A stretch of 44,243 nt of DNA. Origin: Candidatus Muproteobacteria bacterium RBG_16_65_34 (lineage in GTDB: Bacteria; Pseudomonadota; Gammaproteobacteria; Acidiferrobacterales; Sulfurifustaceae). Location: contig MFSU01000048.1 of the NCBI GenBank assembly GCA_001785115.1, positions 1-44,243 of the forward strand, given 5' to 3'. Positions 1 through 44,243 of the stretch are shown here, in pieces (within the stretch, counting starts at the first letter, position 1; every line of letters starts with the position of its first letter). Position numbers and translations under genes: made by a program. The notes below the pieces were generated by a model that saw only the letters and a list, made by a program, of their open reading frames with translations, made no database searches and had not been told where the DNA came from.

Positions 1-2218
1 CCTTCCACGAGACGGGCATCGCGAGCACCAGGGTATCGAGCGGCGGGTGATCGAAACCCTCCCCGATGAGACGGCCGGTCGCGATCAACGTTCGCGGCGC
101 TTCGCCGGGCAGGGTGTTCAGCGATTCGAGCAGGCGCGCGCGTTCTTTCTTGCCCATTCGACCATGCAGGACGAACAGGTTTTCGACCTTTCCGGCGAGA
201 ACCGAAGCGAGCGTTTCAAGCTGATCCGTGCGTTCGGTCAGGACGAGGATGCGGCGTCCGTCCTGGCTGGCGGTGACGACATCGGCGGCGATGCGCTCGT
301 TGCGCCGGGTATCCGCGGCCAGATGCCGGAAGACATCCTGAATCCCGGCGTCGGGCGGTACGTCGAATGGCCCGTCGAGGAAGCGCGGCAGTACCGCCAG
401 TTGTTGTGGCGCCCCTTCGGGGCGCGGCGCTTCATGCCGCACCGGTCCGCATTGCATGAAGATGATCGGGTGCCGGCCGTCGCGTCGCACCGGCGTCGCC
501 GTCAGTCCGAGGACGAATCTGGCCTTGGCGCGCTTCAGGATTGCCTCGAAGGAGAACGCCGACAGGTGGTGGCATTCGTCCACGACGATATGACCGTAGC
601 GCTCTACCAGCTCATCGGTCTCCCCCTTGCGGGAGAGGGACTGCATCACGGCGATGTCTATCTTGCCGGTCGGCCTGCGTCGACCGCCGCCGATGGTGCC
701 GACGATTTCGTCGGCGCCGAGCAACGTGCGCAGCCGTTCCCGCCATTGATTGAGCAGTTCATTGCGGTGGACCAGGATCAGCGTATTGACGCCGCGCCGG
801 GCGATGATCGCCGCCGCCGTCACGGTCTTGCCGAAGGCTGTCGGTGCGCTCAGCACGCCGGTGTCGTGCCTGAGCATCTCGGCAACGGCTGTCTCTTGAT
901 CGGGGCGCAACGTGCCGACGAAGTCCACGTCCAAGGCCTGACCGTCATAACGCTCGTTGGCAATCTCCAGGGCAATCCCGTTTTCCCGCAGCAGTTGCTG
1001 TACGGTGTCCAAGCAGCCGCGCGGCAGGCCGACGTGGCGGGGATAGTTCTCGGCGCAGCCGATCACGCGGGGCTTGTTCCACACCGGCAGGCGCATAGCC
1101 TGCGCCCGGTAGAACTCCGGGTTTTGAAACGCGGCCAGTCGGATCAGGCGATTGGCGAGTGGCTGCGGGAGCTGCGCTTTTTCGAAGTAGATCTGATTGG
1201 CCAGGGTGACCGACAGCCGCTCGGGCAGCGGGCCCGGCAATTTATCGAGCGGCGTGGTAGGACGCTTCCAGGGTTCACGCTGGTCTTCCTCGGCGATGAA
1301 GGCCACGTCCAGCGGATGCGCGCCGCCCGAGGCGCGAGAGATCGCCGGCGCAATGCGGCCAGGCGGCATCGTTTGGACGGAGGTCAGGAACGCCCATTGG
1401 TCGGGGTACGGCGCCAAGCTGTCGTCCACGAACAGGCTGAAGCCCTGTTCGCGCGGCTGTTTCTGCAGCGGCAGGGCGATCAGATTGCCGAAACCCCCTT
1501 TCGGCATCATGTCCTGGTTGGGGAACAGCCGGTCATAGGAAGAAAGCTTGAGCTGGTGAGTGCGGGCGCAAGTACGGCTGATGATGGCCGTACCGAGTGC
1601 TCGCGCTTCCGCCGCCGGTGCCGCGGCCGTGAAAAATATCCAGGCATGCGCCCCGTTGCCTGAACGGGAGATTTCGAGCGCCACCGGTACATCGAGCTCG
1701 CGGCACGATTGAGCAAACGCCCTGGCGTCTTCGCGCCATTCCTCACTGTCGAAGTCAACGGCGAGGAAGCGGCAGGTATTGTCCGGCAGCAGCGGATAGA
1801 CACCAACGGTGTGGTACCCAGCGAGGTGATCGTAGATGGTCTTGTCGGTCAGTGCGATCAGTAGCCGGTGACCGCACTCGCCGCACTTGATGCGTGGCTT
1901 CTCGCACACGCCGGCGCGCCACTCGTTGGCGCAGGCCGGGGAATAGCCCGAGCGGCCGTTTCGGCTCTCCCATCGGACAGAAAAGGCGTCATCCCGCCCA
2001 CGAAACAGGCGGCGGAAAAGCGCGATCTTCTCTTCGGTCGATAGGCTGGCGGACGAAACGCTGGGTGGCCGTGATGCCTCGGTCGGTTCGTCGCCATTCT
2101 GGTGGTGCGGGATACCATGCCGCGCGAGCAGCGCGGTGAGGCGGGCATTTTCGGCGCGCAGCCGCTCGCATTCGGTCGCGAGATCGAGCGAGGTCGGTTC
2201 CGTGGTCTTTGGGTTCAC
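1..2218 (-). CDS. TOTE conflict-system-type archaeo-eukaryotic primase / SF2 helicase (3' end outside window)
   Basis: About 739 codons are open in one minus-strand frame that runs off the left edge; no stop occurs before the window ends. The N-terminus (residues about 15-60) is charged and coiled-coil-like. A Cys-rich segment (YSPACANEW, CEKPRIKCGECGHR) precedes the primase core, with the DFD metal motif at about residues 154-158 and the SGNGAH motif near 187-191. A helicase follows: Walker A AFGKT near 461, DECHH near 547, LTATP, then the helicase-C half with LIATGRLIGEGFDHPPLD. This order matches the AEP domain plus DEAD-like helicase proteins assigned to TOTE conflict systems (established family; assignment from memory of motifs). 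A GTG at 2218 with AGGA about 12 nt upstream is the best start; the upstream in-frame stop is near 2295. Biological role is inferred as anti-invader defence or element-borne replication. The last helicase motif is just cut off. Confidence 0.85.
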   Translation of the reverse strand, partial: MNPKTTEPTSLDLATECERLRAENARLTALLARHGIPHHQNGDEPTEASRPPSVSSASLSTEEKIALFRRLFRGRDDAFSVRWESRNGRSGYSPACANEWRAGVCEKPRIKCGECGHRLLIALTDKTIYDHLAGYHTVGVYPLLPDNTCRFLAVDFDSEEWREDARAFAQSCRELDVPVALEISRSGNGAHAWIFFTAAAPAAEARALGTAIISRTCARTHQLKLSSYDRLFPNQDMMPKGGFGNLIALPLQKQPREQGFSLFVDDSLAPYPDQWAFLTSVQTMPPGRIAPAISRASGGAHPLDVAFIAEEDQREPWKRPTTPLDKLPGPLPERLSVTLANQIYFEKAQLPQPLANRLIRLAAFQNPEFYRAQAMRLPVWNKPRVIGCAENYPRHVGLPRGCLDTVQQLLRENGIALEIANERYDGQALDVDFVGTLRPDQETAVAEMLRHDTGVLSAPTAFGKTVTAAAIIARRGVNTLILVHRNELLNQWRERLRTLLGADEIVGTIGGGRRRPTGKIDIAVMQSLSRKGETDELVERYGHIVVDECHHLSAFSFEAILKRAKARFVLGLTATPVRRDGRHPIIFMQCGPVRHEAPRPEGAPQQLAVLPRFLDGPFDVPPDAGIQDVFRHLAADTRRNERIAADVVTASQDGRRILVLTERTDQLETLASVLAGKVENLFVLHGRMGKKERARLLESLNTLPGEAPRTLIATGRLIGEGFDHPPLDTLVLAMPVSWK

Positions 2219-2464
2219 ACCATCACTTTTTCCTGGCGCGAAAGGCCGAATCGTTGCCCATGTGGAAGAAGATATGGCCGTGCAGTTCGCCCCTTAGATC
2301 GCGGCCAGGCCGCTGCCGGAAGCCTCGTCCATTTCGACCCTCCCCGCCCACGTGAATTCGGTACGGTTTCCGGCGTTGCGGTAATCCAGTTCCTCGTGTA
2401 CCAAGCCGAAGCGGTGTAACCGACGATTCAAGGAAAATCCGGTTAATCCCGTCTATTCCCCTAT
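2219..2464. other. intergenic stretch, no gene recognised
   Basis: Between the primase-helicase start and the valS remnant I see no convincing reading frame, tRNA or terminator. It should contain the promoter of the minus-strand primase-helicase, but no clear -35/-10 pair stands out. Its rightmost 25 bases (about 2435-2464) still resemble the sequence just beyond the intact valS stop at about 3385-3411, so part of it belongs to the duplicated valS flank. Confidence 0.4.
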
Positions 2465-2535
2465 TTAACCAGGCAAGGCCTCGACCCTGGCGCGCTGCTC
2501 GTTGAGTTTGGCGAGCGCGGCTGCGAGGTGAAGTC
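2465..2535 (-). pseudogene. diverged remnant of a valS 3' end
   Basis: The minus strand at 2465-2518 reads [17 protein letters not shown] followed by a stop (TAA). The intact valS ends [17 protein letters not shown] and a stop (TAG) at 3410-3463. The DNA match extends a few bases further into the gene and about 25 bases past the stop (both carry AATCC..GTCTATTCC). The copies are similar but clearly not identical at synonymous and nonsynonymous sites, so this is either an old duplication or a piece of another strain's valS. It has no start and cannot encode a product. It lies in the same orientation as valS, with the HepT/MntA pair between the two copies. Confidence 0.8.
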
Positions 2536-2568
2536 CTCTGCGGTGTCGCCGGCGGTTCAAGAACAACC

Positions 2569-2928
2569 TTATTTTGTTTGCGCTCCGCTTTGCTTATCCA
2601 TCAGTTCCTTGATTCTCGGAAGGAGGCTCGGCAGTTCCTTCCTGGCGATCGTCCATACGATCTCGTAATTGATGCCGAAATAGTGATGAATGAGCTTGTC
2701 CCTCACGCCGGCGAGATCTTTCCAAGGAATCTGGTGCGCGGATTTCCGCAAATGGGCAGTGAGTTTCTTCGTCGCCTCGCCGATGACCTCCAGGTTGCGG
2801 ATAACGGCGTCCTGTGTCTTGGCGTCTTTCAGAAACTGCTCGAAAGTCAGACCAGAGGTATATCGGGAAATCCGGTGCATAGCCTCGTGGATGTCGCCGA
2901 GGTAGTCGCGATCCCGGCGCTTAGACAT
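2569..2928 (-). CDS. hepT: HEPN-domain toxin of the HepT (DUF86) family
   Basis: A 119-residue all-alpha protein. It contains the HEPN RNase signature RX4HXY, seen as R76-DKLI-H81-H82-Y83, in the sequence GVRDKLIHHYFG. This family comprises ribonucleases that cleave RNA when free of their partner; in characterised HepT-MntA pairs the MNT protein neutralises the toxin by adding AMP to the Tyr of this motif, and that Tyr is present here. The gene follows the MNT antitoxin gene on the same strand and overlaps it by 8 nt (2921-2928), the usual arrangement. Its C-terminus is Lys/Gln-rich and ends 41 nt before the valS remnant. Length and motif are intact, so it is probably functional. Family assignment is strong; toxicity is inferred. 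Confidence 0.92.
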   Translation of the reverse strand: MSKRRDRDYLGDIHEAMHRISRYTSGLTFEQFLKDAKTQDAVIRNLEVIGEATKKLTAHLRKSAHQIPWKDLAGVRDKLIHHYFGINYEIVWTIARKELPSLLPRIKELMDKQSGAQTK

Positions 2929-3244
2929 AACTCAGGGTCTGGCGGATGTCGGCGGCGATGTGCTTGTAGCGCGGGTTTTTCAGGCTTCGACGGAGGGTGT
3001 CGGCGGTTGTCAGATCAACCCTGCGACCCAGCGCCTTCTCCAGGTAGCTGGCTAACTCGACGAAGTCGAGCCCGATAGGTTTCTCGAGTTGGACCAGAAC
3101 GTCCACATCGCTTGCTTTGGTTTGTCTGCCTTTCGCGAAAGAGCCGTAAAGAGCTACTCTTTTTACGCCGTATCTATCCCGCAGATACGGCAGTTCTTTC
3201 TTGAGCGTCTTGCGTATGCTCGCTCTGTCAGCGGTTTTCTTCAT
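2921..3244 (-). CDS. mntA: MNT-domain nucleotidyltransferase antitoxin
   Basis: Minimal nucleotidyltransferase of 107 residues. The GSX10DXD signature is visible: G34-S35 followed by D46-V-D48 (YGSFAKGR, then SDVDVLV). Members of this family AMPylate their cognate HEPN toxin. I start at ATG 3244; a TTG at 3256 would add four residues (MPSS), but ATG gives the usual MKK-like start and a weak AGGG lies about 12 nt upstream. It overlaps the HEPN gene by 8 nt and probably shares one transcript. The 150-nt gap between it and the valS stop shows no other gene; the promoter must lie there or transcription reads through from valS. Confidence 0.92.
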   Translation of the reverse strand: MKKTADRASIRKTLKKELPYLRDRYGVKRVALYGSFAKGRQTKASDVDVLVQLEKPIGLDFVELASYLEKALGRRVDLTTADTLRRSLKNPRYKHIAADIRQTLSYV

Positions 3245-3409
3245 AGAAGATGGCAACCCTGGCGTTCATGGATATGGCTCCCGCCTCTCGACTAAAAGGA
3301 TAAACCAGAATTCGCCGCGATGCATGGGGTTCCGATGCACCCCCATCGCGCAGTGTGGGCGCACGGCGGGTGGCACGATCCCCCGCTGTAAATCCTGTCT
3401 ATTCCGTTT

Positions 3410-6409
<3,000 letters not shown>

Positions 6410-6451
6410 TGCAACGGATTTATAACTGGAGCGCCGTGCACCGACTGCGCT

Positions 6452-7474
6452 TCAAGGGTTCTGGGTTTTGGGGGCGTTATTGTCCCTGTTTGCGGCCTCG
6501 CGCTCCAGCGCCTCGCGCAGCAGCGCTTGCAGGCGCGGGATCACCTGCGGGTCCAGGGCCGTCGCGCCGCTCTTGCGCAGCTCGATATTGAGTCTGGCGA
6601 TCACCTGGATGGCGAGATCGCGGGCGCGCTCGGGGGAGGGCGGGGACTTGGGGGCGGGTACGGCGACTTCGTCGAAGAGGACGGGGATTTCGGAGGTCGC
6701 CCCGGGGGACTCCAGGACGATGTCGTCCAGCACCGGGATGTCGTCGAGGTCGAAGGCCGGCGCCTGCGCCGCATCGTCGGCGGAGGACGGTGTGAATTCG
6801 ACGGTATCCAACTCCTTCAGTGCCGCCGCGAGATCTTTGCCCGGCGCCGAAGCATCCGCGGCTCGAACACCCTCCGGCGCCGGAGGCCCCGCAGGTTGGG
6901 TGGCGGCATCGAGGGTACGCGATTCGCGCGTCGCGCCCGGCGCGGGGGGTTTCTTTTTTGTGGAATCGGTAGCGAGGACTTCGAGATCGGCGCCGGGGGG
7001 CGCGGTCAGTTCCAGGTCGTCGGTGGGGCGGGCGGCGTCGAACGGTAAATACTGCTGCAACCCGCCGCCGGCGGTCGCCTTCGGCGGCGGCGTGGGCGGC
7101 GGTTCCCGCGCCGGGGCTTTTTTGGCGCGGAGGGTTCCGGTCGCGGGCTCGGCGTTCCGTGTCGCCTTGCTTTCGGGCGGAGGCGTTTCGGCGACCCAGG
7201 CCGCCGCGGGCGCCGGCGCGGGGGCGGGCGCATCCTCCGCGGTGAGTTCTTTGCCGACGAGCTCCCTGAGCGATTGCATCACCGAGTGGATATCGATGGG
7301 GCCCGACGGTTTGGCGTGCGCCGGCGGTGTGCCGGAGGCGGGCGGCGGAGGTTTCGCCGGCGGCGCGTTCTCGAGCAGATCGTTGCGGATCAGGTCCTGC
7401 AGCGACTTGAGCACCTCCTCGAGCGTGTGTCTCTCGGAGGGCTTGTGCTTGGGTTTCTCGTCCACGGTGTTCAC
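6452..7474 (-). CDS. hypothetical Ala/Pro-rich protein between holC and valS
   Basis: A 340-residue protein I do not recognise. Three parts are visible. The N-terminus has two similar short helical segments, TLEEVLKSLQDLIRNDL (about residues 17-33) and SVMQSLRELVGKEL (about 64-77), each followed by a Pro/Ala linker. The middle is a long low-complexity Ala/Pro/Gly region with LQQYLPFDAARPTDDLELTA. The C-terminal 120 residues carry two related short motifs, DIPVLDDIVLE and EIPVLFDEVAV, and end in an alpha-helical domain (ERARDLAIQVIARLNIELRK...LQALLREALERE). No signal peptide or membrane segment is present. It lies 3 nt after holC and 42 nt before valS in one transcription unit. The repeated IPVL segments look like short linear binding motifs. 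Start ATG 7474. Confidence 0.75.
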   Translation of the reverse strand: MNTVDEKPKHKPSERHTLEEVLKSLQDLIRNDLLENAPPAKPPPPASGTPPAHAKPSGPIDIHSVMQSLRELVGKELTAEDAPAPAPAPAAAWVAETPPPESKATRNAEPATGTLRAKKAPAREPPPTPPPKATAGGGLQQYLPFDAARPTDDLELTAPPGADLEVLATDSTKKKPPAPGATRESRTLDAATQPAGPPAPEGVRAADASAPGKDLAAALKELDTVEFTPSSADDAAQAPAFDLDDIPVLDDIVLESPGATSEIPVLFDEVAVPAPKSPPSPERARDLAIQVIARLNIELRKSGATALDPQVIPRLQALLREALEREAANRDNNAPKTQNP

Positions 7475-7477
7475 GGG

Positions 7478-7897
7478 TCAGAGCGTATGGCTCTGCGGCG
7501 CGCAGCCGCGGTCGCGATAGAAGCGGAACCGCTCGCGCGCCAGGCGCTTTTGTTCCTCGTCGGATCCGACCACCTCGGCCACGCGCCGGAAGCGGCTGAA
7601 GCAGCCGGGCACCTCGGTCGCCAGCGTGACGAGCACGTCTTCGCAGGTCGCGGGTGGCTCATCGTGCCCGATCAGTACCGGGCAGTCCGCGTCGGTCCCG
7701 CTGAGTGCGTGCGGCACGAAGCTCCCGGCGCTGAAGGTCCAGAGCAGCTGATCGAGGCGGCGCGCCTGCGCTTCGTCCGCCGTCAGGATATAGATGCGGT
7801 GGCCGAGCCCGAAGGCCTTGTTGGCCAGTTTGCAGACCGCAAGCTCTTTTTCGCCCGCGGCGCCGTTTTCAAGGAGATAAAAATCGACGCGCGTCAT
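7478..7897 (-). CDS. holC: DNA polymerase III chi subunit
   Basis: A 139-residue protein starting [12 protein letters not shown] and ending [16 protein letters not shown]. The start VDFYLL, the segment [24 protein letters not shown], and the later [11 protein letters not shown] are typical of HolC. Chi binds psi in the clamp loader and contacts SSB through this region. The ATG at 7897 overlaps the pepA stop as ATGA, an arrangement seen in many gammaproteobacteria where pepA-holC-valS are consecutive. The length matches the family (about 140-150). A longer reading frame continues upstream inside pepA but is only the shadow of pepA. High confidence from motif and synteny together. Confidence 0.95.
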
Positions 7898-9408
7898 GCG
7901 GACTCGGGTTGTTCCCGGCTCGCCCGATCGATCAGGAACTGCGTCAGCAGCGGCACGGAGCGGCCGGTCGCGCCCTTGTCCTTGCCGGTCTTCCAGGCGG
8001 TGCCGGCGATGTCGAGGTGCGCCCATTTGAATTTCTTCGTGAAGCGCGACAGGAACATGCCGCCGATGATGGCGCCGGCCTCGCGTCCGCCGATGTTGGC
8101 CATGTCGGCGAAGTTGCTGTCGAGCTGCTTGCGGTACTCGTCCCACAGCGGCAACTGCCAGCAGCGATCGTAGGTGTATCGGCCCGCCGCGATCAGCTCG
8201 CGCGCGAGCGGATCGTTGTTGCCCATGAGGCCGCTCGCGTGGTTGCCGAGCGCGATCACGCACGCGCCGGTGAGCGTGGCGATGTCCACGACCGCGGCGG
8301 GATTGAAGCGCTCGGTGTAGGTGAGGGCGTCGCACAGGATCAACCGGCCTTCGGCGTCGGTGTTGAGCACCTCGATGGTCTGGCCCGACATGCTTTTCAC
8401 GATGTCGCCCGGCTTGTTGGCGTCGCCGTCCGGGAGGTTCTCGGAGGAGGGGATCACGCCCACGATGTTGAGCGGGAGCTTGAGCTCGGCCGCGGCCTGG
8501 ATCGCGCCCAGCACCGCGGCCGCGCCGCACATGTCGAACTTCATCTCGTCCATGTTCGCCGCCGGCTTGATGGAGATGCCGCCGGCGTCGAAGGTGAGCC
8601 CCTTGCCCACGAGCGCGATCGGCGCCTCGCCTTCCTTGCCGCCCCGGTATTCGAGCACGATGAGCTTAGGCGGCTGGCGGCTGCCGCGCGCGACCGAGAG
8701 CAGCGCCGCCATGCCGAGCTGCTCCATGTCCGCGCGATCGAGCACCGTGACCTTGAGCCCGAGGCGCTGGCCGATCGCGGTCGCCTGTTCGGCGAGGTAG
8801 GTCGGGGTGCAGATGTTGCCGGGCAGGTTGCCGAGATCGCGCGCGAGCTTCACGCCGGCGGCGATCGCCTGGCCCTCGCGGATCGCGCGCTCGCCCGCCG
8901 CCAGGTCGCTCCGCTTGGGCACGGCGAGCACGACGCGGCGCAGGTCGCGGCGGTTGTTGTCCGGTTTGCTCTTCAGTTGCTCAAAGCGGTAGAGCGTGGA
9001 CTCGGTCATCTCCACGGCCTGGCGCATCTTCCAGGCGATGTCGCGCCCCTTCACCTCGATCTCGGTGAGGTAAGAGGTGATTTCGGTGGCGCCCGTGTCC
9101 TTGAGCGCCTGGATCGCCTTGGCGCTGACCTCGCGGTAGCGGGCCTCGTTGAAGTCTTTCTCCTTGCCGCAGCCCACGAGCAGCACGCGTTCGCTCAGGA
9201 GATTCGGGAGGTTGTGGAGCAGCAGGGTCTGGGAGGGTTTGCCCTCGAGATCGCCGCGACGCAGGACGGCGGCGATCGCGCCCTGGGCGACCTCGTCGAT
9301 CTGGGCGGCCACGGCCGAGAGCCGGCGCGATTCAAAGACGCCCGCGACCAGGCAGCCGCTGCGCTGTTTCTCCGGTGTGCCGCTTTTGACGATGAATTCC
9401 ATGCTCAT
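7894..9408 (-). CDS. pepA: leucyl aminopeptidase (M17 family)
   Basis: A 504-residue M17 cytosol aminopeptidase. The family signature [16 protein letters not shown] is present, along with metal and catalytic residues in [15 protein letters not shown] and [11 protein letters not shown], and a C-terminal domain ending [14 protein letters not shown]. The enzyme is a hexameric di-metal exopeptidase; in enterobacteria it also acts as a DNA-binding protein (Xer site accessory factor, carAB regulator), which cannot be inferred here. It is the first gene of the minus-strand pepA-holC-hypothetical-valS unit and is divergent from lptF, with about 208 nt between the starts. Start ATG 9408 gives [18 protein letters not shown] two codons later is an equal alternative. 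Confidence 0.97.
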
Positions 9409-9616
9409 TCCCGATTGTTTTCCGGCGTTCTGCGGGGGAGCGGATATGATATATTTCGGGCGCCCGCGCCGCGGGTTCCGTTTTGGATCAGTCTCTTAGG
9501 GAGACCTGTGCGGACAAAGTTTGCTTTTTTCAAACGTTTTTCCCGCGTAACCGCCCGTTGCGCCGGATTTTCCATTGTTTGCTTGCCGCTTGTCAAAGCG
9601 GACCGGGGGCCGAGCC

Positions 9617-10714
9617 GTGATTATTAGTCGTGCCTTCTACCGCGAGGCGGGCAAGACCACCCTGGCGATCGCCGCCGTGTTGCTGGTGGTATTCCTGCTT
9701 CTGATGATGACCACGCTGCTCGGGCGCGCGGTGCGGGGCGACCACCCCGAAGACATCGTGCTGACCCTGCTCATGCTGCAGACGGTCCATAAAATAGATC
9801 TGCTGCTGCCGCTTGCCCTCTACCTCGGCGTGCTGCTCACGTTGTCGCGCTGGTACCGCGACAACGAGATGACGGTGCTCGCGGCCTGCGGGGTGGGTTT
9901 GGCGCAGATGCTGCGCCTGGTGATGTGGTTTACGCTGGTCTTCGCGCTGGTTGTGGCCGCGTGCGCGTTTTACCTCACGCCCTACGCGAGCCGCCTGATC
10001 GAGAAGGCCAAGAGCGAAGGCGCGCACCGGACGGAGATCCAGCACGTGGCGCCGGGGGCGTTCACCGAGGCCTCCGGCGGCGGACGCATCCTGTATGTCG
10101 AGAAGATCGACGACGCGGGCGGGGATATGGAGAACGTGTTCCTTGCCGGTTTGGACGCCGCCAAACAAGACGTGGTGGTGGCGCGGACGGGTCGCCCCTA
10201 TATCGACGAGGCGACCGGCGATAAATTTATGGCGCTGAAAGACGGGGTGCTGTACCAGGGCGCGCCCGGCGACGCCGACTATCAGATCGTCGAATTCAAC
10301 ATCCTGCACGTGCGCATGGAACCGAGGAAGGCGGTCGAGCCGCCGATCGGGCTCGATGGAATGCCGAGCGCGGATCTGTTCGTGCGCGGCGATCCGCAGC
10401 GGGCGGCGGAGTGGCATTGGCGCCTGGCCAAGCCCGTGGCCGTCTTCGTGCTGGCCGCGTTCGCGCTGGTGCTGGCCTACACCGATGTGCGCCGGGGGCG
10501 GTTTTCCAACTTCGTTGCGGCGATCCTCGTTTATTTCATCTATTCCAACCTGATCGGGATGGGCGAGACGCTGATCAAGCGGGGTTATGCCCCGCCGGCG
10601 CTCGGGATATGGTGGGTGCATGGGGGCATGACGCTGGCGGTGGCCTATCTTTTGTGGCGGCGCGCGCACAACCGGCCGCTGCTCGCCTTGCCGCGCGGCT
10701 TTCGGCGCCGATGA
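9617..10714 (+). CDS. lptF: LPS export ABC transporter permease LptF
   Basis: A 365-residue inner-membrane permease of the LptB2FG complex, which extracts lipopolysaccharide from the inner membrane. The YjgP/YjgQ pattern is visible. The N-terminal membrane half has the segments TTLAIAAVLLVVFLLLMMTT, LLLPLALYLGVLLTLSRWY and VMWFTLVFALVVAACAFYL. A periplasmic beta domain runs from about residue 120 to 265. Three C-terminal membrane helices follow. I start at GTG 9617 (VIISRAFYREAGKTT) because a G-rich ribosome site (GGGGGC) lies about 8 nt upstream; a frame start at 9575 would add 14 unlikely residues. The stop overlaps the lptG ATG (ATGATG), so the two are co-translated. Confidence 0.95.
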   Translation: MIISRAFYREAGKTTLAIAAVLLVVFLLLMMTTLLGRAVRGDHPEDIVLTLLMLQTVHKIDLLLPLALYLGVLLTLSRWYRDNEMTVLAACGVGLAQMLRLVMWFTLVFALVVAACAFYLTPYASRLIEKAKSEGAHRTEIQHVAPGAFTEASGGGRILYVEKIDDAGGDMENVFLAGLDAAKQDVVVARTGRPYIDEATGDKFMALKDGVLYQGAPGDADYQIVEFNILHVRMEPRKAVEPPIGLDGMPSADLFVRGDPQRAAEWHWRLAKPVAVFVLAAFALVLAYTDVRRGRFSNFVAAILVYFIYSNLIGMGETLIKRGYAPPALGIWWVHGGMTLAVAYLLWRRAHNRPLLALPRGFRRR

Positions 10715-11778
10715 TGCTCACCCTGCTCGATCGGCACATCGGCCGCAGCATCGCCATCGGCACGCTGCTGGCGCTGGGCGTGTTGCTCGCGCTGTTCGTG
10801 TTTTTCAGTTTTATCGACGCGCTCCGGGATTACGGCAGCGGCGGCTTCGACTTGCCGGAGCTCGTTCGATACGTCGTCTTGAGCCAGCCGCTCAAGATCT
10901 ACCAGATTTTTCCGACCGCGGCCTTGATCGGGTCCATGCTCGGGCTCTCCGCGCTGGCCCTGAACTCCGAGCTCGTCGCGATGCGCGCCGCCGGCGTATC
11001 CGTTTCGCGCATCGTCGCCTCGGCGTTGAAGGTGGGGCTGGTGTTCGCGATTCTGGCGGTGGCGCTCGGAGAGTACGTGGTACCGGGGGCGGAAAACGCG
11101 GCCCAGCTGGGACGGGCCAAGGCCATGCATAAGGGCGTCTATCGGCGGAGCTCCGGCCTGTGGCTGCGCGACGGCGCGACCTACGTCAATATCGGGGAGG
11201 TGCTGCCCGACTTCAGCCTGCTGCGCGTGAGCATTTACCATTTCGACGACGACAACCGCCTGCGGGCGCAGACCTCCGCGGGCCGCGCGCGCTTCGCCGA
11301 CGGCGCCTGGCGGCTCGAGGAGGTGCGCCAGAGCCGGATCGGAGATAACGCGGTGCAGGTGCGGCAGGCGCCGACGGAATCCTGGGCAACGCATCTTACG
11401 CGCGAGACCGTCGCGGTGTTCGCCCTGAGCCCGGACGGGCTTTCGATGCAGAATCTGTATCGCTACATCCGGCATCTACAGCAGAACAACCAGGATACGC
11501 GCGGCTATCGCATCGCCTTCTGGCAGAAACTGTTGTCGCCCCTGGCGACGATCGTCATGGTTCTGCTCGCGACGCCTTTCGTGTTCCAGCCGGTCCGTAG
11601 CGGTGGCTTGAGCCAGCGGATCTTCCTCGGCGTCATGCTCGGGCTCGCCTTCATCATGGTCAACAACAGTTTCGGCTATTTCGGCGTGCTCTATGGGCTC
11701 CCGCCGGTGTTGGGCGCCCTGCTGCCCATCGTGCTGTTTCTCGCGCTCGCGTTCTATTTGCTGCGGCGGGCGGGGTGA
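10711..11778 (+). CDS. lptG: LPS export ABC transporter permease LptG
   Basis: A 355-residue partner permease of LptF. It starts MMLTLLDRHIGRSIAIGTLL and has three N-terminal helices, including VLLALFVFFSFIDALRDY and IFPTAALIGSMLGLSALALN. The coupling-helix segment ALNSELVAMRAAGVS is typical of LptF/G. A periplasmic domain spans about residues 130-265. C-terminal helices follow, with SPLATIVMVLLATPFVF and VNNSFGYFGVLYGLPPVL. Two adjacent ATGs (10711 and 10714) overlap the lptF stop. The stop is directly followed by a three-copy heptamer repeat and then about 500 nt without a gene. Confidence 0.95.
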   Translation: MMLTLLDRHIGRSIAIGTLLALGVLLALFVFFSFIDALRDYGSGGFDLPELVRYVVLSQPLKIYQIFPTAALIGSMLGLSALALNSELVAMRAAGVSVSRIVASALKVGLVFAILAVALGEYVVPGAENAAQLGRAKAMHKGVYRRSSGLWLRDGATYVNIGEVLPDFSLLRVSIYHFDDDNRLRAQTSAGRARFADGAWRLEEVRQSRIGDNAVQVRQAPTESWATHLTRETVAVFALSPDGLSMQNLYRYIRHLQQNNQDTRGYRIAFWQKLLSPLATIVMVLLATPFVFQPVRSGGLSQRIFLGVMLGLAFIMVNNSFGYFGVLYGLPPVLGALLPIVLFLALAFYLLRRAG

Positions 11779-11783
11779 AGACC

Positions 11784-11804
11784 GAGGACTGAGGACTGAG
11801 GACT
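11784..11804. repeat. three tandem copies of GAGGACT
   Basis: Perfect heptamer repeat: three consecutive GAGGACT units starting 5 nt after the lptG stop, followed by ACGACC. It is short enough to be a slippage product. A second, longer and inverted heptamer array of different sequence lies at 39464-39588. Confidence 0.9.
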
Positions 11805-12055
11805 ACGACCCACGGAAGTGGCTTGGAAATAAACGGTTTTTTTTTCGAAACACTGCTGCGGGCGGGCGGCGTTTTGTGCACAGCGATGGGAAAGTGGCGC
11901 TCCGGACAAATACGTACATCCATTTTTCCCCGGGCGGATTCTGGCAAGTTGCTGTTTAACAAGAAAAATATCCAGTTGTGCAAAAAATGTTCAATCTGAG
12001 AATCTTCCCGCGAACGTGCCGCATATTTGATTTCGCCTCCAGTCTGCACACAGTT

Positions 12056-12077
12056 TTATCCACAGAATTTGTGAATA
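12056..12077. promoter_or_regulatory. DnaA-box-like inverted pair
   Basis: TTATCCACA at 12056-12064 is a perfect match to the classical DnaA box. TTGTGAATA at 12069-12077 is a one-mismatch box in the opposite orientation, four bases away. Whether DnaA binds is not known; one perfect 9-mer is expected by chance now and then, but a facing pair in an intergenic region is less common. No origin genes are nearby. Confidence 0.35.
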
Positions 12078-12280
12078 GCTTGGCAACCCGTTTCATGTCT
12101 CGGCGATTGTTGCTGAATCTTCCATGAGGCGGGAGTGACCGCACGAATCGGAGATTGTGCCGGCGCTCGCTCTATACGCTGGTGCGAGGTTCAGGTACGC
12201 TTATGCGCGCGTTGCAGGTGTAGGGAACTTCCCCGTCATCCGCCAATCTCTAGAGAGATCCCCCGATTTCGCAGGCATTT

Positions 12281-14284
12281 GTGACTCGCTTGTCGCAGAA
12301 TTTTATCGAGTTCGGCCATTTCGCCTCCTATCTGGCGCTGATGGTTGCGTTGTTGCAAGGTCTGGCGCCCGTCGGGGCGCGGCTCTTGCGCATCCCGAGG
12401 CTCGCCGAAGTAAGCCTCAATGCCGCGGTGGCGGTGTTCGTGTTGACCACGATCGGGGCGCTCAGTCTGATCCACGCCTTTGTCGCCGGCAATTTTTCCG
12501 TACTGTACGTCGCCCAGAACTCGAATCAGGCGCTGCCGCTCTTCTATAAGGTCGCGGCGCTCTGGGGCGGCCACGAAGGCTCGCTCTATCTCTGGGTCTG
12601 GATCCTCACGCTCTATACCGTCATCGTCGCCTGGCACGGGCGCAGCCGTTACCCCGCGCATCTGCCCGTGATCCTCTCCGTGCAGGGCTGGCTCATGGTC
12701 GGGTTCTTCGGTCTTATCCTGTTTCTGTCCAGCCCCTTCGAGCGCCTGCTGCCCGCGGCGCCCGACGGGCAGGACCTCAATCCGCTGCTCCAGGACCCGG
12801 GCATGGTGGTGCATCCGCCCATGCTGTACCTGGGCTATGTCGGTTTTTCCGTGCCCTTCGCCTTCGCCATGACCGCGCTCCTTACCAACTGGAAGAGCGA
12901 ACTCTGGGTCGGATTCGTGCGGCGCTGGGCGCTGATCGCCTGGGGGTTTCTCACCGCCGGCATCATGATCGGCGGCTGGTGGGCCTATTACGAGCTCGGC
13001 TGGGGCGGCTACTGGGGCTGGGACCCGGTGGAGAACGCCTCGTTCATGCCGTGGCTGATCGGGACCGCGCTGGTGCATTCGATCGCCGTGCAGGATCGCC
13101 GGCACATGCTGCACGCGTGGAATATCTTCCTCGTGATCTCCACGTTCTCGCTCTCCCTTCTCGGAACCTTTCTCGTGCGCTCGGGGGTGCTGTCCTCGGT
13201 GCACGCCTTCGCCGTCGACCCGGGGCGCGGCGCCTATATCCTCAGTTTCATGGTGATCGTGCTGTCGGTCTCATTCGGCATTTTCCTCGCCAAGGGCCGT
13301 TACCAGGAGGCGCGCGAGTCCATCACCTCGTTTGTGTCCCGCGAATCGCTGTTCGTATGGAACAACGTGATTTTCACCGCGGCCTGTATCTGTGTGATGC
13401 TCGGCACGCTGTACCCGCTCGCCCTGGACGCGCTCTACGGGGACAAGATCACGGTGGGCGCGCCGTATTTCAACGTCGTGATGGTGCCGCTGTTTCTCAT
13501 GATCCTGCTGCTCATGGGCGTGGGGCCGCTCGTGCCCTGGCGCAAGGCGAACCCCGAGCGCCTGAAGCGCCGGCTCCTGATCCCCGGGATCGTCGGTGCG
13601 ACGGCCGTGGCGTTTATGTGGCTGCTTGGGTGGCACGCGCACTGGACCGCGCCCGCGGCGGTCGGATTTGCCGCCTTCACGGCGGCGGCGCTGTTGACGG
13701 ATTACTGGCGCGCGGTAACTCAGCGCCGCGCGCAGCTCAACGAACCCATCGCCCGTGCGCTGTGGAAGACCGTAGCCGGCAACCGCCGCCACTACGGGGG
13801 CATGGTGGTGCACTTCGGAATCGTGGTGATCGCGCTCGGGCTCGTGGGCTCGGGGCTGTTTCGCTCGGAGATCGCGGTAACGCTCGCCCCGGGCGATGTG
13901 GTGGAGGTGGGCGGCGAGCGGCTGCGCTTCGAGGGTGTGCGCGAGCTGCGCGGGCCGAATTACACTGCCGTGCAGGGGCGCTTCACGATGATCGATTACG
14001 GTCGCAGCGTGGCGCCGGAGCGGCGCCGTTACCTGCGCCAGGAGGCGCCGATGACTGAAAGCGCCATCGATGCGACCTGGTTGCGCGATGTGTACGTGGT
14101 GCTGGCGGAAGCGGCGGGCGCGGAAAAATGGGCCGTGCAGGTCTACGTCAATCCGCTGGTACGGTTCATCTGGTCCGGGGGCGCGATTATCCTCTCGGGC
14201 TTGCTGCTGGCGCTGAGCCAGCGCCGCCCGCGGCAGCGCGAGGCCCGGCCGATCCTGGCCGGGACGGCCCCGGTCAAATCCTGA
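12281..14284 (+). CDS. ccmF: cytochrome c heme lyase subunit CcmF
   Basis: A 667-residue polytopic inner-membrane protein that joins heme to apocytochrome c with CcmH/CcmI. The heme-handling WWD domain is seen as WGGYWGWDPVENASFMPW (about residues 243-260). The flanking family motifs LWGGHEGSLYLWVW and MLYLGYVGFSVPFA are present, as are about 15 hydrophobic segments and a C-terminal periplasmic domain. The start is not certain: GTG 12281 gives MTRLSQNFIEFGHFASYLAL, and most family members begin about four residues before the E-x-GHFA segment, which agrees. It is the first gene of a plus-strand ccmF-ccmH-ccmI block; ccmG, normally directly after ccmF, is instead in the opposing block. Confidence 0.96.
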   Translation: MTRLSQNFIEFGHFASYLALMVALLQGLAPVGARLLRIPRLAEVSLNAAVAVFVLTTIGALSLIHAFVAGNFSVLYVAQNSNQALPLFYKVAALWGGHEGSLYLWVWILTLYTVIVAWHGRSRYPAHLPVILSVQGWLMVGFFGLILFLSSPFERLLPAAPDGQDLNPLLQDPGMVVHPPMLYLGYVGFSVPFAFAMTALLTNWKSELWVGFVRRWALIAWGFLTAGIMIGGWWAYYELGWGGYWGWDPVENASFMPWLIGTALVHSIAVQDRRHMLHAWNIFLVISTFSLSLLGTFLVRSGVLSSVHAFAVDPGRGAYILSFMVIVLSVSFGIFLAKGRYQEARESITSFVSRESLFVWNNVIFTAACICVMLGTLYPLALDALYGDKITVGAPYFNVVMVPLFLMILLLMGVGPLVPWRKANPERLKRRLLIPGIVGATAVAFMWLLGWHAHWTAPAAVGFAAFTAAALLTDYWRAVTQRRAQLNEPIARALWKTVAGNRRHYGGMVVHFGIVVIALGLVGSGLFRSEIAVTLAPGDVVEVGGERLRFEGVRELRGPNYTAVQGRFTMIDYGRSVAPERRRYLRQEAPMTESAIDATWLRDVYVVLAEAAGAEKWAVQVYVNPLVRFIWSGGAIILSGLLLALSQRRPRQREARPILAGTAPVKS

Positions 14285-14302
14285 CGCCGTGATGCGACGC
14301 AA

Positions 14303-14791
14303 ATGAACAGGTCGGTTTCCCATTTTTATCCGCGTTTATCCGCGTTCATCTGCGGTTTCGCGGTGTTGTTCTTGTTCGCCTCGGCGATCGCCGATCAGGT
14401 GGCGGAGGATCCCCTCGAGCGGCAGATGCTCGATATCGCCAAGGATCTGCGCTGCGCGGTGTGCCAGAACCAGCCGATCTCGGAGTCGAACGCCGACCTC
14501 GCGCGCGACATGCGTGAGGTCATCCGCGAGCAGCTCAAGGCCGGAAAATCGCGCGCCGAGATCGTCCGGTATTTCGTCGATCGTTACGGCAACTACGTCC
14601 TGATGAAACCCCCCTACGAGGGTACCGGGGCGCCGCTTTGGGCCTTGCCGCTCGCGATCTTTCTGGTTCTGGCGGCGTCGGCCTGGGTGTTCCTCAAACG
14701 CCGGCTGCGCGCGCCCATGCCTCCGCCGCCCGAGCTGACCGAGCAGGACCGCGCGCGCGTGCGCGAGGCGCGCCGGCAGGAAGCCGAATGA
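14303..14791 (+). CDS. ccmH: cytochrome c maturation thioredoxin-like protein CcmH (CycL type)
   Basis: A 162-residue periplasm-facing protein that reduces apocytochrome heme-binding cysteines. The signature LRCAVCQNQPISESNADLA is clear, and a C-terminal membrane anchor (LWALPLAIFLVLAASAWVFL) is present. A signal peptide precedes DQVAEDPLE, with predicted cleavage after ASAIA. Unusually, part of that signal peptide (FYPRLSAFICGF) is encoded by a dispersed repeat at 14325-14358. The ATG at 14303 lies 18 nt after the ccmF stop with no clear ribosome site. The stop overlaps the ccmI ATG (ATGA). Confidence 0.94.
   Translation: MNRSVSHFYPRLSAFICGFAVLFLFASAIADQVAEDPLERQMLDIAKDLRCAVCQNQPISESNADLARDMREVIREQLKAGKSRAEIVRYFVDRYGNYVLMKPPYEGTGAPLWALPLAIFLVLAASAWVFLKRRLRAPMPPPPELTEQDRARVREARRQEAE
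14325..14358 (+). repeat. 34-bp dispersed repeat within the ccmH signal-peptide region
   Basis: This 34-base stretch, built from ATCCGCGTT / ATCTGCGGTTT words, matches 43051-43084 upstream of proB at all but two positions. It also matches, inverted, the end of obgE (42969-43001). Inside ccmH it is translated as about twelve residues, including part of the hydrophobic core of the signal peptide. The element family is defined only from these three sites. Confidence 0.85.
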
Positions 14792-15678
14792 CGCTCTGGG
14801 CCTGGACTGTGGTCGCGCTCGTTTTGAGCACCGCGACCGTCGTGTTTCTGGCGCGGCCGCTCGGACGCGGTCCGCAGCCCGAGCGGCGCGAGCAGCGCCA
14901 CGAGCTGACGCTGCTGCGCGACCGGCTGCTGGCGCAGCTCAATGAGCTCGATATCGAGACCGGAGACCGGAATCTCGACCCCGAGGTCGTGCAGGACGAG
15001 CGCCGTCGCCTCGAGGGCGAGCTCGCCCAGGTGTTGCGCGATCTCGATGCGGCGCAGGCCGCCGCACCGGCCGCCGCACCGGCGACGGAGGCCGGGCGCT
15101 GGCGCGCGACGCTGATCGTGCTGGCGCTCGTGCTCCCGCTCGCCGCCGCCGGGCTCTACGTCCTCAACCACAAAGTTGCGCCGTCCAATCTCGAGGCCCT
15201 GTTCGAGGGCGCAATCGACGTGCCGATGGACGTGCTCAAGATGGTCAAGCGGTTGGAGAAGCGTCTGAGCCAGCAGCCCGACGACGCTCCGGGCTGGGCC
15301 CGCCTGGGCCGCTCCTACGCCGTTCTGGGGCGCCCGGAGGATGCCAAGGCGGCGTTCGCCAGGGCTTATGGCCTCGCGCCCGAGGATCGGGCCGTCGTGG
15401 CGGATTACGCCTGGTTCTTGTACAACCAGGATCCGAGTAACACCCAGGGTCTGGTGAGCGAGATCTATACCCGCCTGTACCGTCTGGAGCCGCAGCACCC
15501 GGGCGCGCTGTGGTTCCTCGGGTTGGCTGCCTATCAGAAGGGGGAGGCCAAACAGGCGATCGCCTACTGGGAGCGGCTGCTTAAGGTCTTGCCGCCGGAG
15601 TCCGAAGAGTCGGTGACCAGTGTGCGCGCGGCGATCGCCCAGGCGCGCGCGGAAGCGCGGCACCCGCCCCGTCAGTAA
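14788..15678 (+). CDS. ccmI: cytochrome c maturation TPR protein CcmI
   Basis: A 296-residue apocytochrome chaperone. It has an N-terminal membrane helix (TLWAWTVVALVLSTATVVFLA), then a coiled-coil segment (about residues 35-90: LRDRLLAQLNELDIETGDRNLDPEVVQDERRRLEGELAQVLRDLD, in pieces). A second membrane helix (TLIVLALVLPLAAAGLYVL) follows, and a TPR domain with PDDAPGWARLGRSYAVLGRPEDAKAAFARAYGL completes it. It is shorter than fused CcmI proteins of about 400 residues but complete in domain order. The ATG overlaps the ccmH stop. The reading frame open upstream of 14788 is a ccmH shadow. Confidence 0.93.
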   Translation: MTLWAWTVVALVLSTATVVFLARPLGRGPQPERREQRHELTLLRDRLLAQLNELDIETGDRNLDPEVVQDERRRLEGELAQVLRDLDAAQAAAPAAAPATEAGRWRATLIVLALVLPLAAAGLYVLNHKVAPSNLEALFEGAIDVPMDVLKMVKRLEKRLSQQPDDAPGWARLGRSYAVLGRPEDAKAAFARAYGLAPEDRAVVADYAWFLYNQDPSNTQGLVSEIYTRLYRLEPQHPGALWFLGLAAYQKGEAKQAIAYWERLLKVLPPESEESVTSVRAAIAQARAEARHPPRQ

Positions 15679-15697
15679 GGCCGGGTTGGATTGTTTA

Positions 15698-15851
15698 CCA
15701 CTGAGGACACAGAGAAAGACTAGAATGGACAGGATTAACAGGATTTACAGGATTAACACAAACACCACTTCAAAAACGTTGTTGCCTTGTCCCTAATCCT
15801 GTTAATCCTGTCCATTTGTTTTTGTTCTCTCTGCGATCTCTGCGGTGAAAA
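15698..15851. repeat. nested inverted repeats between convergent ccmI and ccmG
   Basis: An inner perfect inverted repeat has 22-bp arms at 15724-15745 and 15795-15816 (AATGGACAGGATTAAC... and its complement), with extra AGGATT-AC copies in between. It is flanked by a weaker outer pair: CACTGAGGACACAGAGA near 15702 and CTCTGCGATCTCTGCGGTGA at 15829-15848. The outer right arm belongs to the same family as the pair before obgE (41853-41929). It sits where two opposing operons end, so it could act as a bidirectional terminator-like structure, although no strong U tract is seen. Confidence 0.85.
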
Positions 15852-15854
15852 CTT

Positions 15855-16376
15855 TTACCCCAGCTCCCGGACCAAGGGCAGGAGCTTGTCCTGCCAGGTC
15901 TCGATCGTGACCGGGCCGATGTGCTTGTAGCGGATCACGCCCTCCTTGTCGATCACGAAGGTCTCCGGCACGCCATAGACGCCGAGCTCGATGCCGAACC
16001 GCCCTTCGAGATCGACAATGCTCGTCTCGTAGGGATCGCCCAGGTCTTTGAGCCAGCTCAGGGCGTCCGCGCGCTGGTCCTTGTAGTTGAGTCCGACGAT
16101 GGGCGCGCCTTTTTGCCGGGCGATTTCAAGAAGAACCGGATGCTCCTGGCGGCAAGCCGTGCACCACGAGGCCCAGACATTGAGCAGGTATACCCGCCCG
16201 CGCAGGTCGTTCGGGCTCAGGCTGCGCTTGGGGTTTGCGAGGGTCGGCAGCGCGAAGGCCGGCAGCGGCTTGCCGATCAGGGGCGAGGGGATCTTGCGCG
16301 GATCGAGCGCCAGCCCGGACCAGAGCAGTACGCCCAGCAGGGCGAAGAGCGCGATCGGGATAACAAATTTCTTCAC
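15855..16376 (-). CDS. ccmG: thiol:disulfide interchange protein CcmG (DsbE)
   Basis: A 173-residue membrane-anchored thioredoxin that reduces apocytochrome c before heme attachment. Visible features are an N-terminal anchor (VIPIALFALLGVLLWSGLAL), the active site W71-C72-T-A-C75 in LLNVWASWCTACRQEHPVLLE, and the cis-Pro segment GVYGVPETFVID, typical of CcmG. The more common active site is WCxPC or WCPTC; Thr-Ala is an uncommon dipeptide but both cysteines are intact. It is the last gene of the minus-strand block ccmA-B-C-D-E-G and overlaps the ccmE stop by 4 nt. Confidence 0.95.
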   Translation of the reverse strand: MKKFVIPIALFALLGVLLWSGLALDPRKIPSPLIGKPLPAFALPTLANPKRSLSPNDLRGRVYLLNVWASWCTACRQEHPVLLEIARQKGAPIVGLNYKDQRADALSWLKDLGDPYETSIVDLEGRFGIELGVYGVPETFVIDKEGVIRYKHIGPVTIETWQDKLLPLVRELG

Positions 16377-16804
16377 GGCTTCTTGTAGGCCGAACCCTCG
16401 AGGGCCTTGGCGGCCTCGGGTGGCATGTAGTTCTCGTCGTGCTTCGCAAGCACCTCGCGCGCGAGGAAGCGGTGGTCGCGCAGCTTTCCCTGCGCCACGA
16501 TGCCCTGGCCCTCGCGGAAGAGATCCGGCAGCACGCCCCGGTAGTGCACCGTGACGCTCTTGTTGTTGTCGGTGACGATGAAGTCCACCGTGAGGCCGTC
16601 CGCGGACTTCTTGACGCTGCCCTTCTCGACCAGACCGCCGATGCGGAATTCCTTGTCCACCGGCGCCTTGCCGGAGTAGATCTCGGTGGGCGAGAAGAAA
16701 AACACCAGGTTGCTCTGAAACGCGTTCAGCACGAACAGGCCGGAGACGGTAAGCCCCACGACGCCGACGCTGATGAGGGCAAGACGCTTGTATCTGGGTT
16801 TCAT
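16373..16804 (-). CDS. ccmE: heme chaperone CcmE
   Basis: A 143-residue periplasmic heme chaperone with an N-terminal anchor (ALISVGVVGLTVSGLFVLNAF) and an OB-fold domain (IGGLVEKGSVKK, VHYRGVLPDLFREGQGIVAQG). The covalent heme ligand motif is AKHDENYMPPE, with H122 and Y126, the classical HxxxY. Start and stop overlap neighbours: its ATG shares bases with the ccmD stop (ATGA at 16801-16804), and its stop overlaps ccmG. Confidence 0.97.
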   Translation of the reverse strand: MKPRYKRLALISVGVVGLTVSGLFVLNAFQSNLVFFFSPTEIYSGKAPVDKEFRIGGLVEKGSVKKSADGLTVDFIVTDNNKSVTVHYRGVLPDLFREGQGIVAQGKLRDHRFLAREVLAKHDENYMPPEAAKALEGSAYKKP

Positions 16805-16971
16805 CGGGAACGACCTTTGAGACGGTAGAACTCGCGCAGCGCGTTGAGCACCGCGTCGCGGCGGCGCAGCGGCAGCGCGATGTTAAGCAGCAGGACCACC
16901 GCGGCGGCCGCGTACGACGACCACACGTACAGGGCGTACCCGCCCATGGAGAAGAACTCCGCCCAGTTCAT
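16801..16971 (-). CDS. ccmD: heme exporter small protein CcmD
   Basis: A 56-residue single-span protein: MNWAEFFSMGGYALYVWSSYA, a hydrophobic helix AAVVLLLNIALPL, then a basic tail with RRRDAVLNALREFYRLK. The pattern FxMGGYAxYVWxSY and positively charged cytoplasmic tail are typical of CcmD, which releases holo-CcmE from CcmABC. The start ATG at 16971 overlaps the ccmC stop (ATGA). Position between ccmC and ccmE confirms the call despite its small size. Confidence 0.93.
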   Translation of the reverse strand: MNWAEFFSMGGYALYVWSSYAAAAVVLLLNIALPLRRRDAVLNALREFYRLKGRSR

Positions 16972-17696
16972 CGCCGCGACTCCACCAGCTCCTGGACCCA
17001 GGAGGTGTGCTTCTCGCGCTCGAGGATTTCGTTGCGCATGCGCAGCAGCGCCGCGGTGAGGAAGTAAAAGGTGAAGGCCACGGCCATCGTGAGCAGCGGC
17101 ATGAGGATGCTCAGGTGGATCGTGGGTTTGCCCATGCGCCCGACCGAGGCCGGCTGGTGCAGCGTGTTCCACCACTCCACCGAGAAGTGGATGACGGGGA
17201 TATTCACCACGCCCACAAGCGCGAGGATGGCCGCGGCGCGCGCCGCGCGTCTGGGGTCGTCGATGCTCGCGCGCAAGGCCATCACCCCTATGTACAGGAA
17301 AAACAGGATAAGTTCCGAGGTGAGCCGCGCATCCCACACCCACCAGGCGCCCCACATGGGCTTGCCCCAGAGCGAACCGGTGATGAGCGCGAGCAGCGTG
17401 AAGGAGGCGCCGATCGGCGCGCAGGCCGAGGCGAGCGTCTCCATGAGCTTCACGTTCCAGACGAGCGCCGCGGCCCCGGCCGCGGCCATCACGGCGTAGA
17501 CGAACATGGACATCCAGGCGGCGGGCACGTGGATGAACATGATGCGCACCGTCTCGCCCTGCTGGTAGTCCGGGGGCGCGACGAAAAGCCCCAGGTAGAG
17601 CCCGAGCGCCAGCAGCAGAACGGTCGCCCCGGCGAGCCAGGGGATCAGTGTTCCAGCCAGGGGATAGAAGGTCTTGGGCGAGGCGTACTTGTGCAT
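16968..17696 (-). CDS. ccmC: heme export/transfer protein CcmC
   Basis: A 242-residue six-helix membrane protein that delivers heme to CcmE. The WWD-type tryptophan segment is seen as GKPMWGAWWVWDARLTSELILFF, and the conserved histidine regions as FIHVPAAWMSMFVY and VIHFSVEWWNTLHQ. I use ATG 17696 (MHKYASPKTFYPLAG), which gives the family length. However, no ribosome site lies directly upstream of it. GTG 17720 (eight codons upstream: VEIYILIG) is preceded by a purine-rich GGGAGAGGGGGA and could be the real start. Both the possible ribosome site and the ATG context lie in the right end of the composite repeat at 17694-17922. A much longer in-frame extension to 17837 is translated repeat and unlikely to be used. 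Confidence 0.93.
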   Translation of the reverse strand: MHKYASPKTFYPLAGTLIPWLAGATVLLLALGLYLGLFVAPPDYQQGETVRIMFIHVPAAWMSMFVYAVMAAAGAAALVWNVKLMETLASACAPIGASFTLLALITGSLWGKPMWGAWWVWDARLTSELILFFLYIGVMALRASIDDPRRAARAAAILALVGVVNIPVIHFSVEWWNTLHQPASVGRMGKPTIHLSILMPLLTMAVAFTFYFLTAALLRMRNEILEREKHTSWVQELVESRR

Positions 17697-17922
17697 GCCG
17701 ATCAAAATATAGATTTCCACCAACTCCCCCTCTCCCCTCGCGGGAGGTGAGGCGGGGTTTTCGCGGATGCACTTAACGTGCATCCGCGCCGCCGAACGGG
17801 CGCGAATGATTCCCTCGCGCCCCGGCGGGAAAAACAAGGGGTTAGGGCGCTACCCCTCTCCCTCATTCCCTCTCCCTCAAGGGGAGAGGGAGGCGAGCCG
17901 AGCGCGCTACGCGCGATTTCAT
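17694..17922 (-). repeat. composite palindromic repeat between ccmB and ccmC
   Basis: These 229 bp separate two genes that normally almost touch. On the minus strand it starts, just after the ccmB stop, with AAATCGCGCGTAGCGCGCTC then GGCTCGCC. It continues with CCCTCTCC-type palindromes, a nested 52-bp hairpin element (17746-17797) and another GGGAGAGGGGG tract. It ends with GGTGGAAATCTATATT then TTGATCGGCATG. Both ends match the valS insert at 3955-4157, where the right end reads GTGAAAATCTCTATTCTGG then TCGGAATG. The right end overlaps the ccmC start codon. Confidence 0.85.
17746..17797. repeat. 52-bp hairpin element, copy 1 (nested)
   Basis: GGTGAGGCGG, then a hairpin with 11-bp arms 17762-17772 and 17778-17788 around the loop TTAAC, then CCGCCGAACG. 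It aligns without gaps to copy 2 at 39611-39662. In this copy the second pair of the stem is G-C; in copy 2 it is A-T, so both sides changed together. Confidence 0.88.
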
Positions 17923-18618
17923 TTAGTCCAGGGAGACGCGTAACGCCGCCGCTGCCGCCCACGGGGCGAAGGTGAGCGTGAGCGCGAGAAACGCGGCCAA
18001 AAGCGAAATATAGGCCTCGATCTCCGCGCCCGCGGCGGCCTGCGCCACACTCCCGGCGCCAAAAATGAGCACGGGAGTATACAACGGCAGCACCAGCAGC
18101 GAAACCAGCACGCCCCCGCCGCGCAGGCCCAGGGTAAGCGCCGCGCCCACGGCCCCGATGAGGCTCAAGACCGGCGTGCCGAGCAGGAGCGAGAGCAGCA
18201 GCGCCCCCATGGCCTCGGAGGGCAGGTTGAGCTGCACCGCGAGCAGCGGCGAGATCAGCACCAGGGGCAGCCCCGTGAGCACCCAGTGGGCCGCGACCTT
18301 GGAAAGCACCAGGAGCGAGAGCGGATGCGGCGAGAGCGCCAGCAGCTCGAGCGTGCCGTCGGCGTAGTCGTTGGCGAACATGCGGTTGAGTGCGAGCATC
18401 ACGGAAAGCAGCGCCGCCACCCACAGCACCCCCGGGGCGAGGGTGCGCAGCAGCGAGGGCTCGGGGCCCACCCCGAGCGGAAACAGGCTCGTGACGATCG
18501 CGAAGAACACCAGCGGCGTGAGCACATCGGCGCTGCGGCGCCAGGCGACCGTGAGATCGCGCCGCAGCACGTTCGCCGTCGCGGCGAGCAGCGAAGGGGA
18601 GGTCATGGGTTCAGGCAT
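17923..18618 (-). CDS. ccmB: heme exporter permease CcmB
   Basis: A 231-residue ABC permease of the CcmABCD release complex with six hydrophobic segments. Family segments include RRDLTVAWRRSADVLTPLVFF at the N-terminus, then WVAALLSVMLALNRMFANDYADGTLELL and LGTPVLSLIGAVGAALTLGLR. The start at 18618 overlaps the ccmA stop by 8 nt; an alternative ATG at 18606 lies 5 nt past the ccmA stop, and neither has a clear ribosome site. After its stop the composite repeat begins immediately, breaking the tight spacing seen in the rest of the block. Confidence 0.94.
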   Translation of the reverse strand: MPEPMTSPSLLAATANVLRRDLTVAWRRSADVLTPLVFFAIVTSLFPLGVGPEPSLLRTLAPGVLWVAALLSVMLALNRMFANDYADGTLELLALSPHPLSLLVLSKVAAHWVLTGLPLVLISPLLAVQLNLPSEAMGALLLSLLLGTPVLSLIGAVGAALTLGLRGGGVLVSLLVLPLYTPVLIFGAGSVAQAAAGAEIEAYISLLAAFLALTLTFAPWAAAAALRVSLD

Positions 18619-19225
18619 CGAGCCGGACGTAGGTGACGTTCTTGATCTCGACTTCGAAGTCCTGGTGCGAGGTCAGCACCACCATGCCCCCATCCGCGAG
18701 ATGCCCGGTGAGCGCCTGCGTCATCAGAGTGACGGAGGCGACATCGAGGGCGCTGAAGGGCTCATCGAGAATCCACAGCGGTTTCCTGAGCAGCACCAGA
18801 CGCGCGAGCGCCAGGCGGCGCTTCTGACCCTGCGAGAGGATCTTGGCGGGGAAGCCGCGGTAGGGCGAGAGCCGCACGGTTTCGAGCGCCGCGTCGATAC
18901 GCTCTGGGTCGGCCGCACCCGCAAGGCCGGCGGCGGCGCGCAGATTCTCCGCCGGTGTGAGCTCGCCCTGGATGCCGTTCAGGTGGCCCACGTAGGCGAG
19001 CTCGTTGCGGAACTCATCGCCGAGCGCGCGGGTTTCGGCGCCGCGCCAGCGGATCTCCCCGGCGGCCTGGCGCGTGAGCCCGCACAGGGTGCGCAGCAGC
19101 GTGGTCTTGCCGGTGCCGTTGGCGCCGACGACGTGCAGCAACTCGCCGGGTTTGAGCGCAAACGACAGGTCGCTGAAGAGCGGGCGGTCGCCGCGCACGC
19201 ACGCGAGATTCACGACTTCCAGCAA
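18611..19225 (-). CDS. ccmA: heme exporter ATP-binding protein CcmA
   Basis: A 204-residue ABC ATPase that powers release of heme-loaded CcmE. Walker A is GANGTGKT (residues 34-41), the ABC signature is LSQGQKRRLALARL, and Walker B with the D-loop is LWILDEPFSALD. The start is TTG 19225 (LLEVVNLACVRGDRPLF), chosen because a strong GGGGAGGAGG ribosome site is placed about 7 nt before it. It begins 78 nt after tRNA-Arg on the same strand, with no obvious terminator between, so read-through from the tRNA promoter is possible. Confidence 0.96.
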   Translation of the reverse strand: MLEVVNLACVRGDRPLFSDLSFALKPGELLHVVGANGTGKTTLLRTLCGLTRQAAGEIRWRGAETRALGDEFRNELAYVGHLNGIQGELTPAENLRAAAGLAGAADPERIDAALETVRLSPYRGFPAKILSQGQKRRLALARLVLLRKPLWILDEPFSALDVASVTLMTQALTGHLADGGMVVLTSHQDFEVEIKNVTYVRLDA

Positions 19226-19302
19226 GGTCCTCCTCCCCGAGGTGGAATGCTCAAGTTATAGGCAGGTTGTGCAGCCGTCCCGAGCTGCATCCGCCGCGAA
19301 GT

Positions 19303-19378
19303 TGGTGCCCCGGACACGAATCGAACGTGCGACCTGCCGCTTAGGAGGCGGCTGCTCTATCCACTGAGCTACCGGGGC
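19303..19378 (-). tRNA. tRNA-Arg (anticodon CCT)
   Basis: A 76-nt cloverleaf on the minus strand: acceptor GCCCCGG / CCGGGGC, D arm GCTC..GAGC, anticodon arm GCCGC-CTCCTAA-GCGGC with anticodon CCT, T loop TTCGATT, and an encoded 3' CCA. It decodes AGG. It lies upstream of ccmA on the same strand. Confidence 0.97.
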
Positions 19379-19671
19379 CGGTTGGGCCGTCATTCTAGCA
19401 GAATCACCCCGGCGGCTCGGCCCCCGGGCGCGAAAACGACCGGCAAGGCCGGCGCCGGCTTTACCGGATCGGTGGTGCCGAGCTTAGCATGCCGCCCCTT
19501 CCCTTATGACCCCGTGCGCGGCAGAAGAAGGCACGCGCGGGCGGATCGGGTACCGCACCGCATCGACAAAACACCGCTCAGTTTCAGTTTCGTTTCAGCT
19601 CGAATTCAGCCTCATTTCAGATCGAAAATCTACTATTTACAGATCGCTACAATATCCGGAGTATCGTTTAG
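19379..19671 (+). promoter_or_regulatory. upstream region of cytochrome c4, with four 11-bp phased TTCAG repeats
   Basis: The 293-nt gap holds no gene. At 19582-19620 the word TTCAG occurs four times (19583, 19594, 19605, 19616) with an exact 11-bp period, three of them as TTTCAG. Downstream, TACTAT (19631-19636) or TACAAT (19648-19653) could be the -10 element, with no good -35. This suggests activator-dependent transcription. Tandem direct repeats with 11-bp phase are characteristic of OmpR/PhoB-family regulators; the regulator is not identified. A GGAG ribosome site lies at 19658-19661. Confidence 0.55.
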
Positions 19672-20349
19672 ATGAGAACCGCCGATCACAATAGCCGTCG
19701 CGCAGATGCGCAGACGGTATCGAGCAAATACAGGCGAAGCTGGACTTGGACCATGGCGGTGCTGGCTGCGCTGGCCGCCGCGCCCGCGTTCGCGGGCCCC
19801 GACCAGGCAAAACAAATCGTGTCCACAAACTGCGCAGCCTGCCACGGGGCGGACGGCAACAGCCACCAACCGACCTTCCCCAAGCTGGCGGGGCTCCAGG
19901 CCGAGTACCTTGCCAAGCAGCTCGAGGAGTACGGCGACGGTAAACGCAAGAGCGACATCATGGGACCCATCGCCCGCAAGCTGAAGCCGGAGGAGATCCG
20001 TGTCCTCGCCGCCTACTTCAGCGCCCAGACGCCGGCCCCGGGAAGCGTGGAGGACAACCCGCTTGCGGAGCACGGCAAGAAAATCTACCTGCAGGGCTAC
20101 TCCGACGCCGGCGGGGCCTCATGCTCCAGTTGCCACAAGCCCGACGGCTCGGGGACCGATCGTTTCCCGCGCCTTGCCGAACAGCAGCGGGCGTACGTTG
20201 TGCAGCAGTTGAAGGAGTTCAAGCGCGGCGCGCGCACCAACGACCACGGCCGTGTGATGCAGGTGATCGCCGGGCGCATGACCGAGCAGGAGATGAAGGC
20301 CGTGGCCGAATACATCGCGGGCCTGTCATCGGCGCAGGCGCGGCGCTGA
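19672..20349 (+). CDS. diheme cytochrome c4
   Basis: A 225-residue periplasmic cytochrome with two class I heme domains. The heme-binding motifs are C54-A-A-C57-H58 and C151-S-S-C154-H155. Conserved surroundings are HGADGNSHQPTFPKLAGLQAEYLAKQL and KPDGSGTDRFPRLAEQQRAYVVQQL, repeated in each half; M98 (KSDIMGPIA) is the likely axial Met of the first heme. It transfers electrons to terminal oxidases. The N-terminus is long before the signal core TMAVLAALAAAPAFA, with cleavage likely after AFA. ATG 19672 is preferred because GGAG lies 10 nt upstream; a later Met (residue 28) would give a short signal. The ccm genes needed to mature it are adjacent. Confidence 0.95.
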   Translation: MRTADHNSRRADAQTVSSKYRRSWTWTMAVLAALAAAPAFAGPDQAKQIVSTNCAACHGADGNSHQPTFPKLAGLQAEYLAKQLEEYGDGKRKSDIMGPIARKLKPEEIRVLAAYFSAQTPAPGSVEDNPLAEHGKKIYLQGYSDAGGASCSSCHKPDGSGTDRFPRLAEQQRAYVVQQLKEFKRGARTNDHGRVMQVIAGRMTEQEMKAVAEYIAGLSSAQARR

Positions 20350-20536
20350 GCGGGCATAGTCGTAAATCGGTTCCCTCCGGGAGCGGGCGTCTGGCCGTGC
20401 TCCCGCCGTGACGGCCGCCCAGGAACCGGGCGGTCGCTCCCGTCATCCGCCCCTTGTCCTTCCTGATCCGGATGCGCCCTGGCGCGCCGGGCGACGGCCA
20501 TTCTCGAAAGTCGGCCGCATTCCGGTCACGGGGCAG

Positions 20537-20572
20537 AAAAAAACCGGTTGGCGCGGGCAGCGCTAACCGGTT
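20537..20572 (-). terminator. rho-independent terminator of tRNA-Ala
   Basis: On the minus strand, AACCGGTTAGCGC and GCGCCAACCGGTT pair with one mismatch around a five-base loop (20542-20572) and are followed by seven Ts (20537-20543, partly within the stem end). It starts 20 nt after the tRNA-Ala 3' end. Confidence 0.88.
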
Positions 20573-20591
20573 ATCCATACTGGGGAAACTT

Positions 20592-20667
20592 TGGTGGAGC
20601 GGAAGGGGATCGAACCCTCGACCTCTGCATTGCGAACGCAGCGCTCTCCCATCTGAGCTACCGCCCC
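20592..20667 (-). tRNA. tRNA-Ala (anticodon CGC)
   Basis: A 76-nt tRNA on the minus strand: acceptor GGGGCGG / CCGCTCC, D arm GCTC..GAGC, anticodon arm CTGCG-TTCGCAA-TGCAG with anticodon CGC, T arm GAGGG TTCGATC CCCTT and encoded CCA. It decodes GCG. A possible -10 (TAGAAT, complement of 20703-20708) lies 36 nt upstream. A terminator follows at 20537-20572. Confidence 0.96.
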
Positions 20668-21022
20668 ATTGAAACTCCGGGCCAGATCGTGTCGGGCGCG
20701 CTATTCTAGCTTTCCCGTTCGGTGATAGGAAGGGGTCGAGAATGTTTCGCAGGCGCGATCAAACCGCGTTTCACAGCCCAAGGCGAATCGGTCGGAGCGA
20801 TTCGATGCCACATCATCATTAGAATTAGACAAGTGATTGTCCGCAAGCACGCTCTCCCAAATGGGGGGGTGGAGCGTTCCAAGGGGCCGAATTTCACTAT
20901 ACTACTAAGGACTGACAACCGTGCCAGTCATCGTTCTGTCGCTTCTTGCGTCAGGGTGCAGGGCGCGGGCGCGACCCGGACGCAGCGCCACCCGTCCGCA
21001 ACCGGCTACCTTTCGGCAGCGT
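20668..21022. other. gene-poor region before the polysaccharide patch
   Basis: It contains the tRNA-Ala promoter region at its left end and a hairpin near 20849-20880 (ACGCTC ... GAGCGT with a C/G-rich inner stem). No clear gene is seen. A frame open from 20921 joins the following methyltransferase but its first 34 codons look non-coding (Arg/Pro-rich). Confidence 0.4.
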
Positions 21023-21886
21023 ATGCATTTTTCCGACAAGACTCTCGGCAGTTCCGCATCCGGACAGACAGCGGATGAGCCGCGCTTCGGTTTTGGAAAG
21101 AACTGGAGAAGTTTTCTCCGCCTACTGAACGAGCAGAGGATACAGGAGGCAGAGCACTCGCTGCTCGTGATGTTGGGGCGAAGCGACTTGGCCGGCGTCA
21201 GATTCCTGGACGCCGGATGCGGTAGTGGACTGTTCTCGCTCGCCGCCTTGCGGCTTGGGGCGCAGGAGGTCGTCTCCTTCGACTACGATCCGGACAGTGT
21301 GGCCTGTGCGCAGCATCTGAACGAGCGGTTCGGACCGTTTTCTAACTGGCGCATCCATCGCGGGTCGGTTCTGGATAGAGACTGGTTGCAAGGTCTTGGC
21401 CGGTACGACGTGGTTTATTGCTGGGGGGTATTGCACCACACCGGCGATATGTGGAGGGCCCTGGAGAACGTGGGCGGGTCGGTATCCGACGAAGGACTGC
21501 TGTTCATCAGCATATGCAACGATTAAGGCACGAAAACCGCGATCTGGAAACGTATAAAGCGATTCTATAATTCTTCGCCGAAACCGATTCGTTTTCTGAT
21601 CGGAAACACGTACTTTGCCGTGATGGCGACTTGGTTCTTGGTGGTTGACCTCCTCAAGAGGCGGCGCATCTGGGACAGATACTCGGGCAGGAATCACCGC
21701 GGGATGGGCGCCTACCATGATGCCATCGACTGGATCGGGGGGTATCCATTCGAGGCCGCGACACCCGAACAAATATTTCGGTTCTTTCGTGATCGTGGTT
21801 TTTATATGCAAGAAATGATTACTAGGCAGGGGCCAGGATGTAATGAGTTCATCTTCCTGCGTCGTAAAGAACACACCACAAGTTGA
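21023..21886 (+). pseudogene. class I SAM methyltransferase interrupted by one nonsense codon
   Basis: The N-terminal part has the SAM-binding motif FLDAGCGSGLFSLAALRLGA and later YDVVYCWGVLHHTGDMWRAL. It stops at TAA 21524-21526 after LLFISICND. The same reading frame continues without another stop to 21886 as GTKTAIWKRIKRFYNSSPKP and on to FIFLRRKEHTTS. Related proteins read NDQG at this point, so a CAA to TAA change would explain the stop. Frame and similarity are intact on both sides. It could be a recent null mutation, a sequencing error or, less likely, read-through. The start is uncertain; ATG 21023 precedes the conserved GFGKNWRSFLRLL segment. It leads the plus-strand polysaccharide patch and probably modified a sugar or glycan precursor. 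Confidence 0.85.
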
Positions 21887-21895
21887 GCAGCACGG

Positions 21896-23002
21896 TTGAG
21901 CTTGCCCATTTTGTTTGTTTTGCCAAATTTGGCTCCGGGCGGTGCCGAGCGGAGTATTATCAATCTTGCGCGGCATTTATCGCCGGATTACGATGTTCAT
22001 ATAGCCCTTATTAATTTTGGCGGACTTCTTCTCCGAGAAGTTCCCGAGGGCGTTTCATTGCATGACCTGCGAGGTAAAACAGGTCTTGTATTTCAACTTA
22101 CCTCGCTTGTGAACAAAATAAGGCCCCGTGTCCTGATGTCGACGATCGTTGACGTCAGCCTCATCATCTTGGGATTGAGGAAACTGTTCCCACGCGAAGT
22201 AAAGATAATGATTCGCGAAGCAGTGATGCCGTCGACAAATTTCAGCGAGAAGCGATTTCCGTTCTTCTGGGAGTATCTATACCGAAACTTATATCGCCGG
22301 GCGGATCATGTCGTTGTTCTTTCGAACCGGGCCAAACAGAGACTGATTGAGGTAACGGGAGTAGATGAAGGCAGAATAACAGTCATCTATAACGCCGTCA
22401 GCGACGAGCGCATAGGGTACCTGTCGAGACCGACGCCCAATAGGAAGGGCGATCCTATAAGTCTTGTTTCTGTCGGGCGTCTCGAGTATCAGAAAGGCTA
22501 CGATCTCTTAGTAGAATGTTTTCCTTATGTTATCGAGAAATATCCCAACTTAAGGCTTACCATTTATGGCGAAGGGAGGGAAAAGCGCACGCTACAGCGC
22601 CAGATAGAAAGACTCGGCCTCGGCGATGCGATAGCGCTGGCCGGGTACGTCGACAATCCGTTGGATGCCGTGCAGCAGGCTGACCTTTTCGTGATGAGCT
22701 CGCGTTACGAGGGGATGTCGAATGCGATGCTCGAAGCATTATGTTGCGGCACGCCGGTGCTAATGGCGAATAACCCGGAGAATAGCGCGGATGAGCTTAT
22801 TATTGATGGCAAGAATGGTTTCCTTGTGCCGACCTGTTCTGCGGATGCCATCGAGCACGGCCTATTGCGTGCCTTGGGAGAATGCCGCAAGCTGGATAGG
22901 GGATGGATACGGCGTGATACCAGACACCGGTTCTCGTTCGAGCGATATTTGCAAAGCTACACGGAGTTAATAGAGCGTGCTTGTGAGCGAGAACCTGGTT
23001 AA
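21896..23002 (+). CDS. GT4-family glycosyltransferase
   Basis: A 368-residue GT-B-fold transferase. The N-terminal acceptor domain starts with LFVLPNLAPGGAERSIINLA. The C-terminal nucleotide-sugar domain has LVSVGRLEYQKGYDLLVECF and FVMSSRYEGMSNAMLEALCCGTPVL, the E-x7-E type motif of retaining GT4 enzymes. It is cytoplasmic or membrane-associated and builds a glycan on a lipid carrier; the sugar specificity is unknown. The start is probably TTG 21896 or TTG 21902; no ATG fits and the ribosome site is weak. It is 9 nt after the broken methyltransferase and 18 nt before the flippase. Base composition is visibly richer in A/T than the core genes. Confidence 0.9.
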   Translation: MSLPILFVLPNLAPGGAERSIINLARHLSPDYDVHIALINFGGLLLREVPEGVSLHDLRGKTGLVFQLTSLVNKIRPRVLMSTIVDVSLIILGLRKLFPREVKIMIREAVMPSTNFSEKRFPFFWEYLYRNLYRRADHVVVLSNRAKQRLIEVTGVDEGRITVIYNAVSDERIGYLSRPTPNRKGDPISLVSVGRLEYQKGYDLLVECFPYVIEKYPNLRLTIYGEGREKRTLQRQIERLGLGDAIALAGYVDNPLDAVQQADLFVMSSRYEGMSNAMLEALCCGTPVLMANNPENSADELIIDGKNGFLVPTCSADAIEHGLLRALGECRKLDRGWIRRDTRHRFSFERYLQSYTELIERACEREPG

Positions 23003-23020
23003 AAGCTGGCAGATGCGGAG

Positions 23021-24436
23021 ATGAGCAATAGACGGTTGTACATAGATAAAGCCATGGCCGCTTGGAGGCGATGGCGAGATGTTAGCAATAATCGCCGAAT
23101 ATTTTCTGCAGCGGTCTCTATCGGTTTGGTGTCGTTACTGGTAAAGGCCTCTTTCGTCATCAAGGAACTGATTATCGCGTACCAGTTTGGCCGGTCAGAC
23201 GTGCTCGATGCCTACGTGATCGCCTACGCGTTGTCCGCGTTTTTGATCAATGTATTCGCTTCGGTTTACGGGTCGGCCTTTGTTCCCGTGTTCTTGAGGG
23301 TGCTGACGCAGCGTGGTCGGGCACAGGCGCAGCAGCTTCTGTCCGGGGCCCTTTTAGGGAATTTTGTCGTTCTGACGCTCGTATGTTTTGCGTTGTGGGG
23401 TTTGGGAGTTCCTATCGTGAAGGTGCTTGGATCTGGGTTTACATCAGAAAAGCTCGCCCTGACACATCAGTTATTCGTGCTACTCCTGCCCGCCACACTT
23501 TTGGGCGGCCTTATCGCGACGGTCGCGGCGCTGTTGAACGCTAATGAAAGATTTTATGCTCCGGTTTTATCGCCGCTGTTTACATCCGTTGTCACGGCCG
23601 TGGCGCTATTCCTGTTTAGCAAGACATGGGGAGTCTACGCGCTCGTATTAGGAACGTTGCTTGGCCTTTCTTTCGAACTTATTTATCTAGGCCGAATCGC
23701 CAATCGGTCAAGTTGGCACCTCCGGCCGGGCTGGAAGTGGGGTTCCCAAGATAGACAGCAACTACTGCATCAGTTCGCGCCTCTGATGGGGGGAGTTTTG
23801 CTGACGACTAGCCTGGAACTGATTGACAACTCGATGGCTTCGATGTTGAGCCCGGGAAGCGTATCGGCGTTTTCTTATGGAACGCGCATATCGATTGCCG
23901 TTATTGGACTGAGTAGTGTCGCATTGGGAACGGCTGTGATGCCGCGTTTTTCCCGCCTGGTCTTGACAGGAGATTGGCGGGAGATCAAGAAGATCTTTCG
24001 TACCTATAACCGCCTTATTGTGATAGCGAGCGTGCCGGTTGTTGCGGCGATGGTGGCTTTATCGGAAGAATTGGTTGCTATTCTCTATCAACGTGGAGCC
24101 TTTACCGCAGATGACACCAAGCTGGTGAGCCAAGTGCAAACAATGCATATCCTGCAAATGCCTTTCTATTTGATGAGTATTCTCGGCGTTAGAGTAATTA
24201 GTGCAGCGGGTAGAAATCAGTGGCTGCTGGCGATTGCAGCGGCCAATGTGACACTCAATATCATCGGCAACTATGTGCTAATGAATATCATCGGTGTGGC
24301 CGGCATAGCATTGGCGACGACCATGGTGGTCTGTCTATCTTGGCTAACAGTCCGCTTATTGGTCTCCAGAATGATTGATCGAAACATGGCTGATCGTCAC
24401 GAATTGGCGCAAGCAGGTCCAAATCAATGGAGTTAA
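23021..24436 (+). CDS. MurJ/MviN-like polysaccharide flippase
   Basis: A 471-residue polytopic protein of the MOP (MATE/Wzx/MurJ) superfamily with about 13-14 hydrophobic segments. The N-terminal stretch KASFVIKELIIAYQFGRSDVLDAYVIAYAL, then FVPVFLRVL, and the segment AILYQRGAFTADDT are typical of MurJ-like proteins. Its place among glycosyltransferases argues for flipping an undecaprenyl-linked glycan rather than lipid II. The ATG at 23021 is 18 nt after the preceding stop. The gene ends in NQWS at 24436, directly before a methyltransferase fragment. Confidence 0.88.
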   Translation: MSNRRLYIDKAMAAWRRWRDVSNNRRIFSAAVSIGLVSLLVKASFVIKELIIAYQFGRSDVLDAYVIAYALSAFLINVFASVYGSAFVPVFLRVLTQRGRAQAQQLLSGALLGNFVVLTLVCFALWGLGVPIVKVLGSGFTSEKLALTHQLFVLLLPATLLGGLIATVAALLNANERFYAPVLSPLFTSVVTAVALFLFSKTWGVYALVLGTLLGLSFELIYLGRIANRSSWHLRPGWKWGSQDRQQLLHQFAPLMGGVLLTTSLELIDNSMASMLSPGSVSAFSYGTRISIAVIGLSSVALGTAVMPRFSRLVLTGDWREIKKIFRTYNRLIVIASVPVVAAMVALSEELVAILYQRGAFTADDTKLVSQVQTMHILQMPFYLMSILGVRVISAAGRNQWLLAIAAANVTLNIIGNYVLMNIIGVAGIALATTMVVCLSWLTVRLLVSRMIDRNMADRHELAQAGPNQWS

Positions 24437-24476
24437 TATCTTTTATAAAAGCCGCTTTCCTATCGTTGGTAACGAG

Positions 24477-24650
24477 GGACCATTGCGCTTTTATTACAAC
24501 AGACTAAGTCGAGGGGGAATGATCTTGTCCGATGACTACGGTTTCGCAACCTGTCCCAGCGCACGCAAGGCTGTTGATGATTTTTTTGCGGATAAGCCCG
24601 AGTCGATTATTGAGTTGCCGACGGGCCAGGCTTCCATCCTTAAGAGATGA
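24477..24650 (+). pseudogene. C-terminal fragment of a TylF/MycF-type O-methyltransferase
   Basis: About 55 codons give GPLRFYYNRLSRGGMILSDD, then YGFATCPSARKAVDDFFADK and PESIIELPTGQASILKR, which match the end of macrocin-O-methyltransferase-like (TylF) proteins: the conserved Asp-Asp-Tyr-Gly and ARKAVDDF segments. The rest of the roughly 220-residue domain is missing. The open frame extends upstream only into an antisense-free overlap with the flippase end in another frame. It is a remnant of a lost gene. Confidence 0.75.
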
Positions 24651-24686
24651 CGCATACTTTACTGAGTCAAGAACGGGGGCTTGAGG

Positions 24687-25373
24687 ATGGGTCAAGACAA
24701 AATCTGGGACGTCTTTCAGAACGAGTATAAGGAGAGTTTTCTCGGCGGCATCGGGCGCCTGAAGGCCATCGTCAAGCTGATTCGGCCTCGCCAGAAAGTT
24801 CTTAATATCGGAATAGGGGCGGGCATTTTCGAAGAGCTGGCACTGGAGAGGGGAATCGACGTCTACGCGCTCGACCCGAATAGCAAGACCGTTGCCGAGA
24901 TTGGTCGCGGGCTCGAGCTCGGGAGCAAGGCGCAAGTCGGACTTGTCTCCGCAATGCCGTTCGCAGATGCTATGTTTGATGCAGTCGTGATGTCGGAAGT
25001 GATCGAGCACTTATCGGTCGATGAAGTTGAAGTGTCGCTGCGCGAAGTGCATCGGGTGTTGGCGGTCGGCGGACGGTTAATTGGCACGGTCCCGGCAAGA
25101 GAGGACTTGCGCAAACAGATATCCGTTTGTCCGAATTGTGGACACCAATTTCATCGTTGGGGTCATGCCCAATCGTTCGATTTGACTAAAATGCGCAGCA
25201 CGCTGGAGCGGTTATTCGAAATCGAAATGCTTGAACACCGATTCTTGCCGAGTTGGTCTGTCATGAACTGGAAAGCCAAGTTAGAGACTGCGGTGCTGTG
25301 TATGTTTCGCATGCTTGGCGTTGAGCTCACGAACGAGAACATACTGTTCGTGGCAGTCAAACGATCTGGCTGA
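24687..25373 (+). CDS. class I SAM-dependent methyltransferase with zinc-ribbon-like insert
   Basis: A 228-residue methyltransferase. Motif I is VLNIGIGAGIFEELALERGI, motif II ends VYALDPNSK, and motif IV is FDAVVMSEVIEHLSVDEVE. An insert near residues 147-165 reads CPNCGHQFHRWGHAQSF, with CxxC and following His residues that could bind zinc. It probably methylates a sugar or lipid-linked glycan. The ATG 24687 is used, with a GGGGG tract about 7 nt upstream; a TTG at 24681 is possible. The stop overlaps the next start (TGATG). Confidence 0.85.
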   Translation: MGQDKIWDVFQNEYKESFLGGIGRLKAIVKLIRPRQKVLNIGIGAGIFEELALERGIDVYALDPNSKTVAEIGRGLELGSKAQVGLVSAMPFADAMFDAVVMSEVIEHLSVDEVEVSLREVHRVLAVGGRLIGTVPAREDLRKQISVCPNCGHQFHRWGHAQSFDLTKMRSTLERLFEIEMLEHRFLPSWSVMNWKAKLETAVLCMFRMLGVELTNENILFVAVKRSG

Positions 25374-26095
25374 TGTCCCTTTGGAGCAATTGTTACCATT
25401 CTGTTTATGCCGCCATCTGCGGCCTCCCTCCGAACGTCCGGATTTTTCATTATCAGTTTCTTTCAACGAGGGCCCTATCGAAGGATCTCAGGCGGTTGCT
25501 TCCGGGCCTACGTGGCGCGCTGCTGGACGTCGGTTGCGGAGAAAAGCCGTACGCAAAATGGACAACCGGCATCACCTGCTATGTCGGCATTGATACCGTT
25601 TCCAGAGGCGCGGATGTCCTGGTGGGTAACCACGAAGAATGGCCTTTTGCTGACAACACGTTTGACGCCGTGTTGTGCACGCAGGTAATGGAACATGTTG
25701 ATGACGTGGGTCGACTGTTATCGGAGATTACACGTGTTCTAAAGCCAGGCGGCAACTTGGTGTTGACTGTTCCCTTTGCCTACAACGAGCATGATGCGCC
25801 CAGGGATTTCTGGCGTTTTTCAGCCCACGGCGCGCGCAGGCTTCTGGAGCAGGGTTACGATATTGATGTCCTGAAAAGCCAGGGCGCGATCGGGAGCACC
25901 TGTGGGTTGCTGTGCCTTAACTGGATCGATGCCTCTCTGGGGCAGACGAGAGTGGGCCGTTTCCTAAAAGGTGTGATGTTACCCGTATGGATCGTTGTTT
26001 CGTTGGTGATCAATCTTATTGGTAGTTTCGTAGATTACCTCGATCGGACGGATTCCTTTTACAGCAACGTTTTAGTTATTGCCAGAAGGCGATAA
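25373..26095 (+). CDS. class I SAM-dependent methyltransferase
   Basis: A 240-residue protein. Motif I is LLDVGCGEKPYAKWT, the acidic motif is YVGIDTVSRGADVLVG, and motif IV is FDAVLCTQVMEHVDDV. A distinctive segment YNEHDAPRDFWRFSAHG follows the fifth strand, and a hydrophobic stretch near residues 200-222 (VMLPVWIVVSLVINLIGSFV) may associate with the membrane. The minus-strand methyltransferase at 31484-32203 has the equivalent HDAPNDFHRFT, so the two are related paralogues. ATG overlaps the preceding stop. Confidence 0.87.
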   Translation: MSLWSNCYHSVYAAICGLPPNVRIFHYQFLSTRALSKDLRRLLPGLRGALLDVGCGEKPYAKWTTGITCYVGIDTVSRGADVLVGNHEEWPFADNTFDAVLCTQVMEHVDDVGRLLSEITRVLKPGGNLVLTVPFAYNEHDAPRDFWRFSAHGARRLLEQGYDIDVLKSQGAIGSTCGLLCLNWIDASLGQTRVGRFLKGVMLPVWIVVSLVINLIGSFVDYLDRTDSFYSNVLVIARRR

Positions 26096-26177
26096 CAAGG
26101 GAGCTTGCACCCCAATTTTGGTAGCATGTGGTGTAGGTCAATATTTGCGCTCATCAACATTTGTCTGACGGCGGTAC

Positions 26178-27293
26178 GTGAAGCTTACGCTAGTCATTTT
26201 CTCATTGTCCGGCGGTGGAGCGGAGAAGGCGTTGGTTCTGCTCGCGCGTGGTTTGCATATGCGAGGCCACCAAGTGACTGTTGTGACGGCAAATGAGGAT
26301 GGCCCAGAATCGCATAAACTGGATAAGGATGTCTCTCGTGTCTCATTTGCGATTCAAGAGCAGCCGCGGGGGCTGTGTGGGGTACTGCAGAAAAACATTC
26401 AATACCAACGTCGGTTGCGTAACGCGATCTTGTCGACCCAGCCGGACGTAGTGATTTCGTTCATGCATATCACGAACGTACGGGTCTTACTTGCCTTATT
26501 GAATGTAAACGTGCCGGTTGTCGTCAGTGAGCGTGTTGATCCAGCCGGATTCCACTACGGTTTTTTTTGGAGGTTTTTGAGACGAGTCCTGTATCCAAGA
26601 TGTGCGTGCGTAGTAAGTGTGAGCAAAGGGGTGGATGCTTTTTTCTCGTGGCTGGCCGAAAGTAAAAGGGCGGTAATCTACAATACAGCCCCTTCGTTTC
26701 CTGATACAGGCGAGCGACAGAATGGGTTTATCGGCGGCGGTGGCAGAAGGCGTGTCGTGTCAGTTGGTCGATTAGTGCACCAAAAAGGTTTTGACATGCT
26801 GCTCGACGCATTCTCCCGTGTTGCAGGTTCATTCCGTGAATGGGATCTCCACATTTTAGGAGAGGGGGAGCAGCGGACATCACTTCAAAGGCTCATCTCC
26901 CGGAAGGGCCTGTCGGACCGCGTATTTCTCCCTGGTTGGGTGGGGCCCCCCACTCGTTCTCTGAAATTAGCCGATCTTTTTGTAATGTCATCCCGCTTTG
27001 AGGGCTTCCCGAACGCTCTTCTGGAGGCCATGGCTTGCGGTTTGCCGGTGGTCAGTTTTGATTGCCGCAGCGGTCCACGTGAAATCATCCGCGACGGAGT
27101 GGATGGCGTGCTGGTTCCGCCCGGGAGCACAGCGGAACTCGCCGAGGTCATGAGCCGCCTTATGGGCGACGAGTGCTTGCGCCAGCGCCTGGGCGAGCGC
27201 GCGCGAGAGGTAGTCGAGCGCTTCTCCTACGAGAAATTCATTGACGATTGGGAACGAGTGCTGAACGTCGTGGTGAACGGCTCCCGGCGGTAG
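26178..27293 (+). CDS. GT4-family glycosyltransferase
   Basis: A 371-residue GT-B enzyme. It begins MKLTLVIFSLSGGGAEKALV and contains VVSVGRLVHQKGFDMLLDAF and FVMSSRFEGFPNALLEAMACG, the donor-site motif with the EX7E glutamates. It closes the plus-strand polysaccharide unit. The start is GTG 26178 (sequence GTACGTGAAGC). The 82-nt gap from the previous gene shows no terminator. Convergent with the next gene; only 23 nt separate the two stops. Specificity unknown. Confidence 0.92.
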   Translation: MKLTLVIFSLSGGGAEKALVLLARGLHMRGHQVTVVTANEDGPESHKLDKDVSRVSFAIQEQPRGLCGVLQKNIQYQRRLRNAILSTQPDVVISFMHITNVRVLLALLNVNVPVVVSERVDPAGFHYGFFWRFLRRVLYPRCACVVSVSKGVDAFFSWLAESKRAVIYNTAPSFPDTGERQNGFIGGGGRRRVVSVGRLVHQKGFDMLLDAFSRVAGSFREWDLHILGEGEQRTSLQRLISRKGLSDRVFLPGWVGPPTRSLKLADLFVMSSRFEGFPNALLEAMACGLPVVSFDCRSGPREIIRDGVDGVLVPPGSTAELAEVMSRLMGDECLRQRLGERAREVVERFSYEKFIDDWERVLNVVVNGSRR

Positions 27294-27316
27294 TCGCAAG
27301 TACTGCTCGTAATGAG

Positions 27317-28435
27317 CTATGCGGTGTGTTCCAGTATCTTCCGGAGAATCTCGGCATCCCAGTCGAACCGCAGCTTCTCGGCGCATCGTTGCTGTTGCCC
27401 ATGCAGGGACATGAGGCTGTCGGAAGTTGCCGTAAGTATCTTCTTGAGTTTCTCCGACCAAGCCCATTCGTCCTCAGGGGGCAGGAGCGATGCCGGATCG
27501 AGAATCTCCCGGTGCTCGGGCGTATCGCTGGCCAACACCGGGACACCGTGGGCGAAGGCCTCGAGTACCGCATTGGGGCTGCCCTCGTGCCGGGACGGAA
27601 AAAGCAGCAAGTCTATTTCTGGCCAGATTCTGGACGAGGAATCCACCCACCCGACGAAGTTTACTCGGTCTTCGACACCCAGCTTGCGCGCCAGGTCTTT
27701 CAAGGCATCTTCTTCCGGCCCGCTTCCAAACAGATAAAGGCGTGCTTGGTGGGCGCCGAATTGCCGCATGCACGTGATCGCGAGCGCATGATTTTTTCTG
27801 GCCTCCAGGATGCCGACGCATCCGATCCGCAACGGCGGCGTCGGGGTTGCTTGCGTGCGTGGCGCCACGCTCTCGACGTTGTTGGGCAGCGTGCCTGATA
27901 CTATCGGCCGCAGGTGGGGATGTCGTGCAAGTACTGTCTCCGTGAGATGACGAGACACCCCGTAGAAACGGGAGCCCGTCAAAGCCAGACCTTCGACCAA
28001 TTGTTCCAGCTTCAAAAGCAGAGGAGGGCGGCCCTTAAGCCGGTGGTTTTCGACCGAATCGGCGCGCAGAAACAGCGTCAGCGGGATTTTCTTAAGTAGC
28101 CGTAACGGCTGGAGCATGAAGCCATAACTCGTCCCGAACGCGAAGCAATGGGTAACGCGGTGCCGGAGGCCAAGGTACAGGAGCATGATCGGTGCCAAGA
28201 GATGGAAAATCGCCCAGAAGACGATTTCATCCGTTTTACTCTCCGGCCAAGGATAGCGGTGAAAATGACACTTTGGGTGCTCAATGGGAAACGGCTCCAC
28301 GGCGAGGTAATGCACCTCGTGACCCGACTCCAGCAGGGCACGAATCGCACGGTGTAGCCTTTTGCATAGACCGCCCGGTTTCGGACGGTAGTAGCAGGTC
28401 AGGACTGAGGCGCGGGAGGTAAACGTTTTTTCCAT
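27317..28435 (-). CDS. GT4-family glycosyltransferase
   Basis: A 372-residue enzyme. Its start includes VLTCYYRPKPGGLCKRLHRA, the donor domain has IGCVGILEARKNHALAITCM, and the C-terminal motif is LLLFPSRHEGSPNAVLEAFAHGVPVL. ATG 28435 overlaps the asnB 3' end by 37 nt; no better start is seen before the conserved LTCYY segment. A longer frame upstream is an asnB shadow. It is the last gene of a minus-strand run from pilA (pilA, GT-C, GT2, methyltransferase, GT4, asnB, GT4). The substrate is unknown. Confidence 0.9.
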   Translation of the reverse strand: MEKTFTSRASVLTCYYRPKPGGLCKRLHRAIRALLESGHEVHYLAVEPFPIEHPKCHFHRYPWPESKTDEIVFWAIFHLLAPIMLLYLGLRHRVTHCFAFGTSYGFMLQPLRLLKKIPLTLFLRADSVENHRLKGRPPLLLKLEQLVEGLALTGSRFYGVSRHLTETVLARHPHLRPIVSGTLPNNVESVAPRTQATPTPPLRIGCVGILEARKNHALAITCMRQFGAHQARLYLFGSGPEEDALKDLARKLGVEDRVNFVGWVDSSSRIWPEIDLLLFPSRHEGSPNAVLEAFAHGVPVLASDTPEHREILDPASLLPPEDEWAWSEKLKKILTATSDSLMSLHGQQQRCAEKLRFDWDAEILRKILEHTA

Positions 28436-30261
28436 AGCAAATACACGTAGAGGCCCCACAACCGGTAGCCATGGTCGCGCGCTTTGAGCCGGTGAGCGTG
28501 AAGCATGTCGCGCACATGTGGCGTGGACAGCGGCGAGATTGTCGTCGATAGCAGTTCTTCGAGTTCGTTTCCGAGACGGTCGCGAAACCACTGGTGGATA
28601 GGAACACCGAAGCCTTGTTTGCGTCGTTGCCAGACGGATCGAGGCAAGAGGTCGGCGAACGCGCCACGCAACATGCGTTTGCCCCGGGTGCCCCGGCGAT
28701 GCCATGGGCGGGGGAGCGAGAATGCAAGCTCGACGACGTCCCTGTCCAGGAACGGGGCGCGTGCTTCAAGAGAATATGCCATCGTCGCCCGGTCTACCTT
28801 GACCAGTATGTCCTGGGGTAGATACACGAGTGCGTCGGCGGCCATCATCTCGAGAAGCGAATCCTCGTGAGTCTCCGGAGGCAGACGCGGTGGCGGATGT
28901 CCCCGGCCGGCGAGTTCCGGGGCAAGTTTCGCAAAAAACGGGTTCGAGTAGAACGTGGGCGCCACATAAGGTTGCTCAGCCTCTTGGCGCTTGATTACAT
29001 CGTAGAATAGGTGCGCCTTCTTGAGAAGACTGCGGCTGTGATGCGCCATCGGTTCCGGGATCCGTTGGATCAACCGCTCGACATTGAGGCGCACGATCTT
29101 CGGCAGGCGTGTGTACCAGCGCAACAGAGCGCGCCCCTGGTAACGCTGGTATCCGCTGAACAGCTCGTCTCCGCCATCCCCCGACAGCGCGACTTTGACG
29201 TGCCGAGACGCCAGCCGCGCGAGAAACGACGTGGGGAGCAGCGATGAATCCGCGAACGGTTGGCCTACGTGCTCAAGTATCAGCTTCTTGAGAAGCTCGC
29301 TGTCCCAGTCGGACAGGGTTTCCTCGTAGTGGTCCGTTCGATACCGTGTGGCCACGATGTTGGCGTATTGTCTCTCGTCGTAAGCGGGATCGGTGAAGCC
29401 GATGGTGAAGGTTTTCGGTTGGACGCTCAGTTCGTTGCTGAGTATCCCGACGACCAGCGAAGAGTCAATTCCACCGGACAGGAATGCACCCACCTCGACA
29501 TCCGCGACGAGGCGTCGTTGCACGGCGCGAACAAGTTTCTCGCGTAGTTCCGTGCGTGCACTGTCGAGGCTGCCAGAGAAACCGCCGAGGGACAGAGTCC
29601 AATAGGCCGATTCCCGCACCATTCCGCTTGGATCCCATTGCAGCACATGGCCGGGAAGAACCTCGCGCACATCGCGATACGCGGTCGTTCCCGGCAGGTA
29701 AGCGCCGTAACGCAGATAATCGGCAGTACTATCGAGATCCTCCTCCCACCCTGAGCGAGCGAGGCTGGAAAGCGCGGGCAGCTCGGAGGCACAGGCGATG
29801 CCATCCCGCAGGACCTGGTAGTACAAGGGTTTCTTGCCCATCCGGTCGCGGGCCAGCAACAGCGTCCGGTTCGTGCGATCCCATAGGGCGATGGCCCACA
29901 TGCCCTCCATCTTTTTGAGAAACCCGATACCCTGAGTGGCCAGGCCGGCCAGCACCACTTCGGTATCGCCCTGGGTCTGGAACGTCCAATGTTGCTCGAG
30001 ATCCCGCCGTAGGTCCTTGTAGTTGTAGACCTCGCCGTTGTAGGTCAGCACGAAGCGGCCGTGCGAGTCGTGCATCGGCTGGCGGCTGGCCCCGAGATCG
30101 ATGATCGCCAGGCGCCGATGCCCGATCGCGACCGGCGGATTCTGCCACAGGCCTTGATCGTCCGGGCCGCGATGCGCCATGTGGCGCAGGGCGGTGCGCA
30201 TGGCGCCGGTGAGCTGGTCGGCGGTGTAAGCCGGCTGGTACAGAAAGGCAACGCCGCACAT
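28399..30261 (-). CDS. asnB: glutamine-hydrolysing asparagine synthase
   Basis: A 620-residue two-domain enzyme. The N-terminal glutaminase has the nucleophile Cys2 (MCGVAFLY) and family segments RHMAHRGPDDQG and LTYNGEVYNY. The synthetase domain has the PP-loop FLSGGIDSSLVVG. Enzymes of this type within polysaccharide clusters often transfer amide nitrogen to sugar carboxylates or similar groups rather than making free asparagine; which applies here is unknown. It follows a GT4 by 1 nt and overlaps the next GT4 by 37 nt. Length is normal for the family. Confidence 0.93.
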   Translation of the reverse strand: MCGVAFLYQPAYTADQLTGAMRTALRHMAHRGPDDQGLWQNPPVAIGHRRLAIIDLGASRQPMHDSHGRFVLTYNGEVYNYKDLRRDLEQHWTFQTQGDTEVVLAGLATQGIGFLKKMEGMWAIALWDRTNRTLLLARDRMGKKPLYYQVLRDGIACASELPALSSLARSGWEEDLDSTADYLRYGAYLPGTTAYRDVREVLPGHVLQWDPSGMVRESAYWTLSLGGFSGSLDSARTELREKLVRAVQRRLVADVEVGAFLSGGIDSSLVVGILSNELSVQPKTFTIGFTDPAYDERQYANIVATRYRTDHYEETLSDWDSELLKKLILEHVGQPFADSSLLPTSFLARLASRHVKVALSGDGGDELFSGYQRYQGRALLRWYTRLPKIVRLNVERLIQRIPEPMAHHSRSLLKKAHLFYDVIKRQEAEQPYVAPTFYSNPFFAKLAPELAGRGHPPPRLPPETHEDSLLEMMAADALVYLPQDILVKVDRATMAYSLEARAPFLDRDVVELAFSLPRPWHRRGTRGKRMLRGAFADLLPRSVWQRRKQGFGVPIHQWFRDRLGNELEELLSTTISPLSTPHVRDMLHAHRLKARDHGYRLWGLYVYLLWKKRLPPAPQS

Positions 30262-30262
30262 T

Positions 30263-31474
30263 TCAGGCCTTCTTCTTGGCGCCAGTTTCCACGCTCAGCG
30301 CGCGGTAGAGGCTCGCGTATTGTTGCGACGTGTTATCCCACAACAGCCCCCACTGGACGATCCGGCGGCGGGCGGTAGCTCCGAGGCGACGGCGCAACTC
30401 GCCGCTCTCGCGCAGGCGCGATATGTGACCGGCCAGATGAAAGGTGTCGTCGCCATCGTAGAGCAGGCCTGTGCTCTCGTGTTCAACGATGTCGCGTACC
30501 CCGTCGATATCGGTTGCGATCACCGGCAGCGCCGCGGCCATGGCTTCGAGAACGACACTCGGTCGGCCCTCGCTGTGACTCGCAAGAACAAATGCGTCGG
30601 CCTTTGCGAGCAAATCGACGACCATTCGCGGTTCCACAGCGCCGACAAACTCGATGTCGTCGCCGAGCCTGAGCGTCTCGACCAGCTGCTCCAGCGCTGC
30701 GAGCTCAGGGCCGGAGCCGGCCACCGTCAGGCGGACGCGACGCGGGTTGGGCAGGTGCCCGATGGCCTCGATGATGCGGTTGATTCCCTTGCGCGGAATC
30801 AGGCTGCCGACCGTAAGCAGGCGCAGCCGCCCGCTCGCGGTCGCATCGGGCCGGTCTAACGGCAGGGCCAACAGTTCGTCCTCGATGCCGTTCCCGACGG
30901 TCTGTATCTTGTGCGCCAGCCCGGGGTAGCGCTCCCGCAGCCACGACTCGATCGCGGGACTCACCGCGACCACCCGGTCGCTGAGCTTAAGGCAGAGGCT
31001 GAGCACCGCGCGGTCAAGGGCGCGATGGCGCGCGCGCGTGACGTCCTCCCCATGCAGCGTTGTGATCACGGGGATCCGCCACACTATTCCGACGACGCCC
31101 GCGACACACCCGCAAATCGACCAATTGGCATGGATAACGTCCGCCCGGCGCGCGTGCCGGAAGCAGCTCACGAGCATCGAAAGCAGGAACGCCGGCAGCA
31201 GGACGCGGGTCCAGCGTCTCGACCGAAGCGCGACCGGTATGCCGCCGGGTTCGTGCGCAAGCACCTGCATGGGTTTCGGCGCATACCGAAAGGGACGGAC
31301 AACGATGTTGCTTCGGTCGGACGGTACGGCATCCGTCCGCGCCGCAGGCGCGACAACGGTGATATGTAGATCGCGCGGCAAGTGCTCGATCATGCGGCGG
31401 ACAAATATCCCGGAGCACGATTGCGGGGTCAGAGGGTATGACGTAGTAAGCACCAGGAGCCGCCGCGCTGACAT
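30263..31474 (-). CDS. GT4-family glycosyltransferase
   Basis: A 403-residue GT-B transferase. It begins LLVLTTSYPLTPQSCSGIFVRRMIEHL and includes NWSICGCVAGVV, then LLTVGSLIPRKGINRIIEAI and FVLASHSEGRPSVVLEAMAAALPVIA. The central segment HGEDVTRARHR is typical of a subset of GT4 enzymes. It starts 9 nt after the methyltransferase stop and ends 1 nt before asnB, consistent with one transcript. The GC content returns to that of the core genes from this point rightward. Confidence 0.92.
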   Translation of the reverse strand: MSARRLLVLTTSYPLTPQSCSGIFVRRMIEHLPRDLHITVVAPAARTDAVPSDRSNIVVRPFRYAPKPMQVLAHEPGGIPVALRSRRWTRVLLPAFLLSMLVSCFRHARRADVIHANWSICGCVAGVVGIVWRIPVITTLHGEDVTRARHRALDRAVLSLCLKLSDRVVAVSPAIESWLRERYPGLAHKIQTVGNGIEDELLALPLDRPDATASGRLRLLTVGSLIPRKGINRIIEAIGHLPNPRRVRLTVAGSGPELAALEQLVETLRLGDDIEFVGAVEPRMVVDLLAKADAFVLASHSEGRPSVVLEAMAAALPVIATDIDGVRDIVEHESTGLLYDGDDTFHLAGHISRLRESGELRRRLGATARRRIVQWGLLWDNTSQQYASLYRALSVETGAKKKA

Positions 31475-31483
31475 GTTGTTGTC

Positions 31484-32203
31484 CTATTTCCGTTCGGCCA
31501 CGACTAAATAGCCGAAACAGCCTGCACCCCGATCGGGAAGCAGCGTCATCGGCAGCGCGAGCAGGTTGTTGATCAAGCAAAGCGGATAGGCGGCGAGCAT
31601 GGCGGCGTATCCCAGCCAGCGCGACCGATTCCAAAGCGCGCGGCAACCCTCGAGCAGGGCGAGGTTCATCAACTGCACGGGCACCAGCAGTGAGTTCCCA
31701 TGCTGTCGTTCCAGGACAACGCGAAAGCCGCTGTGCTCAAGGTGGAGACGGATCCCGTGGATCGTGAAACGGTGGAAATCGTTCGGTGCGTCATGGACCG
31801 GGTACAGGAAGGGGACCGAGAGGTACAACGTCCCGTTCCGGCGCAGTACGCGCCGGATTTCCGGCAGCACCGTCGAGTTTGGCCAGACGTGTTCCAATAC
31901 CTCGAACAATAAGACCACGTCCATCGAGCGATCCGCGACGGGGAGGTGACGGGCGTCGGCAAACAGATCCGGTCGCAGGCGATAGCTCTTGTTGGTTCGT
32001 GGGTAATCGAGACGGATGAGCACGTTGGATCCGTGCACGTAAGGAGCGTTGTCGCTGTCGCCGCTGCCCACGTCCAGTATGACCGCGTCGCGCAGCGGCT
32101 TCAACAACCGGCGCGAACGCGCATGGAGGCGGTCGGTGAGCCACTGGGGATGGAGAAACGAGCCGCGCAGCGCGTCGTAGATGCCGGGTAACCGTGGCCT
32201 CAT
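31484..32203 (-). CDS. class I SAM-dependent methyltransferase
   Basis: A 239-residue methyltransferase. Motif I is VILDVGSGDSDNAPYVHG, motif IV is MDVVLLFEVLEHVWPN, and the characteristic HDAPNDFHRFTIHG segment is present. A C-terminal hydrophobic stretch (YAAMLAAYPLCLINNLLALPMTLL) suggests membrane association. It is related to the plus-strand gene at 25373-26095. Neighbours are the GT2 (32 nt upstream) and a GT4 (9 nt downstream). It probably methylates a sugar in the glycan made by this operon. Confidence 0.87.
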   Translation of the reverse strand: MRPRLPGIYDALRGSFLHPQWLTDRLHARSRRLLKPLRDAVILDVGSGDSDNAPYVHGSNVLIRLDYPRTNKSYRLRPDLFADARHLPVADRSMDVVLLFEVLEHVWPNSTVLPEIRRVLRRNGTLYLSVPFLYPVHDAPNDFHRFTIHGIRLHLEHSGFRVVLERQHGNSLLVPVQLMNLALLEGCRALWNRSRWLGYAAMLAAYPLCLINNLLALPMTLLPDRGAGCFGYLVVAERK

Positions 32204-32235
32204 GGAGCAGTGGTTCGCCGGGCTCGGTTGCCCGG

Positions 32236-33138
32236 TCAGCCCTCGCGATTGGTATGGCTGTATAGCAGATTGGTAATCTGCTCGGAGACCAGGCCGATCA
32301 GGAATATCAGCACGGAGGTTGAAAAAAGCATGGCGCTCATGGTCGTGAATCTTCCGCTGCTCAGGTACGTGTAGAGATAATAGAGGAGCGCCGTGCCGAA
32401 GAACGCCAGGCTGATCGGCACGAACAGCTTCAGCGGCGAATACAGCGTCCCGATTCGGAAAATGATCAGGAGGAAACGCATCCCGTCGCGCAATGGCCGG
32501 ATATGGCTCTTGCCCTGTCGCTGCAGTGCATCGATCGGTACATAAGTGACCGGATAGCCGGCGCGGAAGAAGGCCATGGTCACGGTCGTGGGGTAGGAAA
32601 AGCCGTTGGGCAGCAGGTAAAGAAATTCGCGGAACTTGCTTGTGCGGACCACCCGGAAACCCGAGGTGAGATCCTCGATCCGCCGGCCGACCATCCAGCT
32701 CGCCAGGCGATTATAGAATGTATTCGCCCACCAGCGGCCCACACTCGCGTGGGTCGCGTCGCGGCGCGCGCCGATGACCATGTCGTAGCCCTCGCCCAAT
32801 TGCGCCAACAGTCGGGGAATGTCCCCCGGATTGTGCTGGCCGTCCGCGTCCATGAAGACGAGTATTTCTCCGCCGGCAGCCCGAGCCCCGGTTTTGACGG
32901 CCGCGCCATTACCCACACTATAGGGGTGAGTGAGGATCTTTGCGCCCAATTCCTTGCAGATCTGGCCGGTGTCGTCCGTCGACCCGTCGTTGACGACGAT
33001 AAGCTCGGAGGCGGGCAGCAGCCGCCGTATTTCAGGCAACAGGCGCCGCAGGCCGTCGGCCTCGTTCTTGGCGGGAAGAATAATCGATACGGTATTCGTT
33101 CGCATCTGTACGCCGACCTTGACGTCTGATTGGTTCAC
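32236..33138 (-). CDS. GT2 polyprenyl-phosphate sugar synthase-like glycosyltransferase
   Basis: A 300-residue GT2 enzyme of the DPM1/ArnC type. Motifs are VSIILPAKNEADGLRRLLPEI, VVNDGSTDD, and FMDADGQHNPGDI (DxD-like), followed by ASWMVGRRIEDLTSGFRVVR. Two C-terminal membrane helices (VPISLAFFGTALLYYLYTYL and AMLFSTSVLIFLIGLVSEQI) are typical of enzymes that load a sugar onto polyprenyl phosphate. The gene start overlaps the stop of the GT-C gene by 4 nt (33135-33138), so the products are probably functionally coupled. Start ATG 33138; a later MRTNTV at 33105 is possible. Confidence 0.88.
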   Translation of the reverse strand: MNQSDVKVGVQMRTNTVSIILPAKNEADGLRRLLPEIRRLLPASELIVVNDGSTDDTGQICKELGAKILTHPYSVGNGAAVKTGARAAGGEILVFMDADGQHNPGDIPRLLAQLGEGYDMVIGARRDATHASVGRWWANTFYNRLASWMVGRRIEDLTSGFRVVRTSKFREFLYLLPNGFSYPTTVTMAFFRAGYPVTYVPIDALQRQGKSHIRPLRDGMRFLLIIFRIGTLYSPLKLFVPISLAFFGTALLYYLYTYLSSGRFTTMSAMLFSTSVLIFLIGLVSEQITNLLYSHTNREG

Positions 33139-35111
33139 GGTTCTGTTCGATGCAGGCGCAGTTCCTTCTCGGTTTCCTCGATTTCCCTATTAAAGACGCC
33201 GAGCCTGTCGTTCGCCCGCGCGAGGCCGAGCTGTTCCCGCGCGGCGCCGTATTGACGCAACGAGACCAGGAGCTGGGCGAGGCTCATGTTGAATAACGCC
33301 TCCTTCGGGGCGAGCTCGACGGCCTTCAACGCGAGTGCGACGGCGTCGCCCGGTGAATGCACTACGTTCACGTAATAGGCGCTCATAAGAGAAAAGATGA
33401 GGGCGCGCCAGGCGCCTTTCGCCAGGTCCGGATTCTCCAAAGCGGCGTCGAACAGCGTCATGACTTCCTTGTCGCTCAGATGGGTATACCTATTTTGCTG
33501 CCAGATGACGAGGTTTCTGAACGAAGTCATGTTGAAGCCGGTGAACGGATAATGCCTCAATCTATAGGATAGTTCACCCAGAACCCAAGGCTCCAGGGGG
33601 CGACCGGCGGTGTGTGAAAGATAGATCAGGCCGAACAGGCCATTGGTTGAGCTTTTGTCGAGGCGCTGCGATTCCTTAAAATGATAGTCGGCCTTCATAT
33701 GGAAGGCGCTGTTATTCTTGTCTTGCAGGAGCAGCAGGCCGTATTGGATGCCCGCCTGGTAGTGCGCGCGACTGGATTGGGGATGGTGTTCGACTTCGCG
33801 CTGGTAAAGCACGATATCGTTTCCCCAGTCCATGGCGCGCAGCGCTGTCGTTGCCCCGAAGAGGACGATCAACAAGGCCGCCGCTCCGCGGCGAAACCTC
33901 GTGAGCTTCGCGTTTCGTCCCTCCCGGGTAAGCGCATGAAAGACGATGAGCAGTATGCCGTACATCGGAAGATAATTGCGGTGCTCGTGTACCAGCTCCA
34001 GGGCGAAAAAAGAGGACTCCATGCTGTGGCCGACGAGGTACCAGAGTATCCCGAAGGAGAGCAGCGGCGCTTTCCTGGCCAGCCCTGCGGCGGCGGCCGC
34101 AAGGACAACGAGGCCGATCACCGCGGCAAGCGTCGTCGGCGGGCTCAATATGCCGGTAGAGACGGGGATGTCGTCGTGGAACAGCCCCAGCCCCGCGTTG
34201 TTCGGAAGTGCGATCCATTTGAGATAGAGCCACAGGACACGGGATTCCGTCAGCAACCGTTCGGTCAGTGTGAACGTCCTGGTATTGTACGATCCGAGCA
34301 CCCAGTCCCACTGCGAGACGAAATAGATCGCCGCACCCGCGACGGGGAGAACGAGAACGACGCCGGCAAAGGACAAGAGCGCACGCCTGTTCGCGGCCGG
34401 CTGTGTCTGAAAGCGAAGCAGCACGGTTTCGATCAGCAGGGCATACAGGGCGATGAGCGCGCCGTTTTCCTTGGACAAGGTGGCCAGCGTTCCGAAGCCG
34501 ACGATTCCGCCCGCCATCAGGGGGAGCCCCGATTTCCCTCCCGCCATGCGCAGTCTGCCCCAGAGATAGAAACTCAGCCCCCACAGGGTAAACAGCGCCG
34601 AGAGGCTGTTCATGCGCTGGACGGCGTAGAGCACGCTGGTAAGCGCCAGCGGGTGCAGCAGCCACCCCGCGGCGACCACGAACGCCACCCGCTCGCATTG
34701 TCCGGCGGCGTAGCCGGTATCGGGACGGTACGCGGTGTAAGCGCGCAAGAGCAGGCAGGTGAACGCGAAGACGCTTGCGCCGTTCAGGAGGTGAATCAGG
34801 AGATTGACCAGCCTGAGGTAAAACGGATCGAAGCGTCCGGTAAAGTAATGATCCAGCGCAAACGAAAGCGAGCTCACCGGCCGCAATGCCAGGCCGGCGT
34901 TTCCCGAGAGCGCGGCTTCGCGCAGGCCAGACCAGCTGAGTTCGTCGAGATGCAGGTGCTGATTATCGAGCAGGTTCGCGCCGTCGTCGAAAACAAAGCC
35001 TCCCGAGAGGCCCGGGTAGTAGACGGCAAAAACAAGCGGCAGCAGAAGGAGTCCGAAAAGTTTCCGGTTCTTCCCTCGGAAAAATGCGGCTAGCGCGGAT
35101 GGAATTCTCAT
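33135..35111 (-). CDS. TMTC-like GT-C membrane glycosyltransferase with TPR tail
   Basis: A 658-residue membrane protein. The first 430 residues hold about 11 hydrophobic helices with GT-C motifs: F41-D42-D43 in the first loop (GGFVFDDGANLLDN), LRPVSSLSFALDHYF, LVNLLIHLLNG, LLHPLALTSVLYAVQRMNSLSALF, LSKENGALIALY and HEHRNYLPMY. These match the TMTC/DUF1736 type of polyprenyl-phosphate-dependent O-glycosyltransferases. A C-terminal TPR-like region (from about 445) follows. The gene is directly downstream of pilA after a terminator, and overlaps a GT2. This suggests it glycosylates the pilin; a TfpW-like role is an inference. The ATG 35111 is used because a frame start at 35132 would lie in the terminator stem. 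Confidence 0.85.
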   Translation of the reverse strand: MRIPSALAAFFRGKNRKLFGLLLLPLVFAVYYPGLSGGFVFDDGANLLDNQHLHLDELSWSGLREAALSGNAGLALRPVSSLSFALDHYFTGRFDPFYLRLVNLLIHLLNGASVFAFTCLLLRAYTAYRPDTGYAAGQCERVAFVVAAGWLLHPLALTSVLYAVQRMNSLSALFTLWGLSFYLWGRLRMAGGKSGLPLMAGGIVGFGTLATLSKENGALIALYALLIETVLLRFQTQPAANRRALLSFAGVVLVLPVAGAAIYFVSQWDWVLGSYNTRTFTLTERLLTESRVLWLYLKWIALPNNAGLGLFHDDIPVSTGILSPPTTLAAVIGLVVLAAAAAGLARKAPLLSFGILWYLVGHSMESSFFALELVHEHRNYLPMYGILLIVFHALTREGRNAKLTRFRRGAAALLIVLFGATTALRAMDWGNDIVLYQREVEHHPQSSRAHYQAGIQYGLLLLQDKNNSAFHMKADYHFKESQRLDKSSTNGLFGLIYLSHTAGRPLEPWVLGELSYRLRHYPFTGFNMTSFRNLVIWQQNRYTHLSDKEVMTLFDAALENPDLAKGAWRALIFSLMSAYYVNVVHSPGDAVALALKAVELAPKEALFNMSLAQLLVSLRQYGAAREQLGLARANDRLGVFNREIEETEKELRLHRTEP

Positions 35112-35116
35112 GGAAT

Positions 35117-35145
35117 AAAAAAAGCGCCCCACTGAGTGGGGCGCT
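35117..35145 (-). terminator. rho-independent terminator after pilA
   Basis: AGCGCCCCAC (35123-35132) pairs perfectly with GTGGGGCGCT (35136-35145) around a TGA loop; on the minus strand it is followed by a T7 run (35117-35123). It ends only 6 nt before the start of the GT-C gene, so downstream expression needs read-through or another promoter. Confidence 0.93.
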
Positions 35146-35194
35146 TGTTCCAGCGGTCAGTTTATGCGACCACCGAGCCGGCCGAAACCCCTGC

Positions 35195-35632
35195 TTAACG
35201 GCAGTTGGCGGGGAGGTATTTTGAGGGGATCGTCGATGTGGTGCACGCCCAGTTGATGATGCCGGTCGTGGCGTTGACGGTACCGACGAAAATGAGGTTG
35301 CCCGTTGTTCCGAGGTTTGTGGTATTTGCGGCAACCGTGATGGTGCCGACGTTCGTGCTGGTTTGAACGTAATTCTGCGTGGAGATGTACTTCGTCGGAT
35401 TCGCCGTGGTGCTGATACCGGCCGAGCTGGCATTTAATGGCATATGGCCTTGCGACTGATAAAACTCCGCCACCGAAGTTTTACCCGCCGCCGCGAAGAC
35501 GAGCAATTCCGTGACCTTCGAACGGATGGTGTAGTCCTGATAGGCTGGAAGCGCGATGGCCGCCAGAATGCCGATGATCGCCACGACGATCATCAGTTCG
35601 ATCAGTGTAAAGCCTTGCTGCATGGTCTTCAT
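35195..35632 (-). CDS. pilA: type IVa major pilin
   Basis: A 145-residue prepilin. The class III leader MKTMQQG is followed by F8[19 protein letters not shown], with E12 (the mature Glu5) present; PilD would cut after G7. The body is rich in Ser/Thr ([19 protein letters not shown]), giving many possible O-glycosylation sites. The C-terminal disulfide loop has C130 and C144. A strong GGAGG ribosome site is 9 nt upstream of the ATG at 35632. A sigma54-type promoter lies at 35852-35866 and a strong terminator follows. PilS and PilR are encoded upstream on the same strand, a usual linkage. Confidence 0.97.
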
Positions 35633-36055
35633 TTTGTAAAACCTCCAATTGGATAGTTGTTCATCTCCGAGGGCACCCCGGAAAAACCCGGCCCAGACCG
35701 GCTGGGACCGTTGTCGCATGAGGCCCCGCTTCCGCTGCGGGCCGATGCTTTCCGGGACATCCTCAACTCAATCTAATTAGCAGAGCCGCAAGCCTTGTCA
35801 ATCCGGCCTGAAACGCCGCCAATTCCCTGCAAGTACAGCAAACAAAGTGGTGCATCATTTGTGCCGCGAGCCCGTGCTATTCGTCGGCCCGGGCTCATTG
35901 TAACCGGCTAAAACTTAATAAGTTCTTGGTCTATGGATTGCCGTTCGTCGCCACGTATTCTAGAACAGGCTGACAATTTTGGGCAAATATGTCGTAAAAC
36001 GGCATCTGGGACTGCCGTTTCTTGGCTTTTTGCAGTTGGGCCGGCGATGGCAGGC
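35633..36055 (-). other. pilA upstream region
   Basis: A 423-nt stretch between pilR and pilA with no gene. It holds the pilA ribosome site at about 35642-35646, the sigma54-type element at 35852-35866 and an A/T-rich part near 35900-36000 that may hold PilR binding sites. No pilR terminator is clear. Confidence 0.55.
35852..35866 (-). promoter_or_regulatory. sigma54-type promoter for pilA
   Basis: On the minus strand the sequence is CGGCACAAATGATGC. The consensus is TGGCACRNNNNTTGC; the invariant GG (-24) and GC (-12) are both present with correct spacing, and only the first base and one T of TTGC differ. It would start transcription near 35841, leaving an untranslated leader of about 210 nt, longer than usual for pilA. 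The neighbouring pilR, an NtrC-type sigma54 activator, supports it. Confidence 0.55.
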
Positions 36056-37429
36056 TTACTCAATACCGAGTTTCTCCAGCTTGTAGCGCAGCGCCCGGAA
36101 GCTGATGCCCAGAAGCTTGGCCGCCGCGGTTTTATTCTGGTTGGTCTTGGTCAAGGCCTCCTCAATCGCCGTGCGCTCCACCCGTTCCAGGTAATCGTCA
36201 AGCGATCCGCCGTCGAATGAGTCGTCGCCTTCTTCGTCCGCGGTCTCTTCGTCACCCACCGGGAGCTGCAAATCCTGGGCCGTAATTTCGTTGCCGTTGC
36301 ACAGCGTCAACGCGCGCTCCAGGATGTTTTCGAGCTCGCGCACGTTCCCGGGAAAGCGGTAACGGCCCAAGGTCTCGAGCGCCTCCTCGGTCAGGTGCGG
36401 CGTGCTCATCCCCAGAGTGCCCGCAAGCCGGGCGCAGAACTGCTCGGCGAGCATCGGGATGTCCTCGGCGCGCTCGCGCAGACCCGGGATGTGCAATTCG
36501 ATCACATTGAGCCGGTAGTAAAGGTCCTGGCGGAACCGGCCCTGGGACACCAGCTCGTGCAGGTTCTTGTGCGTGGCGCTCAGGATGCGCACGTCCACCT
36601 TGATTTCGTTTTGGGCGCCCACGGGGCGTATGGATTTTTCCTGGATCGCCCGCAGCAGCTTCACTTGCATGGAAAGCGGCAGATCGCCCACCTCGTCCAG
36701 GAACAGCGTGCCCCCGTCGGCGGCCTTGAACAGCCCGTCCTTGTCCTGCACGGCCCCGGTGAAACTGCCTTTCCGGTGCCCGAAAAATTCGCTTTCCATA
36801 AGCTGTTCGGGGATCGCCCCGCAGTTGACCGGCACGAAGGGTTTGTCCGCGCGCGGCCCGAGCTCGTGGATCAGGCGCGCCGCGAGCTCCTTGCCGGTGC
36901 CGGAATCGCCGGCGATGTACACCGGCGCCTGGCCGCGCGCCAGGCGCTCGATCATGGCCCGCACCTTCTGGATGGCGGGCGAGTTGCCGAGCATTTTCCG
37001 GGCGCTCGGAGCCTCCGCAGAGGCGCCGCCGACCAGCGCCGCGCGCAACGGGGCTTGGCCGACCTTCAGGGCCGAGCGCACGATGCTGCGCAAATCGTTC
37101 AGGTCGAGGGGCTTGGAGACGAAGTCGAAGGCGCCGGCCTTGAGCGCGACGATCGCCGTTTCCATGTTGCCGAAGGCGGTGATGACGGCCACGGGCACCT
37201 GCGGATATTTCTCCTGGATGTGGCGCACGAGATCGATGCCGTTGCCGTCGGGCAGGCGCATGTCGGTGAGGCAGAGATCGAACTTGAATTCGCCGAGCAG
37301 ATGGCGCGCCTCCTCGACATTGGCGGCGCTGCGGGTCTCGAGATTCATGCGCCCGAGGGTGAGCTCCAGTACCTCGCGGATGTCCGGCTCGTCGTCGACG
37401 ATCAGGACTTGGTTTTTCCCCTGGTTCAT
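36056..37429 (-). CDS. pilR: sigma54-dependent response regulator PilR
   Basis: A 457-residue NtrC-family activator. The receiver domain has acidic residues D12-D13 and the phosphorylation site D56 (LCLTDMRLPDGNGIDLV). The AAA+ domain has Walker A GDSGTGKE, the sigma54-contact loop GSFTGA, and Walker B GGTLFLDEVGDLP. A C-terminal Fis-type helix-turn-helix (TAAAKLLGISFRALRYKLEKLGIE) ends the protein. Known PilR proteins carry GSFTGA rather than GAFTGA, so the Ser is normal. It activates pilA from a sigma54 promoter. The start overlaps the pilS stop by 4 nt. Confidence 0.96.
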   Translation of the reverse strand: MNQGKNQVLIVDDEPDIREVLELTLGRMNLETRSAANVEEARHLLGEFKFDLCLTDMRLPDGNGIDLVRHIQEKYPQVPVAVITAFGNMETAIVALKAGAFDFVSKPLDLNDLRSIVRSALKVGQAPLRAALVGGASAEAPSARKMLGNSPAIQKVRAMIERLARGQAPVYIAGDSGTGKELAARLIHELGPRADKPFVPVNCGAIPEQLMESEFFGHRKGSFTGAVQDKDGLFKAADGGTLFLDEVGDLPLSMQVKLLRAIQEKSIRPVGAQNEIKVDVRILSATHKNLHELVSQGRFRQDLYYRLNVIELHIPGLRERAEDIPMLAEQFCARLAGTLGMSTPHLTEEALETLGRYRFPGNVRELENILERALTLCNGNEITAQDLQLPVGDEETADEEGDDSFDGGSLDDYLERVERTAIEEALTKTNQNKTAAAKLLGISFRALRYKLEKLGIE

Positions 37430-39102
37430 ATCGATCCCAATTCGGCACAGTCCTCGGCCCGGGCGAAGGTAACGCGAAAACGGCTCCCTACCCCCCCGTC
37501 GCCGGGGTGGTAGGTGAGATTCGCGCCATTGCCTTCACAGAGCTCTCTTGCAATATACAGGCCAAGTCCGGTGCCCTTGGGGGTGGTGGTGAAGAAGGGG
37601 TCGAAAATGCTGTCCACGATCTCCGCCGGCACGCCGTTGCCCCAATCGATGACATCGAGACAGGGACGGCCGTCGGCATCCGTCCCCCCCTGGAGCTTGA
37701 TGAGGGGGGTTCCGGTGAACGCAGGGCTGTGGCGCAGGGCGTTCTGGCAAAGGTTCGCCACAACCTGGTGGAGCTGGTCCGGGTCCACGCAGGTGTTGAG
37801 GCCGGGCGCGCAGAATTGGGCGAAGATCTCGCGCGGGATGGCGCCGGTCTCGGCGAATTGCCCCGCGAACTCCTTTAACCAGGGCTCGATCTCGAGCCGC
37901 ACGGGCTTGACCTGGTCGCGCCGGGCGAGTTGGGTGACGTTCTGCACGATGACATTCATGCGCCGGCTCTGCTCCTCGATGATCTTGAGGAGCCGGCTTT
38001 CCTCGCTCTCGCCCTTGGCCGACTCGCCCAGCAGTTGCGCCGCGTTGCTGATGGCGCCCAGGGGGTTGCGAATCTCGTGCGCGATGCTCGCCGTGAGGCG
38101 CGCGAGCGCCCCCATCTTGAGCTGCGAGGCCTGCTGCTTGAGCACCGCCATGTCCTCGAGGAAGATCAGCGCGCCCGCCTCCTTGGACTCGCCGAGCGAC
38201 ACGAAGCGCGGCAGCAGGCTGTAGCCGGTCTGCGCGGTGAACATCTTGCGGCCGCGTTCGGCCGGGTTGCCGCTGAACCATTGAAAGAGCTGGATCCCGA
38301 GGTCCGGAGCGAGGTTGCTCAAGGGCGCATTCCCGCCGGCCTCGGATCGGCCGGCGAGGAATTTCTGCGCCGCCTGGTTTGTGAGCCGGACATTTCCCTC
38401 GCCATCGCAGACCACCACGCCCATCTGCATGCGCTGGATGATGAGCTCGTTCAGGTGCGACAGATTCGCCAGATCCACGCCGCGGCGCTCGGCGAGATCC
38501 TCGGTGGCGCGCAGCCGCGAGGCGAGCGTGTAGCTCAAGAACGCGACGGTGAACATGCCGATGCCGAACACACCTACTTGCGGGTAGCCCTGCGCGACCT
38601 CGGAGAAGTTCGCGATCTGCCCGGTCAGCGAACCCCAGGAATGCTCAAGCAGGGTCGCAAGGGTGGCGAGGGAGGCGTAAAAGATCGTGTCGCGCTTGTC
38701 CAGCATGATGCTGATGGCGGCGACGGCGACCAGGACCAGGAGCACCAGCCCGCTCTGAAGCCCGCCGCTGGCGTGCATGAGCAGCACGAGCAGGGTGACA
38801 TCCGCGAATCCGATCACGACGACCTGGGACTCGAAATCCGGCCGGCGCAGGCGATGGCCGATGAGGCTGAGCACGACCACGCCGAGGTAGATCCACGCTA
38901 CGAGTGCGAACAGCCCGGGCGAGTGCCTTCCGAAAGGGGAGAGTTTTTCGACGAACAGGGCCATCATGGCCGCCGAAAGCGCGATCGTGAGCCGGTAGAG
39001 GTCGAAAAACCAGAGGAGTTTCCAGTTCTGCGCCTCCGCCGCCGCCCGGCTCTCCGTGCGGATCGAGTCGGAGGCCACGCTTATGCTGTCCATCGCGGTC
39101 AT
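37426..39102 (-). CDS. pilS: sensor histidine kinase PilS
   Basis: A 558-residue membrane kinase. The N-terminus has six hydrophobic helices (about residues 27-210, with FDLYRLTIALSAAMMALFVE, ADVTLLVLLMHASGGLQSGLVLLVLVAVA in pieces). A PAS domain follows (VCDGEGNVRLTNQAAQKFL), then the HisKA H-box ASIAHEIRNPLGAISNAAQL (His near 338). The ATPase domain has the N box LCQNALRHS, DWGNGVPAEIVDSIFDPFFT and GTGLGLYIARELCE. It phosphorylates PilR and senses pilin levels in the membrane in studied species. Start ATG 39102; MDSISVAS at the fourth codon is an alternative. Confidence 0.95.
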   Translation of the reverse strand: MTAMDSISVASDSIRTESRAAAEAQNWKLLWFFDLYRLTIALSAAMMALFVEKLSPFGRHSPGLFALVAWIYLGVVVLSLIGHRLRRPDFESQVVVIGFADVTLLVLLMHASGGLQSGLVLLVLVAVAAISIMLDKRDTIFYASLATLATLLEHSWGSLTGQIANFSEVAQGYPQVGVFGIGMFTVAFLSYTLASRLRATEDLAERRGVDLANLSHLNELIIQRMQMGVVVCDGEGNVRLTNQAAQKFLAGRSEAGGNAPLSNLAPDLGIQLFQWFSGNPAERGRKMFTAQTGYSLLPRFVSLGESKEAGALIFLEDMAVLKQQASQLKMGALARLTASIAHEIRNPLGAISNAAQLLGESAKGESEESRLLKIIEEQSRRMNVIVQNVTQLARRDQVKPVRLEIEPWLKEFAGQFAETGAIPREIFAQFCAPGLNTCVDPDQLHQVVANLCQNALRHSPAFTGTPLIKLQGGTDADGRPCLDVIDWGNGVPAEIVDSIFDPFFTTTPKGTGLGLYIARELCEGNGANLTYHPGDGGVGSRFRVTFARAEDCAELGSI

Positions 39103-39224
39103 TTTATTGAATTAGCACAGTTTCCGGCTCTCCGCAAAACGCCCGATTCGGCCCGCTGTGGGTGAAAAGAGGGCCTGGCTGCGCGGATTTTAGGCGGCCG
39201 TTTGGATGCCCCTACCATATCGGC

Positions 39225-39455
39225 TCAAGGGGCATCCTCCTTAAGGTGTTCCGGGCAGCAGTAAATCTTATCTCCGGAGCGCAAGGCCTGCGACTCGGGC
39301 ACATGCACGCCGCAACGGGCGCAGGGCAGCATGCGCGGGCTGCCACGGGTCTGGGGCTCGGTGTCCCGGGGGCGGGCCTTCAGGGCGCGACGAACGTAGT
39401 GGATCACCAGCCACAGGCCGAACAGGATGATCAGCAGACGCAGCAACTGGCCCAT
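39225..39455 (-). CDS. PP0621-like small membrane protein with Cys-rich tail
   Basis: A 76-residue protein. It has one N-terminal helix (LLRLLIILFGLWLVIHYV) and a C-terminal domain with CARCGVHVPESQALRSG then YCCPEHL. The CxxC ... CCxxH pattern suggests a small zinc-binding fold. It resembles the PP0621 family of proteobacterial proteins of unknown function often found beside pilS. I start at ATG 39455 (MGQLLRLL). The longer open frame to 39629 reads through heptamer repeats (YEIRGTRCEIRGTR) and is not credible coding sequence. No ribosome site is clear at 39455. Confidence 0.8.
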   Translation of the reverse strand: MGQLLRLLIILFGLWLVIHYVRRALKARPRDTEPQTRGSPRMLPCARCGVHVPESQALRSGDKIYCCPEHLKEDAP

Positions 39456-39463
39456 CAGAAAAA

Positions 39464-39588
39464 GGTACGAGATACGAGGGGCGAGATACGGAGGGGTAAG
39501 ACGGTAGATGACGGGAGTTATGAGGATGAGATTTTCCCTCGTACCTCGTATCTCGCACCTCGTCCCTCGTATCTCGTATCTCGTCCCT
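39464..39588. repeat. inverted arrays of heptamer repeats
   Basis: At 39464-39491 the units read GTACGAG-ATACGAG-GGGCGAG-ATACGG. At 39537-39588 about seven units of the complementary pattern YCTCGTM run in tandem (CTCGTAC, CTCGTAT, CTCGCAC, CTCGTCC and so on). The two arrays are inverted relative to each other and could pair across about 45 nt. They lie in the leader of the PP0621-like gene. Confidence 0.85.
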
Positions 39589-39595
39589 GACTTGG

Positions 39596-39611
39596 TGGTC
39601 GGGGTGAGAGG
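39596..39611. repeat. 16-bp duplicate of the tRNA-Pro 3' end
   Basis: TGGTCGGGGTGAGAGG at 39596-39611 is identical to 39716-39731, which includes CCA, discriminator base, acceptor 3' strand and part of the T arm of tRNA-Pro. The copies are in the same orientation, 120 bp apart. The 104 bp between them contain the hairpin element at 39611-39662. Confidence 0.88.
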
Positions 39612-39662
39612 GTGAGGCGGAGTTCTCACGGATGCACTTAACGTGCATCCGTGCCGCCGAAC
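39611..39662. repeat. 52-bp hairpin element, copy 2
   Basis: Same architecture as 17746-17797: GGTGAGGCGG, an 11-bp stem (39627-39637 with 39643-39653) around TTAAC, then CCGCCGAACG. It differs from copy 1 at about five bases, two of which form one base pair (A-T here, G-C there). A short GC-rich inverted repeat (CCCCGCGCG...CGCGCGGGG, 39664-39686) follows in this copy only. Confidence 0.88.
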
Positions 39663-39715
39663 GCCCCGCGCGCGGGACGCGCGGGGCCGGGAATCCGATC
39701 ACACCAACAGGATGT

Positions 39716-39792
39716 TGGTCGGGGTGAGAGGATTCGAACCTCCGGCCCCTAGCTCCCGAAGCTAGTGCTCTACCAGGCTGAGCTACACCCCG
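39716..39792 (-). tRNA. tRNA-Pro (anticodon CGG)
   Basis: A 77-nt tRNA on the minus strand: acceptor CGGGGTG / CACCCCG with the C1-G72 pair typical of bacterial tRNA-Pro, anticodon arm CTAGC-TTCGGGA-GCTAG, T loop TTCGAAT, encoded CCA. It decodes CCG. Directly downstream of the CCA a short hairpin ACCAACA-TCC-TGTTGGT overlaps the 3' end. Confidence 0.97.
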
Positions 39793-39801
39793 TTGATCTA
39801 C

Positions 39802-40770
39802 TTAATGGTTGCGGTGGACGGAAAAGAAGGCCAGGTCGAGAAGCGCTTGCTTGCGAGGCGAGTCGGGAATCGCCTCCAGGGCCCGGCGGGCGTATTCGGC
39901 CTCCTCTTCGGCCCGGCGGGCAGTGTACGCGATGGAACCCGTGGATTCAATGGCGTCCACGACCGCCTCGATGCGTGCGAGCCCCCCTTCCTCGATCGCG
40001 GCCCGGATGAGCGCGCATTGCTCGGCCGTCCCTTCCCGCAGGGCGTGAATGAGCGGCAGCGTGGGCTTGCCCTCCGCGAGATCGTCGCCCACGTTCTTTC
40101 CGAGCTCCTGGTTGCCGCGGCCGTAGTCGAGGGCGTCGTCGATAAGCTGGAACGCCGTACCGAGGTGCATGCCATAGGCCGCCATGGCGGCCTCGGTCGC
40201 GCCGTTCTGGCCGCCGATCACGGCGGCGAGCTGCGCCGCGGCCTCGAAGAGCTTCGCGGTCTTCGAGCGGATCACCTCGATGTAGCGTTCCTCGGTGGTA
40301 TAGGGATCGTGGCAATTCAAAAGCTGCAAGACCTCGCCGCGGGCGATGGTGTTGGTGGTGCGGGCGAGAATCTCCATCACGCGCATGCTGCCCACCTCCA
40401 CCATCATCTCGAAGGCGCGCGAATACAAAAAATCGCCCACGAGCACGCTCGCCTCGTTGCCCCAGATGGCGTTCGCGGTGGACTGGCCGCGGCGCAGCTC
40501 CGAGGCGTCGACCACATCGTCGTGCAGCAGCGTGGCGGTATGGATGAATTCGACGATGGCGGCGAGCCGGATGTGCGCCGTCCCCTCATAGCCGAAGGCA
40601 TGCGCGCCCAGCACCACGATGAGCGGGCGCAGGCGTTTGCCGCCGCTGTGAATGATGTGGTTGCCGAGTTGGTCGATCAGGGCGACGTCGGACTTAAGCC
40701 GCGCGGCGATCTCCCGGTCGACGGCCTGAAGATCGTTCGCGGCGAGCGCCCGGATGGCTTCGAAATTCAT
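39802..40770 (-). CDS. ispB: octaprenyl (polyprenyl) diphosphate synthase
   Basis: A 322-residue trans-isoprenyl diphosphate synthase making the ubiquinone side chain. The first Asp-rich motif is D84-D85-V-V-D88 (LLHDDVVDASELRRG), the second is LIDDALDYG near residue 212, and the GGKRLRP substrate motif is at about 43-49. The small residues before the first motif set a long chain; octaprenyl is the usual assignment for IspB in gammaproteobacteria. It is divergent from rplU-rpmA, the classical arrangement, and is followed 9 nt later by tRNA-Pro on the same strand. Confidence 0.96.
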   Translation of the reverse strand: MNFEAIRALAANDLQAVDREIAARLKSDVALIDQLGNHIIHSGGKRLRPLIVVLGAHAFGYEGTAHIRLAAIVEFIHTATLLHDDVVDASELRRGQSTANAIWGNEASVLVGDFLYSRAFEMMVEVGSMRVMEILARTTNTIARGEVLQLLNCHDPYTTEERYIEVIRSKTAKLFEAAAQLAAVIGGQNGATEAAMAAYGMHLGTAFQLIDDALDYGRGNQELGKNVGDDLAEGKPTLPLIHALREGTAEQCALIRAAIEEGGLARIEAVVDAIESTGSIAYTARRAEEEAEYARRALEAIPDSPRKQALLDLAFFSVHRNH

Positions 40771-40949
40771 GGAAGGTACGGCGTTTGGGGTTCGGTGGTC
40801 CGGGCCGGGGATGCTAGGGGGTGGGTTCCAAGGCTGTCAACCCCGCCACTAACCCGGTCGCGGCGGACGGCGCCGAGAGACACCGCGCGGAGCCTGGGTA
40901 CGCCATCGCATCCCCCGGCGTCCGCGGGTTAGTGGCGGGACAGGGTCGT

Positions 40950-40978
40950 TTGACCTGCCGTGTCGCAGCCGCTAGAAT
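40950..40978 (+). promoter_or_regulatory. sigma70 promoter of rplU-rpmA
   Basis: TTGACC (40950-40955) and TAGAAT (40973-40978) are separated by an ideal 17-bp spacer. Each hexamer has one mismatch to consensus. Transcription would start near 40985, giving a leader of about 97 nt that contains the palindromic repeat before rplU. Confidence 0.8.
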
Positions 40979-41026
40979 TGCCGGCCTTTTCACGGGCAAA
41001 TCATTCCAAAAAGGTTTTTCTTCCGA

Positions 41027-41066
41027 CTCCCCCTCCCCCTTTACGGGGGAGGGATGGGGTGGGGGA
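41027..41066. repeat. palindromic repeat in the rplU leader
   Basis: CTCCCCCTCCCCCTTTACGG then GGGAGGGATGGGGTGGGGG. It is the CCCTCTCC...GGAGAGGG type of core seen in valS, ccmB-ccmC and 41397-41510, without the defined right end. It sits about 12 nt before the rplU start and would form a hairpin close to the ribosome site. Confidence 0.75.
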
Positions 41067-41081
41067 TCGGAGTCAGACATT

Positions 41082-41390
41082 ATGTACGCGGTCATTGAAA
41101 GCGGCGGCAAGCAGTATCGGGTCGAGCCCGGCGATGTCATCCGGGTCGAGAAACTTAACGCGGCGCAAGGCGAGAACGTCGATTTCGATCGCGTGCTGAT
41201 GGTGAGCGACGGCAACGAGGTGCGCGTCGGCGCGCCGCTTCTGCCGAATGCCACGGTGACCGCCACGGTCAAGGCGCACGGGCGCGGCGAGAAGATCCGT
41301 ATCTTCAAGCTGCGCCGGCGCAAGAACTATCGCCGCACCCAGGGCCACCGGCAGTCGTACACCGAGATCGAGATTACGGGAATCAAGTAA
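41082..41390 (+). CDS. rplU: 50S ribosomal protein L21
   Basis: A 102-residue ribosomal protein, starting [20 protein letters not shown] and ending [14 protein letters not shown], with the L21 signature region [23 protein letters not shown] 41082 is preceded by GGAG about 10 nt upstream. The frame open further upstream crosses the leader repeat and is not coding. rpmA follows after 132 nt instead of the usual short gap, because repeats fill the space. Confidence 0.98.
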
Positions 41391-41396
41391 ATAGAT

Positions 41397-41510
41397 TCTT
41401 ACCAACTCCCCCTCTCCCTTGAGGGGAGAGGGATGGGGTGAGGGTGAAAAGCTTCCGCCTTCCCCCTCCCCATCCCTTCCCCGCGAGGGGGGAGGGAGTG
41501 TAAGTCAAAA
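41397..41510. repeat. palindromic repeats between rplU and rpmA
   Basis: Two palindromes: CTCCCCCTCTCCCTTGAGG then GGAGAGGG near 41407-41432, and CCCCCTCCCC...GGGGGGAGGG near 41463-41500. The left edge reads ATAGATTCTTACCAACTCCC, which matches the complement of the right end of the ccmB-ccmC element (ATAGATTTCCACCAACTCCC) at 17 of 20 bases. Thus at least one defined element end is shared. Confidence 0.8.
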
Positions 41511-41522
41511 GAGGTTTTACCT

Positions 41523-41780
41523 ATGGCACACAAAAAAGCAGGCGGCAGCTCCCGCAACGGCAGAGACTCCCACGCGCAGCGCCTCGGCGTGAAGCGCTTC
41601 GCCGGGCAGCAGGTGCTCGCCGGCAGTATCCTGGTGCGCCAGCGTGGCACGCAGTTCCACCCCGGTGCGAACGTCGGCATCGGCAAGGACGACACGCTCT
41701 TTGCCACGGCGCACGGTGTCGTGCGCTTCGAGATCAAGGGTCCGCGCAACCGCAAGACCGTCAGCATTTTGCCAAGCTGA
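41523..41780 (+). CDS. rpmA: 50S ribosomal protein L27
   Basis: An 85-residue ribosomal protein: [20 protein letters not shown], then [20 protein letters not shown] and [20 protein letters not shown]. It matches L27 throughout, including the N-terminal tail that reaches the peptidyl-transferase centre. It begins directly with AHKKAGGS, so no processed N-terminal extension is present. A GAGG site lies about 9 nt upstream. A rho-independent terminator follows the stop. Confidence 0.98.
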
Positions 41781-41805
41781 TCCGCCCGACAGGCTCGAAA
41801 ACGGG

Positions 41806-41838
41806 AACCCCGCTCTGGCGACAGGCGGGGTTTTTTGT
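41806..41838 (+). terminator. rho-independent terminator after rpmA
   Basis: AACCCCGC (41806-41813) and GCGGGGTT (41825-41832) form an 8-bp stem with an 11-base loop, followed by TTTTTTG and a further T run. It ends the rplU-rpmA transcript and separates it from obgE. Confidence 0.92.
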
Positions 41839-41852
41839 TTTTTATGATATTT

Positions 41853-41929
41853 TCACCGCAGAGAGCGCGGAGTACGCAGAGAAATGATGCTCAATTCGAT
41901 TTTCAAAATCTCCGCGTTCTCTGCGGTGA
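41853..41929. repeat. inverted repeat upstream of obgE
   Basis: TCACCGCAGAGAGCGCGGAG (41853-41872) and CTCCGCGTTCTCTGCGGTGA (41910-41929) are complementary at 19 of 20 positions. The right arm ends in GGTGA, which serves as the likely ribosome site of obgE (start 41939). A related arm lies at 15829-15848. Confidence 0.88.
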
Positions 41930-43084
<1,155 letters not shown>

Positions 43085-43095
43085 CAAATTCGTTT

Positions 43096-44235
43096 ATGAC
43101 AAAGACCGTGAATCCGAAAACGCGCGAGGCCCTGACCCGCGCCAGGCGCGTGGTGGTGAAGATCGGGAGTGCGCTCCTTACCCGCGACGGCCAGGGCCTG
43201 AACCGCGAGGGCATCGAGGACTGGGCGGTGCAGATGACGGCGCTGCGCGCGCGCGGGATCGAGGTGCTGCTCGTGACCTCCGGGGCGGTCGCCGCCGGCA
43301 TGCAGCGTCTCGGGCGCACGGAGCGACCGCGCGCGCTGCACGAGCTGCAGGCGATGGCGGCGGTGGGCCAGATGAGCCTGGTTCAGGCGTACGAAACGGC
43401 GTTCCAGCGCCACGGGCTGCACACGGCGCAGGTGCTGCTCACGCACGACGATCTTGCCTCCCGCAACCGCTACCTCAACGCGCGCAGCACGCTGCGCACG
43501 CTGCTCGGGCTCAACGTGATTCCGGTGATCAACGAAAACGACACGGTGGCGACCGAGGAGATCCGCTTCGGCGACAACGACACTCTGGCCGCGCTGGTCG
43601 CGAATCTGGCCGAGGCCGATCTGCTGTTGATCCTCACCGACCAGGCCGGGCTCTACGACCAGGACCCGCGCCGGCATCCGGACGCACGGCTCGTGCCGGA
43701 GGGTGAGGCGGGCGACTCGAGGCTGCTCGCCATGGCCGGCGGATCGGGGGCGCTCGGGCGCGGCGGCATGCACACCAAGCTCCTTGCGGCGGAGCGCGCC
43801 GCGCGCTCCGGGGCGGCGACCGTGATCGTCTCGGGGCGCGAGGCGAATGTGCTGGAGCGGACCGTTTCCGGAGAAGCCCTCGGGACCTATCTCAGGCCGG
43901 CGGAGGGGCGCCTGGCGGCGCGCAAACAGTGGCTCGCGGGCCCCGCGCGCACGGCCGGCCGGCTGGTGCTCGACGACGGCGCCGTGCGGGTCATCCGCGA
44001 GGCCGGCAAGAGCCTGCTGCCGGTGGGTGTGACGCGCGTGGAAGGCGAGTTCGGCCGCGGCGAGGTTGTCTCGTGTCTCGATGCCCAGGGTCGGGAGGTC
44101 GCCCGGGGGCTCGTCAACTACAGCTCGGAGGAGGCCGCGCGCATCGTCGGCCAGTCGAGCGACAGGTTCGAGTCGATCCTCGGGTACGTGGACGAGCCGG
44201 AGCTTATCCACCGCGACAATATGGTGGTGCTGTGA
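43096..44235 (+). CDS. proB: glutamate 5-kinase
   Basis: A 379-residue enzyme for the first step of proline synthesis. The amino-acid-kinase domain has [30 protein letters not shown], and [24 protein letters not shown] (in pieces), then [19 protein letters not shown]. The C-terminal PUA domain runs from about residue 280 ([23 protein letters not shown]). The start ATG 43096 follows the repeat; the first residues [13 protein letters not shown] are extra relative to most homologues and no clear ribosome site is present. The gene is complete; 8 nt remain after it in the window. Confidence 0.97.
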
Positions 44236-44243
44236 AGCCGTGA

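Follow-up and report, generated by a model that had tools for sequence, protein, structure and literature searches.

The ccmF and ccmH genes follow one another on the forward strand of the window, i.e., the whole 44,243-nt stretch of DNA analyzed here. The ccmF open reading frame (12281-14284, with its stop codon at 14282-14284) lies upstream of ccmH (14303-14791), which encodes a protein of 162 amino acids. Membership in the CcmH family was supported by a match to the profile PF03918 (E = 4e-40) and by the CxxC motif, present as RCAVCQ. Signal peptides were judged in this work by hydropathy and the -3/-1 rule only. On this basis, and with the aid of aligned relatives, a signal peptide of 30 residues, MNRSVSHFYPRLSAFICGFAVLFLFASAIA, was predicted at 14303-14392 (forward strand), with A-x-A at positions -3/-1, an uncharged core of 19 residues and a mature protein beginning with DQVAEDP. 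The earlier note on this DNA had stated that twelve residues at the front of CcmH are encoded by a dispersed repeat, and this was indeed the case, as residues 8-19 of the predicted signal, FYPRLSAFICGF, are repeat-coded in the ccmH frame. The repeat copy (14325-14359, forward strand; F-YPRLSAFICGF of CcmH) was recognized through the repeat comparison within the window, the count of its core and the pairing of its arms. Only AVLFLFASAIA (14360-14392, forward strand) follows it in the predicted signal peptide, and this non-repeat remainder is the counterpart of the core and c-region in relatives that are free of the repeat.

Base-by-base reading of 14325-14358 against 43051-43084 gave 32 identical bases out of 34, the two mismatches being T/A at position 13 and C/T at position 17, in agreement with the match claimed previously; over 14325-14359 and 43051-43085 the repeat comparison within the window gave an identity of 94%. 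The partner copy was likewise found to be non-coding and to precede proB, as it lies between the end of obg at 43000 and the proB ATG at 43096. A third copy in the window, absent from the earlier note, is inverted, lies at 42966-43001 and encodes the C-terminal tail of Obg, PQMNADERR. The sequence and the inverted repeats I1/I5 identify this third copy as the left arm (reverse strand) of an element whose right arm (forward strand) is the copy at 43051-43085 upstream of proB. Because the left arm encodes both the Obg tail and its stop codon, the 3' end of obg and the gap before proB are contained within one element.

The repeat is thus one arm of an inverted-repeat element, a pairing that the earlier note did not describe, in which a left arm, GGAACCGCAGATGAACGCAGAT(AAACGCAGAT), and a right arm, (ATCTGCGTTT)ATCTGCGTTCATCTGCGGTTTC, are separated by a variable spacer. 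A 20-base core of the repeat was found with at most two mismatches at 229 places in the genome of the window (G000; an assembly of 2.03 Mb in 109 contigs, 75% complete), and the reversed-pattern control gave 0. The genome-wide survey of copies consisted of sampled stretches around listed copies. Amongst the sampled G000 loci, 43 pairs of a minus-strand arm followed by a plus-strand arm were observed, with 22-158 nt between the 20-nt cores, and copies were mostly present as inverted pairs; the median core-to-core distance was 41-49 nt in three genomes. The flanks of 145 elements were A/T-rich, with runs of T on the right side. The element is a lineage-specific palindromic repeat composed of two inverted arms of about 30 nt, built from 10-nt units, with a variable spacer between them. 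All three frames of the right arm encode hydrophobic peptides (FICVYLRSSAV, LSAFICVHLRF and YLRLSAFICGF; mean hydropathy +1.4 to +1.6). The frames of the left arm are hydrophilic (hydropathy -1.8 to -2.5), and one of them, KPQMNADKRR, provides an ATG followed by a charged segment.

Within the 20 genomes of the family, the copy numbers were 156, 169 and 184 in genomes G000, G010 and G016, respectively, and 42 and 27 in G004 and G018. The distribution is patchy, with 27-69 copies in five genomes beyond the first three and 0-7 copies in the rest. A genome from a different family of the order held 70 copies, and among 399 sampled genomes of the phylum the repeat was nearly confined to the window's family and one further family. 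The named kin are Candidatus Muproteobacteria RIFCSPHIGHO2_12_FULL_60_33, Sulfuricaulis sp. S40-5 and other Acidiferrobacterales. Copies at the same operon junctions were also observed in three genera (loci L114/L280/L241, L008/L297/L127, L013/L124, L101/L125, L021/L129 and L107/L253), well above random. A literature search with the letters of the repeat found no paper containing the sequence, and an Rfam search of window positions 12000-16500 returned zero matches around the ccmH copy; the palindromic repeat family has apparently been undescribed so far.

A degenerate left (inverted) arm of the element was recognized on the reverse strand at 14291-14308, where it contains the ccmH start codon. 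This remnant, which had not been reported previously, aligned as GATGCGACGCAAATGAAC against GATGAACGCAGATGAAC at 15 of 17 bases with one gap (12 of 1000 shuffles were as good), and a predicted RNA fold paired 14291-14308 with the right arm (z -2.2 in G000). Given this decayed opposite arm, the ATG at 14303 is probably element-derived too. The same bases can also be read in another way. By sequence reading, ATG CGA CGC AAA TGA at 14292-14306 on the forward strand forms a four-codon leader that ends in a TGA overlapping the 14303 ATG (ATGA), and it may be the remnant of an old ccmH start (MRR...) resembling the MRRLI, MRRFF and MRRAW of element-free relatives, an alternative that competes with the decayed left arm (p about 0.01).

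CcmH was present in 19 of the 20 family genomes, and in five of these (G000, G010, G016, G004 and, in degenerate form, G018) the element occupies the ccmF-ccmH junction, so that filled and empty sites both exist among relatives. The left-arm similarity over the ccmH start was better than that of 1000 out of 1000 shuffles in G010, G016, G004 and G018, and better than 988 out of 1000 in G000; in G004 the left arm includes even the ccmF stop. The N-termini of the carriers read MNTDKHRFLSRQQIFDLCSSVFICGFAVLFFVVAASA in G010, MDTDKHR... in G016 and MKNFSNLFVKYLCSFALICGFAFFSVSTFA in G004. Relatives free of the element have unrelated, ordinary CcmH signal peptides (e.g., MRHLILLALFIVVPVFA, MRRLIPLILFLAAMQLWA and MRRFFLLLLFVAIPAFA). 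The earlier note had proposed that its interpretation would fall if relatives without the repeat family had the same N-terminal residues, and the alignment of CcmH N-termini revealed that these residues differ. The ccmF stop and the conserved EDP codon were 120-167 nt apart in carriers (120 nt in G000) versus 65-80 nt in repeat-free relatives, and the predicted signals were 30-44 amino acids long with the element (uncharged core of 19-28) versus 17-22 without it (core of 14-18). In all carriers, the last 9-14 signal residues and the cleavage site are predicted to lie outside the repeat, and removal of the repeat leaves a stump of 10-12 residues without positive charge. Amongst the repeat copies sampled in G000, G010 and G016, ccmH ranked first as a repeat combined with a hydrophobic N-terminus.

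A repeat-derived signal was not unique to the ccmH gene of the window, as it was found in these four additional relatives and in a second gene. On contig C57 of G000, a GSDH-family protein (PF07995) starts with MNADGRRSK...HLRLSAFICGSLLLFSSAFA-APC (full head MNADGRRSKVPFGVARSSCSHLRLSAFICGSLLLFSSAFA-APC), and this head runs from the left arm through the right arm to a non-repeat end, with the same architecture as in ccmH. In its closest orthologue, from G010 (76% identity), the signal peptide is an ordinary one, MPYPKAGIFFALLCAATAAHA. Apart from these cases, few of the sampled copies (roughly 170-210 distinct ones per genome) were fused to an N-terminus.

Judging from these sequence comparisons, it is very likely that the element came to lie over the front of an existing CcmH signal, with the start region, the n-region and the front half of the core now being repeat-coded. 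The element would have removed or displaced the old ccmH start, and translation would now begin in the left arm, at ATG 14303 in G000 and with MN- or MD- in the other carriers, a start that we infer from the open frame only. In G016, the frame also contains a native ATG that overlaps the ccmF stop, and the ATG of the element therefore need not be the start there. The n-region would be derived from the left arm and the spacer and the first half of the hydrophobic core from the right arm, while the last ~11 residues and the cleavage site would be those of the old signal peptide. Because the right arm is hydrophobic in any frame and the left arm supplies an ATG and charges, a usable Sec signal can remain after an element has come to lie over the start of an exported gene. 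The replacement was probably neutral, and purifying selection on CcmH export would then keep the repeat readable.

In a tree of concatenated CcmF, CcmH and CcmI, G000 grouped with G010 (91), and G016, G004 and G018 fell in another clade, with non-carriers between. This pattern would need about four changes, either four gains or two gains and two losses, and two to four gains would fit equally. The sisters G000 and G010 carry different flavours of the repeat (GCG and GTG). Additionally, for 16 of 58 sampled G000 clusters the orthologous gene side also bears an element in G016, and for 8 of 58 this holds in G010; examples of such shared junctions, with gene names taken from protein sequences, are rpsJ-rplC, the 3' side of trmD, and ilvC. 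G000 and G010 have similar rpsJ-rplC spacers, with 0.5% of unrelated spacers being as similar, which supports common descent at this site. Spacer similarity was borderline at ftsQ-ddl, and common descent of the spacer was not seen at the other shared sites tested (ten comparisons). Such sharing points either to the retention of old elements or to a preference of elements for certain junctions, and not simply to recent random jumps. For this reason, the term mobile stays unproven.

The description of the repeat as mobile DNA in the earlier note agrees with the empty and filled sites among relatives. It is opposed by the overrepresentation of copies at operon junctions shared between genera and by the negative search for a target-site duplication: among 145 elements, matches of 2-5 nt between the flanks did not exceed those of shuffles, and 6-nt matches were seen in two elements only. 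A dedicated transposase was likewise not identified in the loci checked. As in MITEs, terminal inverted repeats surround a short non-coding core (43 arm pairs); a conserved core, which MITEs also have, was not found, the spacers being unrelated between most copies. The association of REP/BIME with RAYT was not reproduced here, since Y1_Tnp genes occurred in repeat-rich and repeat-free genomes alike. Six of the seven Y1 transposase genes checked had no copy in their locus and one had a distant pair, and amongst the loci checked only the Y1_Tnp gene of G000:C78 had repeat copies, more than 1 kb away. RAYT and 23S-IVP proteins, considered as candidate movers, showed no consistent linkage to the repeat. 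Two elements (G016:C23 and G006:C145) enclose a GxxExxY/PDDEXK_3 open reading frame, but the repeat does not border the majority of such genes, and only these two cases link the nuclease, another candidate mover, to the repeat. The two loci involved, L194 (G016:C23:4428-4849) and L186 (G006:C145), adjoin what seems to be one and the same gene pair and possibly represent an ORF-bearing form of the element.

A further reading, compatible with the replacement of the signal front and held here only tentatively, sees the elements chiefly as RNA hairpins that are conserved within operons and inherited at fixed junctions, with BIME-like roles in processing or translation control; their extension into the CcmH signal would be a side effect, maintained owing to the importance of the hairpin between ccmF and ccmH. 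The 16 gene sides shared by G000 and G016 compare with about 2.5 expected under uniform placement over roughly 1900 junctions (our own estimate), although permissive junctions alone may accept elements and inflate such sharing. Similarly, the likeness of the rpsJ-rplC spacers in G000 and G010 is what conserved hairpins would give, whereas spacers at most shared sites show no sign of common descent. The arms of the ccmH element are predicted to fold strongly in G010, G016 and G004 (z -4.8 to -7.8) and match in flavour within the element in G010 and G016; however, the hairpin of G000 is weak and its left arm decayed, and relatives without the element retain the same operon. Somewhat more speculative is the notion of the element as a ready-made start-plus-signal cassette that would repeatedly have replaced the heads of exported proteins in this lineage, its left arm providing GGAA, an ATG and a charged n-region and its right arm a hydrophobic core whichever frame is read; the recurrence at junctions across genera would then reflect function or targeting and not inert drift.

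It is improbable that the fusion is an annotation effect, with ccmH starting after the repeat and the repeat being 5' untranslated. The ATG at 14303 does lack a clear Shine-Dalgarno sequence upstream, but in-frame starts past the repeat would leave only 10 uncharged residues ahead of the cleavage site, a stump that is too short and lacks the positive n-region seen in relatives, and none of the five carriers has a stop codon in the repeat frame. A start downstream of the repeat was judged unlikely on account of this stump. Slightly less probable again is the proposal of the earlier note that an export signal was born here, i.e., that a mobile repeat gave rise to an export signal by inserting into a gene that lacked one. 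The repeat does supply the start region and half of the hydrophobic core, as this proposal would have it, but element-free relatives, including those in other families of the order, already have complete CcmH signal peptides of 17-22 residues. Since these signals exist and the cleavage end of the carriers lies outside the repeat, the front half appears to have been replaced and lengthened, and export not created; birth is refuted by the element-free orthologues and replacement survives. Chance likeness between a hydrophobic signal and the repeat, conceivable because signal cores are of low complexity and the 10-nt units short, has a negligible probability and was rejected in view of the perfect 20-base core match, the 229 copies against 0 in the control, and the element being in place in five genomes.

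The phenomenon is known in kind and new in its repeat family, host genes and recurrence. The Yersinia palindromic repeat RU-2 (YPAL) forms a portion of the signal peptide predicted for YPO1552, and the signals of its relatives are unrelated (Delihas 2007, PMC2759123; PMC2229807). By sequence and hydropathy, the predicted signals described here share both of these traits. In contrast, YPO1552 is putatively exported and its function is unknown, whereas the hosts here, ccmH and GSDH, are conserved; several related genomes carry the element at one place; and the family differs from RU-2 in anatomy, with its 10-nt units and free spacer. Rickettsia palindromic elements (RPE) occur in frame in many genes (PMC2229807, PMC10969869) and are similar in being palindromic repeats in frame within conserved protein genes. 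RPE are 105-146 bp long and lie inside many proteins, whereas the fusions observed here affect the start/signal peptide or the C-terminal tail, at the ends of genes, and the unit consists of two ~30-nt arms with a free spacer. The element resembles ERIC, NEMIS/Correia and REP/BIME in its high copy number, its intergenic location, its inverted hairpin-capable arms and its presence, in part, at operon junctions; it differs in having no conserved spacer, arms of 10-nt units, no target duplication found and no Rfam match around the ccmH copy.

The repeat-fronted CcmH signals provide a natural test of Sec signal peptide tolerance, in which the front half is swapped for a repeat-coded peptide in a conserved gene of several related genomes and the cleavage end is untouched by the repeat, and the orthologues at empty sites serve as matched controls. 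Caution is warranted with gene starts in repeat-rich genomes (MNADER..., ...SAFICGF), as these can be repeat DNA.

Other dispersed repeats were observed in the ccmF-ccmH gap (244-508 nt) of G017, G013 and G015 (loci L037, L039 and L043, respectively), which do not carry the element; these belong to the families CCCTCTCCC.. and GTAGGGTG... In G017, a CTCTCCC-type repeat follows the single in-frame start available upstream, and by sequence the CcmH n-region may be repeat-coded there as well. A second dispersed palindromic family was also seen in the window, where a 53-nt repeat (17746-17798 and 39611-39663, 92% identity) holds the short palindrome GGATGCACTTAACGTGCATCC and adjoins CCCTCTCCC-type repeats.
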